64,000 bases of DNA from Anaerotignum propionicum DSM 1682 (GTDB lineage: Bacteria; Bacillota; Clostridia; Lachnospirales; Anaerotignaceae), in contig NZ_CP014223.1 of NCBI RefSeq assembly GCF_001561955.1, positions 2,666,001 through 2,730,000 on the forward strand. Reading direction: 5' to 3'. Under the pieces are notes generated by a model that had not been told where the DNA came from, did not search any database, and worked only from the letters and a program-made list of their open reading frames with translations. The translations under genes were made by a program, and so were the position numbers. Positions within the stretch are counted from its first letter, which is position 1, and each line of letters starts with the position of its first letter. Of the stretch, positions 1 through 64,000 are shown one piece after another.

Positions 1-2
1 AA

Positions 3-452
3 AACAATAACTTAGATGAAATGCAAGAAAAAAAACTTTTGGAAATTGAACATAAAGGGTGCTGGCTGGCCTTTTGGGGTCTCCTTATAGCGATATTAGT
101 GCAAATACTTATATTCGATGAAGATGTTATTCGCTCCGTCGCCGGTGAATGGATTATTCTGTTTTGTCTTTCCCTTTATATGTCCATCGGCAGTATGAAA
201 AACGGAATTTGGGATAGACGACTGAAACCTACGGGAAAATACAATGCTGTTTTAAGTCTGGTTTCAGGCCTGGTTTGTGCCCTGATTTTTTCCATTTCCT
301 CTTATTTGAAATACAATGCTTTAATGGGCTCCATAGCAACAGGTGTTTTTATGTTCATTTTCATATTCGCTATCACCTTTTTAACTTTAAGTATATCTGT
401 AAAGATGTATCATAAAAAAATAAGTAAAATGGAAACCAATTGTGAAGATTGA
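3..452 (+). CDS. DUF6773-like integral membrane protein, probably 5' partial
   Basis: About 148 visible codons encode a small hydrophobic protein with four predicted membrane segments in two pairs, joined by a polar loop containing the motif NGIWDRRLKP. That motif and the size recall the DUF6773 family, whose function is unknown. The frame stays open to the left edge of the window, and the first ATG at position 21 has no Shine-Dalgarno sequence, so the true start may lie upstream. The gene ends before a strong bidirectional hairpin terminator near 601-645. Family assignment is by recollection of the motif and is only moderately sure. Confidence 0.6.
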   Translation, partial: NNNLDEMQEKKLLEIEHKGCWLAFWGLLIAILVQILIFDEDVIRSVAGEWIILFCLSLYMSIGSMKNGIWDRRLKPTGKYNAVLSLVSGLVCALIFSISSYLKYNALMGSIATGVFMFIFIFAITFLTLSISVKMYHKKISKMETNCED

Positions 453-600
453 TTTTGATCGAAGCTTTAAACAAAAACAGCTCTATGTGTTTTGAACAAA
501 AAAGCTTATAAACTCAAGTTTATCTACACTTGCTTTTTCCGAAACAATTAAGCACCTTTTTCAAGATTTTAGAGTTCGTGCATAATTGACTTACAGATAT

Positions 601-645
601 AAAAAAGCCCGTATACCAAGATAATTTCAAAGTATACGGGCTTTT
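601..645. terminator. Bidirectional intrinsic terminator
   Basis: Fourteen-base perfect arms at 603-616 and 632-645 are separated by a 15-base loop. The stem is flanked by A on the left and T on the right, so it can stop transcripts from the plus-strand gene ending at 452 and from the minus-strand operon ending at 741. Confidence 0.85.
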
Positions 646-740
646 ACCTTCAATTAGATTATAAGTTTGTTTAATAGAACCCTGACATTTGAAATCCAAA
701 ATTTCTCTCATTTTCACTTTACAATACAATCACTGAATTA

Positions 741-1061
741 TTATTTACAAACCACTGCTGTGCCGGAAACACTAACCATCAGCATCCCATTGTCAGCTCC
801 TAAAACTTCGTAATCAACATCTACACCCACTATGGCATTTGCCCCCATAGCATTGGCTCTTTTCATCATCTCTGCAATGGCTTGCTCCCTTGCATTGATT
901 AATTCGTCCTCATAAGTACCGGATCTACCGCCAAAAAAATTGCTTAAACCGGCAACCATATCCTTTACGAAGTTCACACCTGCAACAACCTCGCCAAAAA
1001 CAATGCCCTGATAAGATAAAATTTCTTTTCCTTCAATACTATTTGTCGTTGTAATAATCAT
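741..1061 (-). CDS. YbjQ/UPF0145 family protein
   Basis: A 106-residue protein of the YbjQ (DUF74, UPF0145) family, small soluble proteins that form ring-shaped oligomers and are described as putative heavy-metal-binding; no enzymatic role is established. Typical features visible are the N-terminal [13 protein letters not shown] strand, the central [28 protein letters not shown] helix-strand block, and the C-terminal [11 protein letters not shown] strand. The start follows a GAGAGGG ribosome site. It is the last gene of a minus-strand run with the YccF, DUF2161 and aminopeptidase genes, 26 bases after the YccF stop, and ends before the terminator at 601-645. Confidence 0.9.
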
Positions 1062-1087
1062 TCTATTATCCCTCTCTTTTCTCTTTT

Positions 1088-1462
1088 TTAGTAAATCACC
1101 CTGCGCATTTGTGCCCCAAAGGGCATTAAAGCAAGTCCTGCAAATTTAAAATGCTGAATGCCAAAGGGAATCCCAATTATGGTCACACAACATGCAATAC
1201 CTAATGCCAAAGAACCCATTGCTAACTCAAGACCACACAACAAAATCCAAATTACATTTAGAATAATTGAGCCTGAGTTTAAATTACCATAATGTATTTC
1301 AGTCCCAAAGGGCCAAATTACCATCTCTGCAAATTTAAAACACTGCAATCCAATGGGTATTCCTATGATTGTGATACAGCAAACAATTCCCGCTAAGAAC
1401 CAACCAATTGCAGTAAGAAGTCCGCCAAATATCAGCCAAAGAATATTCCCCAACACGCTCAT
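1088..1462 (-). CDS. YccF domain-containing membrane protein
   Basis: A 124-residue membrane protein made of two similar halves, each with a hydrophobic stretch ending in a C-C-x-T-I-I-G-I-P-x-G-x-Q motif followed by FKFAxxxxxPFG. This internal duplication is the hallmark of YccF (DUF307) proteins, inner-membrane proteins of unknown function. Its start overlaps the end of the DUF2161 gene by four bases, so the two are probably translationally coupled. Confidence 0.9.
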
Positions 1463-2175
1463 TGTTCTTTTTCCTTTCTATAAAACGCTCTATAATAGTC
1501 AACGGCTTTTTCATAATCTAGGGATGTAAGCACTTCATGACCTGCCTCTGTAAGCTCATACACACCCTTTTCAACTCTTTCAAACCATTGATAGGCATTG
1601 CTCCTAAGATTAGAGGCGTACTTATCGTCCTTCCCCAACTCTCGCAACGCTTTTAGAGAAATCTGCCCAAAAGCTTCTATCATACAGCAAAGCTCAATGG
1701 CTTTCTCCCGATAAGCAGTCATGATCTTTTTCCGGTTCATACCACCCACATTTTCAGCCACATGGCGATTTTCCAGCTCTGCCATGAACCGCTCCTGCTT
1801 CTTGCGGCTTTTCCGAATCATGCTGTCAGCTGGCTCTAAAATAACATCAACAGATTGCATTGGGCTATCTAACGCAACAGTAATCAGTCCAAGCTCCAAT
1901 CGCTTTAATAGCCTCAGCATATCCTTCCATGCTCGCTCTCTCTGTCCCTTTTGGGGTCGAGGAATGGCAACAAAAACTTCATCCGTTAGACTTTGCCGCT
2001 CCAAAGCCTGATAAACCAACTTTAAGTTAAAGCTTTTTTTCAGCTCTATAATAACGGTTTGCCCTTCCTTTATTGCGGCAATATCGCAATGCTTTACTTC
2101 TGCCTGCACCTGAAAACCTTGATTCTCCAAAAAAATCCGAATGGGCTCATATAAATCCGTTTCTTTTATATTCAT
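1459..2175 (-). CDS. DUF2161 PD-(D/E)XK-type nuclease-fold protein
   Basis: A 238-residue soluble protein. The N-terminal region shows the DUF2161 pattern with a nuclease-like core: an early glutamate in TDLYEP, an aspartate in HCDIAA, then VIIELKKS, which fits the E-D-(E/Q)xK active-site arrangement of PD-(D/E)XK phosphodiesterases. The C-terminal half is rich in charged helices and may be a winged-helix-like DNA-binding part. A ribosome site AAAGGAAG lies just before the ATG, inside the end of the aminopeptidase gene whose stop is two bases away. Substrate and biological role are unknown. Confidence 0.8.
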   Translation of the reverse strand: MNIKETDLYEPIRIFLENQGFQVQAEVKHCDIAAIKEGQTVIIELKKSFNLKLVYQALERQSLTDEVFVAIPRPQKGQRERAWKDMLRLLKRLELGLITVALDSPMQSVDVILEPADSMIRKSRKKQERFMAELENRHVAENVGGMNRKKIMTAYREKAIELCCMIEAFGQISLKALRELGKDDKYASNLRSNAYQWFERVEKGVYELTEAGHEVLTSLDYEKAVDYYRAFYRKEKEQ

Positions 2176-2177
2176 TC

Positions 2178-3434
2178 CTATCTTCCTTTAGCCATAAATG
2201 CTTCAATATCGGCAACGCTTCTTATCAGATCTTTTGTCATAACTTCACAACCACCTTCTGTTACCAAAACATCATCCTCAATACGAATACCGATTTCCCA
2301 CTCCTCAATATATAACCCAGGCTCCACAGTCAGCACCATACCCGCCTGTAAATTTCTGTCCAGATATCGTCCGATATCGTGGGTTTCCGCTCCTAAATAA
2401 TGGCTTACTCCATGATAATAATATTTTGCTACATCTTCCATGGTTTCCACTAACCCAATTTTTTTGAGTTCCACAAGATAGTGCTCTTTTAAAACCTCAT
2501 TTAACCGTGTAAAAGGCACACCAGGTCCAATGGTATCAATCACTTTTTGATGTCCTGCCAAAACAATGTTGTAAACTTCTTTTTGCCTTTCGGTAAATTT
2601 TCCGTTCACAGGGAAGGTACGGGTTATGTCTCCACTATACCAATCCATCTGAGCACCTGCATCCACCAAAATCAAGTCGCCATCTTTGGTTTTTTCATTG
2701 TTTGAAACATAATGAAGGATGGTTCCTCTTCTCCCTGCCGCCGCAATGGTCTGAAAAGCCTTATGCCGCACACCTCTTTTAGTCAGGACAAAATCATAAT
2801 ATGCCTCAATTTCATATTCCATCATCCCTTCACGAGCATGCTCCATCATTGCAAGAAAGCCCTCTTGGGTAATCGCCATTGCCTTACGCATGCGCTCCAA
2901 TTCCCATTCCTCTTTTATCAAACGTAAATCGCTAAAAATGGGATAAAGATTACCCATATCAACAGCAGGATACTGCTCTCTCATCTCCTTTGCAAAAGAA
3001 AGGGCAGCACTGGGCAAGGCATTCCAATCTCTATTTTCTAAGTCCAGATAAACCATTTTGATGTTATGCTTAAAAATGAACTCTGCAAAATCCTTTCGAA
3101 AGCTATCAATAAATTCTATATTTTGAATTTCAGATATCTCTCTTGCTTCCTCAGCTGTCATATTTGCCCCCACCCACTTTGCCATAATTCCGTTATCTCT
3201 GGGAATGTATAGGGTAGTTGTTATACCTGCGGATGTCTTTGCCAGAAAGAAAACACAGTTTTCCCGCTCTATTCCCGTAACATAATAAAAATTTCTGTCA
3301 GGGGAAAAGGGATACTGCTCATCACCTCTCTTGTAGGGTGCTTGCCCCGCAAAAACCACTGCAACACTGTTCTCTGTCAAACGTTCTATCAATTTATCTC
3401 TATTCTTCTGAAAGCCTCCCATTTGAAACACCAA
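2178..3434 (-). CDS. Xaa-Pro aminopeptidase (M24B family)
   Basis: A metallopeptidase of about 418 residues that removes the N-terminal residue before proline. It has the aminopeptidase P N-terminal domain followed by a pita-bread catalytic domain. The metal ligands are recognisable in order: VDAGA and GDITRTFPVNGKFT (two Asp), HGVSHYLG (His), VEPGLY (Glu) and RIEDDVLVT (Glu). The frame continues upstream to 3467, but the best ribosome site (AAAGGAGA) lies six bases before a TTG codon at 3434; a GTG at 3431 or the ATG at 3422 are alternatives. It heads the run leading to DUF2161, YccF and YbjQ. Confidence 0.9.
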   Translation of the reverse strand: MVFQMGGFQKNRDKLIERLTENSVAVVFAGQAPYKRGDEQYPFSPDRNFYYVTGIERENCVFFLAKTSAGITTTLYIPRDNGIMAKWVGANMTAEEAREISEIQNIEFIDSFRKDFAEFIFKHNIKMVYLDLENRDWNALPSAALSFAKEMREQYPAVDMGNLYPIFSDLRLIKEEWELERMRKAMAITQEGFLAMMEHAREGMMEYEIEAYYDFVLTKRGVRHKAFQTIAAAGRRGTILHYVSNNEKTKDGDLILVDAGAQMDWYSGDITRTFPVNGKFTERQKEVYNIVLAGHQKVIDTIGPGVPFTRLNEVLKEHYLVELKKIGLVETMEDVAKYYYHGVSHYLGAETHDIGRYLDRNLQAGMVLTVEPGLYIEEWEIGIRIEDDVLVTEGGCEVMTKDLIRSVADIEAFMAKGR

Positions 3435-3628
3435 GCCTTTCTCCTTTATTTTATCACATTTTATCAAAACAGCTTCTAAGAAAACCAGTTAAAAAACGAA
3501 AGATTTTATTAAGCTTTATTTTCCCAAGAATTCATTATCCATCAGAGAATTTTCACCACCAAGGTGAGAAACACAAAGAACTCCTTCACCTAGGTATTAA
3601 GAGGGCATCTCTCAGTTTTAAGGTAATA

Positions 3629-4795
3629 CTATTCTGCAAAATAATAACCCGCTTCCTGTAAAAAAGATATGATTTCCCCTCTATCTCCCGTTAGTTTCCC
3701 CTGCACTGCGCCATCTTTGCCACCTCCCTTACAATCAAAGGTTTTTTTCAATATCTCTACAATTTTTCTGGCATCCATTTTTCGGCTAACCAGTACAAAA
3801 GCAAATCCATCCTCAGAAGGTGTCATTACAATGGCACGTCCGTCAATTTTTTCCACTGCCAAATCCGCCAAGGCAGTCATATCTTTTCCGCTGAGTTCAT
3901 CCTCAATTATCAATATATCCTCTACATCCTGGGGCAGTTTTTCAATTCGGTGCATGAATACCTGCCATTTCCACTTTTTCAATTCTTGAATATATCCATC
4001 CTTTTCCAACAAAAGCTTTTGTACACTAAGGCTGATTTTCTCCTCTTGTACAGATAGTGCCCTGCCTACTTCTTTGGCGGCTTGATGAATTTTCTGGTAA
4101 TAAGCCAATCCTCTTTTCCCACAAAGCAGTTCCAATCGAGTACCACCTTTATAATTCTGCACACCGACGATTTTAATTATCCCAATTTCTCCTGCTAACT
4201 TCACGTGGGTTCCACAGCAGGCACAGCAGTCATATTCTCCCGCCTTGACAATACGAACTTCGCCCGTCAGCTCAATCTTACTGCGATAGTCTAATTCTTC
4301 CAATTCCTCTTTTTCAGGATAAGTAATGTCAATGGGTGTATTCTTCCAGATTGCCTGATTTGCCCTCTCTTCCAGCCAACCTAAGTCCTCCTCGGGAATT
4401 TTGGCATTAAAATCAATGGTGATTCCTTCTCGCCCCATATGAAAACCAATATTATCACAATGATATTTTTTGCAGATAATTCCCGATAGAATATGCTCTC
4501 CTGAATGGTTCTGCATCAAATCAAAACGGTGCGCCCAATCAATTTTACCCTCTACTTCAATCCCAACAGCCAAGGGGGCTTCAGCATAATGAATAATTTC
4601 TCCATTTTTCTCATGTACATCAAATACGGCAACACCGCCCAAAGTTCCTTTATCTGCGGGTTGTCCCCCTCCTTCAGGATAAAACAGCGTTTGATTTAAT
4701 ACAATATGATAGCTCTCTTTGCTTTTTTCACAAGAAAGCACAGTCCCCTTAAATTCGGTGCTATAACCATTCAGATAAAATAATTTTTCAGTCAT
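3629..4795 (-). CDS. Alanyl-tRNA editing protein, long AlaX type
   Basis: A free-standing editing enzyme that hydrolyses Ser-tRNA(Ala) and possibly Gly-tRNA(Ala), homologous to the editing domain of alanyl-tRNA synthetase. The zinc site is visible as HSGEH near residue 95 and a C-x-C-C-G-T-H motif near residue 195. The C-terminal 150 residues correspond to a DHHA1-like domain ending in a GGGKDGAVQGK glycine-rich segment, so this is the long form (388 residues). The start is placed at the ATG at 4795 because AGGAGG precedes it at good distance; an upstream GTG or ATG in frame would cover that ribosome site. Confidence 0.92.
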   Translation of the reverse strand: MTEKLFYLNGYSTEFKGTVLSCEKSKESYHIVLNQTLFYPEGGGQPADKGTLGGVAVFDVHEKNGEIIHYAEAPLAVGIEVEGKIDWAHRFDLMQNHSGEHILSGIICKKYHCDNIGFHMGREGITIDFNAKIPEEDLGWLEERANQAIWKNTPIDITYPEKEELEELDYRSKIELTGEVRIVKAGEYDCCACCGTHVKLAGEIGIIKIVGVQNYKGGTRLELLCGKRGLAYYQKIHQAAKEVGRALSVQEEKISLSVQKLLLEKDGYIQELKKWKWQVFMHRIEKLPQDVEDILIIEDELSGKDMTALADLAVEKIDGRAIVMTPSEDGFAFVLVSRKMDARKIVEILKKTFDCKGGGKDGAVQGKLTGDRGEIISFLQEAGYYFAE

Positions 4796-5014
4796 TTTTT
4801 TGCCTCCTGTCATACTTTACCACAGTATATCACGCTTTTATCCTCAAGAAAAGACCGGTCAATCCCAAGGATTATTTTCGTAATGAAGTTCACCAACCAG
4901 AGTGAAAAATGCAATCAGAACCACTAAATTAATAGTAATTTTTTCTTGCCTATCGTTTGTGAAAATCCCTTAGCTTTTTGTCGAAACATAATCCTTCCAG
5001 TTCAGTGTACAAAA

Positions 5015-5050
5015 AAAGCAGGTACTGTTCTCTGGAACAATGCCTGCTTT
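5015..5050. terminator. Intrinsic terminator after the DegV gene
   Basis: The arms AAAGCAGG (5015-5022) and CCTGCTTT (5043-5050), extended by an inner TGTTC/GAACA pairing, form a stem followed on the minus strand by a run of T. It lies 13 bases after the DegV stop. Confidence 0.85.
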
Positions 5051-5063
5051 ACATCTTGAAAGT

Positions 5064-5903
5064 TTATTTTTTTATAATAAATCCAATGGCAACTGTACCC
5101 GGCCCAGAATACGTGCCTACCACTGGTCCTATAAAGCCGTCAAGGGAATTAGATATATCATAATCCTCGGCAAAACAGTCCTTTAAAACAGTCAAATTTT
5201 CTTCTGCAGCACCATGACAAAACATAATAGGATAATTTTCATCTACACCATGGGTCATAGCAAGCTCTTTCATCATGGTAATCATTTTTTTCTTTCCCTT
5301 TGCTTTTGCTGAATTGATTACCAAACCGTTCTCAACCGTTAAGATAGGGTGCAAATTTAGCATCGTGCCCACAACTGCCGCGGCACCGGATAATCGTCCG
5401 CCTTTTCTAATATATTTCAGGGTTTCTATTGCGGCATAAATTCTGGCCCTGCAGGACAATTCACTGATTTCTTCAAACAATTCCTCTGCTGTTGCTCCCT
5501 CTTTTGCCCACTTCGCCGCTATTTCAACCAAAAGACCCAAAGAACTGCATACCTGATTGGTATCTACAATCCAAATTCTATCACTTCCAATAGTAGCCTT
5601 GGCGATATTGGCTGACTGCACAGTCCCGCTCAATTTACTGCCAATTAAAATGCAAAGGATGTCATCGCCTTTATCTAAGGCTCCTTGAAAAGCTTTTTCA
5701 AAGGAATGCGGTGTAGGCTGTGCTGTTGTGGGAATCTCAGGATTCGTACGAAGATGTTGATAAAATTCCTCTGCTGTGAGGTTTTCTCCATCAATAAATG
5801 TTTCTTCTCCAAAATGCACAGTTAAAGGCACGCATATAACACCAATTTCCTCTAATCTCTTATGAGGTAAATCACAAGTACTATCCGTAATAATCTGTAC
5901 CAT
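5064..5903 (-). CDS. DegV family fatty-acid-binding protein
   Basis: A 279-residue protein beginning VQIITDSTCDLP, the diagnostic DegV opening, with the TTAQPTPHSF, GSKLSGTVQSA and VDTNQVCSSLGLL blocks that line the lipid pocket. DegV proteins bind fatty acids; the FakB members feed them to the kinase FakA for phospholipid synthesis, but no FakA gene is in this window, so that link is only a family inference. The ATG at 5903 follows AAAGGAGGA; the longer frame starting at 5945 is unlikely. Its own terminator lies at 5015-5050. Confidence 0.93.
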   Translation of the reverse strand: MVQIITDSTCDLPHKRLEEIGVICVPLTVHFGEETFIDGENLTAEEFYQHLRTNPEIPTTAQPTPHSFEKAFQGALDKGDDILCILIGSKLSGTVQSANIAKATIGSDRIWIVDTNQVCSSLGLLVEIAAKWAKEGATAEELFEEISELSCRARIYAAIETLKYIRKGGRLSGAAAVVGTMLNLHPILTVENGLVINSAKAKGKKKMITMMKELAMTHGVDENYPIMFCHGAAEENLTVLKDCFAEDYDISNSLDGFIGPVVGTYSGPGTVAIGFIIKK

Positions 5904-6093
5904 ATTTCTCCTCCTTTTATAAAACGTATAAAACGTAAATAGCATAAATTAATATGTTTTCTTCATATTAATTATAATAGTTTTTAAAACCGCGTCAACT
6001 GTTTTTTAATAATGAATCTGGGGATATTTTGGAATAAGCAGCTACACCTGCCAAATGTAAATCCCTGTTCTGCAAAACAAAACCCATGAAAAA

Positions 6094-6121
6094 AGCCCTA
6101 AAATTTTTTCATTCTAGGGCT
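6094..6121. terminator. Intrinsic terminator
   Basis: AGCCCTA and TAGGGCT arms at 6094-6100 and 6115-6121, followed by a T run on the minus strand, 20 bases after the small membrane-protein gene ends. Confidence 0.8.
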
Positions 6122-6140
6122 GAAACAAAACAGCTTTTAT

Positions 6141-6698
6141 TTATTCAATTATTTCTTCTATCATTTCTTCTGTCTTTTCTTCTTCAGTGATTTCATCGTT
6201 CCTTCTTTTCAATAAGTAAAAACCACACAACAGCATAGCTACAGCTACAATAATCCGTCCTGTATTGCCGTTCATCCGCCATGCCAACTCCCATAAAAAC
6301 CCACCGAAGAAAGGATCTAACAGGTTCATACAAATTTGAACCAGCATACAGATACCCCAAAGAATCAAGGCTATTGCAATAATCTTTTTGTTTCTTTTCA
6401 AAAAGTCATCTGCATTTGCCATATCAAAATCTTGAAAGAGGAAATAACGGTCTTTTTCCTCTAAGAACTCCTCTTCTGGCATACTCCGCAGATTGTGGGT
6501 ATGAAAAAAGCTAAAAAACCAAACAACCGGTGCAATTGCCCAAAGAACCTCTACTCCCGTCCAACCACCAATGGCTCCCACTCCAAAAAACAGAATCATT
6601 AAGCTGATTCCCTGTTTGTAGAGACCCATATACATTTCACCTGCTCCCGGCACCAGAGAACAGCAAAAAGTAAAAAAAGGACTTTTTTTGTTTTTCAT
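6141..6698 (-). CDS. Hypothetical membrane protein with a TM2-like N-terminus
   Basis: A 185-residue protein with about five membrane segments. The N-terminal part (SPFFTFCCSLVPGAGEMYMGLYKQG, then a hydrophobic pair) resembles the TM2-domain pattern in which a proline-glycine turn is followed by a YxGxxxxG motif. After a charged central stretch (residues about 75-100) come two more hydrophobic segments and a very acidic tail rich in Glu and Ile. The start follows GGAGGT. I do not know its function; related TM2/PspC/LiaF-type proteins often act in envelope-stress sensing, but nothing in the context proves that here. Confidence 0.75.
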   Translation of the reverse strand: MKNKKSPFFTFCCSLVPGAGEMYMGLYKQGISLMILFFGVGAIGGWTGVEVLWAIAPVVWFFSFFHTHNLRSMPEEEFLEEKDRYFLFQDFDMANADDFLKRNKKIIAIALILWGICMLVQICMNLLDPFFGGFLWELAWRMNGNTGRIIVAVAMLLCGFYLLKRRNDEITEEEKTEEMIEEIIE

Positions 6699-7028
6699 TA
6701 TAAATTACCTCCAAATAATTCTTTATGATTTCTTTTATTTAATCATAGTATAACTCCTTCTTCTTTGTATTTTTTTTACACTTTATTAAGATTCTATAAA
6801 TCTTAATAAAAAACACTTACTTTTCAGTAAGTGTCACCCAAATACTATGTGGAAATCTAGCAGTTTCTCTCATAACTATTGAAACCCCCAATTGGCATGC
6901 GGGTTTCAAAGTTTTGAGAACTTTAATAAAAAGCAAGTGTACATTTTTACTTTAGCCAGCTCCTGATTTCTTCTTACATAGAGAAAGAGCATTGTTCATG
7001 ATTAGCCCATGCTTTCATACCTAACTTA
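6699..7028. other. Intergenic region with three hairpins, no gene seen
   Basis: This 330-base gap holds two adjacent stem-loops (6783-6809 and 6813-6834) and a third, GAAACCC/GGGTTTC, at 6881-6909. The right ends presumably terminate the lon-engB transcript, and the left part must carry the promoter of the membrane-protein gene. No plausible coding frame with a ribosome site was found. Confidence 0.6.
6807..6834 (-). terminator. Intrinsic terminator of the lonA-engB transcript
   Basis: ACACTTACT at 6813-6821 pairs perfectly with AGTAAGTGT at 6826-6834, and on the minus strand the stem runs directly into TTTTTT. It is the best terminator downstream of engB. Confidence 0.85.
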
Positions 7029-7637
7029 TCATTGAGAATTTTTTTCAGAATCATTCTCCAGAAATTTTTCAATCACTGCCCAAAGCTCATCGACTCCTGT
7101 TTTTTTCTCTCCTGAAAAGGGTATTAAAACATCCTCGGGGCCAAGATTCAATGCTTTGCGAATCACAGATAACTGCTTGGGAATCTGACTGCGATTCAAT
7201 TTATCGGATTTGGTCGCCGCAATAATAATGTCATAACCATAATGCTTTAACCATTCATACATCATCACATCATTTTTGCCCGGTTCATGACGCAGATCCA
7301 GTAAAAGTATAATAGCTTTGAGCTCTTCACGTTTGCCCAAATATTCTTCAATCATCTTGCCCCATTTTTCAATTTCCGTTTTAGGTGCTTTCGCATAACC
7401 ATATCCCGGTAAATCCACAATATACATTTGCCCATTCACATCATAAAAATTGATTGTTCTTGTTTTGCCTGGCTGTGAACTGGTTCTCGCCAACGCTCTG
7501 CGGCCTAGCATAGCATTAATCAAAGTAGATTTTCCTACATTTGATTTGCCGGCAAAGGCAATTTCCAATCTGCCATCCACAGGATAGTGGGAAAAATTTG
7601 TTCCGATTGCCGCCAAAGAGGTCTCTCTTACTTCCAT
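7029..7637 (-). CDS. ysxC: Ribosome-biogenesis GTPase EngB/YsxC
   Basis: A 202-residue GTPase of the YihA/YsxC/EngB family, needed for late assembly of the large ribosomal subunit. The nucleotide motifs are clear: GKSNVGKST (G1, about residue 30), a threonine in SQPGKTRTINFY (G2), DLPGYG (G3) and TKSD (G4). Length is normal for the family. Its ATG overlaps the last ten bases of lonA and uses a GGGAG ribosome site inside lonA, matching the lonA-ysxC pairing known from Bacillus subtilis and many other Firmicutes. Confidence 0.96.
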   Translation of the reverse strand: MEVRETSLAAIGTNFSHYPVDGRLEIAFAGKSNVGKSTLINAMLGRRALARTSSQPGKTRTINFYDVNGQMYIVDLPGYGYAKAPKTEIEKWGKMIEEYLGKREELKAIILLLDLRHEPGKNDVMMYEWLKHYGYDIIIAATKSDKLNRSQIPKQLSVIRKALNLGPEDVLIPFSGEKKTGVDELWAVIEKFLENDSEKNSQ

Positions 7638-9970
7638 ATCTTCACTCCCTTCACCAATGCAACCTTTAATACATCTTCCATAGTTTTTGCCAAAACGAAT
7701 TCAATGCCATCTTTGATTTCGTCATTAATTTCTGTTAAGTCTTTGTCATTTTCCCATGGAAGAATTACTGTTTTTATGCCCACCTTCTTTGCAGCAAGCA
7801 CCTTTTCTTGTAATCCACCAATGGGCAGTACTCTGCCTCGAATGGTAACCTCTCCTGTCATGGCAACATCGTGATGCACTTCTTCTTTGATTAAAGCAGA
7901 AAGAATAGCTGTAGCCATGGTAATACCCGCAGAAGGACCATCCTTTGGCGTTGCCCCTTCGGGGATATGTATATGGATATCATTCCTTTTATAAAAATCT
8001 GGTTCTAATCCAAAGATTTTGGCTTGTGAGCGGATATAGCTGATAGCGGCTTCCGCCGATTCCATCATCACCTTGCCTACGTTCCCCGTAAGCTTAAATT
8101 TCCCGTCCCCTTCCATGGCATTCACCTCAATGGAAAGAGTGGTTCCTCCCACAGATGTCCAGGCTAAGCCACGAACAATACCAACCTGAGGTTTCACGTA
8201 AATTGTATCTTTTCCATATTTTCTTTTTCCTAGAATGCTTTCCAAGGTTTTTCCAGAAACAGTTACACTTTTTACTTCGCCCGATAAAATCTTCTTTACT
8301 GTTTTTCTGCAAATCTCACCGATTACTCTCTCCAGCTGTCTCACGCCAGCCTCTCTTGTGTACCCGTCGATGATTTGTTCTAAGGCATCATCTTTAAATT
8401 TTATTTGTCCTGCGCTTAATCCGTTTCGTTTGCACTGCTTTTCAATGAAATGCTCCTTTGCAATATGCAATTTCTCCTGAGATGTATAGCTCCCCAGAGA
8501 AATGACTTCCATTCTGTCCAAAAGTGGCTTTGGTATGGTATCCAAACTATTGGCAGTACACATAAAAAGTACTTTTGAAAGATCATAGGGCAATTCAATA
8601 AAATGATCACGGAAAGTGCTGTTTTGCTCCCCATCCAAAACTTCTAGCAACGCCGCCGCAGGATCTCCGTTATGGGAAACACCCAACTTGTCAATTTCAT
8701 CCAAAAGCATTAAAGGATTTATTGTGCCGGCTTGCTTCATAGCGTTTATAATTCGGCCAGGCATTGCCCCAATATAGGTTTTTCTGTGCCCTCTTATTTC
8801 TGCCTCATCCTTTACGCCACCGAGAGACATTCTGATATATTTACGGTCTAATGCTCTGGCAACAGAGCGAGCAATGGAGGTTTTTCCAATTCCCGGAGGT
8901 CCAACCAAACAAAGAATTGTGGGTCTCTCCTCAGGAACATTTTTTCTCACTGCCAAATACTCCAAGATACGTTCCTTTACTTTTTCCAGTCCATAATGGT
9001 CTTCGTTTAAAATCTGCTCTGCCTCAGCCAAATCAAAGCTCTCTTGGGTTGTTTCTATCCAAGGCAGGCTCAATAGTGTTTCAATATAGTTTCTGGACAC
9101 ATTGGATTCCGGAGATGTAACAGGAATCCGAAGCATTCTGGTAATTTCTTTTTCAATTGCTGTTCTTACAATCTCAGGCGGATTCTTTTTCTCCAGTTGC
9201 TTGCGGTATTTCTCGGCGTCAGCACCAATTCCGTCCTTATCACCTAACTCCTCTTGAATTACCTTCATTTCTTCCCGAAGATAATATTCTCTTTGGTTTT
9301 GCTCAATGCGAGTTTTTGTTTTACTTTCAATTTCTTTCTTAATTGTTAGAATATCTTTTTCGTTCTGCATAATCTCCAATACCGCTTCCAAGCGCTCCAT
9401 GGGATTTAGCATCTCAAGAATTCTTTGCTTACGCTCATAAGATATTTCAAGCCCTGCTGCAATCAAATCTGCCAGTTTCCCTGGCTTCGAAGCAGCTTCT
9501 ACACTGCTTAAAAGATCTGTGGCGGTACTGTTGGGTACATATTTGGTGTATTCCTCATAATTTTGAATTGCCACACGCATGTAAGCCTTCAAATAGTCAT
9601 CAGGCTCTTCTGGCAAATCTTGTTCCAAAAGTGTTATTTCTGCATAATCTGAAGAAGTTTTTGTCCAAATACTCTCCAGCCTTCCTCTTTCCTTTCCCTC
9701 TACAATAACGTGAGTCATGTTACCGGGAAGCTTAAGTACTTGCTTTATTACACATAAAGTACCAATTGTATATAAATCCTCTTGCTCGGGATTGGGTGTT
9801 TGAGGGTTAATTTGTGTAGCCAAAAACACTTGACCACCATTTTTCTCCGCTTCAGCAACGGAATCTAAAGATCTCGTCCTGTTAACAGGAAAGCTGATTG
9901 CCATATGGGGGAAAACAGTCAATCCTCTTAAAGCAATTATGGGTATTTTAATCGTTTCTTTTTTCTCCAT
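7628..9970 (-). CDS. lon: ATP-dependent protease LonA
   Basis: A 780-residue soluble Lon protease that degrades damaged and short-lived regulatory proteins. Order of domains: LAN substrate-binding domain (about 1-200), helical and coiled-coil region, AAA+ module with Walker [10 protein letters not shown] near residue 355 and Walker B LLDEIDK, then the S16 peptidase domain with catalytic Ser in DGPSAG and Lys in [10 protein letters not shown]. The start follows AGAGGTG. It lies downstream of lonB with a 458-base gap, so it may have its own promoter, and is translationally coupled to engB. No clear CtsR or CIRCE heat-shock operator was recognised upstream. Confidence 0.97.
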
Positions 9971-10428
9971 TCTTTCACCTCTGTTTTCTAACCTAATAGG
10001 GTATATTCTGCTTTAAAGATAAGCGAAAATCCAGTTAAAAATATAAGTCCTTCATTTCTTTCAATCTTGAAAATGAAAGTCTCTCTAATCAAAATTTATG
10101 TGCAGATTCAAAAACACAATTTGTGTGTCTTTTATTCCAAATTTCCCAAATACACATCGTTTCCAATGGAAACTTTCAATCATAATTTAAAAACGGTCAA
10201 TAAGTATTTTGATAAACGGTTACGAATATAACGAAATATATAATCAGACAGCTTAAATCTTTTCTTTTATTCCAATTTATCTTTAGGTACCTACTTCTAT
10301 TAGAAATAGGTACCCCTTTAAACCCAAATGAAACAAGCCGCTCAAATTCGAGGTTCTCCGCTAAAACTTTACATATTATACCCTAAATTGGCGCTTCGGT
10401 CAAATAACCAAGTGACTTTTCACCAAAT
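9971..10428. other. lonB-lonA intergenic region
   Basis: No gene was found in these 458 bases. The region holds a strong palindromic hairpin at 10284-10314 and must contain the lonA promoter, which I could not place with confidence. Confidence 0.55.
10284..10314. repeat. Palindromic hairpin, possible regulatory site or terminator
   Basis: GGTACCTA and TAGGTACC arms, eight bases each, enclose a second short stem (TTCT/AGAA) around a small loop. There is no long T run on either strand, so it is not a classical terminator, although it stands about 115 bases past the lonB stop. Confidence 0.5.
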
Positions 10429-12093
10429 TTACCATGAATTACCCTCTTGGGCTGTCAAAATTCCGCTTTCATCCACATACCCGTTGTTTTCGCCTTTTCG
10501 GAAAATCTTTTCTAAAAGCTCATCTACATTTTCTAAAGGCTCTACAGAGATACTCAACTTTGTAAAAGCATCTCTCCAATTTTCTTTAGGAATAAAGGCT
10601 CTTTGTACGCCCGCCTCCATAGCTGCGGCAAGTTTATCCGAAACACCACCAACAGGTAATACTTGTCCTCTCAGTCCAATTTCTCCTGTCAGTGCAATCT
10701 CCCCATCTACTGCGGCACCAGTAAAAGCAGAATACACCGCTAAAAACATGGCAACACCTGCCGACGGACCGTCCACAGGAGTTCCTCCCGGAAAATTAAT
10801 GTGAACTTGATACTCATCTTTTTTAAAACCATACTTCTCCAAGACAGTGAGTACATTTTCTGCAGAACTGCGGGCATTACTTTTCCGTCGGCTAGAACGC
10901 TGTCTGCCCTTTATTTCTTCTTCTTCCACAATACCCGTTACTGTCAACAACCCTTTTTCGGCTTTTAAAACAGTTGCTTCTATGGCTAGAAGTGCACCGC
11001 CACCGCCGCCTTGAACAGCCATTCCGTTAACTACCCCAATTTGAGCCTTCTTACTTACTTTTCTTCGCAAAATCGGTTGATACCTCCCCGTTTCCGCCAC
11101 CCATTCCATATCGGCAAATGTAATTTTTCTGTTTCCCTCCATAGCCGCCAGGGATGTTAAGGATTGAACAATATTTACCGTGTCTCGTCCCCCTCTAGCA
11201 TAGCATGCGATTTTTTTACTAAGGCCTTCTTCATAGGGAAAACCACCTCTGTTCAAGCTGTTTCTTGCAATTTGTTCCACTGCTTTTTCATCCAACCCCT
11301 CAAAAAATATTTCTGTGCAACGTGACCTAAGCGCCGGAGGAATATCAGCGGGGTTCCTTGTGGTTGCCCCAATCAGACGAAAATCAGCAGGAATTCCTTT
11401 TTGAAACATTTCGTGAATATAAGGTGGTATGTTTTTGTTTTCCCTGTTATAATAGCTGCTCTGAAAACGAGCAATTCTATCCTCTAATACCTTAAGAAGC
11501 TTATTCATTTGAACTGGATGGAGCTCACCGATTTCATCGATAAACAATACACCTCCATTGGCTTCACAAATGGCACCGGGACGAGGCTGTGGCACACCCA
11601 TCTGTCCAAATACACCTGCTCCTTGATAAATGGGATCATGCACAGACCCCATTAAAGGGTCTGCTATATTTCTTTCGTCAAACTGAAGGGTAGTCGCATC
11701 TATTTCAACAAACTTTGCTTTTTCCGAAAATGGACTACCCTCTTTTTCCTTAGCTTCCTCTAAAATTAAACGAGCGGCAGCAGTTTTTCCCACACCAGGT
11801 GGTCCATAAATTAAAATGTGCTGGGGATTCGGTCCGCATAGAGCAGCCCTTAGGGCCTTAATTGCCTTTTCCTGACCAATAATTTCTGCCAAATCCTTTG
11901 GACGTGTCTGCTCCGCTAAAGGAACAGTCAACTTTTGCTGCCGCATACCATCCAGCTCTTCCAGCTGTCTCGTATTTTCTGCTGGTGAAAATTCACCCTT
12001 TAACTGTTTTTTCTGAACTCTTGTAAAAAAATAGTAGGCACCCATTCCGAAAAACAGTATTTGCACTATGGTCAAAACGTTCCATCCGTTCAC
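10429..12093 (-). CDS. lonB: ATP-dependent protease LonB, membrane-anchored
   Basis: A 554-residue Lon-type protease close in length and layout to Bacillus LonB. A single N-terminal hydrophobic segment (about residues 5-22) should anchor it in the membrane. The AAA+ module has Walker A GPPGVGKTAAA near residue 97, Walker B VLFIDEIGEL and sensor region GATTRNP. The C-terminal S16 domain carries the catalytic Ser in DGPSAGVAM and the Lys in GVSDKLAAAM. The start is a GTG at 12093, seven bases after GGGAGAGG; the frame extends to 12177 without a better site. In Bacillus lonB is a forespore gene; whether that holds here cannot be seen. Confidence 0.94.
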   Translation of the reverse strand: MNGWNVLTIVQILFFGMGAYYFFTRVQKKQLKGEFSPAENTRQLEELDGMRQQKLTVPLAEQTRPKDLAEIIGQEKAIKALRAALCGPNPQHILIYGPPGVGKTAAARLILEEAKEKEGSPFSEKAKFVEIDATTLQFDERNIADPLMGSVHDPIYQGAGVFGQMGVPQPRPGAICEANGGVLFIDEIGELHPVQMNKLLKVLEDRIARFQSSYYNRENKNIPPYIHEMFQKGIPADFRLIGATTRNPADIPPALRSRCTEIFFEGLDEKAVEQIARNSLNRGGFPYEEGLSKKIACYARGGRDTVNIVQSLTSLAAMEGNRKITFADMEWVAETGRYQPILRRKVSKKAQIGVVNGMAVQGGGGGALLAIEATVLKAEKGLLTVTGIVEEEEIKGRQRSSRRKSNARSSAENVLTVLEKYGFKKDEYQVHINFPGGTPVDGPSAGVAMFLAVYSAFTGAAVDGEIALTGEIGLRGQVLPVGGVSDKLAAAMEAGVQRAFIPKENWRDAFTKLSISVEPLENVDELLEKIFRKGENNGYVDESGILTAQEGNSW

Positions 12094-12838
12094 AAAATCC
12101 TCTCCCTTTTCGATTTTCCTGATATTAGTATTCCGAAAAATGAAAAGTCTATGCCATAGGAAGTAAAAACCACACACTTTGTATAATCTTTACGAAAAAA
12201 ATGCTAAAATTTATGTAATCCCTATACAAATCTTCCCTAAATAATCAGCTTAAATTCCACATAATCTTTTGTTTCACGGTAATCATTCTTAGCTTTTTCA
12301 TCTTATTTTTCCTGATACCCATACAAGCGAAACCCCTATTCAGTTATCAGTTTTTTGACAAATTAGTAAACATAATACTCTCAGTTAACCTAGAATTATA
12401 TACTAAGTGCATTTTCATTTTCACCTCGCCCTCACAACCCACTCCATCAACTGATGTTTTTCCTACTACTATAAAGGGCAGCTACTTTCAATGCCTTAGA
12501 GTGTATTGCAATAACACCTTTAACAATTGCTCTTGATACAGAAACTGTTTTTCTAATATTTTATGTCAAAAAATAATATAATCCTTCTGAAAGAAGGTAA
12601 CATCCATACCATCTGCGCTGTGACTGACTTCCTCATGCTAATGGCACAAAAAAAGTGCACCACCAAATATTGAATATTTGGGGTGCACTTTCTAAATACC
12701 CTTAAAATTTAAGGATAAATGTTCTATTACTAATTGGGCTATGCCCAGAATCCATTGAAGTGGGTACACTTAAGGCACACTTGCTACGCTTATCCCCTAA
12801 GGAAAAAGCATACCAATACCATTCAATTTGAATGAATC
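12094..12838. other. Long gap between tuf and lonB
   Basis: About 745 bases without a supported coding frame. It holds the tuf-operon terminator at 12652-12691 and presumably the lonB promoter. The rest is AT-rich sequence in which I recognise no RNA gene, repeat or operator. Confidence 0.55.
12652..12691. terminator. Intrinsic terminator of the rpsL-rpsG-fusA-tuf operon
   Basis: A long stem built from AAAGTGCACC with ACCAAATATT on one side and AATATTTGG with GGTGCACTTT on the other, with one small bulge and almost no loop. On the minus strand it is followed by a T-rich run. Confidence 0.85.
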
Positions 12839-14032
12839 TTACTCGGAGATTTCTACTACGGAACCAGCGCCTACTGTTCTACCACCTTCACGGATAGCGA
12901 AACGAAGACCCTGAGCCATAGCTACGGGAGTAATCAATTCAATCTGCATTTCTACGTTGTCGCCAGGCATACACATTTCAATACCAGCGGGCAAAGAGAT
13001 AACGCCTGTAACGTCAGTTGTTCTGAAGTAGAACTGAGGTCTGTAGTTGTTGAAGAAAGGAGTATGACGGCCACCTTCTTCTTTGCTCAATACGTAAACC
13101 TGAGCTTTGAACTTTGTGTGAGGTGTAATGGAACCGGGTTTAGCCAATACCTGTCCTCTTTCGATATCTGTTCTCTGAACACCACGAAGAAGAACACCGA
13201 TGTTGTCGCCAGCTTCAGCCTGATCCAAAAGTTTACGGAACATTTCAACGCCAGTTACAACAACTTTTCTTGTTTCTTCAGCCAAACCAACGATTTCAAC
13301 TTCTTCCTGAACCTTAACAACACCGCTTTCAACTCTACCAGTTGCAACAGTACCACGGCCAGTGATGGAGAATACGTCTTCGACAGGCATCAAGAAAGGC
13401 TTATCTACATCACGCTTAGGGTTAGGGATATAGCCTTCGATTTCGTTGAACAAATCAACGATCTTGTCGCCCCAAGGGCCAGCAGGATCCTGAAGAGCCT
13501 GTAAAGCAGAACCTCTGATGATAGGAATATCATCACCGGGGAATTCATACTCGGAAAGAAGGTCTCTGATTTCCATTTCAACCAAGTCAAGAAGTTCTTC
13601 GTCATCTACCATGTCGCACTTGTTCATAAATACAACAATGTAGGGAACGCCTACCTGACGGGAAAGCAAAATGTGCTCTCTTGTCTGAGCCATAGGACCA
13701 TCAGTTGCAGCAACAACAAGGATAGCACCGTCCATCTGAGCAGCACCTGTGATCATGTTCTTTACATAGTCAGCATGTCCGGGGCAGTCAACGTGAGCGT
13801 AGTGTCTAACAGGTGTTTCATATTCAACGTGAGATGTGGAAATTGTGATACCACGTTCTCTTTCTTCGGGAGCCTTATCGATATTATCAAAAGCAACTTC
13901 TTGTCCCAGTTTGTATCTTTCGAACAGTGTTTTTGTAATCGCTGCTGTAAGAGTTGTTTTGCCGTGGTCAACGTGACCGATTGTACCAATATTTACATGA
14001 GGTTTGGTTCTTTCAAATTTTTGCTTTGCCAT
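12839..14032 (-). CDS. tuf: Elongation factor Tu
   Basis: The 397-residue GTPase delivers aminoacyl-tRNA to the ribosome. G motifs are GHVDHGKTT (residues about 18-26), DCPGHADY and NKCD, and the three-domain length is standard. The C-terminal half shows the beta-barrel domain motifs [14 protein letters not shown] and [10 protein letters not shown]. The ATG follows AGGAGG. It ends the str operon, about 180 bases after fusA, and has its own good promoter in that gap, consistent with separate high expression. Confidence 0.98.
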
Positions 14033-14108
14033 TTTAAATTATCCTCCTTTAGGTTTGTGGAAATCTATTGAGTTTAGCACATTTACTGGAATGCACCTAT
14101 CGACTACA

Positions 14109-14137
14109 ATTATATTAGACTTCCCTTATTTTTGCAA
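14109..14137 (-). promoter_or_regulatory. Sigma-A promoter of tuf
   Basis: On the minus strand TTGCAA at 14132-14137 and TATAAT at 14109-14114 are separated by exactly 17 bases, in the fusA-tuf gap. Confidence 0.75.
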
Positions 14138-14212
14138 TACTAAAATAGCCACACAATGGATATTTTGGTACTTTTTCTAATCGAAATCAATCTTGATATA
14201 TCACTGATTTTA

Positions 14213-16297
14213 TTACTGTTTTTTACCTTCCAAAACCTTCTCCTGAACGGATTTAGGGCAAGGTTCATAATGGTCTACTTCCATTACATAGTTACCACGA
14301 CCCTGTGTCTTGGAGCGAAGGTCTGTGGAGTAACCGAACATTTCAGCCAAAGGCACGAAGGAATGAATGATCTGTGCGTTAGATCTAGCTTCCATACCAT
14401 CAATACGACCACGACGAGAGTTAATATCACCGATAACATCACCCATATAGTCCTCGGGTACAGTTACTGTAACCTTCATGATAGGCTCCAGCAGAACTGC
14501 GTCACCTTTTCTCATAGCTTCCTTGAAAGCCATGGAACCTGCTACCTGATAAGCTGTTTCAGAGGAGTCAACGTCATGGTAAGAACCATCGTAAACTTCT
14601 GCCTTAACACCCAAAACTGGGTAGCCGCCTAAGATACCGCTCTGCATTGCCTGCTGAATACCTTTATCAATTGCGGGGATATATTCCTTAGGAATAGAAC
14701 CACCAACTGTTGCATTTACAAATTCATAATTGTGTTCTGCATCTGTACCAATAGGATAGAAACGAACCTTACAGTGACCATACTGACCACGACCGCCGGA
14801 CTGACGTACGAATTTACCTTCAACATCAACAGCCTTACGGAAGGTTTCCTTATAGGATACCTGAGGAGCACCAACGTTTGCCTCAACCTTGAATTCTCTC
14901 AAGAGACGGTCAACGATAATTTCCAAGTGCAACTCGCCCATACCTGCAATGATTGTCTGTCCTGTTTCAGGGTTTGTGTATGTCTTAAATGTGGGATCTT
15001 CTTCAGCCAATTTTGCCAATGCAATACCCATTTTATCTCTACCTGCTTTTGTTTTAGGTTCAATCGCAACTTCGATAACGGGTTCAGGGAATACCATGGA
15101 TTCCAAAATAACTTCGTTATCCTCATGACAAATTGTATCACCTGTTGTTGTCAACTTGAAGCCAACAGCTGCCGCAATATCACCAGAATAAACCTTGTCG
15201 ATTTCTTCTCTATGGTTAGCATGCATCTGCAGGATACGGCCAACACGTTCTTTTTTACCCTTTGTAGAGTTGTAAACATATGTGCCGGAATCCAAGGTAC
15301 CGGAATACACACGGAAGAATGCCAGCTTACCTACGAAGGGGTCATTCATAATTTTAAATGCCAAAGCAGAGAAGGGTTCTTCATCGGAAGAATGTCTTTC
15401 AATTTCTTCTCCTGTGTCAGGGTCAATACCCTTGATTGAAGCAATGTCAGTGGGTGCTGGCATATAATCAATAACGCCATCCAGAAGCTTCTGAACACCT
15501 TTATTTCTGTATGCAGAACCACACATAACAGGCACCAACTCGCAAGCGATACAAGCCTTACGCAGTGCACCCTTGAGTTCTTCTTCGGAGATTTCTTCCT
15601 CAGCAAAGAACTTTTCCATCAACTCTTCGTCTGTTTCGCAGATGGTTTCAACCATAATTGCTCTGTGCTCTTCTGCTAAATCTGCGTAATCAGCAGGAAT
15701 TTCCTCTTCATCTACTTCTGTACCTGTTGCATTTTCATAGAAGTAGGCTTTCATCTTCATCAGATCAATGATGCCTTTGAAATCGTTCTCTGCACCAATA
15801 GGCAGAGTAACAGCTACTGGATGGCAACCCAGTCTGTCTACGATAGACTTCATAGAACCCAGGAAATCAGCACCCATGATATCCATTTTATTAACGAAAA
15901 TCATACGAGGTACCATGTAGTTATCAGCCTGTCTCCAAACTGTTTCTGTCTGAGGTTCAACGCCGCCCTTTGCATCCAAAACACAAACAGCACCATCTAA
16001 TACACGCAGGGAACGTTCTACTTCTACTGTAAAGTCAACGTGTCCAGGTGTATCAATAATGTTGATTCTGTTTTCATTCCAATGACAAGTTGTTGCAGCG
16101 GAGGTAATTGTAATACCTCTTTCCTGTTCCTGCTCCATCCAGTCCATGGTAGCAGTACCTTCGTGGGTATCGCCGATTTTGTAGTTACGGCCGGTATAAA
16201 ACAGAATACGCTCTGTAAGAGTGGTCTTACCAGCGTCAATATGTGCCATGATACCAATATTTCTGGTTCTAGCAAGCGGGTATTCTCTGTTTGCCAC
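14213..16297 (-). CDS. fusA: Elongation factor G
   Basis: The 694-residue translocation GTPase. It carries AHIDAGKTT (G1), a switch threonine in [13 protein letters not shown] (G3) and NKMD (G4), followed by domains II to V, including [13 protein letters not shown] and the domain V RGRIDGM loop. The start is GTG with AAAGGAGGA upstream. It lies between rpsG and tuf as in most bacteria. Only one copy is in the window, and nothing marks it as the specialised ribosome-recycling or resistance paralog. Confidence 0.98.
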
Positions 16298-16421
16298 GCT
16301 TTACTCCTCCTTTGTTATCCTTCACTAAACCAAAAACCAAACGAAAGGGTTTAGGCACATCTTATAAAAAATGCGCCCAAAGAATAGTATTTCCAAAACC
16401 CTTCGTATCCATTCCAATTTA

Positions 16422-16892
16422 TTACCACTTGAAATGGGAGAACGCTTTGTTTGCATCTGCCATTTTGTGTGTTTCGTCTTTCTTCTTGCAAGCGCCACCT
16501 GCATTGCTTAATGCATCGATGAGCTCGTTGGCCAAACGGTCAACCATGGTCTTTTCGCCACGTTTTCTGGAATAAATGGTTAACCAACGAAGACCCAGAG
16601 TCTGGCGTCTTTCAGGTCTAACTTCCATAGGAACCTGGTAAGTTGCACCACCTACACGGCGTGCTTTAACTTCCAATACAGGCATGATATTGCCCAAAGC
16701 TTCTTCGAAAGCTTCTAAAGCTTCTTTACCTGTCTTTTCTGCTACTTTGTCGAATGCACCATAAACGATCTTTTCAGCAACACCTTTTTTACCATCCAAC
16801 ATAATGCTGTTGATAAGCTTTGTTACAAGCTTGCTATTGTAAACAGGGTCTGCTAAAACCTCTCTTTTCGCAACATGTCCTTTTCTTGGCAC
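16422..16892 (-). CDS. rpsG: 30S ribosomal protein S7
   Basis: A 156-residue protein beginning [17 protein letters not shown], with the family blocks [15 protein letters not shown] and [17 protein letters not shown]. It nucleates folding of the 3' domain of 16S rRNA. A GTG start follows AAGGAGGG. It lies about 150 bases downstream of rpsL and 124 bases before fusA. In E. coli S7 represses its own operon; no equivalent site was identified here. Confidence 0.98.
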
Positions 16893-17040
16893 GATTCTTC
16901 CCTCCTTAATGAATAATCATATTCTCGGTACTTCACGGGTGTGATACCCGTGTTTTCATGCCTTAACATTCAATGTATATCTCGTCTAAGCAATCGCAGA
17001 TTGTATTGATCTGTATAAGGCATTTCTCATTTTATTGTAA

Positions 17041-17475
17041 TTACTTCTTTGCCGCTGTTTTGCCTGCTTTGGGGCGTTTTGCGCCATATTTGGATCTAGC
17101 CTGCATTCTCTTTGCAACGCCTGCTGTATCCAATGTACCTCTGACGATGTGATAACGCACACCGGGAAGGTCCTTTACTCTACCGCCTCTGATCAAAACA
17201 ACGCTATGCTCCTGAAGGTTGTGGCCTTCACCGGGGATATAAGCTGTTACTTCAATACCATTGGAAAGACGAACTCTGGCGATCTTTCTGAGCGCGGAGT
17301 TAGGCTTCTTTGGTGTGGAAGTCTTAACTGCTGTACATACACCACGTTTCTGAGGAGAAGAAACATCTGTTGCTTTCTTCTGCAGAGAGTTCAAGCCTTT
17401 CTGCAATGCGGGTGCTGTTGATTTTTTCTCAATAGTCTGTCTGCCTTTTCTTACTAACTGATTAAACGTAGGCAT
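17041..17475 (-). CDS. rpsL: 30S ribosomal protein S12
   Basis: A 144-residue protein of the decoding centre. It begins [12 protein letters not shown] and contains the classic [17 protein letters not shown] block, with Lys at the position linked to streptomycin resistance (wild type), and the [10 protein letters not shown] segment. The ATG at 17475 follows AAGGAGGTG; the longer frame up to 17544 has no support. It is the first gene of the str operon and has its own promoter at 17589-17617 because the gene block upstream (TetR and ABC genes) separates it from rpoC. Confidence 0.98.
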
Positions 17476-17850
17476 TAATTGCACCTCCTTATAAAAAATA
17501 AATACGATCTGCTCTTGCAATAATTTTGCCTTTAAAGTGTACAAATACAGGCACGCTTAGAAAAGCCCATAGTTGTAGACACTAGGAAATTTTATCATCC
17601 GGATTCTGAAAAGTCAAGGTTTTTCTGAAAAGCTAACCATTTTTCCCACTCTTTAAACATGATTTTCTATTTTTGAGGGTAAATGTCTTTAAAAATAAGA
17701 AAAATTATTATTTTGTAGCTATAAAATTCATCCAGTTACATGAACTCCATATGGTAAGGGTTGCTATTTTCTTACCCCCTTCTGCAACAGATAGTTAATA
17801 TAGAAAGCTTTTATTCATACTTTCTTCTATATTACTATATAAGAAAGATA
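17476..17850. other. Gap holding the str promoter
   Basis: The 375-base gap holds the rpsL promoter and leader. The part next to the ABC transporter gene has short AT-rich inverted repeats that could end that operon, but no convincing terminator. Confidence 0.55.
17589..17617 (-). promoter_or_regulatory. Sigma-A promoter of the rpsL operon
   Basis: TTGACT at 17612-17617 and TAAAAT at 17589-17594 on the minus strand, 17 bases apart, about 110 bases before the rpsL start. Confidence 0.8.
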
Positions 17851-18609
17851 CTATATATCAAAATCCCGCATTTTTAAAACTATTTGATTTATTCTGCTCT
17901 CCATACTAATCCCATCATACTTCCCTAAAAGAAGCTGAGATTCAATTTTTCCGTCTTTCATAAACAAAACTCTTTCCGCCCTAGACGCAACCTTCGCATC
18001 ATGGGTTACCAGCATAATAGCGGTACCTTTTTTATGAATATCTAAAAATAACTCCATAATTTCTTCTGAAGATTTGGAGTTAAGTGCACCAGTAGGCTCA
18101 TCTGCAAACAAAATTTGGGGGTCATTCATTAGTGCACGGCAAATACCGGCACGTTGTAACTGACCACCAGATATCTCAGTGATACCCCTATTTTCCAAAT
18201 TAAATAGACCTGTGTCTTTCAGGAGCCCTTTTGCTTTTGCTATTATGTTTTTAGCATCTTTTTTGTTGTTTTGTAAGCTGGGAAGAATGATATTATCAAG
18301 GACATTCAAATTTTTAAGCATGGTTGGCTGCTGAAATACAAAACCCATCTTTGTCCTGCGCATATCAGCAAGGGCATTCTCGCTTAGCTGTGATAACGCT
18401 TGACCATCAAATTCAATCCCTCCGCTATCAATGGTATCGGTACCACTCAAAGCAAAAAGCAGTGTGGATTTCCCACAGCCTGACGGCCCCATCACTCCTA
18501 CAAACTCTCCATCTGTTATTTCTATATCTACATTATTTAATGCAGTTGACTTTTCCTGCCCTTTACCATAGGTCTTAACAATACTTTTACCACTGATTAT
18601 TTTCTTCAT
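17851..18609 (-). CDS. ABC transporter ATP-binding protein, MacB/LolD type
   Basis: A 252-residue ATPase with Walker A GPSGCGKST near residue 42, the Q-loop VFQQP, signature SGGQLQRAGI, Walker B ILFADEP and the H-loop VTHD. This layout is that of ATPases that partner FtsX-like permeases in exporters of peptides, lipoproteins or antibiotics. The start follows AAGGAGT, and the gene sits four bases after the permease gene, so both subunits are co-expressed. The upstream TetR gene belongs to the same transcript. The cargo is unknown. Confidence 0.93.
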   Translation of the reverse strand: MKKIISGKSIVKTYGKGQEKSTALNNVDIEITDGEFVGVMGPSGCGKSTLLFALSGTDTIDSGGIEFDGQALSQLSENALADMRRTKMGFVFQQPTMLKNLNVLDNIILPSLQNNKKDAKNIIAKAKGLLKDTGLFNLENRGITEISGGQLQRAGICRALMNDPQILFADEPTGALNSKSSEEIMELFLDIHKKGTAIMLVTHDAKVASRAERVLFMKDGKIESQLLLGKYDGISMESRINQIVLKMRDFDI

Positions 18610-18613
18610 AAGC

Positions 18614-20935
18614 CTACTCCTTAATATAATCCGGTATTTTAAATGAGGAAATACCCCAGATACCTAGCCGTGTTGCAACACCAACACTAGCTGCCATAAG
18701 CAACGGTGAAAATAGGTACGCAAACACAGGATTAATCACAAAACGGAATGTGGATGCACCAAAGGATGCAATTAGTCCTCCACCTAACAGTTCTCCCAAT
18801 GTATTTGCTAAAATTGTACCAATCAATATACCCAAAAATAGTACGGTGTACGCTCTGGCCATATATTGAATAAGAAACTCAGATGTTTTGAATCCAAGGG
18901 ATTTCATCACAGCAATAGAATAGCGCTCCTTTGTCAGAAGCATTTTCATAAACAGAACCGTCACCAGTATAGTAAGCATAACAGCGATAGCAATGGCTGC
19001 ATAGGAAACCTTTTGTACTGCATCAATAATTCCGCCAAATGACTGCTTAACATACTCATCAATATCCGCTACCTTTGCATAGGAAAACTGCTCCTTATAT
19101 ATAGCTACTTTTTGGGAAGCCTCCACTCCTCTTTGGAGCCTCACAGGAATAATGCTCCAAAGAATCTTGCCTTCCTTCGTTTGAAAAATAGCCTTGGCAG
19201 TTTTGCCTCCATTTGTAATATCTGAATATATCCCGCATATGGTAAGGGTCTTTTCTCGTCCATCAACAATCAGTTTAATGGAATCATTCATACCTATTTT
19301 CAAATCATCTGCGACAAATCGGGAGATAGCAATCTCAGATTCACGCTCAGGTGCCTTGCCGGACGAATATTTGATAGGAAAAATTGAATGGTCCCCCAAC
19401 TCTACCTTAAGCTTCCCAAGCGTACCATCTGGCTTAGGCATATCAAACATATAGCTTGTTAGCACCGTGTATTCTTCTATCTCTGAATCCTTTGCCATAA
19501 AGCTTGCTATCTTCTCAGCTCTTATACCAATATTATCCTGTTGCTGAATATCCATTCGCATATCACATTCCCCTATGCCCATATAGGTCATAAAGTTACG
19601 CTGAGAAATGGTATTGTAGATATTTTGTGGTACAATGATTAGAAAACAGGAAATAACTAGTACCAAAAGCATTGTGACATAAAGCTTTTTCCTTATCAAA
19701 ACATCCTTAAGACCAAGAAAAATATTGGGGGAAAGCACTCTAACGTCAGACAGTCGAAAGCCTCTTCCTACTTTTGATTTTTCCTGTGGTGCCCCGAAAC
19801 GGATGGCCTCCGCCGCAGAAATATTTTTGAAACGGCGTAAAACACCATTCACGTACAGCATCACAACAAAAAAGATAATTAAGACACTCAGCATTCCAAA
19901 CAACATACCCAGATCAGAGCCACCGGTCTCTCCCATATATAAACGCATATTTGCTAAAAAAGGCTCTTTTGCAAACAAGGAAAGTACAAAGCCTCCAATG
20001 CAGGCAATTCCTCCAAGGACACCGTATTTAGCCAGATACAACTGCCGAATGCTATGTGTTCTCAGTCCAATTGCTTTCAGCACACCTATTTCTCGGTAAT
20101 CCTCCTCTATTTTTGCCAGCAGTGTGAATCGGATACACAAGAAACTAACGATGATTACAAGTACACTAATGAGTATTAGCACTGCAATCATAATACCATC
20201 GTCAATTGCGTTTGCCATTTTGAACAAGGAATAGGTAATAGCAGGAGGCCCGTTGGACGGAAGACCCTTAGAAAGATATTCTGCTTCAAAAGCGGACGCC
20301 TTAGAAGGGTCGGTGAAACGAAACTCAATGAGATACTCTAGCTTTCCAGAATCCCTAATCAAATCAAAATCAGCCTGGTTCACAAGAAAACGTTTGGAAG
20401 AAATCATTGAAGGGTTCATTTGGGAATCCCGTACAAAACCGGCAACTGTAAAATGCACACCGTGAATCACAACACTATCCCCGATGTTTGCCTGACCACT
20501 TTTCATATAATAAATAGGAACATAAATCTCTCCTTTGGCGGGTGTAGTAATCTCTCCATCAAGATTTAGAAGAAAGTCAAAGTGTTGGCTTTGCACAGAA
20601 AGGCCATTATCCTGGATAGAACCAGCTAGAGAATTTTCGCCAATCATCAACTCAGACCCCTCTATATTTAAAAAGGATGTGACTTGAAAATCTTTAATAT
20701 TTTCCTGTCCCTCTACGAAATTTAAGAGTTCCTGCAAATTTATCTTGCCGGAATGCATCTGCAAAAAGTGAGGTGTTTTCGCTTTTTCCATCATACCTTC
20801 AATAGAGGAAAAAAGGCTCACAGAAAGTATTGCCGCCATAGAAGTAAGCATTGCCGCTAACAGAATAAATACGGTAATGGTAATGGTGATAAGCTTACTT
20901 TTCTTTATATCATTCAAAATCAGTTTTCGATACAT
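18614..20935 (-). CDS. ABC transporter permease with FtsX-like domains
   Basis: A 773-residue membrane protein. An N-terminal membrane segment (about residues 15-38) is followed by a large extracellular domain, then three or four membrane segments around residues 255-380 with the FtsX-like EDYREIGVLKAIGLR motif, a second extracellular domain, and a final FtsX-like cluster from about 640 with ERYSIAVMKSLGF. This duplicated layout is typical of export permeases without an outer-membrane partner. The start follows GAGGTG. It lies 90 bases after the TetR gene and four bases before the ATPase gene. Confidence 0.9.
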   Translation of the reverse strand: MYRKLILNDIKKSKLITITITVFILLAAMLTSMAAILSVSLFSSIEGMMEKAKTPHFLQMHSGKINLQELLNFVEGQENIKDFQVTSFLNIEGSELMIGENSLAGSIQDNGLSVQSQHFDFLLNLDGEITTPAKGEIYVPIYYMKSGQANIGDSVVIHGVHFTVAGFVRDSQMNPSMISSKRFLVNQADFDLIRDSGKLEYLIEFRFTDPSKASAFEAEYLSKGLPSNGPPAITYSLFKMANAIDDGIMIAVLILISVLVIIVSFLCIRFTLLAKIEEDYREIGVLKAIGLRTHSIRQLYLAKYGVLGGIACIGGFVLSLFAKEPFLANMRLYMGETGGSDLGMLFGMLSVLIIFFVVMLYVNGVLRRFKNISAAEAIRFGAPQEKSKVGRGFRLSDVRVLSPNIFLGLKDVLIRKKLYVTMLLVLVISCFLIIVPQNIYNTISQRNFMTYMGIGECDMRMDIQQQDNIGIRAEKIASFMAKDSEIEEYTVLTSYMFDMPKPDGTLGKLKVELGDHSIFPIKYSSGKAPERESEIAISRFVADDLKIGMNDSIKLIVDGREKTLTICGIYSDITNGGKTAKAIFQTKEGKILWSIIPVRLQRGVEASQKVAIYKEQFSYAKVADIDEYVKQSFGGIIDAVQKVSYAAIAIAVMLTILVTVLFMKMLLTKERYSIAVMKSLGFKTSEFLIQYMARAYTVLFLGILIGTILANTLGELLGGGLIASFGASTFRFVINPVFAYLFSPLLMAASVGVATRLGIWGISSFKIPDYIKE

Positions 20936-20971
20936 AGTTCACCTCAATTCTAAGTTGTCTTAGTCCAAAAA

Positions 20972-20986
20972 AAGAGCATGCCTCTT
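20972..20986 (-). terminator. Weak hairpin between tetR and the ABC permease gene
   Basis: Five-base arms AAGAG and CTCTT with a T run after them on the minus strand. It could lower read-through from tetR into the ABC genes. The stem is short, so this is tentative. Confidence 0.35.
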
Positions 20987-21025
20987 CTAATTGATACGTA
21001 AAAGCCAATGAATCAATTGAAAAAA

Positions 21026-21673
21026 TTACTCAGTATCCTTTTTGTTTATATGAAACAACGTAATTACACTGTCAAAACACCCTGGCGCAGCCCCAAAAAG
21101 TCGTTCCAGATTAAAGATAAAGGCTCTAACTCTTTTTAATAAATCTTCACCAGTAAGCTTTTCGGAATAGTCATCAAAAACAGTGTTAACATGAGCCACT
21201 ACCATTTCTAAGCTCTCATAAGGATAAGGTGTATGAAATATTCCCTCTTTCATACCATCCTCAATAATATCCATCAGGATAGGTGGTATGCCTTCCAGCA
21301 TTGTCTCATGTGTTTTCTGATGCATTAAAGCATTCTGAGGTCTATGCATCTGCTGGATAAGAACCCCTGGCTTTCCATCTTTATCAGCATTCATTGCCAT
21401 TAACGTCTGAATTAATCGTTTCATTACCGGAATATTTCTATTTTTAGCAATCTGTTTTGCTTCTTCCAAAAGTTTTTCGCAATGTCGCTCTATAAGCGCA
21501 TCTAAAACATCTTCTTTTGATTTAAAATGATAATATACTGTCCCTCTTGCGATTCCCGCCTTTTCTATAATCGCACTGATTGTAGTACCGTCAAAGCCGT
21601 CTATGTTAAACAGCTCCTCTGCGGCATCTAGTATCTCATTTTTACGCACATCGGCTTCTTTAATGATTCGCAT
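21026..21673 (-). CDS. TetR family transcriptional repressor
   Basis: A 215-residue regulator with an N-terminal helix-turn-helix: RKNEILDAAEELF, then TTISAIIEKAGIARGTVYYHFKSKEDVLDAL, the standard TetR DNA-binding block (residues about 8-55). The C-terminal ligand and dimerisation domain is divergent. The ATG at 21673 is best because GGAGG lies eight bases before it. It is the first gene of the operon with the ABC exporter and probably represses its own promoter through the perfect palindrome at 21688-21710, so the inducing molecule may be the pump's cargo. That last step is inference. Confidence 0.92.
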   Translation of the reverse strand: MRIIKEADVRKNEILDAAEELFNIDGFDGTTISAIIEKAGIARGTVYYHFKSKEDVLDALIERHCEKLLEEAKQIAKNRNIPVMKRLIQTLMAMNADKDGKPGVLIQQMHRPQNALMHQKTHETMLEGIPPILMDIIEDGMKEGIFHTPYPYESLEMVVAHVNTVFDDYSEKLTGEDLLKRVRAFIFNLERLFGAAPGCFDSVITLFHINKKDTE

Positions 21674-21687
21674 ATTTATTGCCTCCA

Positions 21688-21710
21688 ATTAGACTGAACG
21701 TCAGTCTAAT
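21688..21710. promoter_or_regulatory. Probable TetR operator
   Basis: Perfect ten-base arms ATTAGACTGA and TCAGTCTAAT with a three-base spacer. It lies directly after the -10 box of the tetR promoter, over the expected transcription start, where bound repressor would block RNA polymerase. Confidence 0.8.
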
Positions 21711-21711
21711 A

Positions 21712-21740
21712 ATTTTATAAGATGCATTGTTTTTTGTCAA
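21712..21740 (-). promoter_or_regulatory. Sigma-A promoter of the tetR-ABC operon
   Basis: Consensus TTGACA at 21735-21740 and TAAAAT at 21712-21717 on the minus strand with a 17-base spacer. Confidence 0.85.
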
Positions 21741-21851
21741 TACATTTTTTTATTGAGTAGTCCGATGTTTGTAAATTCATTCTCATCGTATGAATATAAA
21801 TATACGAATACTAAAATTTGCATATTCTACTTCTTATAGCTATAAATTAGA

Positions 21852-21877
21852 AAAGCCCCGCCAATAGGCGGGGCTTT
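21852..21877. terminator. Intrinsic terminator after rpoC
   Basis: A GC-rich stem, AAAGCCCCGCC with GGCGGGGCTTT around an AATA loop, followed by T on the minus strand, ten bases after the rpoC stop. It separates the rpoBC transcript from the tetR-ABC operon. Confidence 0.92.
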
Positions 21878-21887
21878 CAGATATTCA

Positions 21888-24800
21888 TTAAATCATATCT
21901 TCTTCATCCATATAGATTTCATCATCCTGATAATCGCTTTCGCCACCATCCGGTTGAATTTCTATATTGCGGTATCTAGGCATACCGGTACCTGCTGGAA
22001 TCAGCTTACCGATAATAACGTTTTCCTTCAGACCAATCAATGGATCAATCTTGCCCTTGATTGCAGCTTCCGTCAGAACTCTTGTTGTTTCCTGGAAGGA
22101 TGCCGCAGACAAGAAGGAGTCTGTTGCCAAGGAAGCCTTTGTGATACCCAGAAGTACACGGGCACCATTGGCAGGTGTCTTTCCTTCTTCCTCCAATGCA
22201 GCGTTGGTATTCTCGAAAACAAGCCAGTCAACCAAGCTACCGGGTAAGAATTCTGTATCTCCGTTTTCTTCGATTTTCACACGCTTGAGCATCTGACGAA
22301 CAATAACCTCAATATGCTTATCGTTGATTTCTACACCCTGCAAGCGGTATACACGCTGAACTTCCTGAATCATATAATCCTGAACGCCGCGCAGACCCTT
22401 GATTTTCAAGATGTCATGGGGGTTTACGCTACCTTCTGTGATTTCGTCACCGGCTTCAACCATATCACCGTCATAAACCTTAATTCTGGAGCCGTAAGGA
22501 ATCAAATAATCCTTAATTTCTCCTGTTTCACGGCTTTCAATGGTAACTTCTCTCTTTTTCTTTGTATCCTTCAAAGTGATACGACCGCCGAATTCTGCAA
22601 TAATTGCAAGGCCCTTTGGCTTTCTCGCCTCAAATAATTCCTCGACACGAGGAAGCCCCTGGGTGATGTCATCACCGGCAATACCACCGGTATGGAACGT
22701 ACGCATGGTCAACTGTGTACCGGGCTCGCCGATGGACTGCGCCGCAATAATACCAACGGATTCACCGATACGTACATATCTGCCGCTGGCCATATTGGCA
22801 CCATAACACTTAGCACAAATACCGATATTAGAACGGCAAGTCAATACCGTACGGATTAATACCTTCTTAATGCCTGCCTTTTCCACCTGCTCTGCTTGGT
22901 CAAATGTTATCATAGTATCCTGAGGAACAATCAAATCACCTGTTTCGGGATGGATGATATCAAGAACGGACCATCTACCACGGATTCTTTCCTGCAAGCC
23001 CTCGATTACTTCGTTACCATCCATAAATGCGGATACCCATAAACCGGGTGCCTCCCTATCGCTGTCTTCACAACAATCCCATTCACGAATAATAATATCC
23101 TGAGAAACGTCTACCAAACGACGAGTCAAGTAACCGGAATCGGCTGTTCTGAGAGCGGTATCTGTCAAGCCCTTTCTCGCACCATGGGCGGAGATAAAGT
23201 ACTCCAATACAGATAAGCCTTCACGGAAGTTTGACTTAATAGGCAATTCAATAATACCACCGGAGGGGTTCGCCATCAAACCACGCATACCTGCCAACTG
23301 TTTAATCTGGCTGTTGGAACCACGGGCACCGGAGTTTGCCATCATATAGATGTTGTTATATTTACCCAGACCAGCCAATAGTGCTACAGTAATTTTCTCG
23401 TTAGCAATATTCCATGCTTCAATAACCTTATTGTGACGTTCTTCATCAGTCATCAAACCACGTCTGAACTTTCTGGTAATCAATTCAACCTTTTCCTCTG
23501 CCTCAGCCAAGAATGCAGGTTTTTCCTTAGGAATTTCCATATCAGATACGGATACGGTTAAAGCAGCTTTTGTGGAAAACTTGTAACCTAATGATTTTAT
23601 TTTATCCAAAACTGCTGCGGTTTCAGTGGAACCACAACGATTGATACACCTGTTGATGATTTTACCAATCTGCTTTTTGTCTACCAAGAAGTCAATTTCA
23701 TAACGGAACTTATCTGCTTCGCTGGTTCTATCCACATAACCTAAATTTTGAGGGATTGCTTCGTTGAAAATAATTCTACCAACCGTGGTACGAACCATAC
23801 GAGATTCTTTTACTCCACCAAAAGTCAAAACTTTCTTTACACGAATGGCTTCATGCAACGTAATCTGATGATTGTCATAAGCAAGAATTGCTTCTTTTTC
23901 ATCCTTAAAGGCTTTCATAATCAAATCGCCCTTAGCCTTGATTACATTGCCTGCCTCATCCAACAAATCCTCTTCATAACGGTGATTTAAATCTTCTCTT
24001 TCAAGTGTCAGATAGTACATACCCAAAATCATATCCTGAGAAGGCACTGTAACAGGGGCACCATCAGAAGGCTTCAAGAGGTTGTTTGGAGAAAGCAGTA
24101 AGAAACGGCATTCTGCCTGAGCCTCTACAGAAAGAGGAACGTGAACAGCCATCTGGTCACCGTCAAAATCGGCATTATAAGCAGTACATACCAAAGGATG
24201 CAGCTTAATTGCACGACCCTCTACCAAAACAGGCTCAAAGGCCTGAATACCTAATCTATGCAGTGTTGGGGCACGGTTCAACATAACGGGATGCTCTTTG
24301 ATAACATCCTCCAATATATCCCAAACCTCAGTTTGCAATCTTTCTACCATTCTTTTTGCGGATTTGATGTTGTGTGCCAAGCCATCTTCCACCAGCTTTT
24401 TCATAACGAAAGGCTTAAACAATTCGATAGCCATTTCCTTTGGCAAGCCGCACTGGAAAATTTTCAGCTCAGGGCCAACAACGATAACGGAACGTCCTGA
24501 GTAGTCAACACGCTTACCCAAAAGATTCTGACGGAAACGACCCTGCTTACCTTTGAGCATATCGGAAAGAGATTTCAATGCACGGTTACCGGGGCCTGTT
24601 ACAGGTCTACCACGTCTGCCGTTGTCAATCAAAGCATCCACGGCTTCTTGCAGCATTCTCTTTTCGTTTCTAACAATAATATCAGGTGCACCCAAATCCA
24701 AAAGTCTCTTCAAACGGTTATTTCTATTAATAACACGTCTGTACAAATCATTTAAGTCACTTGTGGCAAAACGTCCGCCATCCAGCTGAACCATAGGACG

Positions 24801-25529
24801 GATATCAGGAGGAATGACAGGAATAACATCCAGAATCATCCACTCAGGTTTGTTACCGGAAATTCTGAAGCTTTCGATTACCTCCAGCTTTTTGATAATA
24901 CGAACTCTCTTCTGTCCTGCTGTAGTTTCCAAATCCCTTTTCAGTTCAACAGATTCCTTTTCCAAATCAATATCCATCAACAGCTGCTTTACTGCTTCTG
25001 CACCCATAGCAGCCACAAATGTGTTACCAAACTTATCATATGCTTCTCTGTATTCTCTTTCGCTCAAAAGCTGTTTATACTGCAATTCTGTATTGCCGGC
25101 ATCCAGTACAACGTAGGAAGCAAAATACAAAATTTTCTCCAAAGCTCTGGGGCTCATGGCAAGAATTAAGCCCATTCTGGAAGGGATACCCTTGAAGTAC
25201 CAGATATGAGAAACAGGTGCCGCCAATTCGATATGACCCATTCTTTCACGTCTTACCTTCGCCTTGGTTACCTCAACCCCACAGCGATCGCAAATAACGC
25301 CTTTGTAACGAATTCTTTTATATTTACCACAGTGGCATTCCCAGTCCTTCGTAGGTCCGAAAATTCTTTCACAAAAAAGACCGTCCTTTTCAGGCTTTAA
25401 TGTTCTGTAGTTAATTGTTTCAGGTTTTTTAACCTCGCCTCTTGACCACTCACGGATTTTTTCGGGAGACGCCAAACCAATCTTAATGGAATCAAAAACG
25501 ATTCCCTGTTCATTATTCTGTGCATTCAT
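21888..25529 (-). CDS. rpoC: RNA polymerase subunit beta'
   Basis: A 1213-residue catalytic subunit of typical Firmicutes length. The N-terminal zinc site is CHCG...CDRCGVEV (about residues 60-78), the Mg-binding catalytic loop is [12 protein letters not shown] near residue 460, and a second zinc cluster is built from [17 protein letters not shown] further on. The bridge helix and trigger loop regions follow, including [16 protein letters not shown]. The C-terminus is acidic ([16 protein letters not shown]). The ATG follows AAAGGAG, 17 bases after rpoB. It forms a two-gene unit with rpoB and ends in a strong terminator. Confidence 0.98.
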
Positions 25530-25546
25530 GGCTGTGTTCTCCTTTC

Positions 25547-28500
25547 TTACTCCTCATCCAAAAATTCGTCTTCCAGCAAGTCTTCTTCGAACTCATCCTC
25601 AACCAAATCATCGGTTTCAGTTTCCACTTCGGCTTCAACACCTTCTTCGCCGTCAAAGAGGAAATCAACCAACTCTTCTTCCGCTGTTAAAGGTCTGGGA
25701 CGACGATAGTCTTGTTCTTCTGCATCAAACCCATCAATATTCACATTCAGGTCATCCACATCCTCGATGGATTCTTTGATTTCAACCTCAGTCTGGTCTT
25801 CACGCAGAACACGAATATCCAACGCCAAGGACTGCAATTCCTTCAACAATACCTTGAAGGATTCAGGCACACCGGGTTCAGGGATATTTTCACCCTTAAC
25901 AATAGATTCGTAAGTCTTAACACGACCAACAATATCGTCAGATTTCACAGTCAAGATTTCCTGAAGGGTATAAGCTGCGCCGTATGCTTCCAGCGCCCAA
26001 ACTTCCATTTCACCGAAACGCTGACCGCCAAACTGTGCCTTACCGCCCAAAGGCTGCTGTGTAACTAAGGAGTAAGGGCCTGTGGAACGAGCATGAATCT
26101 TATCATCAACCAAATGGTGAAGCTTCAAGTAGTGCATGAAACCGATGGTTACACGGTTATCGAAAAATTCACCGGTACGACCGTCACGCAAGGAAACCTT
26201 ACCGTCTCTGGAAAGCGCAACACCCTTCCACTCTTCTCTGTGATCTCTGTTTGCATAGAGCTCATCAAGCACGTCACCTTGCAATAAGGGCTTCCATTTT
26301 TCGGAGAATTCTTCCCAGCTTGTATTTACATAGTCGTTGGCCATTTCCAACGTATCCATAATGTCAATTTCGTTTGCACCGTCAAATACAGGTGTACTGA
26401 TTTTCCAGCCCAAAGCCTTTGCCGCTAAGGAAAGGTGGGTTTCCAAAACCTGACCGATATTCATACGAGAAGGAATACCCAGAGGGTTCAAAACGATATC
26501 CAAAGGTCTTCCGTTTGGAAGAAAAGGCATATCTTCTACAGGGAGTACGCGGGAAACAACACCCTTGTTACCATGACGACCCGCCATTTTATCACCAACA
26601 GAAATTTTTCTCTTCTGGGCAATATAAACACGAACCAACTGGTTTACACCGGGACCTACATCGTCGCCGTTTTCTCTTGTAAAGATTTTTACATCAACAA
26701 TGATACCTGTTTCACCGTGGGGCACACGCAGGGAGGTATCTCTAACCTCTCTTGCCTTTTCACCGAAAATGGCACGAAGGAGTCTTTCTTCCGCTGTCAG
26801 CTCTGTTTCACCCTTAGGTGTAACCTTACCAACCAAAATATCGTTGGGGCGAACTTCAGCACCAATACGAACGATACCTCTTTCATCCAAATCTTTCAGC
26901 GCATCATCACCAACGTTAGGAATATCTCTTGTGATTTCTTCAGGTCCCAGCTTCGTGTCTCTGGCGTCAGCTTCAAATTCACTGATATGAACAGAGGTAT
27001 AAACGTCTTCCTGAACCAGTCTTTCGCTAAGCAAAACAGCATCCTCGTAGTTGTAACCTTCCCATGTCATAAATCCGATAAGGGGGTTTTTGCCTAAAGC
27101 CAATTCACCCTGACATGTGGATGCACCATCGGCAATAATCATGCCCGGCTCTACCCTGTCGCCCACATTGATAATAGGCTTCTGGTTTAAGCAAGTGCTC
27201 TGGTTACTTCTTTGATATTTTACCATTTTGTATCTGTCTCTTTGAGATGCATCGTTACGTACAACAATTTCATCTGCGGAAATTCTCTCAACCACACCGC
27301 CATTTTTTGCAATTACACAAATACCGGAATCCTTTGCGGTTTTATATTCCATACCTGTACCAACAATAGGAGAATCTGTCACCATCAAAGGCACAGCCTG
27401 ACGCTGCATGTTGGAACCCATCAGCGCACGGTTCGCATCGTCATTTTCCAAGAAAGGAATCAGGGCTGTAGCAACAGAAACCATCTGCTTGGGAGAAACG
27501 TCCATCAAGTGAATTTGATTTTGGTCAACCTCGATAATTTCCTCTTTGTGACGACCGGTTACCTTTTTATGAACAAAGTGACCTTCATCATCTAAAGGCT
27601 CATTCGCCTGAGCAACGTTATAGTTTTCTTCTTCATCAGCAGTTACATAAATAAATTCCTCTGTAACACGAGGTTCATCACCACTGTTATCCACCTTTCT
27701 GTAAGGTGCTTCGATGAAACCATATTCGTTAATTCTTGCAAAGGTAGCAAGGGTATTAATCAAACCGATGTTAGGGCCTTCTGGGGTCTCAATGGGGCAC
27801 ATTCTGCCATAATGAGAATGGTGAACGTCTCGAACCTCGAAGCCCGCTCTTTCTCTTGACAAACCACCGGGTCCCAAAGCGGATAAACGACGCTTATGTG
27901 TCAATTCGGAAAGAGGGTTATTCTGATCCATAAACTGAGATAACTGAGAGCTGCCGAAGAACTCTTTAATGGCAGCCGTTACAGGACGAACGTTTACCAA
28001 CGCCTGCGGTGTAACTACAGCCAAATCCTGGGTTGTCATTCTTTCCCTTACCACTCTCTCCATTCTGGAAAGACCGATACGGAATTGGTTTTGCAGCAAT
28101 TCGCCAACGGAGCGAATACGTCTGTTGCCTAAGTGGTCAATATCATCCACATTTCCATATGCATAATCCAAATGTAATACATAGTTAATCGATGCAAAGA
28201 TATCTTCCAATGTAATATGCTTTGGAATCAATTCATGAATGTTTTCCTTAATCGCAGCGGCAACTTCCTCTGGGCTCTGGTATTCTTCCAAAATGCGCAT
28301 CAACAATGGATAGTATACCATCTCTCTGATGCCCAAATCCTCTGCCTTCAAGCCAAACTCTTCAATGTAGCCATCAATTTCAACAGCCTGATTACTCAAA
28401 ACCTTCAGCGTTCTATCTTCAACTTCAACATATACGCTGCGAACGCCTGTGTTCTGAATTTCTTCACACATATCCATTGTTAAAATGGTACCTGCTTCAG

Positions 28501-29419
28501 CAACCACTTCACCTGTCATAGGGTCAACAATGTTTTGAGCAAGCTTTGCACCACGAATTCGGTTTTTCAGAGCAAGTTTCTTATTGAATTTGTAGCGTCC
28601 AACCTTCGCCAAATCATAACGCTTAGGATCAAAGAACATACCATCCAACAAGGACTTGGAGCTTTCTACAGTAGGAGGCTCACCGGGACGAAGTTTTTTA
28701 TAAATTTCAATTAAGCCTTCTTCATGGTTCTTGGAAATATCTTTTTCCAAGGTAGCCAAGATTTTAGGCTCTTCACCAAACATTTCAAGAATTTCAGCAT
28801 CTGTACCAAGACCCATTGCACGAATCAAAACAGTAACGGGTACCTTTCTGGTACGATCCACACGAACATAAAAAACATCATTAGAATCTGTTTCATATTC
28901 CAGCCACGCACCTCTATTGGGGATGACCGTGGCAGAGATCAGCTTTTTGCCGACCTTATCATAATCAGAAGCATAGTAAATGCCGGGAGAACGAACAAGC
29001 TGGCTAACAATAACACGTTCCGCACCATTTATAATAAAGGTACCGGTTTCGGTCATTAAAGGGAAATCCCCCATAAAAATTTCCTGTTCCTTTAATTCAT
29101 CCATTTCTCTATTGTAAAGTCTGGCCTTCACCTTAAGGGCTGCCGCAAAGGTTGCATCCCGCTCTTTACATTCTTCAATGGAGAATTTAGGCTCGGAATC
29201 CAGTGAAAAATCAATGAATTCCAATACAAGATTGCCGCTAAAGTCTGTAATTGGTGAAACATCCTCAAATACTTCCTTCAGCCCCTCACTTAAAAACCAC
29301 TGGTAGCTGTTTTTCTGCACTTCAATCAAATTGGGCATTTCCAAAACCTCATTGATTCTGGAATAGCTCAATCTGGTTGTGTCGCCCAAACGGAGTGCAT
29401 GAATTCTGTTTTTTTCCAT
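25547..29419 (-). CDS. rpoB: RNA polymerase subunit beta
   Basis: A 1290-residue subunit. Visible landmarks are the N-terminal [20 protein letters not shown], the rifampicin region with [30 protein letters not shown] (rifampicin-sensitive sequence), [14 protein letters not shown], the [12 protein letters not shown] motif and the [24 protein letters not shown] block. The C-terminus is a long acidic tail rich in Glu and Asp (about 50 residues), as in several clostridia. The ATG at 29419 follows GAGAGGTG; the frame extends to 29509 without support. It is driven by the promoter at 29823-29851 with a leader of about 400 bases, and rplJL is no longer directly upstream. Confidence 0.97.
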
Positions 29420-29749
29420 CTTGTCACCTCTCGAAATAATGATTGCATCGACATAAACACCGCTTCCATATAAGCAAGCGAAAAGGGTTATCCCCCTGTC
29501 TGGACACAAAAAATTTAGAACTGCTTAAACAAAGCTAGACCTTTGCCTGCTCCGCCTTTGATCAGCGGCCATGACAAAAGCCTCTTTCTTTAAGAAATTC
29601 TAATCCTTACCATTGAGTATTAGGCCAAAAAACGCCTTACCCTCGTATATATTGAACAAAAAACAACCCCCCATAAATCATAAAACAGTTTAGTTTACCC
29701 AGTAAAATAGGCAAATTCAACCAAAAATCAATCGGATACCAAAAATCTG

Positions 29750-29778
29750 TTGAACTTTAATTTCCATTGTGTTATACT
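29750..29778 (+). promoter_or_regulatory. Unassigned sigma-A-like promoter facing the rpoB promoter
   Basis: TTGAAC at 29750-29755 and TATACT at 29773-29778 with a 17-base spacer. Its transcript would begin near 29785 and run into a GC-rich hairpin at 29839-29854 followed by CCTTTTTT. It might serve queH with a long leader, or make a short RNA. Confidence 0.5.
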
Positions 29779-29822
29779 GCTTTTAAGTTGGGACATTGTC
29801 CATATTCGCCAATGTGTGAAAT

Positions 29823-29851
29823 ATTTTACCATTTTTGCGGCTTGCTGTCAA
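29823..29851 (-). promoter_or_regulatory. Sigma-A promoter of rpoBC
   Basis: Consensus TTGACA at 29846-29851 and TAAAAT at 29823-29828, 17 bases apart, on the minus strand, about 400 bases before rpoB. Confidence 0.75.
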
Positions 29852-30113
29852 GCCCCTTTTTTATTGGCTTTTTCAAGGATTTTCTGCTTTTTATCAATGT
29901 CATAAATCCTGAGCTTTTTTCCATTCTATTTTATCTCCGATTTTTCTGTCGAATCAACTCAAAATTTGAATTCGCACAAATTCTATGATAAATTTAAATA
30001 AATGTTTGTTAATATTTTTTGTTTCATATCCCTTAAAAAATATCATTTTTGTGAGAAAATATTGTACTTTTTTAAATACATTCTTATTCCCCCTCATATC
30101 TTCCTTACTTTTA

Positions 30114-30142
30114 TTGCAAAAAGTTCTAAAAAGTTATATAGT
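30114..30142 (+). promoter_or_regulatory. Sigma-A promoter of queH
   Basis: TTGCAA at 30114-30119 and TATAGT at 30137-30142 with a 17-base spacer; the leader would be only about 15 bases. Confidence 0.65.
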
Positions 30143-30162
30143 TTTGAATGAGGTGAATGATT

Positions 30163-30816
30163 GTGACCAAAGAAAATTATCAGCATATATTAGAAAAGAC
30201 CTTAAAACAATTAGAGCAGACAAAGAAACGACCGAGGCTATTGTTGCATAGCTGTTGCGGCCCATGCTCCTCTTACGTTTTGGAATATCTGTCTACTTAT
30301 TTCGATATTACTATCTTTTATTACAACCCCAATATTGCTCCTTTCGAAGAATTCACTTTTCGTGCTGAGGAGCAGCAAAAGCTATTAAAAGAGATCTCCT
30401 TAGCTTCTCCCGCCTCCTTTTTATTAGGGACGTATGACTCTGCCGCCTTCTTCGAATTGGCGAAGGGACACGAGAATGAACCTGAAGGCGGGCTTCGCTG
30501 TAAAGCATGCTACAAACTTCGTCTGCGCAAAACTGCAGAAGAAGCTAAAAAGGAAGGCTTTGATTACTTCACCACTACCCTTAGCATCAGCCCCCACAAG
30601 GACGCCCAATCACTGAACCAAATCGGCAAGGAATTATCAGAAGAATATGATATACCTTATTTATTTTCAGACTTCAAAAAACGAGATGGCTATCGTCGTT
30701 CCTGTCAATTATCTGAAATATATGGTCTTTACCGACAGAATTATTGCGGCTGCCCCTATTCAAAACTGGAGGCAGATCTACGTCATGGTAATTCTAACCA
30801 GAATTCCCATAATTGA
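30163..30816 (+). CDS. queH: Epoxyqueuosine reductase QueH
   Basis: A roughly 217-residue enzyme of the QueH (DUF208) family, the non-cobalamin replacement for QueG, which reduces epoxyqueuosine to queuosine in the wobble position of certain tRNAs. Diagnostic cysteine motifs are visible: HSCCGPC near residue 28, a CxxC in RCKACYKLRL, and YCGCPYS near the C-terminus, which bind an iron-sulfur cluster and a metal. GAGGTG at 30150-30155 is ideally placed for the GTG at 30163; the ATG at 30157 is too close. The gene is on the opposite strand to all its ribosomal neighbours and precedes the transporter gene by 22 bases. Confidence 0.93.
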   Translation: MTKENYQHILEKTLKQLEQTKKRPRLLLHSCCGPCSSYVLEYLSTYFDITIFYYNPNIAPFEEFTFRAEEQQKLLKEISLASPASFLLGTYDSAAFFELAKGHENEPEGGLRCKACYKLRLRKTAEEAKKEGFDYFTTTLSISPHKDAQSLNQIGKELSEEYDIPYLFSDFKKRDGYRRSCQLSEIYGLYRQNYCGCPYSKLEADLRHGNSNQNSHN

Positions 30817-30838
30817 AACATAGAAAGGATCTGTAAAT

Positions 30839-31744
30839 ATGAGTCAACGTCAAAAGGGCATCTTGTGCATCATCCTGTCCTCCTTTTCTTTCGCCATGAT
30901 GAATCTTTTTGTTCATATGGCAGGGGAATTGCCCTCAATTCAAAAGAGCTTTTTCCGAAATTTTATCGCAATGCTATTTGCCCTTGCAATCTTACTTAAG
31001 GAAAAGCCCGTTGTCTCTTTAGACAAAGAGTCCAAGAGATATTTAATCTACCGTTCTGTATTTGGTACCATTGGCATCGTATGTAATTTTTATGCCGTTG
31101 ACCATATGTTACTCTCAGATGCATCTTTACTAAATAAGATGTCACCGTTTTTTTCTGTTTTATTTGCAATATTATTTTTGAAGGAAAAAATCAATTTATT
31201 TCAACTATTTTCAATTATTTTTGCTTTTATCGGCGCACTGTTTGTGATTAAGCCAACTGGCATAAACCTAAACACCCTTCCAGCAAACCTAAACACCCTT
31301 CCAGCTTTGGTTGGTCTATTCGGGGGTATTTGTGCAGGAGCCGCTTACACCTTCGTGCGGGCCATGGGTCAAAGAGGTGTACAGGGGCCCGTAATCGTAT
31401 TCTTTTTTTCCACCTTCTCCTGTTTGGTTACATTGCCTTACTTAGTCTTTCAATTCCATCCCATGAGCCTTTACCAAACAGTCATGCTGCTTCTTACAGG
31501 ACTTGCTGCAACAGGCGGGCAATTTGGTATCACTGCCGCTTATTGCTACGCACCTGCAAAGGAAATCTCTGTTTTTGACTACTCACAAATTCCCTTTGCC
31601 GCTTTATTGGGTTTTGTTTTTTTCGGTCAAATACCCGATTTATATAGTTGGTTTGGCTATTTCATTATTTGTGGCACAGCCTTGGCAATGTTTTTGTATT
31701 TAAACGAGCATTTTCATAAAAGTAAGGAAGTCCTTACTAAATAG
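30839..31744 (+). CDS. EamA/DMT family transporter
   Basis: A 301-residue permease with ten membrane segments in two EamA repeats (about residues 5-138 and 157-292), the usual drug/metabolite transporter layout. The first repeat ends GALFVIKP. The linker between the repeats contains a perfect direct duplication, NLNTLPA at residues 143-149 and 150-156. Substrate is unknown; transport of a queuosine precursor is conceivable because of the queH neighbour but is pure guess, since such transporters are usually of other families. Translated from an AAAGG site 22 bases after queH. Confidence 0.88.
   Translation: MSQRQKGILCIILSSFSFAMMNLFVHMAGELPSIQKSFFRNFIAMLFALAILLKEKPVVSLDKESKRYLIYRSVFGTIGIVCNFYAVDHMLLSDASLLNKMSPFFSVLFAILFLKEKINLFQLFSIIFAFIGALFVIKPTGINLNTLPANLNTLPALVGLFGGICAGAAYTFVRAMGQRGVQGPVIVFFFSTFSCLVTLPYLVFQFHPMSLYQTVMLLLTGLAATGGQFGITAAYCYAPAKEISVFDYSQIPFAALLGFVFFGQIPDLYSWFGYFIICGTALAMFLYLNEHFHKSKEVLTK
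31264..31305 (+). repeat. 21-base perfect tandem duplication inside the EamA gene
   Basis: Two identical 21-base units lie side by side (31264-31284 and 31285-31305). The length is a multiple of three, so seven codons are added without loss of frame. Confidence 0.95.
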
Positions 31745-31968
31745 TAAAGCATCTTTCCATTGGAGAATCTATTTTTGATATTTAAGTGCACTTCTAGATA
31801 TTTTTAATATCTGCTGTGCACTTTTCTTTTCTATAACTATAATCTCTATTTCTTCCTTATTTTGAGACACTTTATTCTGTATAATTACATTTGGAAGTCA
31901 TAGATCTAAATAAAGTAAGCATTCAAAATAATATTATTTCGATATCCTCTTAATCCATAACACAACAA

Positions 31969-32001
31969 AAAACCCCGAAAACATAATGCTTTCGGGGTTT
32001 T
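31969..32001. terminator. Intrinsic terminator after rplL
   Basis: Twelve-base perfect arms AAAACCCCGAAA and TTTCGGGGTTTT with a nine-base loop; T run on the minus strand. It isolates rplJL from rpoBC and may also stop the queH-EamA transcript. Confidence 0.92.
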
Positions 32002-32016
32002 CATTCAAGCGTTTAA

Positions 32017-32385
32017 TTACTTCAATGTAACCTTTGCGCCTACTTCTTCCAACTTAGCTTTGATAGCTTCAGCTTCTTCTTTGGAAGCCTGTTCTTTCAG
32101 AACCTTAGGAGCGCCGTCTACAGCTTCCTTAGCTTCTTTCAAGCCAAGACCTGTTACTTCACGAACAACCTTAATAACTTTGATCTTTTCAGCGCCAACG
32201 TCTGTCAATTCAACGTCGAATTCTGTTTTTTCTTCAGCTGCTGCTGCAGGGCCAGCTGCTACTGCTACACCAGCTGCTGCGGATACGCCGAATTCTTCTT
32301 CTGCTGCCTTTACCAAGTCATTCAGTTCTAATACTGTAAGTTCTTTTACAGCTGCAATAATTTCTTCAATTGTCAATTTTGCCAT
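32017..32385 (-). CDS. rplL: 50S ribosomal protein L7/L12
   Basis: A 122-residue acidic stalk protein. The N-terminal dimerisation part ([30 protein letters not shown]), the Ala-rich hinge and the C-terminal factor-binding domain ([32 protein letters not shown]) are all present. The start follows GGAGGTG, 68 bases after rplJ. Transcription ends at the terminator at 31969-32001, not in rpoB as in most relatives. Confidence 0.98.
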
Positions 32386-32453
32386 TTTAAAGCACCTCCG
32401 ATTAATTTTTGTATATACCTGATTTTATTAAATAGGTAATTTTTTTTGTTAGA

Positions 32454-32948
32454 TTATTCTGCTGCCGCATCTTTCTTTGCGATCTGATCGATAACGCGTG
32501 CGAAAGAGGACATAGGGCTCTTGAAGCTGCCCAAAAGCTTGGAAAGCAACACTTCTTTGGAAGGGATATCAGCAACAAGCTTCATGCCTTCAGCGTCATA
32601 TACAACGCCTTCAATTACACCAGCTTTAAATTCCAAAGCTTTTGCATCTTTCGCAACCTTATTCAGGATTGCTGCTGCTGCAGTTGCTTCGCCATAGCTG
32701 AATGCGAATGCACTAGGGCCGGACAGATACTGATCCAAACCTTCAAACTGTGTACCTTGAATTGCAAAGTGCACCATTGTGTTTTTGTAAACTTTATAGT
32801 CAACACCTGCTTCTCTCAACTGCTTTCTAAGAACTGTGTCCTGATCAACAGTCAAGCCTCTTGCGTCTACCATAACTACGGAAGCCGCTTTTTCCAGCTT
32901 TTCTTTGATTTCATTAACGACAACCTGTTTTTGTTCAATCTTTGCCAT
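32454..32948 (-). CDS. rplJ: 50S ribosomal protein L10
   Basis: A 164-residue protein that anchors L7/L12 dimers to the ribosome and represses its own operon. It begins AKIEQKQVVVNEIKEKLEKA, with DARGLTVDQDTVLRKQLREAGVDYKVYKNT in the RNA-binding part and a C-terminal helix for L12 binding. AAGGAGGTG precedes the ATG. The 150-base leader upstream contains the L10-binding fold and an attenuator. Confidence 0.97.
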   Translation of the reverse strand: MAKIEQKQVVVNEIKEKLEKAASVVMVDARGLTVDQDTVLRKQLREAGVDYKVYKNTMVHFAIQGTQFEGLDQYLSGPSAFAFSYGEATAAAAILNKVAKDAKALEFKAGVIEGVVYDAEGMKLVADIPSKEVLLSKLLGSFKSPMSSFARVIDQIAKKDAAAE

Positions 32949-32979
32949 GTTTACACCTCCTTAAATCCTTTATAGATAA

Positions 32980-33080
32980 AGAAAGCCTCTTTGCACATAG
33001 ACAAAGAGGCTTATAGCTCAATTTCAGCAATCTCCTCGGCAGGATTTATGCAAAATGCACCTGCTGTCTACGGCACTATT
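32980..33080 (-). ncRNA. L10 ribosomal protein leader
   Basis: On the minus strand the leader shows the conserved L10-leader core: a GTAGACAGCAGGTG block pairing toward TCCTGCCGAGG, followed by a terminator-like stem. This matches the Firmicutes L10 leader, where the L10/L12 complex binds its own mRNA and switches to termination. Confidence 0.85.
32983..33012 (-). terminator. Attenuator hairpin of the rplJL leader
   Basis: AAGCCTCTTTG and CAAAGAGGCTT are perfect 11-base arms; downstream on the minus strand the sequence is T-rich. It stands between the L10-binding core and the rplJ ribosome site. Confidence 0.8.
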
Positions 33081-33104
33081 CGGTTTTTTCTTTTCAACTT
33101 GTTT

Positions 33105-33133
33105 ATTATACTAAATAACCAAGCATCCGTCAA
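33105..33133 (-). promoter_or_regulatory. Sigma-A promoter of rplJL
   Basis: TTGACG at 33128-33133 and TATAAT at 33105-33110 on the minus strand with a 17-base spacer, starting just after the rplA stop. Confidence 0.85.
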
Positions 33134-33148
33134 GAGCTTTCTTCGAGA

Positions 33149-33844
33149 TTACTCAGAAATTTTCGCAGGGTTAACCTTTACACCAGGGCCCATTGTTGTA
33201 GATAAAACTACACTCTTTAAATACTGACCCTTTGCTGCGGAAGGTTTTGCTTTTATGATAGCACTCATCAGCGTCTGGAAGTTTTCTTCCAGCTTCTCGG
33301 AACCAAAAGATACCTTGCCTACGGGAACATGAATGATATTTGTCTTGTCCAAACGGTATTCAATCTTACCTGCTTTAATATCGTTAATAGCCTTTGTAAC
33401 GTCCATAGTTACAGTACCAGCCTTGGGGTTAGGCATCAAGCCTTTGGGACCCAAAACACGGCCTAAACGACCAACAACACCCATCATGTCAGGTGTTGCA
33501 ACAGCAACATCGAATCCAAACCAGTTATCATTCTGGATTTTGGGGATCAAATCTTCTGCTCCTACGAAATCTGCGCCAGCTGCTAAAGCTTCTTCTGCTT
33601 TATCACCTTTTGCGAATACCAATACACGAACTGTTTTGCCTGTACCGTGTGGAAGAACAACAGCACCACGAACCTGCTGATCAGCATGTCTGCTGTCAAC
33701 ACCCAAACGAATATGCGCTTCTACTGTTGCATCGAACTTTGTAACAGATGTTTTCTGAACCAAATCGATTGCGTCATTTGTATCGTAAAGCATTGCCTTA
33801 TCAACGAGTTTTGTAACCTCGTTATATTTTTTTCCTCTTTTCAC
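33149..33844 (-). CDS. rplA: 50S ribosomal protein L1
   Basis: A 231-residue protein of the L1 stalk, which helps release deacylated tRNA and represses its own operon in many bacteria. It begins [15 protein letters not shown] and contains [15 protein letters not shown] and the signature [22 protein letters not shown]. The start is GTG with AAGGAGGT upstream. A hairpin motif shared with the rplK leader lies at 33861-33890, between rplK and rplA. Confidence 0.98.
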
Positions 33845-33860
33845 TTTCGTGACCTCCTTA

Positions 33861-33890
33861 TGTGGTAATATCGGGAGAATTCCCTCCCAC
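33861..33890 (-). promoter_or_regulatory. Candidate L1-binding hairpin before rplA
   Basis: On the minus strand GTGGGAGGG ... CTCCCG ... TTACCACA forms an outer GTGG/CCAC and inner GGGA/TCCC stem. The same pattern occurs before rplK at 34360-34390. Confidence 0.6.
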
Positions 33891-33914
33891 TTCTGCCGTC
33901 AAATCAGTCGGCTA

Positions 33915-34340
33915 TTATTCTTCAACAACGATACCCATGCTTCTTGCTGTACCGCAAATCATGCTGTATGCAGTATCAATATTGGCTGCATTCAAGTCAG
34001 GCATTTTCAGCTCTGCAATTTCCATAACCTTAGCTTTGGAAACCTTAGCAACTTTTGTTTTGTTAGGTACACCGGAACCGGATTCAATACCGCAAGCCTT
34101 CTTCAAAAGAACTGCTGCAGGGGGTGTTTTTGTAATAAAAGTATAGCTTCTATCCTGATATACAGTAATAACAACAGGGATAATTAAACCTGCCTGAGAA
34201 GCTGTTCTTTCATTAAATTCTTTACAAAAGCCCATGATGTTTACACCATGCTGACCTAACGCAGGACCAACAGGAGGAGCGGGTGTTGCCTTCGCTGCTG
34301 GAATCTGTAATTTGATATAACCTGTTACCTTCTTTGCCAT
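33915..34340 (-). CDS. rplK: 50S ribosomal protein L11
   Basis: A 141-residue protein of the GTPase centre. It begins [34 protein letters not shown], the universal L11 opening, with the C-terminal RNA-binding domain ending in RSMGIVVEE. The ATG at 34340 follows AGGAGGTG; the earlier in-frame start at 34349 is inside the ribosome site region. It lies about 80 bases after nusG and before rplA, the standard order. Confidence 0.97.
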
Positions 34341-34359
34341 GATTGGCACCTCCTATAAA

Positions 34360-34390
34360 TGTGGTAATTAGCGGGGATTTTCCCTCCCAC
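34360..34390 (-). promoter_or_regulatory. Candidate L1-binding hairpin before rplK
   Basis: The same fold as at 33861-33890: GTGGGAGGG, ATCCCCG and TTACCACA on the minus strand, placed a dozen bases before the rplK ribosome site. Confidence 0.6.
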
Positions 34391-34422
34391 CTGGCGGCTT
34401 ACCGCCTTATGAAACGTTGACT

Positions 34423-34977
34423 TTAAATCTTGGTAATCTGAGTGAAATCAAGCTCAACCGGTGTTTCTCTGCCGAAGATGGAAAGACTGACCACAACGAT
34501 TTTCTTATTGGTATTGATTTCTTTAATCTGACCAACAGAATCCGCAAAAGGTCCGGAAACAACACGGACAGGCTCGCCCAATGCTATATCCAGATTTTCC
34601 ACCTCGCCACCAATACCCATTGCTCTTACTTCCATATCGGTCAAAGGCACAGGCTTGGAACCGGGGCCAACAAAACTTGTAACGCCTCTTGTGTTTCTGA
34701 CTACATACCATGTTTCATCGTTCATAATCATTTTTATCAGCACATAGCCGGGAAAGACCTTGCGCTGAACAGTTTTTTTCTGTCCGTCCTTAATCTCCAC
34801 AACATCCTGCAAAGGTACACTGATCTCATGAATTTGATCCTGCATGCCTCTGTTTTCAACCGTTTTTTCAATATTGGCTTTTACTTTGTTTTCATACCCA
34901 GAGTAGGTATGTACAACGTACCATTTTGATTCGGCAGATATTTTGATTTCTTCTGGCTTGTTGATTTCTTCAGACAT
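34423..34977 (-). CDS. nusG: Transcription elongation and antitermination factor NusG
   Basis: A 184-residue factor with the NGN domain (KWYVVHTYSGYENKVKANIEK, then KVFPGYVLIKM and NTRGVTSFVGPGSKPVPL) and a C-terminal KOW domain (GEPVRVVSGPFADSVGQIKEI). It couples RNA polymerase to Rho or the ribosome. It has a short charged N-terminal extension of about 18 residues before the NGN domain. The ribosome site before the ATG is weak (GGATGG). It lies 29 bases after secE. Confidence 0.97.
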   Translation of the reverse strand: MSEEINKPEEIKISAESKWYVVHTYSGYENKVKANIEKTVENRGMQDQIHEISVPLQDVVEIKDGQKKTVQRKVFPGYVLIKMIMNDETWYVVRNTRGVTSFVGPGSKPVPLTDMEVRAMGIGGEVENLDIALGEPVRVVSGPFADSVGQIKEINTNKKIVVVSLSIFGRETPVELDFTQITKI

Positions 34978-35006
34978 AATACCATCCTTTTTCTACTCGA
35001 TTTGTC

Positions 35007-35264
35007 TTAACCCAAAAGTCCGATAATCGCACTGTATCCGGCTGAGAATACCGAATCCATACAAAAAATGAGAACACCGAGAATTAGGGAAGTAACAATA
35101 ACGGTAAACGTTTTCTTCGCAATTTCAGGACGGCCGGGCCAAATAATTTTTTTAAATTCAGCCTTGTACTCCGCGAAGCCATCTCTGTCACTGTTTTTCT
35201 TTACTTGCTTCGGCTTTGCTTGTTTCGTTTCGCTCGTTTGGTTAATGTTTTGCTTTTCTTCCAT
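35007..35264 (-). CDS. secE: Preprotein translocase subunit SecE
   Basis: An 85-residue protein with a polar, lysine-rich N-terminal part and a single C-terminal membrane segment (about residues 50-83) preceded by the conserved EFKKIIWPGRPEIAKKT amphipathic helix. This is the one-span Firmicutes form that clamps SecY. It is 32 bases after rpmG and precedes nusG. Confidence 0.96.
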   Translation of the reverse strand: MEEKQNINQTSETKQAKPKQVKKNSDRDGFAEYKAEFKKIIWPGRPEIAKKTFTVIVTSLILGVLIFCMDSVFSAGYSAIIGLLG

Positions 35265-35296
35265 ACGTTCACTTCCTTTGTCGGAATTTCCCCTAC

Positions 35297-35446
35297 TTAC
35301 TTTGTTTCCTTGTGTAATGTATGGGCTTTACAGAACTTACAATACTTTTTGATTTCCATTCTGTCAGGCATAGTTTTCTTGTCCTTGGTAGTGCTGTAAT
35401 TTCTTTGTTTGCACTCTGTGCAGGCTAAGGTAATTCTTGTTCTCAA
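35297..35446 (-). CDS. rpmG: 50S ribosomal protein L33
   Basis: A 49-residue protein, [16 protein letters not shown] through [18 protein letters not shown]. The two Cys pairs (CTEC and CKFC) make it the zinc-binding C+ form. The start is an unusual TTG at 35446, seven bases after GGAGGT; starting at upstream ATG codons would add residues foreign to the family. It is the first gene of the rpmG-secE-nusG-rplK-rplA transcript. Confidence 0.94.
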
Positions 35447-35512
35447 GCTCTCCACCTCCATTGCTGATGATATTTTTTTGTACATAAAAAAAAGACCTGC
35501 GTCTTCTAGTTC

Positions 35513-35542
35513 AGAATAACACAAGTCTATTTCAATTGTCAA
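35513..35542 (-). promoter_or_regulatory. Sigma-A promoter of the rpmG-secE-nusG operon
   Basis: TTGACA at 35537-35542 and TATTCT at 35513-35518 on the minus strand with an 18-base spacer, about 65 bases before the rpmG start. Confidence 0.75.
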
Positions 35543-35602
35543 CAACAATTCATGGAAAATGCAACTTTTTTCTGCAAAATAAGCAGTAATTGCAAAAATA
35601 TG

Positions 35603-35854
35603 TTATTGATTGTTTATAAACTCCTCTAAAGCCTCTGCCAACTGATCGGGACAGCTGCTTTTTCTCATCCCACAAGAAATTCCCTTTAATCTCTTTGAAG
35701 CCTCGTCCGGCGTCATGCCCTCAGCCAATGCTGCCAAGCCCTTATGGTTGCCATCACAGCCGCCAATAAAGGATACGTTTTTCACCACACCATCTTCCAC
35801 ATCAAATTCCAACTTCGTGGCACAAATCCCTTTCGTATTAAAGCTATAATGCAT
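35603..35854 (-). CDS. TSCPD domain protein (TIGR03905 family)
   Basis: An 83-residue protein of the TIGR03905 type. The TSCPD domain also occurs at the C-terminus of B12-dependent ribonucleotide reductases. The conserved Cys positions are visible: KGICATKLEF, SFIGGCDGNHKGL, GISCGMRKSSCPDQLAEAL. The cysteines suggest metal binding, but its function is not established. It is a single-gene unit upstream of the ferredoxin gene, on the other strand. Confidence 0.88.
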   Translation of the reverse strand: MHYSFNTKGICATKLEFDVEDGVVKNVSFIGGCDGNHKGLAALAEGMTPDEASKRLKGISCGMRKSSCPDQLAEALEEFINNQ

Positions 35855-36383
35855 CCTTTATCCCCCTTGCTTTTCGAATACTGTAACAGCATATCACACA
35901 ATCCGGCATAATTCAATATTTTTCAGCATCCCCTCTTGGCTTAAACTGGTTTAAAAAGCCTCTTTCTTGCTAATGCCGTTATCTAAATCCCACTTGGGTT
36001 CCCATTAAAGTTTGATTTTACCCTTTTAGAGAGCAAAAAACTCACTTTGGTTTGCGAGAAACTTATTAAAATTTAAAATGCCATTATTATAGGTAGAAAG
36101 ACATCGAATTCAGCCTCATCACGCTACTTCCCCGAGGTGAAAATTTCTACCAATCAGACTTTTGGGCAAAAGTATCGAATCAAACAGCAAGCAAAGATTT
36201 TGTCGATAAAATTTGAGACATCCCTATTATTTCAGAATACTCTGAGCATAAGTAAATTCAAATTTATTGTATAATATTACATTTTTTTATGTTTTTTTCT
36301 CTGCAAATTTTAAATATCCCTTGCACATTGTAATATTTTGATATACAATAGGCTTTGTAGAATGAAGAAGGAGGTGTTTTATA
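35855..36383. other. Intergenic region before the ferredoxin gene
   Basis: About 530 AT-rich bases with no supported gene. The right end contains the ferredoxin promoter; nothing else could be identified. Confidence 0.55.
36321..36349 (+). promoter_or_regulatory. Sigma-A promoter of the ferredoxin gene
   Basis: TTGCAC at 36321-36326 and TACAAT at 36344-36349 with a 17-base spacer; the leader carries an AGGAGGT ribosome site. Confidence 0.75.
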
Positions 36384-36554
36384 ATGGCTCACAAAATCGG
36401 ACCTGAATGTATCGGTTGTGGCGCTTGTGCTGGCGAATGTCCTACAAGCTGTATCGTTGACGCTGGCGGTGTTTTTGAAATTAAAGCTGCTGATTGCATT
36501 GATTGCGGTACATGTGTTGGTGCCTGTCCTACAGGTGCAATTAAACCCGAATAA
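36384..36554 (+). CDS. 2[4Fe-4S] ferredoxin, clostridial type
   Basis: A 56-residue electron carrier found by reading the sequence after AGGAGGT. Two cluster motifs are complete: C-I-G-C-G-A-C-A-G-E-C-P (residues about 9-20) and C-I-D-C-G-T-C-V-G-A-C-P (about 38-49), each preceded by an acidic residue. This is the low-potential ferredoxin that serves pyruvate:ferredoxin oxidoreductase, hydrogenase and Rnf in fermentative clostridia. It has its own promoter and its own terminator, so it is a monocistronic gene. A longer frame over the same stretch (36418-36603) is a shadow. Confidence 0.97.
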   Translation: MAHKIGPECIGCGACAGECPTSCIVDAGGVFEIKAADCIDCGTCVGACPTGAIKPE

Positions 36555-36565
36555 TTTTTACTTAG

Positions 36566-36592
36566 AAAAGTGGGCTTTTGTCCACTTTTTTA
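36566..36592 (+). terminator. Intrinsic terminator after ferredoxin
   Basis: AAAAGTGG and CCACTTTT arms around an eight-base loop followed by T residues, 12 bases after the ferredoxin stop. Confidence 0.88.
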
Positions 36593-37125
36593 TTTTAAAC
36601 TGATATAATCATTTAACGAAACTGATTTTTGAAAAGCAAACTTATAGTTTTTCATAGATTTTTTTATTTCCCTGCGTTCATATTTTCCCCAATAAGATGC
36701 CTTTCTAACGAGAAAGTAATTTGAGAATTTTTTATCATTTTTATAGGCTCCTTTCTAAAATATTTTAGGATGCATTTTGAAATGAATTATCCCAGATATT
36801 AGAGATTATTCATCAGAAAGAATTCCTATTTTATATACCATGAAATAAATCAGGTGTTTGTGTCAGCTCAGCCGTAAGATATAATGTCTTTCAATTTATA
36901 GCTGACCATATTTTTTTCCACGATCACTTTTCTATAATCTTTACTCAAAAACATAAAAACTAACCTTTTTAAACACTTCACTTGATTTAATCATGCAGGC
37001 ACCTATCCCCGACTAGCAGATATCGTATTTTTATTCATTTTTATACATAGTATTTTGATTCTGCATCAAACATATTACCATCGTTTACTTTAAAAATATA
37101 AAATTTCGAGATATATTAACACACA

Positions 37126-37153
37126 AAAAACCCCCCTGCATTTTTGCAGGGGG
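37126..37153 (-). terminator. Intrinsic terminator after gdhA
   Basis: CCCCCTGCA and TGCAGGGGG at 37132-37140 and 37145-37153 with a four-base loop, then six T on the minus strand. It is about 120 bases past the gdhA stop. Confidence 0.88.
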
Positions 37154-37274
37154 TAATCTATTAGGAACCAACCTATTTTTTCATCTTCCCCATCTGTTTA
37201 ACCCTTAAATAAACAGATTTAAATTGTTACATCTCAGAAATGACGCCCTTGTCATCTCGTCGATTGTTTGGTTA

Positions 37275-38621
37275 TTATACCAAACCTTGAGCCATCATAG
37301 CAGCAGCAACTTTCTTGAAACCTGCAATGTTAGCGCCTGCTACCAAGTCATAGCCTAAGCCATATTCTTCAGCTGCTTCTACGGATACAGCGTGAATATT
37401 TTTCATAATACCTTTCAACTTTTCATCTACTTCTTCAGCAGACCAGTTGTATCTCATGGAGTTCTGAGCCATTTCCAATGCGGAAACTGCTACACCACCA
37501 GCATTTACAGCCTTAGAAGGACCAACAACCAAGCCCTTGCTCTGGATGTATGTCAATGCTTCGTTTGTTGTAGGCATATTTGCAACTTCGATGTAGTACT
37601 TTGTGCCATTGTCAATGATCTTCTGAGCTTCGTCCATGTTGATTTCATTCTGTGTTGCACAAGGCATGCAGATATCAACTTTAACTTCCCAAGGTTTTGT
37701 TTTAGCAACAAACTTGCAGCCAAATTTATCAGCATAATCCTGAGCGCGGTCACGGCCGGAAACTCTCATTTCAACTAAGAAGTCAATCTTTTCAGGTGTT
37801 ACAACACCATCGGGATCATATACATAGCCGTCAGGACCGGAAATTGTTACAACTTTACCGCCCAATTCAGCTACTTTCTGGCAAACACCCCAAGCAACGT
37901 TACCGAAACCGGAAATTGCAACTGTTTTGCCCTTCATTGTATCGCCCAAGTGAGTCAATACTTCATTTACATAGTAAGTAGCACCAAAGCCTGTAGCTTC
38001 AGGTCTAATCAAAGAACCACCGAATTCCATGTTCTTACCTGTGAGAACGCCGTTTTCCCAAACGCCTTTGATTCTCTTATACTGACCGTAAAGGAAACCG
38101 ATTTCTCTACCGCCAACACCGATATCGCCAGCAGGAACGTCAACGTCAGGTCCAATATGTCTGTAAAGTTCTGTCATGAAAGCCTGGCAGAATCTCATGA
38201 TTTCCATGTCGCTCTTACCTCTAGGATCGAAGTCGGAACCACCTTTACCGCCACCGATAGGCAAACCTGTCAAGCTGTTTTTGAAGATCTGTTCAAAACC
38301 AAGGAACTTGATGATACCAATGTATACGGAAGGATGGAAACGAAGACCGCCCTTGTAAGGACCAATTGCACTATTAAACTGTACTCTGAAACCACGGTTA
38401 ACCTGCACTTTGCCAGCGTCATCAACCCATGTTACTCTAAAAGAAATAGCTCTTTCAGGCTCTACGATTCTTTCCAACAAACCTGTTTTTTCATATTCAG
38501 GATGTGTTTCTACTACTTTCTCAATAGAGTGAAATACTTCTTCTACTGTCTGGATGAATTCGGGCTCACCAGCATTACGTTTTTTAACCTGTTCGATTAC
38601 ACTTGCCATATAAGCGTTCAT
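37275..38621 (-). CDS. gdhA: Glutamate dehydrogenase, NADP-type hexameric family
   Basis: A 448-residue enzyme interconverting glutamate and 2-oxoglutarate plus ammonia. Residues for substrate binding are visible: KGGLRFHPSV near 90, GGGKGGSDFDPRGKSD with the catalytic Lys near 125, and PAGDIGVGGREIG. The Rossmann domain has SGFGNVAWG. Length matches the GdhA family of bacteria. In amino-acid fermenters this enzyme is often abundant; the coenzyme choice cannot be told from sequence alone. It is monocistronic with its own terminator. Confidence 0.97.
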   Translation of the reverse strand: MNAYMASVIEQVKKRNAGEPEFIQTVEEVFHSIEKVVETHPEYEKTGLLERIVEPERAISFRVTWVDDAGKVQVNRGFRVQFNSAIGPYKGGLRFHPSVYIGIIKFLGFEQIFKNSLTGLPIGGGKGGSDFDPRGKSDMEIMRFCQAFMTELYRHIGPDVDVPAGDIGVGGREIGFLYGQYKRIKGVWENGVLTGKNMEFGGSLIRPEATGFGATYYVNEVLTHLGDTMKGKTVAISGFGNVAWGVCQKVAELGGKVVTISGPDGYVYDPDGVVTPEKIDFLVEMRVSGRDRAQDYADKFGCKFVAKTKPWEVKVDICMPCATQNEINMDEAQKIIDNGTKYYIEVANMPTTNEALTYIQSKGLVVGPSKAVNAGGVAVSALEMAQNSMRYNWSAEEVDEKLKGIMKNIHAVSVEAAEEYGLGYDLVAGANIAGFKKVAAAMMAQGLV

Positions 38622-39070
38622 AACTCATTGCCTCCTACATTTGTCTTTTCTTTAACTTTGTTTTATCGCTAAGACCTAAAAAAACACTTCGCCATTGAAG
38701 CATCTTTCCATAAAAAACTTGGCAATTTCTTCTTTTATTTTAACAACAAAGCATCCATTACCTTGTTTTACGTTGATATTATAACATACTTTTTTCTTTT
38801 GTGTAGGACTTTTTTGAAGTTTTATCTTTATTTTTACACAAATTTTATGCCCTAGAATTATGCAAAAAAACGTTTAATATTTATTTTGATATAATTCGCC
38901 TTTTCTGACATAAAAATACACAAAAAACGTTTAAATTTAATGAAATTTATATGCATATTATACTACCCCTGTTTTTTTAAGAAAACAATGCCTTTCTCTT
39001 ACTAACATATCATCCCTGTTGTTTGAGAAGCGCTTTATTTTTTTCCCCTCTTCTGTTATCATTTCCACAA
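38622..39070. other. gdhA leader and mreB downstream region
   Basis: About 450 AT-rich bases. A TATAAT box near 38777 on the minus strand is a possible gdhA -10 element, but its -35 is poor. No gene or known leader RNA was found. Confidence 0.5.
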
Positions 39071-39107
39071 AAAAGTGCAATTATAAGAAAAAATCTTATA
39101 ATTGCAC
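39071..39107 (-). terminator. Intrinsic terminator after mreB
   Basis: Perfect 14-base arms, GTGCAATTATAAGA at 39075-39088 and its complement at 39094-39107, followed by T on the minus strand. Confidence 0.9.
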
Positions 39108-39113
39108 AACTTT

Positions 39114-40157
39114 TTATTTTTTATTGAAAAAACCCATTTTTCCTTTGCTTTCTTCGCCCATTGTATCGGCCATAAACTCAATATACCTTCCTGTGCCAAT
39201 TGCAACACAGCTAACCGCATCCTCAGCTACCATAGCATTAATGCCGGTCTTACTTTGAATCAGTTTATCCAAGCCGTATAATAAGCTACCGCCCCCGGTC
39301 ATAACAATTCCCCGTTCGAAAATATCAGCTGCCAATTCAGGTGGTGTGCGCTCCAAAACGCCATGTACCGCATCAGAAATTGCCAATGCAGATTCCAGCA
39401 ACGCTTCCATCATCTCATCTGAGGTAACCGTTATATTTTTGGGTAAACCTGTAATTAAATTTCGTCCTCTCACATCCATGCTTACAGGCATAGAACGTTC
39501 AAAGACTGTACCTATCTCAATTTTTAAATCTTCCGCTGTTCTTTCACCAATCAATACGTTATGTTTTTTCCTCATATAACGAATGATTGCATCATCAAAA
39601 TTATCACCAGCAATCTTCAAGGAGTAGCTTACTACTGCCCCGCCTAAAGAAATTACAGCAATATCTGTTGTTCCACCGCCAATATCTACCACCATACTTC
39701 CGCATGCTCTGGAAATATCGATGCCAGAACCAATGGCTGCGGCAATGGGTTCTTCAATAATATGAACCCTTCTCGCCCCCGCCTGTCTTGTTGCATCCTC
39801 AACTGCACGTTTTTCTACCTCGGTTGCACTGCTTGGTACGCATACTGCGATGGTCGGTTTTACAAAAGAACGTTTTCCCAAGGCTTTTTCTATAAAATAT
39901 TGCAACATTTTTTCCGTTACATCAAAATTAGATATAACGCCTTCTCTTAAAGGACGAATCGCAACTATATTACCCGGAGTTCTCCCCAGCATTCGTCTCG
40001 CTTCTTCCCCAACCGCTAAAATGCTGTTGGAATCTTTATCAATGGCAACCACTGAAGGTTCACGAATTACAATTCCCTGACCCTTGATATATACCAGCAC
40101 GCTGGCTGTACCCAAGTCTATCCCTATGTTATCGCCAAAACTCATAAAATTGAACAT
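39114..40157 (-). CDS. mreB: Rod shape-determining protein, MreB/Mbl family
   Basis: A 347-residue actin homologue that organises lateral wall synthesis. The phosphate-1 loop GIDLGTASVLVY, phosphate-2 DIGGGTTDIAVI and adenosine motif MTGGGSLLYGLD are clear. It begins with MSFG-like residues typical of membrane-binding MreB N-termini. The ATG at 40157 follows AAAGGAG. It is not next to mreC and mreD, so it may be an Mbl or MreBH-type paralog; which one cannot be decided here. Confidence 0.92.
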   Translation of the reverse strand: MFNFMSFGDNIGIDLGTASVLVYIKGQGIVIREPSVVAIDKDSNSILAVGEEARRMLGRTPGNIVAIRPLREGVISNFDVTEKMLQYFIEKALGKRSFVKPTIAVCVPSSATEVEKRAVEDATRQAGARRVHIIEEPIAAAIGSGIDISRACGSMVVDIGGGTTDIAVISLGGAVVSYSLKIAGDNFDDAIIRYMRKKHNVLIGERTAEDLKIEIGTVFERSMPVSMDVRGRNLITGLPKNITVTSDEMMEALLESALAISDAVHGVLERTPPELAADIFERGIVMTGGGSLLYGLDKLIQSKTGINAMVAEDAVSCVAIGTGRYIEFMADTMGEESKGKMGFFNKK

Positions 40158-40266
40158 GATGACGCTCCTTTGTCCCTCTAAACTCTCTGTATTCTTACAG
40201 TATACTGGAAACATACTGTTCTGAAAAGATGTATTTTTACAAAAAAACCATTATTTTACCTTTTCT

Positions 40267-41457
40267 CTAAATTTTCTCATCCAATACTGAAATCCCTTCT
40301 TTTAGCTGGGTATCTTCAGCCACAGGTATTTCCTTCGCATCTTCATACCCCTCAGGCAGTTCAACTACCTTATCCGGCGTAATTCCTGTACCGTGGATAG
40401 AAGTTCCGTTAGGTGTAAAATATTTTTGAATGGTAATGTTTAGTCCTGAACCATCAGGCAAGGTAAATAACCGTTGCACTAAGCCTTTGCCAAAGGTTTG
40501 TGTTCCAACCAATGTGGCAGCTCCCATATCCTTTGCTGCCCCCGCAAAAATTTCCGATGCGCTGGCACTGTTGCCATTTACCAAAACAACCATGGGAATA
40601 TCCAAATATTTATCATCACAAATAAGCTCTTCTCGTTTTCCTTCTTTATCCTCTGTATAAACCATAAGACCCTTGGGTAAAAGTTCATCCCCAATCAAAT
40701 AGACAGAACGAACCAAACCGCCCGGGTTGTTTCTCAAATCCAGAACCAGCCCCTTCATTCCTTGCCCTTGCAATTCCTTTAAAGCCGCCATAAACTGGTC
40801 GTAAGTGTTTTCTTTAAAACCACTGATACATATATATCCTTTTTCCTTATCCAGCATTCTACTTTCAACACTTTTCATTATAACGTCTTCTCGTTTCAGG
40901 GTAAATGTCTGGGTAGCCCCATTGGAGGGTCTAAAAACATCTATTTTTACTGTACTTCCCACAGGTCCCCGCATCTTTTCCGCAACATCATTCAAAGTAA
41001 GGCTGGTTACATCCTCACCATCAATTTTTTTAATGATATCTCCAGCCAAAACACCCGCCTTTTGGGCAGGGTATCCCTCCATTAAGGAATAAACAACGAC
41101 GCCTCCATCTTCCGATTGATACACCGTTACGCCAATGCCCTCAAAATGCCCACCTGTGTTTTGCAGATATTTTTCTAAATAATCCTTTGTCATATAATAT
41201 GTATACCTGTCTCCAACACCGGCAACCATGCCTGCAAACATGCCCTCATCCAGCATATCCTTATCCAAGTCATCCACATAATATCTATCTAAAAAATCTT
41301 CAATCACATCCATTTTCGCTGCCTTAGACATGCCGATGTCAAAAGGCAGATACTGCCAGGGTACCCACTGTTGAACAAGGGCAGTTCTTCCCACCATGGA
41401 ACATACTAACATCACCGCTACCGCAGCGCCAAACCCTTTCCAAAAATCCTTTTTCAT
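40267..41457 (-). CDS. S41 family carboxyl-terminal processing peptidase
   Basis: A 396-residue protease with an N-terminal signal anchor (about residues 8-30), a PDZ domain (around 90-190, with GIGVTVYQSEDGGVVV and GDIIKKIDGEDV) and the S41 catalytic domain with the serine in NGNSASASEIFAGA and the lysine in TQTFGKGLVQ. It acts outside the membrane. In Firmicutes such CtpA proteases commonly follow ftsEX and a murein hydrolase gene; here the hydrolase gene is absent. The start follows GAGG at slightly long distance. Confidence 0.94.
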   Translation of the reverse strand: MKKDFWKGFGAAVAVMLVCSMVGRTALVQQWVPWQYLPFDIGMSKAAKMDVIEDFLDRYYVDDLDKDMLDEGMFAGMVAGVGDRYTYYMTKDYLEKYLQNTGGHFEGIGVTVYQSEDGGVVVYSLMEGYPAQKAGVLAGDIIKKIDGEDVTSLTLNDVAEKMRGPVGSTVKIDVFRPSNGATQTFTLKREDVIMKSVESRMLDKEKGYICISGFKENTYDQFMAALKELQGQGMKGLVLDLRNNPGGLVRSVYLIGDELLPKGLMVYTEDKEGKREELICDDKYLDIPMVVLVNGNSASASEIFAGAAKDMGAATLVGTQTFGKGLVQRLFTLPDGSGLNITIQKYFTPNGTSIHGTGITPDKVVELPEGYEDAKEIPVAEDTQLKEGISVLDEKI

Positions 41458-41642
41458 TCATTCATTCGCCTCGTTTTCCTACGACTTTCTTTTATCCTAT
41501 GAATTGCCTGTGAAAAACATACCCTATCACTCTCATGAAAAAACCATCCTGCCTCGTTCTTTTTTGAAAAGTGCTCCGCAAATGCATTGCCATCGCTCTG
41601 CCCTTCCCAAAAAGCTTTTCCGCCCGGATGGTTTCCGATTTT

Positions 41643-42542
41643 TTATACCTGTAAATGCTTACGAATGGAGGTCACACTGCCAATTACACCTAAAAGAACG
41701 CCAAAGACCAACGCCACTGGGAATAATACGATAAAAACATCACCTGTAAGTAAAAATTGTATCATCTTAATTACAGGGAAATAGCTATACAGAGAGCTGA
41801 TAACCTTTGCGTAAATGGGCATTCCTATTAATAACGGAATGACTGCCCCAACTAAGCCAATAATTACGCCCTCAATGATAAACGGCCATCTGATAAACCA
41901 ATCTGTTGCACCCACATATTTCATGATGTTAATTTCAACCCTTCTGTTTACCACAGAAATTCGGATAGTATTCATAATAATCATTACAGATATAACGCCC
42001 AAAATCAGCATGACTAAAATACTGGCAATATTAAATACCTTGTTGGCCTTCATAATCAGCTCCGTTTCCGTCTGACCATGGCGAATATTGTCGATACCAT
42101 CTATGCCTTTCAGCGCCGCCAATACACTACCCTGATTATCAATGCTTTCCAAAGTAATTTGGAACGAATGGGATAAGGGGTTATTTGTTTCATCCAACCC
42201 TTCAAAAATATCCTCATCTGCGCCCCAATCCTTCTTTAAGGCTTCCAGTGCATCACCGGGAGAAATATATTGCACATCTAAAACGTGATCTATCTTAGAA
42301 ATTTTTGTTTTCATTTCCTCAATTTCCTGGCTGGTTGGATTGCCCCCCAAGAAAACAGAAATGCCAATGGAATCTTCCATCTGCTGTAAAATATGCTGCA
42401 AATTCGATGCAACGCAGTAAGAGAAGGACATTATGGAAATACAGGCCATTACCGCTACAATGGAAGCCACTGTCATCAGCAAATTTTTCTTCAATCCGCT
42501 AAGGCCTTCTTTTAAAAAATATTTAATTGTACTAGGCCTCAT
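41643..42542 (-). CDS. ftsX: Cell-division permease-like protein FtsX
   Basis: A 299-residue protein with four membrane segments: one near the N-terminus (about 21-45), an extracellular domain of about 110 residues, then three at the C-terminus (about 165-290), which carries the FtsX signature NTIRISVVNRRVEINIMKYVGATDWFIRWPFI. With FtsE it controls extracellular peptidoglycan hydrolases. The ATG at 42542 is preferred (AAAGGTGGG) and overlaps ftsE by 11 bases; a start at 42575 would extend deeper into ftsE without a ribosome site. Confidence 0.95.
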   Translation of the reverse strand: MRPSTIKYFLKEGLSGLKKNLLMTVASIVAVMACISIMSFSYCVASNLQHILQQMEDSIGISVFLGGNPTSQEIEEMKTKISKIDHVLDVQYISPGDALEALKKDWGADEDIFEGLDETNNPLSHSFQITLESIDNQGSVLAALKGIDGIDNIRHGQTETELIMKANKVFNIASILVMLILGVISVMIIMNTIRISVVNRRVEINIMKYVGATDWFIRWPFIIEGVIIGLVGAVIPLLIGMPIYAKVISSLYSYFPVIKMIQFLLTGDVFIVLFPVALVFGVLLGVIGSVTSIRKHLQV

Positions 42543-43218
42543 CGCTATACCCACCTTTTTTAATATCTCTGACAATTTGTCCTTGTTTTAAGGTAACAAC
42601 CCGCTTTTGCATATCATCCACAATATCTCTTGCATGGGTTGCCATTACAATAGTAGTTCCCCGCTTATTGATATCATCCAATAACTGCATAATGCCCCAA
42701 GCTGTCTCAGGGTCAAGGTTACCCGTAGGTTCATCACAAATCAAAATCGGAGGATTATTTACGATTGCTCTTGCCAATGCGGTCCTTTGCTGTTCTCCAC
42801 CGGAAAGCTGATTGGGATAACTTCTTCCCTTTTTCCCAAGGCCTACCAATGCCAATACTGCAGGAACATTTCTGCGAATAATGCGGCTGGGTGCCTCAAT
42901 TACCCGCATGGCAAATGCAACATTTTCATATACAGTTTTATTGGGCAGCAATCGGAAATCTTGAAACACTACCCCTAAATTACGACGAAGATAAGGAACT
43001 TGGTTCCTGCTCAGTTCGTTTGTTTTCACACGGTTAATGGTAATATCTCCTGTTGAGGGTTCCAGTTCTTTTAAAAGCAGCTTAATCAGGGTGGATTTCC
43101 CGGAGCCACTTGAGCCCACAATAAACACAAAATCACCTTTTTCAATATGTAGGTTTAAATTTTCAACTCCACGGGAGCCGTTTGGATATGTTTTCGTTAC
43201 GTTATTGAGCCATATCAT
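42532..43218 (-). CDS. ftsE: Cell-division ATP-binding protein FtsE
   Basis: A 228-residue ABC ATPase with Walker A GSSGSGKST, Q-loop VFQDFRLLP, signature LSGGEQQRTALARA, Walker B LICDEPTGNLDP and switch His in MATHARD. It begins MIWLNNVTKTYPNGS, typical FtsE. It powers FtsX. It is transcribed from the promoter at 43306-43334 and leads the ftsE-ftsX-ctpA group. Confidence 0.97.
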   Translation of the reverse strand: MIWLNNVTKTYPNGSRGVENLNLHIEKGDFVFIVGSSGSGKSTLIKLLLKELEPSTGDITINRVKTNELSRNQVPYLRRNLGVVFQDFRLLPNKTVYENVAFAMRVIEAPSRIIRRNVPAVLALVGLGKKGRSYPNQLSGGEQQRTALARAIVNNPPILICDEPTGNLDPETAWGIMQLLDDINKRGTTIVMATHARDIVDDMQKRVVTLKQGQIVRDIKKGGYSDEA

Positions 43219-43305
43219 TAACGTATCTTCCTTTCTTCCAGTAAATTTTAAAAAATATGAACAAATATTTCATATTTCGTCATTTTTCCTTACAATGCAT
43301 TCTAA

Positions 43306-43334
43306 AGTATAGCATAAAACACCTATACGAACAA
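43306..43334 (-). promoter_or_regulatory. Sigma-A promoter of ftsE-ftsX
   Basis: TTGTTC at 43329-43334 and TATACT at 43306-43311 on the minus strand, 17 bases apart. Confidence 0.7.
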
Positions 43335-43454
43335 CCCTAAACCACCATTCGACTTCTTGGAAATTATTAAATATTTGTTAATTAGTAATTTTCAACCCAC
43401 CGATTGACCTAGAATTTATAACTTAACCCAAAATAGACAGTTCCTTCCAAAAAT

Positions 43455-43500
43455 AAAAAAGCAGATAGTTTTCCAACGTCTCCAATGGAAAATTATCTGC
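43455..43500 (-). terminator. Intrinsic terminator after the CdaR-type gene
   Basis: GCAGATAGTTTTCCA at 43461-43475 pairs with the arm at 43486-43500 with one mismatch; six T follow on the minus strand. Confidence 0.88.
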
Positions 43501-43528
43501 TCTTCATTCCGAGTATATTTTTAATTCA

Positions 43529-44620
43529 TCAATAAACCATCTTATCCATATAAATCATATATTTGCTTACCATTAAGGTAATCTTGAAAATAATTGCATC
43601 ATCGAAATTTCTTAAATCCAACCCTGTCATCTTCTGAAGCTTATCTAATCTGTAAACCAAAGTGTTTCTATGAATATACAGCTGACGACTTGTTTCAGAG
43701 ACATTCAGGTTGTTTTCGAAGAATTTGTTCACCGTTGCCAAAGTTTCGTCATCAAAATCATCCATTGTTAAACCATGGAGAACTTCCTTAATAAACATAC
43801 GGCAAAGGGGCAGTGGCAGCTGATAAATCAGACGGCCAATTCCAAGCTTCTCATAATTTACAATAAACTTATCGGTCTCAAAGATTTTGCCTACTTCCAA
43901 AGCCATTTTTGCTTCTTTATAAGAACGGGAAACATCTTTTAAATCACCAACAATGGTACCGCTGGAAATATAAACACGGCTGTTTGTTTCGGCGTTTAAG
44001 GTTTCCTCAATGCTCTTGGCAAAGCGGTCAATATCATCAGCAGATTCCTTGTCTTTCAATTCTTTTACCAAAATAATACTGTGCTCATCCACAGCTGTAA
44101 CAAAATCCTTAGTCTTAGCAGGGAAAACGCTTCTCACAATCTCAACCACATTCATTTCCTTATCGATATTTGTTTCGATCAAATATACAATACGGTGAAC
44201 ATTGTTTTCGATATGTAGCTTTTTGGCACGGCTGTAGATATCTACCAAAAGCAGATTATCGAGCAACAAGTTCTTGATAAAATTGTCTTTATCGTATCTC
44301 TCTTTGTATGCCACCAACAAGCTCTGAATTTGAAAAGAGGCAATTTTACCAATCTGGTAACCGGCCTCATCCTCACCCTTTACCTGAATTACATACTCGG
44401 GCACACCATTGTCATAGATTTTGAAATATTGATAGCCCAAAATCAACTGACTTTCTGCAGGGGAGCTAATAAAATTCTCCACAGCATCAATCTGCCGTCC
44501 AATCATGTTTTCCTCGGTTGTGGCGATTACTTTTCCTTCTTTTTCCACCACGCTTAGTTCCTTACGGGTGATGTTTTTTAAACCATCAATTGTGCTTTGC
44601 AAAATCTGATTGGAAATCAT
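43529..44620 (-). CDS. CdaR/PucR family transcriptional regulator
   Basis: A 363-residue regulator with an N-terminal putative sugar-diacid-recognition domain (about 1-130, starting ISNQILQSTIDGLKN), a central GGDEF-like CdaR domain with an SSGTIVGDLKDVSRSYKEAKMAL motif, and a C-terminal helix-turn-helix (NLNVSETSRQLYIHRNTLVYRLDKLQKMTGLDLRNF). The family controls carbohydrate-acid or purine use, but no such genes are in the neighbourhood, so the target is open. It is monocistronic. Confidence 0.9.
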   Translation of the reverse strand: MISNQILQSTIDGLKNITRKELSVVEKEGKVIATTEENMIGRQIDAVENFISSPAESQLILGYQYFKIYDNGVPEYVIQVKGEDEAGYQIGKIASFQIQSLLVAYKERYDKDNFIKNLLLDNLLLVDIYSRAKKLHIENNVHRIVYLIETNIDKEMNVVEIVRSVFPAKTKDFVTAVDEHSIILVKELKDKESADDIDRFAKSIEETLNAETNSRVYISSGTIVGDLKDVSRSYKEAKMALEVGKIFETDKFIVNYEKLGIGRLIYQLPLPLCRMFIKEVLHGLTMDDFDDETLATVNKFFENNLNVSETSRQLYIHRNTLVYRLDKLQKMTGLDLRNFDDAIIFKITLMVSKYMIYMDKMVY

Positions 44621-44921
44621 TGCCCTCTCTCCTCAAATTAGTATTTTTATTTCTCTTTATCCTGAAACATCAGCCTTTGGGTAATATAAAGACTGTAAAA
44701 TATGCCGAAAAGATACCATTTCATCTATTGATAAAATAGCCTAATCCTATTTTATAACATAATCACAAAAAAATAAAGAGAAATTGCAAAAAAAACATAC
44801 AAAATCTCTTTGTATTTAAATTTTTCATAAAAAGAAGCAGTTTTTTTTATTTAAACTGTCTGAGACGCTCAATTTTTGTTCCGAATCAGATACAATAAAA
44901 ACAAATTTATACTGTTATTTT
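44621..44921. other. Gap after YitT
   Basis: About 300 AT-rich bases. A CAGTTT/AAACTG pair near 44838-44857 might be a weak terminator of the envelope operon. The CdaR-gene promoter must be here but was not identified. Confidence 0.45.
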
Positions 44922-45776
44922 TTACTTTTGCATCATATCTTCCCCTAAAACTTCCCGAATATCAGTGACAAGGAAAATTGCATTTCGGTCAATATTCATG
45001 ATAATACTTTTGGCTCCTTGGATCTCTTTTTGGGAAAAGATACAAAAAAGAATTCCCCTTTCGTCGGCACCAAGGTTTCCTTCTCCACAGAATTTGGCGG
45101 CATCTCTTGCCAATCTTAGGTTTAATATGCTTGCAATATCTTGTGCATTCTCAGAAATAACAATTGCAGCTCTTACAACATCACCGCCTTCTAATACCCA
45201 TTTTGTACATCTTTCGGTAATAAAAACAGAGAGTATTGCATATAAGCCGCTAATTCCGCCAAACATGAGCATACCTGCCGAAATAACCACTGCATCCATA
45301 ATGAATATTTTTTTGGAAATAGAGGGTCTAGGCCAAATCTTTTGCATCAAGTATGCGGCTAGATCAACCCCCCCCGTTGTTCCACCACAGCGTAAAACCA
45401 AACCAATTCCAATGCCCACCAATGCACCACCGTACACCGATGATATCATATAATCCCCTGTGTAAAAGGTAATATCCTGCACCAAAAAGAGCATCAATGA
45501 AAATAAAAGAGAGGTCAAAATTGTTTTTCCAACAAATCGACCTCCCTGCATCTTCCAAGCAGCAAGAAAAAGAGGAAAGTTCAATACAGCATTCACCAAC
45601 CAAAGGGGTGTGGGAAACCCAAGCTGTGCCGAAGTAAAAGCATTGAGCATAATACCGATACCTGTTACACCTCCGGCAACCAAATGGGCCGGCTCTAAAA
45701 AGCATTGAATGCCAATGGCCATCAGCAGTGTTCCGCAAATACTTAATACAATATCCTCTATTTTCTTTTCATACAT
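44922..45776 (-). CDS. YitT family membrane protein
   Basis: A 284-residue protein with five to six membrane segments (about residues 10-195) of the YitT_membrane domain, with the GGTTGGVDLAAYL motif, followed by a cytosolic DUF2179 domain (about 215-280). The family is widespread in Firmicutes, with unknown function. The ATG follows GCGGAGATAATG and lies four bases after the TagA/WecG stop, so it is probably the last gene of the polymer operon; whether it takes part in that pathway is unknown. Confidence 0.92.
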   Translation of the reverse strand: MYEKKIEDIVLSICGTLLMAIGIQCFLEPAHLVAGGVTGIGIMLNAFTSAQLGFPTPLWLVNAVLNFPLFLAAWKMQGGRFVGKTILTSLLFSLMLFLVQDITFYTGDYMISSVYGGALVGIGIGLVLRCGGTTGGVDLAAYLMQKIWPRPSISKKIFIMDAVVISAGMLMFGGISGLYAILSVFITERCTKWVLEGGDVVRAAIVISENAQDIASILNLRLARDAAKFCGEGNLGADERGILFCIFSQKEIQGAKSIIMNIDRNAIFLVTDIREVLGEDMMQK

Positions 45777-45780
45777 AACA

Positions 45781-46512
45781 TTATCTCCGCTTCCTCATTT
45801 TCAGGACTGTGAAAGCAAAAATAGGTAAACGCATCATTCTGCGCCATCTGGTGGGCTGTGTAATTAGGCGGTAAAACCATTCCAAACCAAGCTTTTGAAA
45901 TAGCTTCGGTGCCCGCTTCACATTTCCTGCCATTACATCAAAGCTGCCGCCCACGCCAATGGAAACTCTGGCTCCAAAAAGACGCATATTTTCGTATATC
46001 CATTTTTCTTGTTTAGGCGCTCCCAGTCCTACTAACAGTATGGACGGAGATAGCTTTTTTATGTCATGAATTATCTTTTTTTCTTCTTTCCCATCAAAAT
46101 ATCCGTTGTGTATCCCAACAATTTTTAAACCAGGATATTTCCTTGTCATTCTTCTTGCGGCTTCCGCTGCAACGCCGGGGGCTCCGCCAAAAAAATAGAA
46201 GGTATGATCCGTTCCTGCCAATTCAGAGAAAAGATTTTGCGTTAAGTCATAACCCGCTACACGTTCCTTCAACCGAATAGAGCTGTATTTTGATGCCCAA
46301 ACTACACCGATTCCGTCAGGCACAACCATATCTGCTTCCCTCAAAATGGACATCAGCTCCTGATTCTTCTGGGCCTCCATCACAATCTCAGGGTTTGGTG
46401 TACAGATAAAATGCTGCCCCTCGGTATTCAAAAGAATTTTTACCCTTGCAATGGCTTCTTTCATGGTCACCGCATCAAAGGGTACATTTAAAACCTGTGT
46501 CAATTTCCTCAT
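45781..46512 (-). CDS. WecG/TagA/CpsF family glycosyltransferase
   Basis: A 243-residue enzyme that adds N-acetylmannosamine (or a related sugar) to lipid-linked GlcNAc-PP-undecaprenol, the committed step of teichoic-acid-like and secondary-polymer linkage units. Family motifs visible: TPNPEIVMEAQ near residue 40, the catalytic-Asp-bearing VPDGIGVVW, GGAPGVAAEAA, and GLGAPKQEKW with GVGGSFDVMAGNVKRAP. The start overlaps the GT4/CsaB gene end by four bases. Its presence is the main hint that the operon makes a wall polymer. Confidence 0.93.
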   Translation of the reverse strand: MRKLTQVLNVPFDAVTMKEAIARVKILLNTEGQHFICTPNPEIVMEAQKNQELMSILREADMVVPDGIGVVWASKYSSIRLKERVAGYDLTQNLFSELAGTDHTFYFFGGAPGVAAEAARRMTRKYPGLKIVGIHNGYFDGKEEKKIIHDIKKLSPSILLVGLGAPKQEKWIYENMRLFGARVSIGVGGSFDVMAGNVKRAPKLFQKLGLEWFYRLITQPTRWRRMMRLPIFAFTVLKMRKRR

Positions 46513-48752
46513 TTTTTTCGCCCTCTTCCGTGCCGCAAAAGCTTCGCAAGATACTGTTCATTCTGGTGCGCCTGCCCTTCCAGCAATGCCTCTTTCTCTT
46601 CTAAAATCTCAATATATTTTTCTCTATTATGGATAATATCATCCACCATTTCCAGTGTTTTATCCATATCAAATTCTTTTAGCTTTCCGCCACTGGGCAT
46701 TTCCAGCTTCTCCAAATAATATTCAATTTTAGGGTCATAAATAAACCCAATCAAGGGCACCTTTTGCCGTGCCGCAAATATCAGTGTGTGTAGACGCATA
46801 CTGAGAATAAAATTCGATAAACTAATGATTCCCATCACTTCATAGGGAGAATAGTTATTATGGAGAATATAAGCATTTTGTTTCATCTTTTTGCGAACCT
46901 TTTCACTTACCGTAATATCATTAGGCATCTGCATTGCCAAAAAGACAATGGTTCTATCGTATTTTTCAATAATGGTATCGCAAAGCTTGGCAAAACGGTC
47001 AATAAACCGATCCATCTCCCGCCAGTTGCGCACAGAAACCACAACAAGGGGTTTGTCCAACGGAATACCTTCTGCCTCCAGAAGACTTTTTGCGTCTTCC
47101 TTTGTAATGCTCTCCATGGTAAATACAGGGTCAGCTGTCACAAAGCACTTTTTCGGATTTACACCCATGGAAAGAAGTTCATCATAGGAGTTTTCCTCTC
47201 TGAGGGTAATCAAATCCGCACGATTTACCACCTGTTTCACCAACCGCCTGTTTCTTTTTCCTGAAACAGGGCCGATGCCGTTGGCATAAAGCATCACTCT
47301 TTTTCTCATAAGCTTTGCTGCAACGGTAATGGAAAGATAATACATTAAGGAGCGGGTACTGGTGCTGTCCTGCAATAGGGATCCACCACCGCTTAACAAA
47401 ACATCACAGTCTCGCACTGCACGCAAAACCTCCCAAAATCCAAAACGGTACACAGCTTCAATACCGTATTTTTCTCTGGTGCCAACAGGATTATTGGAAA
47501 GCACGGTAATGTGGTAGTTATCACCCATTTGCTGAATATTTTTGTGCATGGAAATCATGATAGCCTCATCGCCTGTATTGTTAAAGCCGTAATAACCGCT
47601 CATAACCACATGATACTGAGGTGTGTGCATTTCTTTCCAAGCTCTTTCATAAGCCTTCACACAATCCAAGGCCATTTTTGTAACGGAATAGTATTGGAAA
47701 ATAACCTCCCTACCGTAAGCCCCCGCCTGCTGACGCTGTTCTGGAGTCATCTGGTTAAAGGCATAAACCACATCTTGATACAATTGCTTTTCTGTAGACA
47801 ATTCACATCCACGACAGCAGAAATTGTTTTCTTGGGCGAGCTCTAGCTTATCTCGACCGAAAATACCAATATAACCCTCGTTACCCGCAACGATTGTGGT
47901 TTTTTCCCCAGCCATGGCTTCCAATGCCGCACGGCTGACACCCACAAATACATCCCCAACAGCTACCAGCTCATTAATATCTGTTCTGGCGCCTGTCATG
48001 GTGATACAGTTTTTCCCAATCTGTATATTCGCTTCTTTGCTTTTTTCCAACAATTCATTATAAACATCGCCGCCGCCAACAATAATCATACGAAGCCCGG
48101 GTATTGCTTTAGCAAGCTGTGGTGCAAGGGATATGAGCTGTCTTGCAACCAAAGCTCGGCTTTCATCCATACGACTTACATAAACTAAAGTAGTGTCTTC
48201 CTCCTTTAAGGAAAATTCCTTGCGTACTTTACTGCCATCCGTATTGGGAGAAAATTTTTCTGTATCAATCCCATTGATGGTAACAAATATATCTTCATTA
48301 CGCACATGGTAATTTTCAATTAAATATCTGCGAATATCCTCACTGACTGCAACAACCTTCTGTCCCCAGTTGGTCAAATACTTCAAGCCCATCCCTGTAT
48401 AAAAAACCCAGTGCGCTGATGTCACAAAGGTAAATTTCTGTTTTTTAAAGAGCAACCCGCAGATAAAGCCAGGAATTCTTGCATGGGAATGAACAATATC
48501 TACTTTCTCCTTGCGAATAATTTTTTTAAGCAAAAAGTAGGATTTTATCATCTTAAATACATTTCGTTGATGCATGGGTACTTTATAATGCTTAATTCCA
48601 ACCTCTTCCAGCTCTTTCTCATAAACACCGCCGTTTGAAGCCACAATAATATCATACCCTTGCTTTTTCAATTCCTTTGACAGCTCAACCACATGGGTTT
48701 CCGCCCCGCCGATTTCCAAGCCCATTAAAGCCATTAATATTTTGTAATTCAT
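46509..48752 (-). CDS. Fused GT4 glycosyltransferase and CsaB-type polysaccharide pyruvyl transferase
   Basis: A 747-residue two-enzyme protein. Residues about 1-375 form a GT-B, family-4 glycosyltransferase (NYKILMALMGLEIGGAETHVVELS, VVAVSEDIRRYL, TINGIDTEKFSP, VGGGDVYNELL). Residues about 380-735 match CsaB (SGYYGFNNTGDEAIMISM, LLSGGGSLLQDSTSTRSLMYYL, ANGIGPVSGKRNRRLVK, SMRLHTLIFAA), the ketal-pyruvyl transferase whose pyruvylated polymer is recognised by SLH domains. In Bacillus these are usually separate genes. The ATG at 48752 lies close to the DUF4330 stop (48767). Confidence 0.9.
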   Translation of the reverse strand: MNYKILMALMGLEIGGAETHVVELSKELKKQGYDIIVASNGGVYEKELEEVGIKHYKVPMHQRNVFKMIKSYFLLKKIIRKEKVDIVHSHARIPGFICGLLFKKQKFTFVTSAHWVFYTGMGLKYLTNWGQKVVAVSEDIRRYLIENYHVRNEDIFVTINGIDTEKFSPNTDGSKVRKEFSLKEEDTTLVYVSRMDESRALVARQLISLAPQLAKAIPGLRMIIVGGGDVYNELLEKSKEANIQIGKNCITMTGARTDINELVAVGDVFVGVSRAALEAMAGEKTTIVAGNEGYIGIFGRDKLELAQENNFCCRGCELSTEKQLYQDVVYAFNQMTPEQRQQAGAYGREVIFQYYSVTKMALDCVKAYERAWKEMHTPQYHVVMSGYYGFNNTGDEAIMISMHKNIQQMGDNYHITVLSNNPVGTREKYGIEAVYRFGFWEVLRAVRDCDVLLSGGGSLLQDSTSTRSLMYYLSITVAAKLMRKRVMLYANGIGPVSGKRNRRLVKQVVNRADLITLREENSYDELLSMGVNPKKCFVTADPVFTMESITKEDAKSLLEAEGIPLDKPLVVVSVRNWREMDRFIDRFAKLCDTIIEKYDRTIVFLAMQMPNDITVSEKVRKKMKQNAYILHNNYSPYEVMGIISLSNFILSMRLHTLIFAARQKVPLIGFIYDPKIEYYLEKLEMPSGGKLKEFDMDKTLEMVDDIIHNREKYIEILEEKEALLEGQAHQNEQYLAKLLRHGRGRKK

Positions 48753-48766
48753 ATCCACCCCGCCTG

Positions 48767-49243
48767 TCACATTTCAATATTTGTAACCTTGATTGTCGGC
48801 TTCGCATACTTTGTAAAGACATCCATTTCCGAGTTTACCTTAAGCTCAACCACACCGTCCACAAAATATCCATCTTCTTTTTCCATCACAGAGCCATCAA
48901 TAGTCATTTTCACTCTATAATAATCAGGATATTGGGCACGAACCATACCGCCATTGCCATCAGGCAAATTATAAAACAAAGGGGAGTACTCTATTCCCTT
49001 GATTTCACCGATGCAAATTCCCGTCTTATCATCAAATATTAAATCACCTTCATGAAGTGCTTTCACCGTAGGCATACGCACCTTATCAATAAAAGCGGTA
49101 TATGTGGTTTTCTCAGCCTCTTCATCAACCCCAGAGGATTCAACCCGATTAATAACACCTGTCTTTAGAACGGCTAAAGCAACCACAGCCACTAAAGTTA
49201 GTATAATCAGTATATCAACAATATTTGGTCTTCTTTTGGCCAT
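48767..49243 (-). CDS. DUF4330 domain protein, second of two
   Basis: A 158-residue protein with an N-terminal membrane segment (PNIVDILIILTLVAVVALAVL, about 6-26) and an extracytoplasmic part made of short beta strands with a VKALHEGDLIFDDKTGICIGEI block. This fits DUF4330, of unknown function. It starts two bases after its paralog stops and is followed by the pyruvyl transferase gene, so it is translationally embedded in the polymer operon. Confidence 0.82.
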   Translation of the reverse strand: MAKRRPNIVDILIILTLVAVVALAVLKTGVINRVESSGVDEEAEKTTYTAFIDKVRMPTVKALHEGDLIFDDKTGICIGEIKGIEYSPLFYNLPDGNGGMVRAQYPDYYRVKMTIDGSVMEKEDGYFVDGVVELKVNSEMDVFTKYAKPTIKVTNIEM

Positions 49244-49245
49244 TC

Positions 49246-49731
49246 TTATTCACCGTCCCTTACTTCGACAACAATACCCTTAAATGCGTACCCCTTGCCC
49301 TTTACATTTAGCTCCATACCAACCTTTACCGTTGTGCCTTCCACAGTAATATCCTTCTCCGTTTCCGTACCGTTTCCTTCCACGGTTAAAGTGATATTAC
49401 TATATCCTTCCACAGGCAATTTCTGATACGCTCCTGTTTCCTTGCTGAAAATCACCTCGGTATAGGGTTCTGAGGCTACTTCTTTGGCAACACCTAAATA
49501 TGCCCCGGTGGAGCTGTTAAAAACCTTACCTCCGATAATAGGTGCCTCTGCAGTTTCCGTCAATACTTCCCGTCCCTCTACAACGTAGGTATACGCTTTT
49601 TTAGCAGAAGTGTCCTGTTTTCCACCGCCCATAAACAGCTTAACTCCAACTACTCCTGCAATAATGATAAGCAGAATCAAAATGATATCCACAATATTGA
49701 ATATCCCAAATAGCTTTCTGTTTTTCTTCAT
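49246..49731 (-). CDS. DUF4330 domain protein, first of two
   Basis: A 161-residue protein with an N-terminal anchor (FNIVDIILILLIIIAGVVGVKLF, about 11-33) and a secreted domain with the paralogous PIIGGKVFNSSTGAYLGVAKEV block. It shares the anchor signature (NIVDIxxIL) and layout with its neighbour. Its ATG follows GGAGG and overlaps the GT4 gene end by four bases. Pairs of such small anchored proteins suggest a subunit role in an assembly complex, but that is inference. Confidence 0.82.
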   Translation of the reverse strand: MKKNRKLFGIFNIVDIILILLIIIAGVVGVKLFMGGGKQDTSAKKAYTYVVEGREVLTETAEAPIIGGKVFNSSTGAYLGVAKEVASEPYTEVIFSKETGAYQKLPVEGYSNITLTVEGNGTETEKDITVEGTTVKVGMELNVKGKGYAFKGIVVEVRDGE

Positions 49732-50840
49732 TTTTTTTCCTCCAAATAAAGCCGCTCAATTCTCGACGTCATTTTCCGTGCAGTAAAATTTTCTCTTGCC
49801 CAAGCTTTAGCATGAATAGCAAGCTTTTGATAATTTTCTTCGTCCTCAAAAACCTCTGTAATCCGATCTGCCAAGGCCTTCCAATCCCCCACGGAAACAA
49901 GATAACCATTTTCACCATGGTGGATTACTTCATTCACGCCGCCACTGTCCGTACCCACAGCAGGTATTCCCACGCTCATCGATTCAATCACCGATAGGCA
50001 GAGCGCCTCATGCTTTGACGTAATTACATTCAAATCAAGCGCAGCCTCTATTTTTTCCACATCCTTTACAAATCCTGTAAAAAAAACGTGGTCTATAATT
50101 CCCAATTCCCTTGCTTCATCCTCCAAGGAGGTTCTCAAACTGCCATCACCAATAATATAAAAAGCAAAATCCTGTCGATGATTTAAAATTTCCTGAACCG
50201 CCAGCAAAAAAGTCTTATGGTCCTTCACCTCTTCCAGTCTTGCTACAATGCCAACAGCCTTTTTCAGGGGATCACCCCCAAAGGATGAAAGGATTTCCCA
50301 TCTTTCCCCAGAAGAAATCGGTTCAATAGCGTCAATGCCATTATAAATAACCACAATCTGCTTGGGGTCCGTTCCACCGGCAATCATACTATGCTTAACT
50401 GCCTTGCTGACAGCAATAATGGTATCGCTGAACAACTTATTCAGCGTTCTTCTTGCGATTTTTTTTGCCAGCGAGCCTGGTTCCCCTTCCATGCAATGCT
50501 TTGTATTAATAATCTTAGGAACCTTGGCATGCTTCGCCGCTATTCTTGCGGTGAGGCTGGCATGGGTGTGAACAATATCAGGCTTTTCTTCCTTAAATAG
50601 TTCATAGAGTGAACTCTGTGCTTTTTTATCAAAGGACTTGTCCTCCATTTCTTTCATGGGAATCACTGCCACATCCAATGCAGTCACTGCAGCGTAAAGA
50701 GCGCTGTCGTCAGGCAAAACCACCCAAACGTCAAACCTATCCCGATTATGATGCTTCAAATAATTCAGTAGCCATCTTCCTGCCCCGCCGATATTGCGAT
50801 CAGTCAAAACATGAAATACTTTTATTTTTCTCTCTGCCAC
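49728..50840 (-). CDS. GT4 family glycosyltransferase
   Basis: A 370-residue GT-B enzyme of family GT4 that would add a sugar from a nucleotide donor to the lipid-linked polymer. Visible: KVFHVLTDRNIGGAGRWLLNYL (acceptor-side Gly loop), VHTHASLTARIAA, IIAVSKAVKHSM, VIYNGIDAI, and the donor-site E-x7-E in KHEALCLSVIESMSVGIPAVG. The start is a GTG at 50840 with GGGTG upstream and overlaps the flippase/ligase gene by 19 bases. Confidence 0.92.
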   Translation of the reverse strand: MAERKIKVFHVLTDRNIGGAGRWLLNYLKHHNRDRFDVWVVLPDDSALYAAVTALDVAVIPMKEMEDKSFDKKAQSSLYELFKEEKPDIVHTHASLTARIAAKHAKVPKIINTKHCMEGEPGSLAKKIARRTLNKLFSDTIIAVSKAVKHSMIAGGTDPKQIVVIYNGIDAIEPISSGERWEILSSFGGDPLKKAVGIVARLEEVKDHKTFLLAVQEILNHRQDFAFYIIGDGSLRTSLEDEARELGIIDHVFFTGFVKDVEKIEAALDLNVITSKHEALCLSVIESMSVGIPAVGTDSGGVNEVIHHGENGYLVSVGDWKALADRITEVFEDEENYQKLAIHAKAWARENFTARKMTSRIERLYLEEKK

Positions 50841-53800
50841 TGCTTTTCACCCACTCTCACGCTTGCCATCCCAATACCCATAAAGCACCAGAATAGCAAA
50901 ACGATACTATAATCAAACCAAATATGGTCTGTCATTCCCTGTAATAGTAATCCCGCAAAGCCGCCAAAAAAGGCCGCCAAAAGCATATGAAACCGCTTAG
51001 GAACTCTTATCATGCTGCCATAAAGCTTTTGGAAAAAGAACAGAAATAATATAATCAAAATCACAAAACCTAATATGCCAAGCTCGATAAATTCCTGTAA
51101 AAATAAATTATGCACATGGTAAGCATTAGCCGCTTCAAAGGAAAACAGTGGATAAACCTGATTAAAAGCATCCACACCAATTCCCGTTGCCCAATAGTGC
51201 TTTACAATCTCCCCACCTGCCCGATAGATTGACAACCGATATTGAGAAGAGGAATCGCTCATGGTTATGGAACTTGCCAATCTGGCCCAAAGAGACGCAG
51301 GTAATACAAAAGGCATAGCCAAAAGTCCTGCCAATCCCAGAGGGATTAACCTCCGCTCCGCCAAAAGCACAAAAAGTCCTGCGGAAAGCATTAATCCAAG
51401 CATCGCCCCTCGTGAGTTTGTCGCAAGCAGACCTAAGCAAATCACACCAAAACAGCCTAAATATAAAAATCTTCCCAGCCAATTTCGTACCTTCCAAAGC
51501 ATGCCTGCCGCAAGGGAGCCGATTAATATCAAATATTCCCCTAAAACATTGGGGTTATTGAAGGTTCCATATGCTCGCGTTTGGATATTAAAGCTTTCTG
51601 CGTCTACCCAAGCCGCATCCATGTCAACTCCAACAACATATTGATAAACCGCATAAAGGGCAATCAAAACACCCGTTGAAATCATGACAAAAATGACAAA
51701 ATCCAATTTCTCCTCAGTGTCTATACAGTCCTTGGCAACAAAAAACATTGACATAAACAGTAAGAAAATTGCCATGACTTGTAACGCTCTGGGAAAATGA
51801 TAGCTGGTAAAGCTTCCATATATTAAACAAACACCAAACAGTCCCAAAAATATACTAACCAAGCTTGTCCGTTGTACACGAATACGTCCTAAGAAAAGGT
51901 TAATTCCATACAATCCTAAAGTCCCAAGACAAAGTAGAGCCAAAAGCATTGTGGGCAAAATGGGAATAGCAAACACAATGGCGCATAAACATAAAATCAA
52001 AAAATTCTGATTAAATACTCGAAGGAAAAAGCTTTCTCCAAAGACTATTGCAAGGGCATTTCTCTTTTCTTTCACAGCCTTACCTGAAAGAATTGTCAGC
52101 CTGTGCCATGTTCTCGGTATCACTCCATGCCATGTTCCTAAAGATGCATCCCAATTTTCACGAAAAAACCCGAGAATGCCGCTTTGCCAAAATGCATCTC
52201 CTATGACTAGGCTTATTTTGCGGTAGCAAGCATAAACCATGCTTTCCGTCCAAAGATGAACCACAGCTGTTATGATTCTTTCCAGTACACGGAAGCAAAA
52301 ACTATCTTCAATTATCCAAGAAATACTTTGGAACATGCGAATATATCCTCTCTGTTCTTTTTTTCTTCCATTATGGTTGTTCTGGAAATCGGTTTTTCCT
52401 CTGTTCCTAAACTTTCCTAAAAGCGAAAATACCATTTTACCTTCCTCAATACCCAAGGCAAAGGAAAGTAACATATAAGATGCCCCTCCAATTGCTACAG
52501 GAATACCTAAAACTAAAATCCGACCGATTAATCCCGTACCCACTCTGGGTTCAAGGAAGCGAAAGCTCCCCAAAACAAAAACCAGCATGATCCCGGCACT
52601 CAATGCCATCTTACCAAGGCTAGTAATCAGTTTTTTATCAATTATTTCAGGGTAATGTTTTACTGTCGGCACCAAAAGCATCACCGCCGCCACTGTTGAT
52701 GAAGCAGCTGCTGCCAGTGCCAAACCGCCAACGCCCATAGGCTCTAATAATAGTTTGCACAGAATAGCATTCACCGCAACCGATACAACCCCTGAATAAA
52801 ACGGTCTTTTTCCATCCTGATTGGCATAAAATGCCCTACTCAAAATAGTCTGTATGCCATAGCCGATTATCCCAAGGGAGAAAAAGAATAGAGCTGTGGA
52901 GGTTAGACGGGTACCTTCAGCATCGAAAGCCCCTCTTTCATAAATCAAGGCAACTAAGGGATGACTCAATGCCATGATACCAACCATCATAGGAATTAGT
53001 AAAAACATCATAGAGCGTAGCGTGGCCTTTACAGTACTGCCAAACTCCTCCTGATTCTCTCCACTGGAAATACGAGAAAGCTTGGGGAAAATTAGATTGG
53101 CAATGGCTAAAACAAACACACCCACAATAATGGTGTATAAGTTATTGGCATACTCCAATACCGAAATGCTTTGATCGCCATTGGAAAGCTGCGAAGCAAA
53201 ACGGCAGTTAATCATAAAATTGATGGGTTGTGCCCATGTGGCAATCATAACAGGCAACATCAACTTACCGATTTTTTTCAAGCCCTCATCTCGAAAATGG
53301 AAATCCGGTCGATACCAATACCCTTTTTTCTGCAAAGAAGGGATTTGAATAAATGCCTGCATCGCCCATCCAATTAAAAAAGCCGCAGTTAATCCATATA
53401 TTCCATATTTTTTATTAAAAAAAACATAATATAAGATAATAATTGCGTTGGAAGCCACGCTGATTGCCGCAGGCACATTAAATTCGTCTAATGATTGTAG
53501 AATTCCCACAAAGGAGAAAGCAATAGCAGTAAATAGAATGGTAGGAAAAAGCATACGGGCAAGGGAGGCACACAGCTGTGCCGTTTCGTTATCAAAGCCA
53601 ACTGCAAACAGCCATACAAACTGTTCGGCAAAAATAATGCCAAATACCATTAAAACAAAGGTTACTACTGTAATAAGGGTAACAAAACGGTTGGCAAGAG
53701 AAAAGGCTTCATCCTTCCCTTTTTTTTGTAAATACTCGTTAAAGATAGGAATAAAACTTGCAGAAATTGCCGAAGCAAAAACAGCATCGAAAAAAGTCCT

Positions 53801-53959
53801 GGGGATGCGGCTGGCAAGCAAAAATGCCACTGCCTCCATACCCAAGCCATAATTTGCAGCAAGAAATTGCTCTCGCATCAAGCCAAGAACCTTCCCCACT
53901 AATGTTATCATCATCATAAAGCTGACAGCTTTCACTGCCTGATTGCCTTTTTGTGACAT
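50822..53959 (-). CDS. Fused MurJ-type lipid flippase and O-antigen-ligase/polymerase
   Basis: A 1045-residue membrane protein combining two families. Residues about 1-510 are a MOP-superfamily MurJ/MviN flippase (14 spans; GKVLGLMREQFLAANYG, FFDAVFASAISASFIPIFNEY, LPVMIATWAQPINFMINCRFAS). Residues about 640-1040 are a Wzy/WaaL-type O-antigen ligase or polymerase (12 spans, with NSRGAMLGLMLSAGL and the HVHNLFLQEFIELGILGF motif with the conserved His). The ATG at 53959 follows AGGAG. An in-frame ATG at 52336 with AGAGAGGA upstream lies between the halves and may be an old or still used start. It leads the polymer operon. Confidence 0.88.
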   Translation of the reverse strand: MSQKGNQAVKAVSFMMMITLVGKVLGLMREQFLAANYGLGMEAVAFLLASRIPRTFFDAVFASAISASFIPIFNEYLQKKGKDEAFSLANRFVTLITVVTFVLMVFGIIFAEQFVWLFAVGFDNETAQLCASLARMLFPTILFTAIAFSFVGILQSLDEFNVPAAISVASNAIIILYYVFFNKKYGIYGLTAAFLIGWAMQAFIQIPSLQKKGYWYRPDFHFRDEGLKKIGKLMLPVMIATWAQPINFMINCRFASQLSNGDQSISVLEYANNLYTIIVGVFVLAIANLIFPKLSRISSGENQEEFGSTVKATLRSMMFLLIPMMVGIMALSHPLVALIYERGAFDAEGTRLTSTALFFFSLGIIGYGIQTILSRAFYANQDGKRPFYSGVVSVAVNAILCKLLLEPMGVGGLALAAAASSTVAAVMLLVPTVKHYPEIIDKKLITSLGKMALSAGIMLVFVLGSFRFLEPRVGTGLIGRILVLGIPVAIGGASYMLLSFALGIEEGKMVFSLLGKFRNRGKTDFQNNHNGRKKEQRGYIRMFQSISWIIEDSFCFRVLERIITAVVHLWTESMVYACYRKISLVIGDAFWQSGILGFFRENWDASLGTWHGVIPRTWHRLTILSGKAVKEKRNALAIVFGESFFLRVFNQNFLILCLCAIVFAIPILPTMLLALLCLGTLGLYGINLFLGRIRVQRTSLVSIFLGLFGVCLIYGSFTSYHFPRALQVMAIFLLFMSMFFVAKDCIDTEEKLDFVIFVMISTGVLIALYAVYQYVVGVDMDAAWVDAESFNIQTRAYGTFNNPNVLGEYLILIGSLAAGMLWKVRNWLGRFLYLGCFGVICLGLLATNSRGAMLGLMLSAGLFVLLAERRLIPLGLAGLLAMPFVLPASLWARLASSITMSDSSSQYRLSIYRAGGEIVKHYWATGIGVDAFNQVYPLFSFEAANAYHVHNLFLQEFIELGILGFVILIILFLFFFQKLYGSMIRVPKRFHMLLAAFFGGFAGLLLQGMTDHIWFDYSIVLLFWCFMGIGMASVRVGEKQWQREK

Positions 53960-54019
53960 AATTGTTCTCCTGTTGACAAGCTTCCTAAGGAAGCAAAATT
54001 TTTTGCAAACACACAAGAT

Positions 54020-54041
54020 GGGTAGAGATTAATCTCCACCC
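54020..54041. terminator. Terminator-like hairpin after the phosphodiester glycosidase gene
   Basis: GGGTAGAGATT and AATCTCCACCC form an 11-base stem with one mismatch and no loop spacer. There is no T run directly after it on the minus strand, so it may act as a boundary hairpin only. Confidence 0.45.
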
Positions 54042-54100
54042 ACCTAATCTTACCTTATTTTGCCCAATTTTACAATAAATACTGTAAATTTGAAAGATTA

Positions 54101-56452
54101 TTATACCTTGCCTATTTCATATGAAATATCCTGACCTTGAACACGTAATTTCAACATGCTAAAGCTGCCATTTACACCGCCATCCGTCTTCCAAAGATTG
54201 GGAAGATTGATATAACGCACACCGTCCTTTGCAGATGTCCACTGGGCAGTACCACAACAGGATACCACAAATACCGTTTTGCCTTGGGCAACATATTTAT
54301 TCAAAATCCCACGGAAATACGAAGTCTCAGCCGCAGATTTAAATTCTCCCGGTGTTTTATCCATAATAATTACAATTGTGTCATTATTTGAAGCATCCAA
54401 ATCTCTGGTTAAGCTTGCATACTGGGTAGGGTTTGTGGCACGAATGCCTCCCCCTGAGGCAGAAACCATGGCTATGCTTGTGCCACTTCTGCTTAAGAAA
54501 CGATACCCTCCATTCCAGCTCAGAGTATCCAGCTTGGGTGCTGTTTTAATATCGCTTGCGCCGCCGTAAATTGCTACCTCTGCATTGGAATCCACCGCAT
54601 CTCTTACCCTTGTTCTCACATCTGCATAAGTAGTATCATTAATCTTCCCTGTGCCGTTATAAGCCACAGTACCTGAAATATTCAAATAAAAAGCACCATC
54701 ATTTGCTTTAGTAATCTTCTTTTGCAAAGGATCTGCCGCTGTGGTGGCATTTGGTGTTGTCACCGCCTTGCAGTCCCCAACGGTTACTGAAATATAAGCA
54801 GTTTGCCCATCCCTGGTACATTTGATATACGTTGAACCCGCTTTTGTTGCAGTAAAAACGTTGGACTTCATGGTGCCAATAGAAGTGTCTGCCACCTCGT
54901 AATTTGTAGTCGTGGATACCCAATGATTGAAACCGTCTGTATCAACCACTTGCATAGCAATGGTTGCCGTTTCCCCTGCCTTTTTCAGCTTAATACTGTT
55001 TGAAGCAGGCTTCAATTTGCTTGTTGTCGCTGAAACAACCCCAGCCTGTGAAGCTGTCTTATCCTTGTAAAGAGCTGTAACTTCAAAAGTACCCTTTTGA
55101 GAAGGAATAAAATCATATCCATTCCAAGTGCCCTCCACGCCAACTGCTTGCATGGTAACCTCATTTGCGGGAATTTCTATTCGATTATAATACTCATCTA
55201 AGCCATAAACTTTAAATGTAATGGTCTTATTGGGAAGAGTGCGCACCAAGGATGGGGTTATGGCGATTTTCTCAATTTCACCTGCTTGTGCCTTCTGGAA
55301 AATGCCTACAGCATTAATTACCTTTCTTTCGGAACCGTCAGAAACCGTGTTTTTCACCGTTACCGCTGAATCATCCACAGTTTTTACTGCCATTGTAGAG
55401 GAACCACCGCCGTCTAAGTGCATGGCATTATAAGCGCCGTATTCTCTCATATAGTTGGCCATTTCGCTATGGGTTACGCCAACGCTGTCACCACGACCAT
55501 CAACCACCATAAAAATAGCAGTTTTGCCGTCTTGAGAAATACCGAATGCTGTTCTGGGCTGACGTCCTGTTGCTACAATCGCAGTAGCAGGTGCCTCAGC
55601 TCCATCAATTAGAAGCTTTCCGCCACCACCAAAAGCAAATTCTTTATTTTCAAAATCAACTGAGCTGTTAATATTTAAGGTGATAGAGTCATTCACCTGA
55701 AATACATTAGCTGCATTGTTACGATAATCCTTACTCATCACAATCAAATAGCCATCCTCGGGAACAGCTACAGTTTCTCCCGGTTGTGAAATATAGGTAA
55801 TCATGTCACCCACCACCACAAATTTTACAAGCTCAGGAAAACGTTTGTCCAAATCTGCTGTACTTTTCGCCGCCTGCTTATCAAAATAAATAGGATAAAC
55901 CATGGCAGTTACTTTGTTCATGGAAGCAAGCTCAATGGCTTTCTGACTATTGGCAAAGGTTGCAGTCATTTTAAAATAATCAAAAAAGGGATTATTGTTT
56001 TCATCCATGAAAAAGGAAGCGTACAAATCCCCATCATGATTTAAAGAAGTACCAGCCGAAACCAGTTCTCCATCCCTCATAACTGCTCCAAAAGGTGCTG
56101 AATAACTACCGGACATGCCAAAAAAGTCGGAATTCACTCCGGCAAGGGCTCCGTTATCGGTCAAAAGCTTTTTCACTGTTTCCTTTAGGCCGTACTCAAC
56201 AGTACTTTCTACTTCTTTGAATTCCAGTGTACTTTCCGTCAAATCCACCTTTAAAACATGCAGATTCTGAATCCCCGCATCTGTCATACGGCTGCTTTTT
56301 TCGTACACAACCCCACGGGTTACTGTCTGCTCTGTCTTTTGGTCATAATATGTAGTGGCACCAAAAGCCCATGTAGTGGTAACCGAAACAGTCAGTGCTA
56401 CCGCCAGCAAAGCTCCCATCAGTCGTCTCATTTTTCCTAATTGATACTTCAT
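54101..56452 (-). CDS. Secreted phosphodiester glycosidase (NAGPA-like) with Ig-like and unknown C-terminal modules
   Basis: A 783-residue exported protein. A signal peptide (about residues 1-32, ending VTTTWAFGA) is followed by a NAGPA/phosphodiester glycosidase domain (about 95-390; NSDFFGMSGSYSAPFGAVM, GRQPRTAFGI, VVDGRGDSVGVTHSEMANYM, MHLDGGGSSTMAV), which may remove sugars linked through phosphodiesters. A Big-like Ig domain lies near 480-557. The C-terminal 190 residues, with YLNISGTVAYNG and TIVIIMDKTPGEF, resemble a calcineurin-like phosphatase fold only vaguely and I cannot assign it. Start follows AAAGGAG. It precedes the flippase/ligase gene by 140 bases. Confidence 0.85.
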   Translation of the reverse strand: MKYQLGKMRRLMGALLAVALTVSVTTTWAFGATTYYDQKTEQTVTRGVVYEKSSRMTDAGIQNLHVLKVDLTESTLEFKEVESTVEYGLKETVKKLLTDNGALAGVNSDFFGMSGSYSAPFGAVMRDGELVSAGTSLNHDGDLYASFFMDENNNPFFDYFKMTATFANSQKAIELASMNKVTAMVYPIYFDKQAAKSTADLDKRFPELVKFVVVGDMITYISQPGETVAVPEDGYLIVMSKDYRNNAANVFQVNDSITLNINSSVDFENKEFAFGGGGKLLIDGAEAPATAIVATGRQPRTAFGISQDGKTAIFMVVDGRGDSVGVTHSEMANYMREYGAYNAMHLDGGGSSTMAVKTVDDSAVTVKNTVSDGSERKVINAVGIFQKAQAGEIEKIAITPSLVRTLPNKTITFKVYGLDEYYNRIEIPANEVTMQAVGVEGTWNGYDFIPSQKGTFEVTALYKDKTASQAGVVSATTSKLKPASNSIKLKKAGETATIAMQVVDTDGFNHWVSTTTNYEVADTSIGTMKSNVFTATKAGSTYIKCTRDGQTAYISVTVGDCKAVTTPNATTAADPLQKKITKANDGAFYLNISGTVAYNGTGKINDTTYADVRTRVRDAVDSNAEVAIYGGASDIKTAPKLDTLSWNGGYRFLSRSGTSIAMVSASGGGIRATNPTQYASLTRDLDASNNDTIVIIMDKTPGEFKSAAETSYFRGILNKYVAQGKTVFVVSCCGTAQWTSAKDGVRYINLPNLWKTDGGVNGSFSMLKLRVQGQDISYEIGKV

Positions 56453-56847
56453 TGCCCAATCTCCTTTATTCCATAATTACTATTTAGACGTGCTCCTTTG
56501 GTTTTTGTTCCCAGATTTTTTTCGGAGATTTCCCAAAAAAGACGTAATCTGTCAACTTACGACTTTCATTCTAGCACTTTTCCTTGTAGATTTCTTCTTA
56601 ATTCAAAAAATTTAATATATATGTAATATTTCAGTATAATGCTTCCAATTGACGTCCTTCCTTTTTTTCATGGGCAAAAGCTGCACTCTTTTATGGATGA
56701 AGTGGCGCTTGATGATTTCTCTTTCCGCTTTTCATCTGCCTTCTCCCAATTTGTGATGGGATATCTTCTTTTTGCCAACCTTCTTTTCATAGAAAATTTG
56801 TCCTTTTCATAAAATAATACTGATACAAATTAGGAGGTATTTATAAT
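56453..56847. other. Divergent promoter region
   Basis: About 395 bases between the minus-strand glycosidase gene and the plus-strand lipoprotein gene; it must contain both promoters. No gene or clear operator was recognised. Confidence 0.5.
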
Positions 56848-57474
56848 ATGAAGAAAGCAGTAGCCGTTTGTCTTAGTTTGCTCCTACTTTTTGGCCTTGG
56901 CGGATGCAAAAAAGAAGAGCCTTTATCAGAACTGGAGACAATACAAAAGCAACTAAACGAAATGGATGGGTATTACTGTACCGCTTCCCTCACCCGCATC
57001 TCCAACAAAGGGGAGACCACCTACGGCACCAAGCAATATGCCAAATCAACAGGGGAATATCGTCTAGAATTGACTTCGCCCGAAAACGTTGCGGGAAACT
57101 ATACGATATTTGACGGTCAAAAAATCTGTCAGTATAACCCCAGGCTGAATAACCAACTGATAAAGGATGTTCCTGCATCACAGCACAGAAACGAATTATT
57201 TTTAGGGCAGTTTATTAAAAACTATATGCAGTCTGAAGGAGTAGGTGTGGAAGCCGCCGCCTTGGATGAGTCCAAATGCATTGTAATGGAAGCCGTAATT
57301 CCTGGAACAGACGGTGCTTTGTCCTCAGAAAAACTTTGGGTAGACCGAGAAACCTATTTACCCAAACGGCTTGTTTTATATGACAGCCAAGGTCAGGAGC
57401 GTTATCGTCTGGATTATGATGAATTTGTTTATAATCCTGATTTCGAAGAAAATCTTTTTCAAATTAAAGAATAA
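56848..57474 (+). CDS. LolA/YdcC-like lipoprotein
   Basis: A 208-residue exported lipoprotein. The signal peptide ends in a lipobox LGGC with the modified Cys at residue 20. The mature part has the LolA/LppX fold pattern (LETIQKQLNEMDGYYCTASLTRIS, QYAKSTGEYRLEL, IFDGQKICQYNP, LWVDRETYLPKRLVLYDSQGQERYRLDYDEFVYNP). In Bacillus subtilis the similar YdcC lies upstream of alr and the ndoAI-ndoA toxin genes; here it is directly followed by the MazF gene, and alr is missing. It may carry lipids or act during sporulation; the role is not known. AGGAGGT precedes the ATG. Confidence 0.85.
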   Translation: MKKAVAVCLSLLLLFGLGGCKKEEPLSELETIQKQLNEMDGYYCTASLTRISNKGETTYGTKQYAKSTGEYRLELTSPENVAGNYTIFDGQKICQYNPRLNNQLIKDVPASQHRNELFLGQFIKNYMQSEGVGVEAAALDESKCIVMEAVIPGTDGALSSEKLWVDRETYLPKRLVLYDSQGQERYRLDYDEFVYNPDFEENLFQIKE

Positions 57475-57585
57475 AGGCTCCTTTTCGTGGCAATAATGGT
57501 AGCAGTCAGGACAGAAGCCAAATCTTAACATTACATATTTCTATGCCGCTGCTGCCTGATGAATTTTTCAGCGGAGCGTGAGCCT

Positions 57586-57963
57586 ATGATCGTTAGAAGA
57601 GGAGATATTTTTTTTGCAGACCTAAGCCCTGTTGTGGGCAGTGAACAAGGGGGAATACGCCCTGTACTAATCATACAAAACGATGTAGGCAATAAATATA
57701 GCCCCACTGTCATCTGTGCCGCCATCACATCGCAGATGAATAAAGCAAAGCTTCCAACACACATCCCCCTATCCGCCGCGGAATATGACTTACCTAAGGA
57801 TTCTGTCATTTTGTTGGAGCAAATCCGCACCATTGATAAACAAAGACTGAAAGAAAAAGTATGCCGCTTGGACACGGAAATGATGCAGCGGGTAAACCAA
57901 AGCTTATTGGTCAGCCTTGGTTTACAGCAAGCTTCGCAACATAAAGGGGTTTCAAATGAATAA
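57586..57963 (+). CDS. MazF/PemK family endoribonuclease
   Basis: A 125-residue sequence-specific mRNA-cleaving toxin of the MazF/EndoA type. It begins [32 protein letters not shown], with the conserved RGDI, G-S-E-Q-G-G-x-R-P-V and, later, ICAAITSQ and [11 protein letters not shown] motifs that form the active site. The ATG at 57586 has GGAG upstream; the frame begins at 57559. No MazE-like antitoxin gene fits in the 110 bases between it and the lipoprotein gene, and none follows. In Bacillus it would be ndoA. Confidence 0.92.
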
Positions 57964-57968
57964 AGAGA

Positions 57969-58005
57969 ACACAAGGCGGCTTCCATTCAGAGAAGCCGCC
58001 TTGTT
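57969..58005. terminator. Hairpin after the mazF gene
   Basis: GC-rich 13-base arms, ACAAGGCGGCTTC and GAAGCCGCCTTGT, around an eight-base loop, right after the stop codon. There is no T run on either side, so it could be a terminator or an mRNA-stability element. Confidence 0.6.
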
Positions 58006-58026
58006 CATATGATTCAATTAAAACAT

Positions 58027-58067
58027 AAAAAAGCAATGATAAATGAAAATTATATCATTGCTTTTTA
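58027..58067. terminator. Bidirectional intrinsic terminator
   Basis: AAAAGCAATGATA and TATCATTGCTTTT arms, 13 bases each, with T runs for either strand. It ends both the mazF transcript and the minus-strand operon whose last gene stops at 58106. Confidence 0.85.
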
Positions 58068-58105
58068 TTATAAACTTTTTCAGAAAACGTTGATTATATC
58101 TTAAT

Positions 58106-58291
58106 CTAGCCCTTTCTGCCTTTGGAAGCCAATAAAAGCCATAAAAAATATAGTCCAATAAAAACAACAGTAAATAAGATTACGTTTTTTAACGTAACAG
58201 GCTGACCTATCATCAGAAGTGTGCCATGATAGACTAGCGTGGAAAGTATGCCCATTCCAAAAGCCTTTTTGAATATATCAAACCAATTCAT
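58106..58291 (-). CDS. Hypothetical small membrane protein
   Basis: A 61-residue protein with two membrane segments (about residues 11-29 and 35-54), a positively charged C-terminal end (SKGRKG) and an N-terminal MNWFDIFKKAFG helix. It is translated from AAGGGGATAAGG, 11 bases after the uridine kinase stop. I do not recognise the family. Confidence 0.65.
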   Translation of the reverse strand: MNWFDIFKKAFGMGILSTLVYHGTLLMIGQPVTLKNVILFTVVFIGLYFLWLLLASKGRKG

Positions 58292-58302
58292 ACCTTATCC
58301 CC

Positions 58303-58929
58303 TTAAACCATGGTACCACGTACATGGTTATGTATCCTCTGGATTAATATATCCAGAGCAACCACGTTATTACCGCCTTCTAGTACAATAATATCTGACG
58401 ATCGCTTGCTGGGTTCAACAAACTGCTCGTGCATCGGCTTAACCGTCGTCAGATATTGATTGACCACAGAATCCAGACTTCTGCCTCTTTCCTGAACATC
58501 CCTCAAAATACGGCGCAAAATTCTAACATCCGCATCCGTATCCACAAAAATTTTAATATCCATAAGATTGCGTAAAATTTCATTCTCAAAAATCAAAATA
58601 CCCTCTATGACAATAACCTTTGTAGGATGAATCACCATAGTTTCATCAGAACGGTTGTGGTCTGCAAAATCATAAATCGGACATTCAATTTGAATGCCTT
58701 GTCTAAGCTTTTGAATATGTTCAATCATCAGCTGGGTATCAAAAGCATCAGGATGGTCGTAATTTAATAAGCTGCGTTCCTCATAGGACATATCATCATG
58801 ACGCTTATAATAATTATCATGATATACAACAGTTACATCATCACCAAAGCGTTCCTTAAGCCTATTTGTCAGTGTTGTTTTCCCGCTTCCCGTTCCACCG
58901 GCAATACCGATAATCATTATGTCATCCAC
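58303..58929 (-). CDS. udk: Uridine kinase
   Basis: A 208-residue enzyme that phosphorylates uridine and cytidine with ATP or GTP for pyrimidine salvage. Walker A is GIAGGTGSGKTT (residues about 8-19), followed by YHDNYYKRHDDMSYEERSLLNYDHPDAFD, VIVIEGILIF and the lid region RRILRDVQERGRS. The GTG at 58929 is chosen because GGGGAGG lies eight bases before it and the protein then begins VDDIMIIGIAGG, as is usual. It lies between the LCP genes and the small membrane-protein gene. Confidence 0.94.
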   Translation of the reverse strand: MDDIMIIGIAGGTGSGKTTLTNRLKERFGDDVTVVYHDNYYKRHDDMSYEERSLLNYDHPDAFDTQLMIEHIQKLRQGIQIECPIYDFADHNRSDETMVIHPTKVIVIEGILIFENEILRNLMDIKIFVDTDADVRILRRILRDVQERGRSLDSVVNQYLTTVKPMHEQFVEPSKRSSDIIVLEGGNNVVALDILIQRIHNHVRGTMV

Positions 58930-58954
58930 TGATTTTGCCTCCCCTTTCATCTTC

Positions 58955-60289
58955 CTACTGCTCCTTTGTCCCCAATATAATTCTGATATCCGCATTTGCA
59001 CCAATCTCGTTTGGTGCAACCTCCACCTTTGCATCATTGAAAAAGGATACTAAATCGGTACCAACCCCCTCGTTTTTTACTTGAATCCTTGTATAGGTGT
59101 TGTGCTGTCCCGTGTAATTAGAGGGTGAACCTACACGATACCCCGCGTCCTCCAGCTTTTTGCTATAGGTTGCAGCTAGACCGTTTATGTCCCCGCCGTT
59201 GGCAACCTCTATCAAAAGAGCTTTGCTGTCTGCGGCAGCTCCTTGGGTATCTGTTGCCGCAGCACTATAAAATACACGGTCAACCATCTCTCTGGTTGCT
59301 TCTGCATCATGAATAAAATAAGATACGCTGCCAACATATTGCCCAACACCGGGAAGGGTTTCCATGGAGACATTGCCCATATTTATTTTATCTACATAAT
59401 TTACATATTTTAATGCATCTGCCATAGAAATATCTGTATCAATATATTTGTACATCACAGAAATCAAGTCAGGCAGGTTTTTCAATATTGTTTCCGTGCT
59501 TAAAACCTTTTCTGCCAAAGCTTTTAAAAATAACTGCTGTGTTTGGATACGCGCCACGTCCCCCTCAACATAACGACGGAAGCGAACTAACTGCTCAGCC
59601 TTTTCTCCATCTAAATGTTGATCACCTTTTTTAAGATTAATCAAAGGATCCCCGGTATCTCTCATGTCCCAATACATATCCTGAGGCACGTACATATCCA
59701 CACCGCCGATGGCATCCACAATGGCACGAAATGCTTCCAAATCTATTTTAACATAGTGGTCAATTTTAATCCCCAATAGGTCTTCTATTTCCAAAACTGT
59801 ATTCTGACATCCCATCTTTTCACCACTGTAAGCGTGCACTGCATTTAACTTTGTGACCTGATTGTAAGAATGACCCTCAGCTTTTATATTAGCCTTAACT
59901 TCATCTGTAAGGGAAACTCTGGTATCTCTCGGTAAGGAAACCAGTTTAAGGCTCTCTGCCGCACTATCATAATGGACAACAAAAATAACGTCCGTACGGG
60001 TTCCATCCTTATCCACGCCAAATACCGCAACATTCATTTTAATATTTCGTTTTAGAAAAGCATCCAAAAGACTGGTATCCGACGCATTGTTGCGTACCAC
60101 TCCTTTATCTGCAAAAGGAGGATTTCCCGTTATTTTGTAATATGCAAAGCAAGCCCCACCGGCAAGCATCACAAATGCCAAAACAATAGAAACTACTATT
60201 TTAAAGAACACCCTCACTGGATTAAATCCCTTTTTCTTTGGTGCGATTCGTTCCGCTTGCCGTACAGGCTTTCTTTGTTTTCCGCTCAT
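58955..60289 (-). CDS. LCP (LytR-CpsA-Psr) family protein with LytR_C domain
   Basis: A 444-residue phosphotransferase predicted to attach lipid-linked polymers to peptidoglycan. An N-terminal membrane segment (about 28-50) precedes the LCP domain (about 85-255) with the substrate residues visible in DGTRTDVIFVVHYD, SLPRDTRV, GGVDMYVPQDM and LVRFRRYVEGDVARIQTQQLF, and a C-terminal LytR_C domain (about 345-440). It starts after ATAGGTGAG, 21 bases after its neighbour. The pair of LCP enzymes fits a polymer-attachment role. Confidence 0.94.
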   Translation of the reverse strand: MSGKQRKPVRQAERIAPKKKGFNPVRVFFKIVVSIVLAFVMLAGGACFAYYKITGNPPFADKGVVRNNASDTSLLDAFLKRNIKMNVAVFGVDKDGTRTDVIFVVHYDSAAESLKLVSLPRDTRVSLTDEVKANIKAEGHSYNQVTKLNAVHAYSGEKMGCQNTVLEIEDLLGIKIDHYVKIDLEAFRAIVDAIGGVDMYVPQDMYWDMRDTGDPLINLKKGDQHLDGEKAEQLVRFRRYVEGDVARIQTQQLFLKALAEKVLSTETILKNLPDLISVMYKYIDTDISMADALKYVNYVDKINMGNVSMETLPGVGQYVGSVSYFIHDAEATREMVDRVFYSAAATDTQGAAADSKALLIEVANGGDINGLAATYSKKLEDAGYRVGSPSNYTGQHNTYTRIQVKNEGVGTDLVSFFNDAKVEVAPNEIGANADIRIILGTKEQ

Positions 60290-60310
60290 CTTCTCACCTA
60301 TCTGTCTTTT

Positions 60311-61492
60311 TTATTCTGCCATATTTTGCTCCGATTCCGGGGTTTCAATACCATAAATTAAACTTTGAATCAAAGCCTTTGTTCCCGCTTCATCCATATC
60401 AAAGAATCTGCCACCTTCACCGGGAATGGTAACTGTTGTCATTTTTGCAGGATCAATTTCTTTTAAATACTTCACATATTTCAGTGCCTCAGAAAGAGTG
60501 ATATCACTTTCCGTCTTGTCCAAAGCAACTTGAATTAGACTGCTCATATTTTTCATAATTGATTCTGTACTACAAACTTTCGCCAAAAATGCACGCATAA
60601 AATCCTGTTGAACTTGTATTCTTTTCAGATCCTTTTGGGCATATCCCTCTCGAAAGCGCACCAATTGTTCCGCTTTTTTTCCATCCAAGTGTTGGAACCC
60701 TGGTTGAAGGTCAATATACAAATCCTGATAAGGATCAACATAATAAAGCCTGTCCTTCACTTCCATGTCCACACCGCCAATGGCATCTACAATATCACGA
60801 AATGCAGTTAAATCTACCTTAACATAGTAATCAACCTGTATTCCAAGAATTTCCTCCATCATCTTAACGGAAAAAGCACAACGGTTGTCCTCTCCTGCAT
60901 AGGCATGCAATTCCGTCAGCTTACATTCTCCATAAACACCGTCTCTTTTCGGAACAGTTCGTCCATTCTTTTCCAAAATGGAAGTCATTTCATTGGTCAT
61001 TATCACCCTTGTATCTCTGGGAACCCCGATTAAGCTGAGTGCCTTTGTTCTGGTATTAAAGCTGGCTATCATGCTCACATCGGCGCGGAATCCATCCTCA
61101 TCTGTCCCTAAAATCGCCAAATTGATAATTTCATCCTCAATTTCAGAGGGTGAAGAAGCTGATACCTTAAATGTAGGTTTCTCAGCCTTTCCTTCCCATT
61201 TTTGCAGTGCCACATATGCCTTAGAACCACCATATACCAACCCCAGAAAAAAAAGAATGCCAAAAACCATAAAAAATCCTTGCATCCTCCTTTTTTGCGC
61301 TAATCTCCTGCGCCTCACATTTCGTTTTCCTTGGGGCGCTTTGGGTGGTGCCTCTTTGTATACCCTTGCAATTGGTTTTTGCTCAACCCTTTTTCGCTGT
61401 CCTCTTACTTCTTGCCGTCGAGCCACCTGCCTTTTTATGTTTATCTCGTCACGTCTATCCCGATACTCATAATCTATTCTTTTTCTTCGCAT
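60311..61492 (-). CDS. LCP (LytR-CpsA-Psr) family protein
   Basis: A 393-residue protein with a very basic, Arg/Lys-rich cytoplasmic N-terminus (about 75 residues), one membrane segment (about 76-95), and an LCP domain with DEDGFRADVSMIASF, GVPRDTRVIM, GGVDMEVKDRLYYVDPY and QLVRFREGYAQKDLKRIQVQQDF. Unlike its neighbour it lacks a LytR_C domain. The Arg triads that bind phosphates are intact, so it should be active. Start follows GGAGAAA; it leads the LCP-LCP-udk group. Confidence 0.93.
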   Translation of the reverse strand: MRRKRIDYEYRDRRDEINIKRQVARRQEVRGQRKRVEQKPIARVYKEAPPKAPQGKRNVRRRRLAQKRRMQGFFMVFGILFFLGLVYGGSKAYVALQKWEGKAEKPTFKVSASSPSEIEDEIINLAILGTDEDGFRADVSMIASFNTRTKALSLIGVPRDTRVIMTNEMTSILEKNGRTVPKRDGVYGECKLTELHAYAGEDNRCAFSVKMMEEILGIQVDYYVKVDLTAFRDIVDAIGGVDMEVKDRLYYVDPYQDLYIDLQPGFQHLDGKKAEQLVRFREGYAQKDLKRIQVQQDFMRAFLAKVCSTESIMKNMSSLIQVALDKTESDITLSEALKYVKYLKEIDPAKMTTVTIPGEGGRFFDMDEAGTKALIQSLIYGIETPESEQNMAE

Positions 61493-61907
61493 TCTACGTT
61501 TCTCCTCAAACGTCAGCCTAAACTGACAATTCTACAACTTATTTATTATACCAAAGCATGCAAAAACTGACAATAAAAAATAGCAGTATTTCTGAATCAA
61601 AGCTGTTTTTCTACAATTTCAGCACCTTTCACGTTATAGCACACGCAAAAAAAATGGTTATCGGTCAAGTTTCATTCATACAATGCATGTTGTGTTCTTT
61701 TTCAAACTTTAAATTATTTTAACTTAAACCCTATAAAAACCTCTTTTTTAGGGTAAATAAGGAATTTTTGCCCATAATTAGATTATACAGGATTTTTCAA
61801 TGTTAAATTCTACAATTTTCTTAATTATAATTCGACATTATGTTGCAATTTCTTTACTTTTATTGAAAAAGCCCGTATAATGCAAGCAATGAAATTTTTC
61901 GGAGGTC
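61493..61907. other. Divergent LCP/LTA-synthase intergenic region
   Basis: About 415 bases with the plus-strand LTA synthase promoter at the right end. No gene; the LCP promoter was not identified. Confidence 0.5.
61853..61881 (+). promoter_or_regulatory. Sigma-A promoter of the LTA synthase gene
   Basis: TTTACT at 61853-61858 and a perfect TATAAT at 61876-61881 separated by 17 bases. Confidence 0.65.
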
Positions 61908-61913
61908 TTGCAT

Positions 61914-63803
61914 ATGTCAGAAACAAACCTAAATGATAAAGATAATAAATTTTTCTTATTCCTAAAAAAATATAGAATATGGATTTTTTTAATCGCAGCC
62001 TCGGTTTTCATAACAGGTGGAGTCTTTCTCATCACTTCCAATCATCTGTATTTACTCTTCATCAATTTTTTACATAATCCTGCATTATTCATCTTGAATA
62101 TCTTACCTGTATTCCTATTAATAGTGCTCGTCTATTTTATATCCGGCAGAGCAGCCTTTTCTGCCACATGGGGTGCAGCTGTTTTTCTTCTATTATCTTT
62201 TGTTGATAAAATGAAAATAACCATGCGACAAGAGCCATTGCTACCCTCAGACTTAACCTTGGTGAAAGAAGTATGGGCCATCGTCAAAAACTTTCCACGC
62301 CCTCAGCTTATCCTTGTTGGCTTATCCTTTATGGCACTCATCGTTCTTTTGGCTTCAGCCTTCTATTTATCTAAAGGAGAAAAGCCCCTATGGAAATTCC
62401 GAATAATAGGGTTTCTCGTCTTTCTTATGATCGGGTATGGTGCTAATGCATTATTGTATGCCAATGTTAACTTATATAATAGATACCCCGTCATGGGAAA
62501 CCCCTATTTTCAAGTGAATCAATATAACTCCAAAGGGTTGATCTATTCCTTCTTCCATCAATTTAACATTACAAGGATCACATCGCCTCAGGGTTACAAC
62601 AAGGCCTTTTTTGATGAGCTGGAAGGCGCCGAGACCGTAACCACAGCAAACAATAAGCCTCATATTATCATGATTATGGGAGAGGCTTTTTCTGACTTAA
62701 GTGATAATCCCAATTTAGACTTTTCCAATTATCAAGACCCATTGGAAAACTTTAAGGAGATGGCAAGCAGCAAGAACGCAGTGAGTGGTAAAATTGTAGT
62801 GCCCGGCTTTGGCGGCGGTACCTCAAACACTGAGTACGACGTTTTAACGGCATGCCCCACCAGATTTTTAAACAATCCATTGCCTTCCTATAATTTTATC
62901 CACCAACCCTTTGACGCACTGCCTCGAAGATTGGCACAAATGGGATACGAAACCCAAGCCATTCATCCCGGTTATCAGTGGTTCTATAACCGTAAAAATG
63001 TCTATCCAAATTTAGGCTTTGAAAACAGCTACTTTCTGGAAACCTCCTTTGACTTGGCGACCCAAGGAATCGGTGGATATGTTAGCGACAAGGCAGCCAT
63101 GGACAGCATTATAAAGAACTTAGATAACCACATTAAAACGAAGGATACACCACTATTTTCTTTTACTGTGACCATACAAAACCACGGGCCTTATGGTGGT
63201 CATTATGGCACTCTGCCGAAAAGTTTTGATACGGATATTCCATTGACAGATACCCAAAAAGACTTACTGACTCAATATTTTAAAGGAATCCGCGATGCAG
63301 ACCATGAGTTGGGTCGGTTAAGAGATTATGCACAAGAAAGCACCGAACCCATTGTTATTGTATATTTTGGAGACCACCTTCCGGGTTTCTCTAATGGTAT
63401 GGAATTCTTTGACCTCTTGAATTATCAAATAGATCCAAATGGCACATTGGAGGAGCGCCTTGCTTTATATGAAACACCTTTTCTCATTTGGCAAAATGAT
63501 GCTGCAAAAAAAGAATCTCAATTTAACGAAACAGCGGAGAAGGCAAAACTGCCTGCATCCGGAGTAATCAATGCCCATTATCTAGGTGCCCTTTTGACAC
63601 AGCTGTTAGATATGAAAGGGGTTTCTCCCCTTTTTGATTACGCAAACGAAGCTCGCCAAGTTCTTCCTGCAGGTACAAACAACATCTTTGTTGATAGCAA
63701 GGGCAGTTTTTCAGACATAGCAACTAAGGAACAGCTGGATGTGATACATCGCCTTCGTGATTGGCAATACTATAAACTTTTTGATCAAACAACATTAAAA
63801 TAA
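61914..63803 (+). CDS. LTA synthase family sulfatase
   Basis: A 629-residue enzyme related to lipoteichoic acid synthase. Five membrane segments occupy about residues 1-190; the extracellular sulfatase-like domain follows (about 245-560), with the metal-binding opening KPHIIMIMGEAFSDLSD, SGKIVVPGFGGGTSNTEYDVLTA containing the catalytic Thr region, FTVTIQNHGPYGGHY and VYFGDHLPGF. It would polymerise glycerol phosphate from phosphatidylglycerol or transfer such groups to a glycan. ATG at 61914 follows GGAGGT. It is divergent from the LCP genes and ends in a terminator. Confidence 0.93.
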   Translation: MSETNLNDKDNKFFLFLKKYRIWIFLIAASVFITGGVFLITSNHLYLLFINFLHNPALFILNILPVFLLIVLVYFISGRAAFSATWGAAVFLLLSFVDKMKITMRQEPLLPSDLTLVKEVWAIVKNFPRPQLILVGLSFMALIVLLASAFYLSKGEKPLWKFRIIGFLVFLMIGYGANALLYANVNLYNRYPVMGNPYFQVNQYNSKGLIYSFFHQFNITRITSPQGYNKAFFDELEGAETVTTANNKPHIIMIMGEAFSDLSDNPNLDFSNYQDPLENFKEMASSKNAVSGKIVVPGFGGGTSNTEYDVLTACPTRFLNNPLPSYNFIHQPFDALPRRLAQMGYETQAIHPGYQWFYNRKNVYPNLGFENSYFLETSFDLATQGIGGYVSDKAAMDSIIKNLDNHIKTKDTPLFSFTVTIQNHGPYGGHYGTLPKSFDTDIPLTDTQKDLLTQYFKGIRDADHELGRLRDYAQESTEPIVIVYFGDHLPGFSNGMEFFDLLNYQIDPNGTLEERLALYETPFLIWQNDAAKKESQFNETAEKAKLPASGVINAHYLGALLTQLLDMKGVSPLFDYANEARQVLPAGTNNIFVDSKGSFSDIATKEQLDVIHRLRDWQYYKLFDQTTLK

Positions 63804-63818
63804 CCACCATAAATTTTC

Positions 63819-63848
63819 GCAGTGAGAAATATTTCACTGCTTTTTTCT
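63819..63848 (+). terminator. Intrinsic terminator of the LTA synthase gene
   Basis: GCAGTGA and TCACTGC arms followed by TTTTTT, 16 bases past the stop codon. Confidence 0.88.
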
Positions 63849-64000
63849 TTCTATGAAATTTTTTACAGTTTAAGATAATAAAATTTCAAAGATACCGCTA
63901 CATAATTATACAAAATAACGTTTTTTTCATCAAAATACTGAATAAAAAATCATGAATGAATTTTTAAATATGTATGATTTTAAACCATTTTTTAGTTATA

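Follow-up and report, generated by a model that had tools for sequence, protein, structure and literature searches.

In P. alvei, flipping and polymerization of the SCWP are described as unsettled (PMC6030368, PMC6801904), and the B. anthracis SCWP model expects WpaA and WpaB to polymerize and ligate the polymer, without evidence of activity (PMC6030368). Whether the flippase and the polymerase of such pathways act as one complex seems, by our reading, an open question. Here, we describe in Anaerotignum propionicum DSM 1682 a single gene in which a MurJ-like flippase is fused to a Wzy_C ligase/polymerase; this fusion bears on that question, suggests what might flip and polymerize a CsaB-pyruvylated SCWP, and offers a natural 1:1 flippase–polymerase pair for structure and assay. 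No flippase–polymerase fusion, of the MurJ or the Wzx-Wzy kind, was named among the literature matches listed, in a search with most subscription papers outside its coverage, and a search on Anaerotignum and cell wall polysaccharide returned nothing on this locus among the matches listed.

The Locus and Its Genomic Context

The window is the whole stretch of DNA analyzed, 64,000 nucleotides of contig NZ_CP014223.1 (positions 2,666,001 to 2,730,000), and all coordinates are given within it. The genes that enter the argument are as follows:

45781..46512, minus strand: WecG/TagA family glycosyltransferase (profile matches)
46509..48770, minus strand: GT4 + CsaB polysaccharide pyruvyltransferase fusion (TIGR03609, 287 bits), a flanking gene with a history other than the cassette's
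48767..49243, minus strand: DUF4330 protein b, probably in the exchanged cassette (profile match, tree)
49246..49731, minus strand: DUF4330 protein a, possibly in the exchanged cassette (profile match)
49728..50840, minus strand: GT4 glycosyltransferase, sharing 19 bases with the end of the fused gene, in the putative exchanged cassette (profile, trees)
50822..53959, minus strand: fused MurJ-like flippase / Wzy_C ligase-polymerase gene, 1045 aa (single frame; Pfam, TIGRFAM, relatives)
54101..56452, minus strand: phosphodiester glycosidase (NAGPA) protein, an upstream member of the locus (profile match)
58955..60289, minus strand: LytR-CpsA-Psr (LCP) protein (profile match)
60311..61492, minus strand: second LCP protein (profile match)

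Of the features of a CsaB-type SCWP locus, the locus contains CsaB, LCP proteins, and a TagA-family enzyme, and the genome encodes SLH proteins (34 domain matches). The order of the locus is conserved, with matches to GT4 in at least 72 of 80 loci, to GT4-CsaB in at least 71 and to TagA in at least 45, these counts being lower bounds owing to contig ends and including cross-matches between GT4 domains (4 of the 72 and 1 of the 71). A literature search for DUF4330 returned no paper.

One Uninterrupted Frame

The initial annotation had read 50822-53959 as a single frame of 1045 residues, MurJ-like and then O-antigen-ligase-like, and was silent on the strand. We confirm this frame and place it on the minus strand, from a start ATG at 53959 to a stop at 50822-50824; that one chain contains both a flippase and a member of the O-antigen-ligase superfamily is supported by homology, by fold, and by relatives in which the two are split. 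The parts of the gene discussed below are as follows:

52430..53959, minus strand: MurJ-like half, residues 1-510, 14 hydrophobic segments (Pfam MurJ, TIGR01695, match to the PDB MurJ fold)
52337..52429, minus strand: hypervariable basic linker, residues 511-541 (low pLDDT, column conservation)
52346..52353, minus strand: AGAGAGGA, a Shine-Dalgarno-like site nine bases upstream of the internal ATG (sequence)
52334..52336, minus strand: internal ATG, residue 542, probable ancestral ligase start (conserved Met, near the starts of split relatives)
50825..52336, minus strand: ligase/polymerase half, residues 542-1045, 12 hydrophobic segments (Wzy_C, match to WaaL 7tpg)

The same fusion was sought in relatives, where fused and split genes were scored by stop-to-stop frames because open-frame length exceeds 1000 for some split pairs (e.g., G032). 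Thirteen of 60 genomes, that of A. propionicum DSM 1682 included, carry an uninterrupted fused frame. Among 80 named loci, 23 are fused (two of them cut by contig ends) and 51 have separate murJ and ligase genes. All eight Anaerotignum genomes of the search carry the fusion, three of them as single contigs, and the fusion is present across four genus groups; in the sample of the order, the ligase subtype of the fused gene sits in a long frame in 25 of the 26 genomes carrying that subtype. Since independent genomes retain the frame, an assembly, frameshift, or chance artefact is ruled out, and an A-rich run near 52360, considered as an error site, was dropped on the same grounds. As a separate observation, some carriers of the fusion are cultured strains.

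The MurJ-like Half

Pfam MurJ matches residues 36-472 with 303 bits (cut-off 27.4), and TIGR01695 (MurJ), the best named family for this half, scores 374.3 bits on the fused protein against a curated cut-off of 235.55. The closest PDB fold of the predicted model is MurJ as well (7waw, TM 0.88 by target length), with WzxE among the fold matches. Such family and fold results would suit a protein that acts as the lipid II flippase of the cell, in which case the fusion would couple peptidoglycan precursor supply to wall-polymer ligation. However, of R18, R24, D39, R52, and R270, reported as essential in E. coli MurJ (PMC4790310), only R24 is identical in the fused proteins (23 of 23 rows); in these rows, R18 is replaced by K, R52 by F, R270 by N or T, and D39 by V, S, A, N, or E. 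The missing charges are not decisive, because S. pyogenes YtgP keeps three of eight such charges and yet complements MurJ-depleted E. coli; D39 and R52 can likewise be neutralized in B. cenocepacia (both from PMC4790310). Also speaking against a lipid II role, the genome encodes two further MurJ/SpoVB-type proteins (514 and 548 aa, both below the SpoVB cut-off); a third match of this type is weak (32 bits). We, thus, consider it quite improbable that this half is the lipid II flippase. Calling it a MurJ-like flippase, as had been done at the outset, is right for family and fold, but most residues for E. coli lipid II transport are absent, so that it is probably better read as a wall-polymer flippase.

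The Ligase Half and the Linker

Wzy_C (PF04932) matches residues 839-969 (51053-51445) with 63.2 bits against a cut-off of 31.7, and this is the only Wzy_C protein in the genome. Modeled alone, the ligase half reached a pLDDT of 84.1 and a pTM of 0.87, with WaaL (7tpg_B) as its top PDB match (E 2.5e-5, TM 0.55/0.66); a PDB profile search with this half gave a single chance-level match. S308 R309 G310, H407, H409, and N410 are invariant in an alignment of 46 ligases, forming S-R-G and H-x-H-N motifs whose Arg and His may correspond to the catalytic residues of WaaL. Polymerase and ligase roles are indistinguishable by sequence for this half.

In the full-length model (pLDDT 85.9), residues 525-543 fall below a pLDDT of 50. 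The loop holding the linker (residues 500-653) contains 22 K/R and is predicted on the inner side; the linker is, thus, probably cytoplasmic, which would be consistent with the predicted topology of both halves. Because the full-length pTM is 0.56, a fixed contact between the halves is unsupported by the model, and the tether may be just a leash.

An Internal Start Codon

The ATG at 52336 and the site upstream of it had been proposed to give a separate ligase in addition to the full-length form. Met occupies this column in 22 of 24 fused proteins, whereas none of the neighboring columns (522-541, 543-545) exceeds 14 of 24, and the codon lies near the ligase starts of split relatives; the retention of a Met within a hypervariable linker favors retained internal initiation. 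Anti-SD pairing averages -7.05 at the junction ATGs (18 located of 22 rows), better than at 877 other in-frame ATGs (-2.43) and about as good as at the true starts of these genes (-6.49, n = 21). When synonymous codons are sampled under a fixed amino acid sequence, however, the pairing already comes to -5.36, compared with an observed -6.97 (19 of 24 related rows located; mean percentile 0.32); the linker amino acids, thus, largely explain the pairing, and the argument for strong selection on this SD is weakened. Internal initiation is not universal either, because Chakrabartyella piscis carries CTC at this site (L040; L013 is the same gene). A free ligase form initiated at 52336 remains plausible. 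One could go further and suppose that the gene makes mostly two products, with the full-length form minor or a by-product; the conserved Met and the pairing at the junction would agree with this, but the synonymous control and the CTC codon weigh against it, and it leaves unexplained why the stop was lost and remained lost. We deem it unlikely.

Origin of the Fusion

Loss of a stop codon had been put forward as the origin of the fusion. In 19 of the 51 split pairs, both genes share one frame (locus selection may favor same-frame pairs), so stop loss alone could fuse such pairs. In the ligase tree, the fused rows together with two split loci, L051 and L053, are separated by a branch with a support of 100, and the remaining split rows tested carry a different subtype of the ligase. 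This group is not rejected by GT4 (AU p 0.588) or DUF4330b (0.397) and is rejected by MurJ (2e-5) and CsaB (1.8e-58), and grouping Anaerotignum with its MurJ neighbors is rejected by the ligase tree (2e-43), p values to be read knowing that the groups were chosen after the trees were seen, that several rows are long-branched, and that the GT4 and CsaB trees included no more than 30 and 28 of the other loci, respectively. In the free GT4 tree, neither the very long L065 nor L110, which carries the other subtype of ligase, is set apart from the group, and starred branches of the DUF4330b tree place four other loci within it. A history of the ligase and GT4 genes distinct from that of MurJ and CsaB is supported by these comparisons, with the DUF4330 genes probably moving along, and this difference places the fusion joint at the boundary of a cassette exchange. 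The trees and the sequence support the view that a block of the ligase and GT4, and probably the DUF4330 genes, was swapped in the interval from murJ to csaB, and that an in-frame junction with murJ then took in the ligase of this block. Stop loss is just one part of this history: the fused ligase and the ligase that usually accompanies murJ are not orthologues, and the joint falls on the edge of a block with a history of its own.

The best MurJ tree sets L056 apart, yet the AU test does not reject a single fusion event (p 0.127), so that the fusion may have had one origin or two. Many independent fusions across the phylum were considered and set aside, as, among the PF04932 matches listed for 249 genomes, only G000 has a frame above 900 aa, the next being 844.

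The fusion might also be a neutral relic of stop loss between adjoining genes for membrane proteins, probably translated together, and have no functional effect. The 51 loci with separate genes, the 19 same-frame pairs, and the hypervariable linker are what one would expect of it; retention in four genus groups with both halves conserved, and the long frame in 25 of the 26 order-sample genomes with this ligase subtype, are not. We find such a relic rather unlikely.

Proposed Function and Comparison with Known Systems

The reading we favor, and regard as fairly probable, is that the fused protein is an SCWP-precursor flippase tethered to a Wzy_C polymerase/ligase, the ligase block having been acquired by cassette exchange. 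In the cytoplasm, TagA, CsaB, and the two GT4 domains would assemble the repeat unit on undecaprenyl pyrophosphate; the 14-helix MurJ-like half would flip it, and the tethered 12-helix Wzy_C half would join or transfer repeats at the outer face; the polymer would be attached to peptidoglycan by LCP proteins and bound by proteins with SLH domains. The tether would set a 1:1 ratio and bring flipping and polymerization together, and the mostly retained old start codon might let free ligase be made too. The fusion is not required, since split relatives manage without it. More tentatively, and as a possibility on which we would not count, the tether could serve direct hand-over of the repeat, with free polymerase supplied by the internal start and the polymerase exchanged in a ligase/GT4/DUF4330 cassette; were this true, the DUF4330 proteins would be polymerase co-factors, perhaps chain-length regulators.

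Compared with Wzx + Wzy pathways, the fused protein would likewise first flip and then polymerize a repeat carried on undecaprenyl-PP; the two enzymes are separate proteins in the published pathways consulted and one chain in Anaerotignum. With the MurJ lipid II flippase, the MurJ-like half has in common the family score, the 14 segments, and the fold, but it lacks R18, D39, R52, and R270, has a second enzyme attached, and lies in an SCWP locus. The ligase half shares with WaaL O-antigen ligase and Wzy (PF04932) the Pfam family, the 12 segments, a large outer loop, and the 7tpg match, while being too distant for a PDB profile match, fused, and located in a Gram-positive-type wall locus. The SCWP pathway of B. 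anthracis and P. alvei (TagA, CsaB, Wzy-like, LCP) has its TagA-family, CsaB, LCP, and SLH proteins here too, but here the flippase and polymerase are fused, CsaB is fused to a GT4, and two DUF4330 genes are present. Finally, the two-gene murJ-ligase pairs of other Lachnospirales and of Oscillospiraceae-labelled MAGs have the locus order of the fused gene, the genes often overlapping or being in the same frame; their proteins are separate, and, among the tested rows, their ligase subtype differs from the fused one except in L051 and L053.

The fused gene and its locus

The initial annotation had placed a MurJ-like flippase and an O-antigen-ligase-like enzyme in one open frame at 50822-53959, and the frame was recovered as such, running on the minus strand from an ATG at 53959 through 1045 aa. 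A TTG at 54016 would add 19 residues to the protein; we preferred the ATG because an AGGAG sits just upstream of it. Pfam MurJ is matched at residues 36-472 (303 bits) and Wzy_C at residues 839-969 (63.2 bits), both above their curated cut-offs, and the NCBIfam MurJ score is 374 bits. The mean hydropathy profile of 13 fused proteins shows 26 hydrophobic segments, 14 in the first half and 12 in the second, separated by a loop of 154 residues with 22 K/R. If the N-terminus is inside, this loop would lie on the inner side, and the large loop 891-956, which holds a conserved H-x-H-N motif, on the outer side.

The full-length fold model (mean pLDDT 85.9, with pLDDT <50 at residues 525-543) matches MurJ structures best in the PDB, then MATE proteins and WzxE; its low pTM of 0.56 lends no support to a fixed contact between the halves. 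Modelled alone, the ligase half reaches a pTM of 0.87 and matches WaaL, an O-antigen ligase, best (7tpg, E 2.5e-5). The FtsWIQLB divisome complex comes next (E 7.6e-4), with no further structure match below 0.001.

The features considered are the following:

46509-48770, GT4-CsaB fusion, 753 aa
48767-49731, two tandem DUF4330 proteins
50822-53959, minus strand, fused gene
52336-52334, minus strand, internal ATG (residue 542)
54101-56452, NAGPA phosphodiester glycosidase, directly upstream of the fused gene, matched in 41/80 related loci (on the other strand in two)
61908-63803, plus strand, Sulfatase-family protein, 631 aa, beside two LCP genes

The last of these is possibly an LtaS-like enzyme. 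Downstream of the fused gene lie a GT4 gene, the two DUF4330 genes, the GT4-CsaB fusion, which scores 287 bits with TIGR03609, and a gene for a TagA-family enzyme; the glycosidase and the two LCP genes are upstream. The last 19 bases of the fused gene (50822-50840) are shared with the GT4 gene, which suggests translational coupling. The genome holds 34 SLH domain matches, three LCP genes and no Wzy_C match but that of the fused protein, a content that, with the locus, fits a pyruvylated SCWP. CsaB acts on a lipid-linked disaccharide, and for P. alvei the polymerisation and export of SCWP are left open, according to passages in PMC6030368 and PMC6801904.

Substrate of the flippase half

According to part of PMC4790310, E. 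coli MurJ requires R18, R24, D39, R52 and R270, S. pyogenes YtgP keeps just three of eight such charges, and B. cenocepacia MurJ tolerates charge loss at D39 and R52. In all 23 fused rows R18 is replaced by K, R52 by F and R270 by N or T, while R24 is kept. Leaving gaps aside, the 56 split rows show the same residues except at D39 (kept in 9/56) and R270 (T, N, S or D). As YtgP and the B. cenocepacia protein manage without some of these charges, their loss here is no more than suggestive of another substrate. The genome encodes two more MurJ/SpoVB-type proteins (514 and 548 aa, neither above the SpoVB cut-off) and one additional weak match (32 bits).

Distribution of the fusion

The fusion was sought in relatives, and the whole protein is in one frame in 13 of 60 genomes, its own included: 8/8 of the genus and five spread over three other genus groups of its family. 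An assembly artefact was rejected, the same frame occurring in independent relatives and the window coming from a 3.12 Mb single-contig genome. The other 17 family loci fetched (L015, L017-L032) have two genes. Among 80 named loci, the best 80 of 170 relatives and so favouring near kin, 23 carry the fusion (contig ends truncate two of them), 51 have separate frames (close together in 50, widely spaced in L089) and six lack a pair; the two sets share assemblies and are hence not independent. The nearest named loci are 80-83% identical and labelled mostly Anaerotignum.

The ligase subtype of the fused proteins was found, at >690 bits, in 26 of 392 genomes of the order, 25 of which have it in open frames 828-1107 aa long, the exception being genome G021 (511 aa); six further matches at 321-326 bits were assigned to the other subtype. 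Only two of 391 genomes of the class passed a stricter limit, both from Anaerotignum's family, and across the phylum (Wzy_C in 249 genomes) only the window's own protein exceeds 900 aa among the matches listed.

Possible initiation inside the fused gene

A Met occupies residue 542 in 22/24 fused proteins, against at most 14/24 agreement in columns 522-541 and 543-545. The exceptions are L056 (Met one column off) and L040 (Leu); L013, the same Chakrabartyella piscis gene as L040, has CTC at the site. The purine-rich site averages -7.05 against the anti-SD over 18 located junctions (4/22 rows were not located, L040 lacking the ATG and three by motif); 877 other in-frame ATGs average -2.43, and the genes' 21 own starts -6.49. 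Yet synonymous-codon sampling with the same amino acids already gives -5.36 against -6.97 observed (mean percentile 0.32; 19/24 rows, related to one another), so the signal is mostly a by-product of the K/R/G-rich linker. Retention of the Met is the better evidence; initiation at 52336 is plausible and would not be obligatory.

Separate history of the ligase block

The ligase tree (74 rows) has a long branch, with support 100, that separates the 24 fused rows, L051 and L053 from the remaining 48, and it rejects Anaerotignum grouped with five loci near by MurJ (p 2e-43). Only three loci beyond the Anaerotignum clade have this subtype: L056, which is fused, and L051 and L053, whose ligase lies in the murJ frame past a single stop. 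In these three, identity to the window's GT4 is 41-48%, whereas 48 other split loci average 34 and do not exceed 39; for DUF4330b it is 37-46%, with 33 other loci reaching 32 at most. DUF4330a shows no clear separation (37-41%, and up to 39 in 29 others), and GT4-CsaB reverses the pattern, at 53-63% in the three and 72-73% in four loci that are near by MurJ.

Neither the GT4 tree (AU p 0.588, the constrained tree scoring better than the free one) nor the DUF4330b tree (AU p 0.397) rejects the group as one clade, whereas MurJ (fused rows, L051 and L053; AU p 2e-5) and CsaB (AU p 1.8e-58) reject it, with groups named after the trees were seen and with long branches; of the other loci, 30 and 28 chosen for spread entered the GT4 and CsaB trees. 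By these tests, ligase and GT4 have a history in common that the flanks do not follow, to which DUF4330b probably belongs. Two results count against this: the free GT4 tree fails to separate the group from L110, whose ligase is of the other subtype, and from L065, a very long row that cross-matches the GT4 fused to CsaB, and a starred DUF4330b branch joins four other loci to the group.

The L053 ligase (L053:7552-9030) is in an Oscillospiraceae-labelled MAG whose MurJ and CsaB cluster with other such MAGs, a likely case of transfer of the block. The second of the tandem DUF4330 proteins appears to track the ligase history. Our literature search found no paper on DUF4330; these proteins may work together with the polymerase.

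The MurJ tree places L056 away from the Anaerotignum clade, and does not reject the fused rows as one clade (p 0.127). At L109:7532-10174 the ligase and the next gene, a GT4, share an 881 aa frame (Wzy_C 286-420, GT4 domains 524-856), and block genes thus fuse in more than one way. The GT4-CsaB fusion is matched in 71/80 related loci (one a cross-match to another GT4) and is thus an old second fusion of the locus.

The flippase-ligase fusion is real, conserved and confined to its lineage. Having both in one protein is unusual and useful: the parts and the kind of pathway are known, and what is new is the single chain and where it sits, on the boundary of a block that was exchanged.
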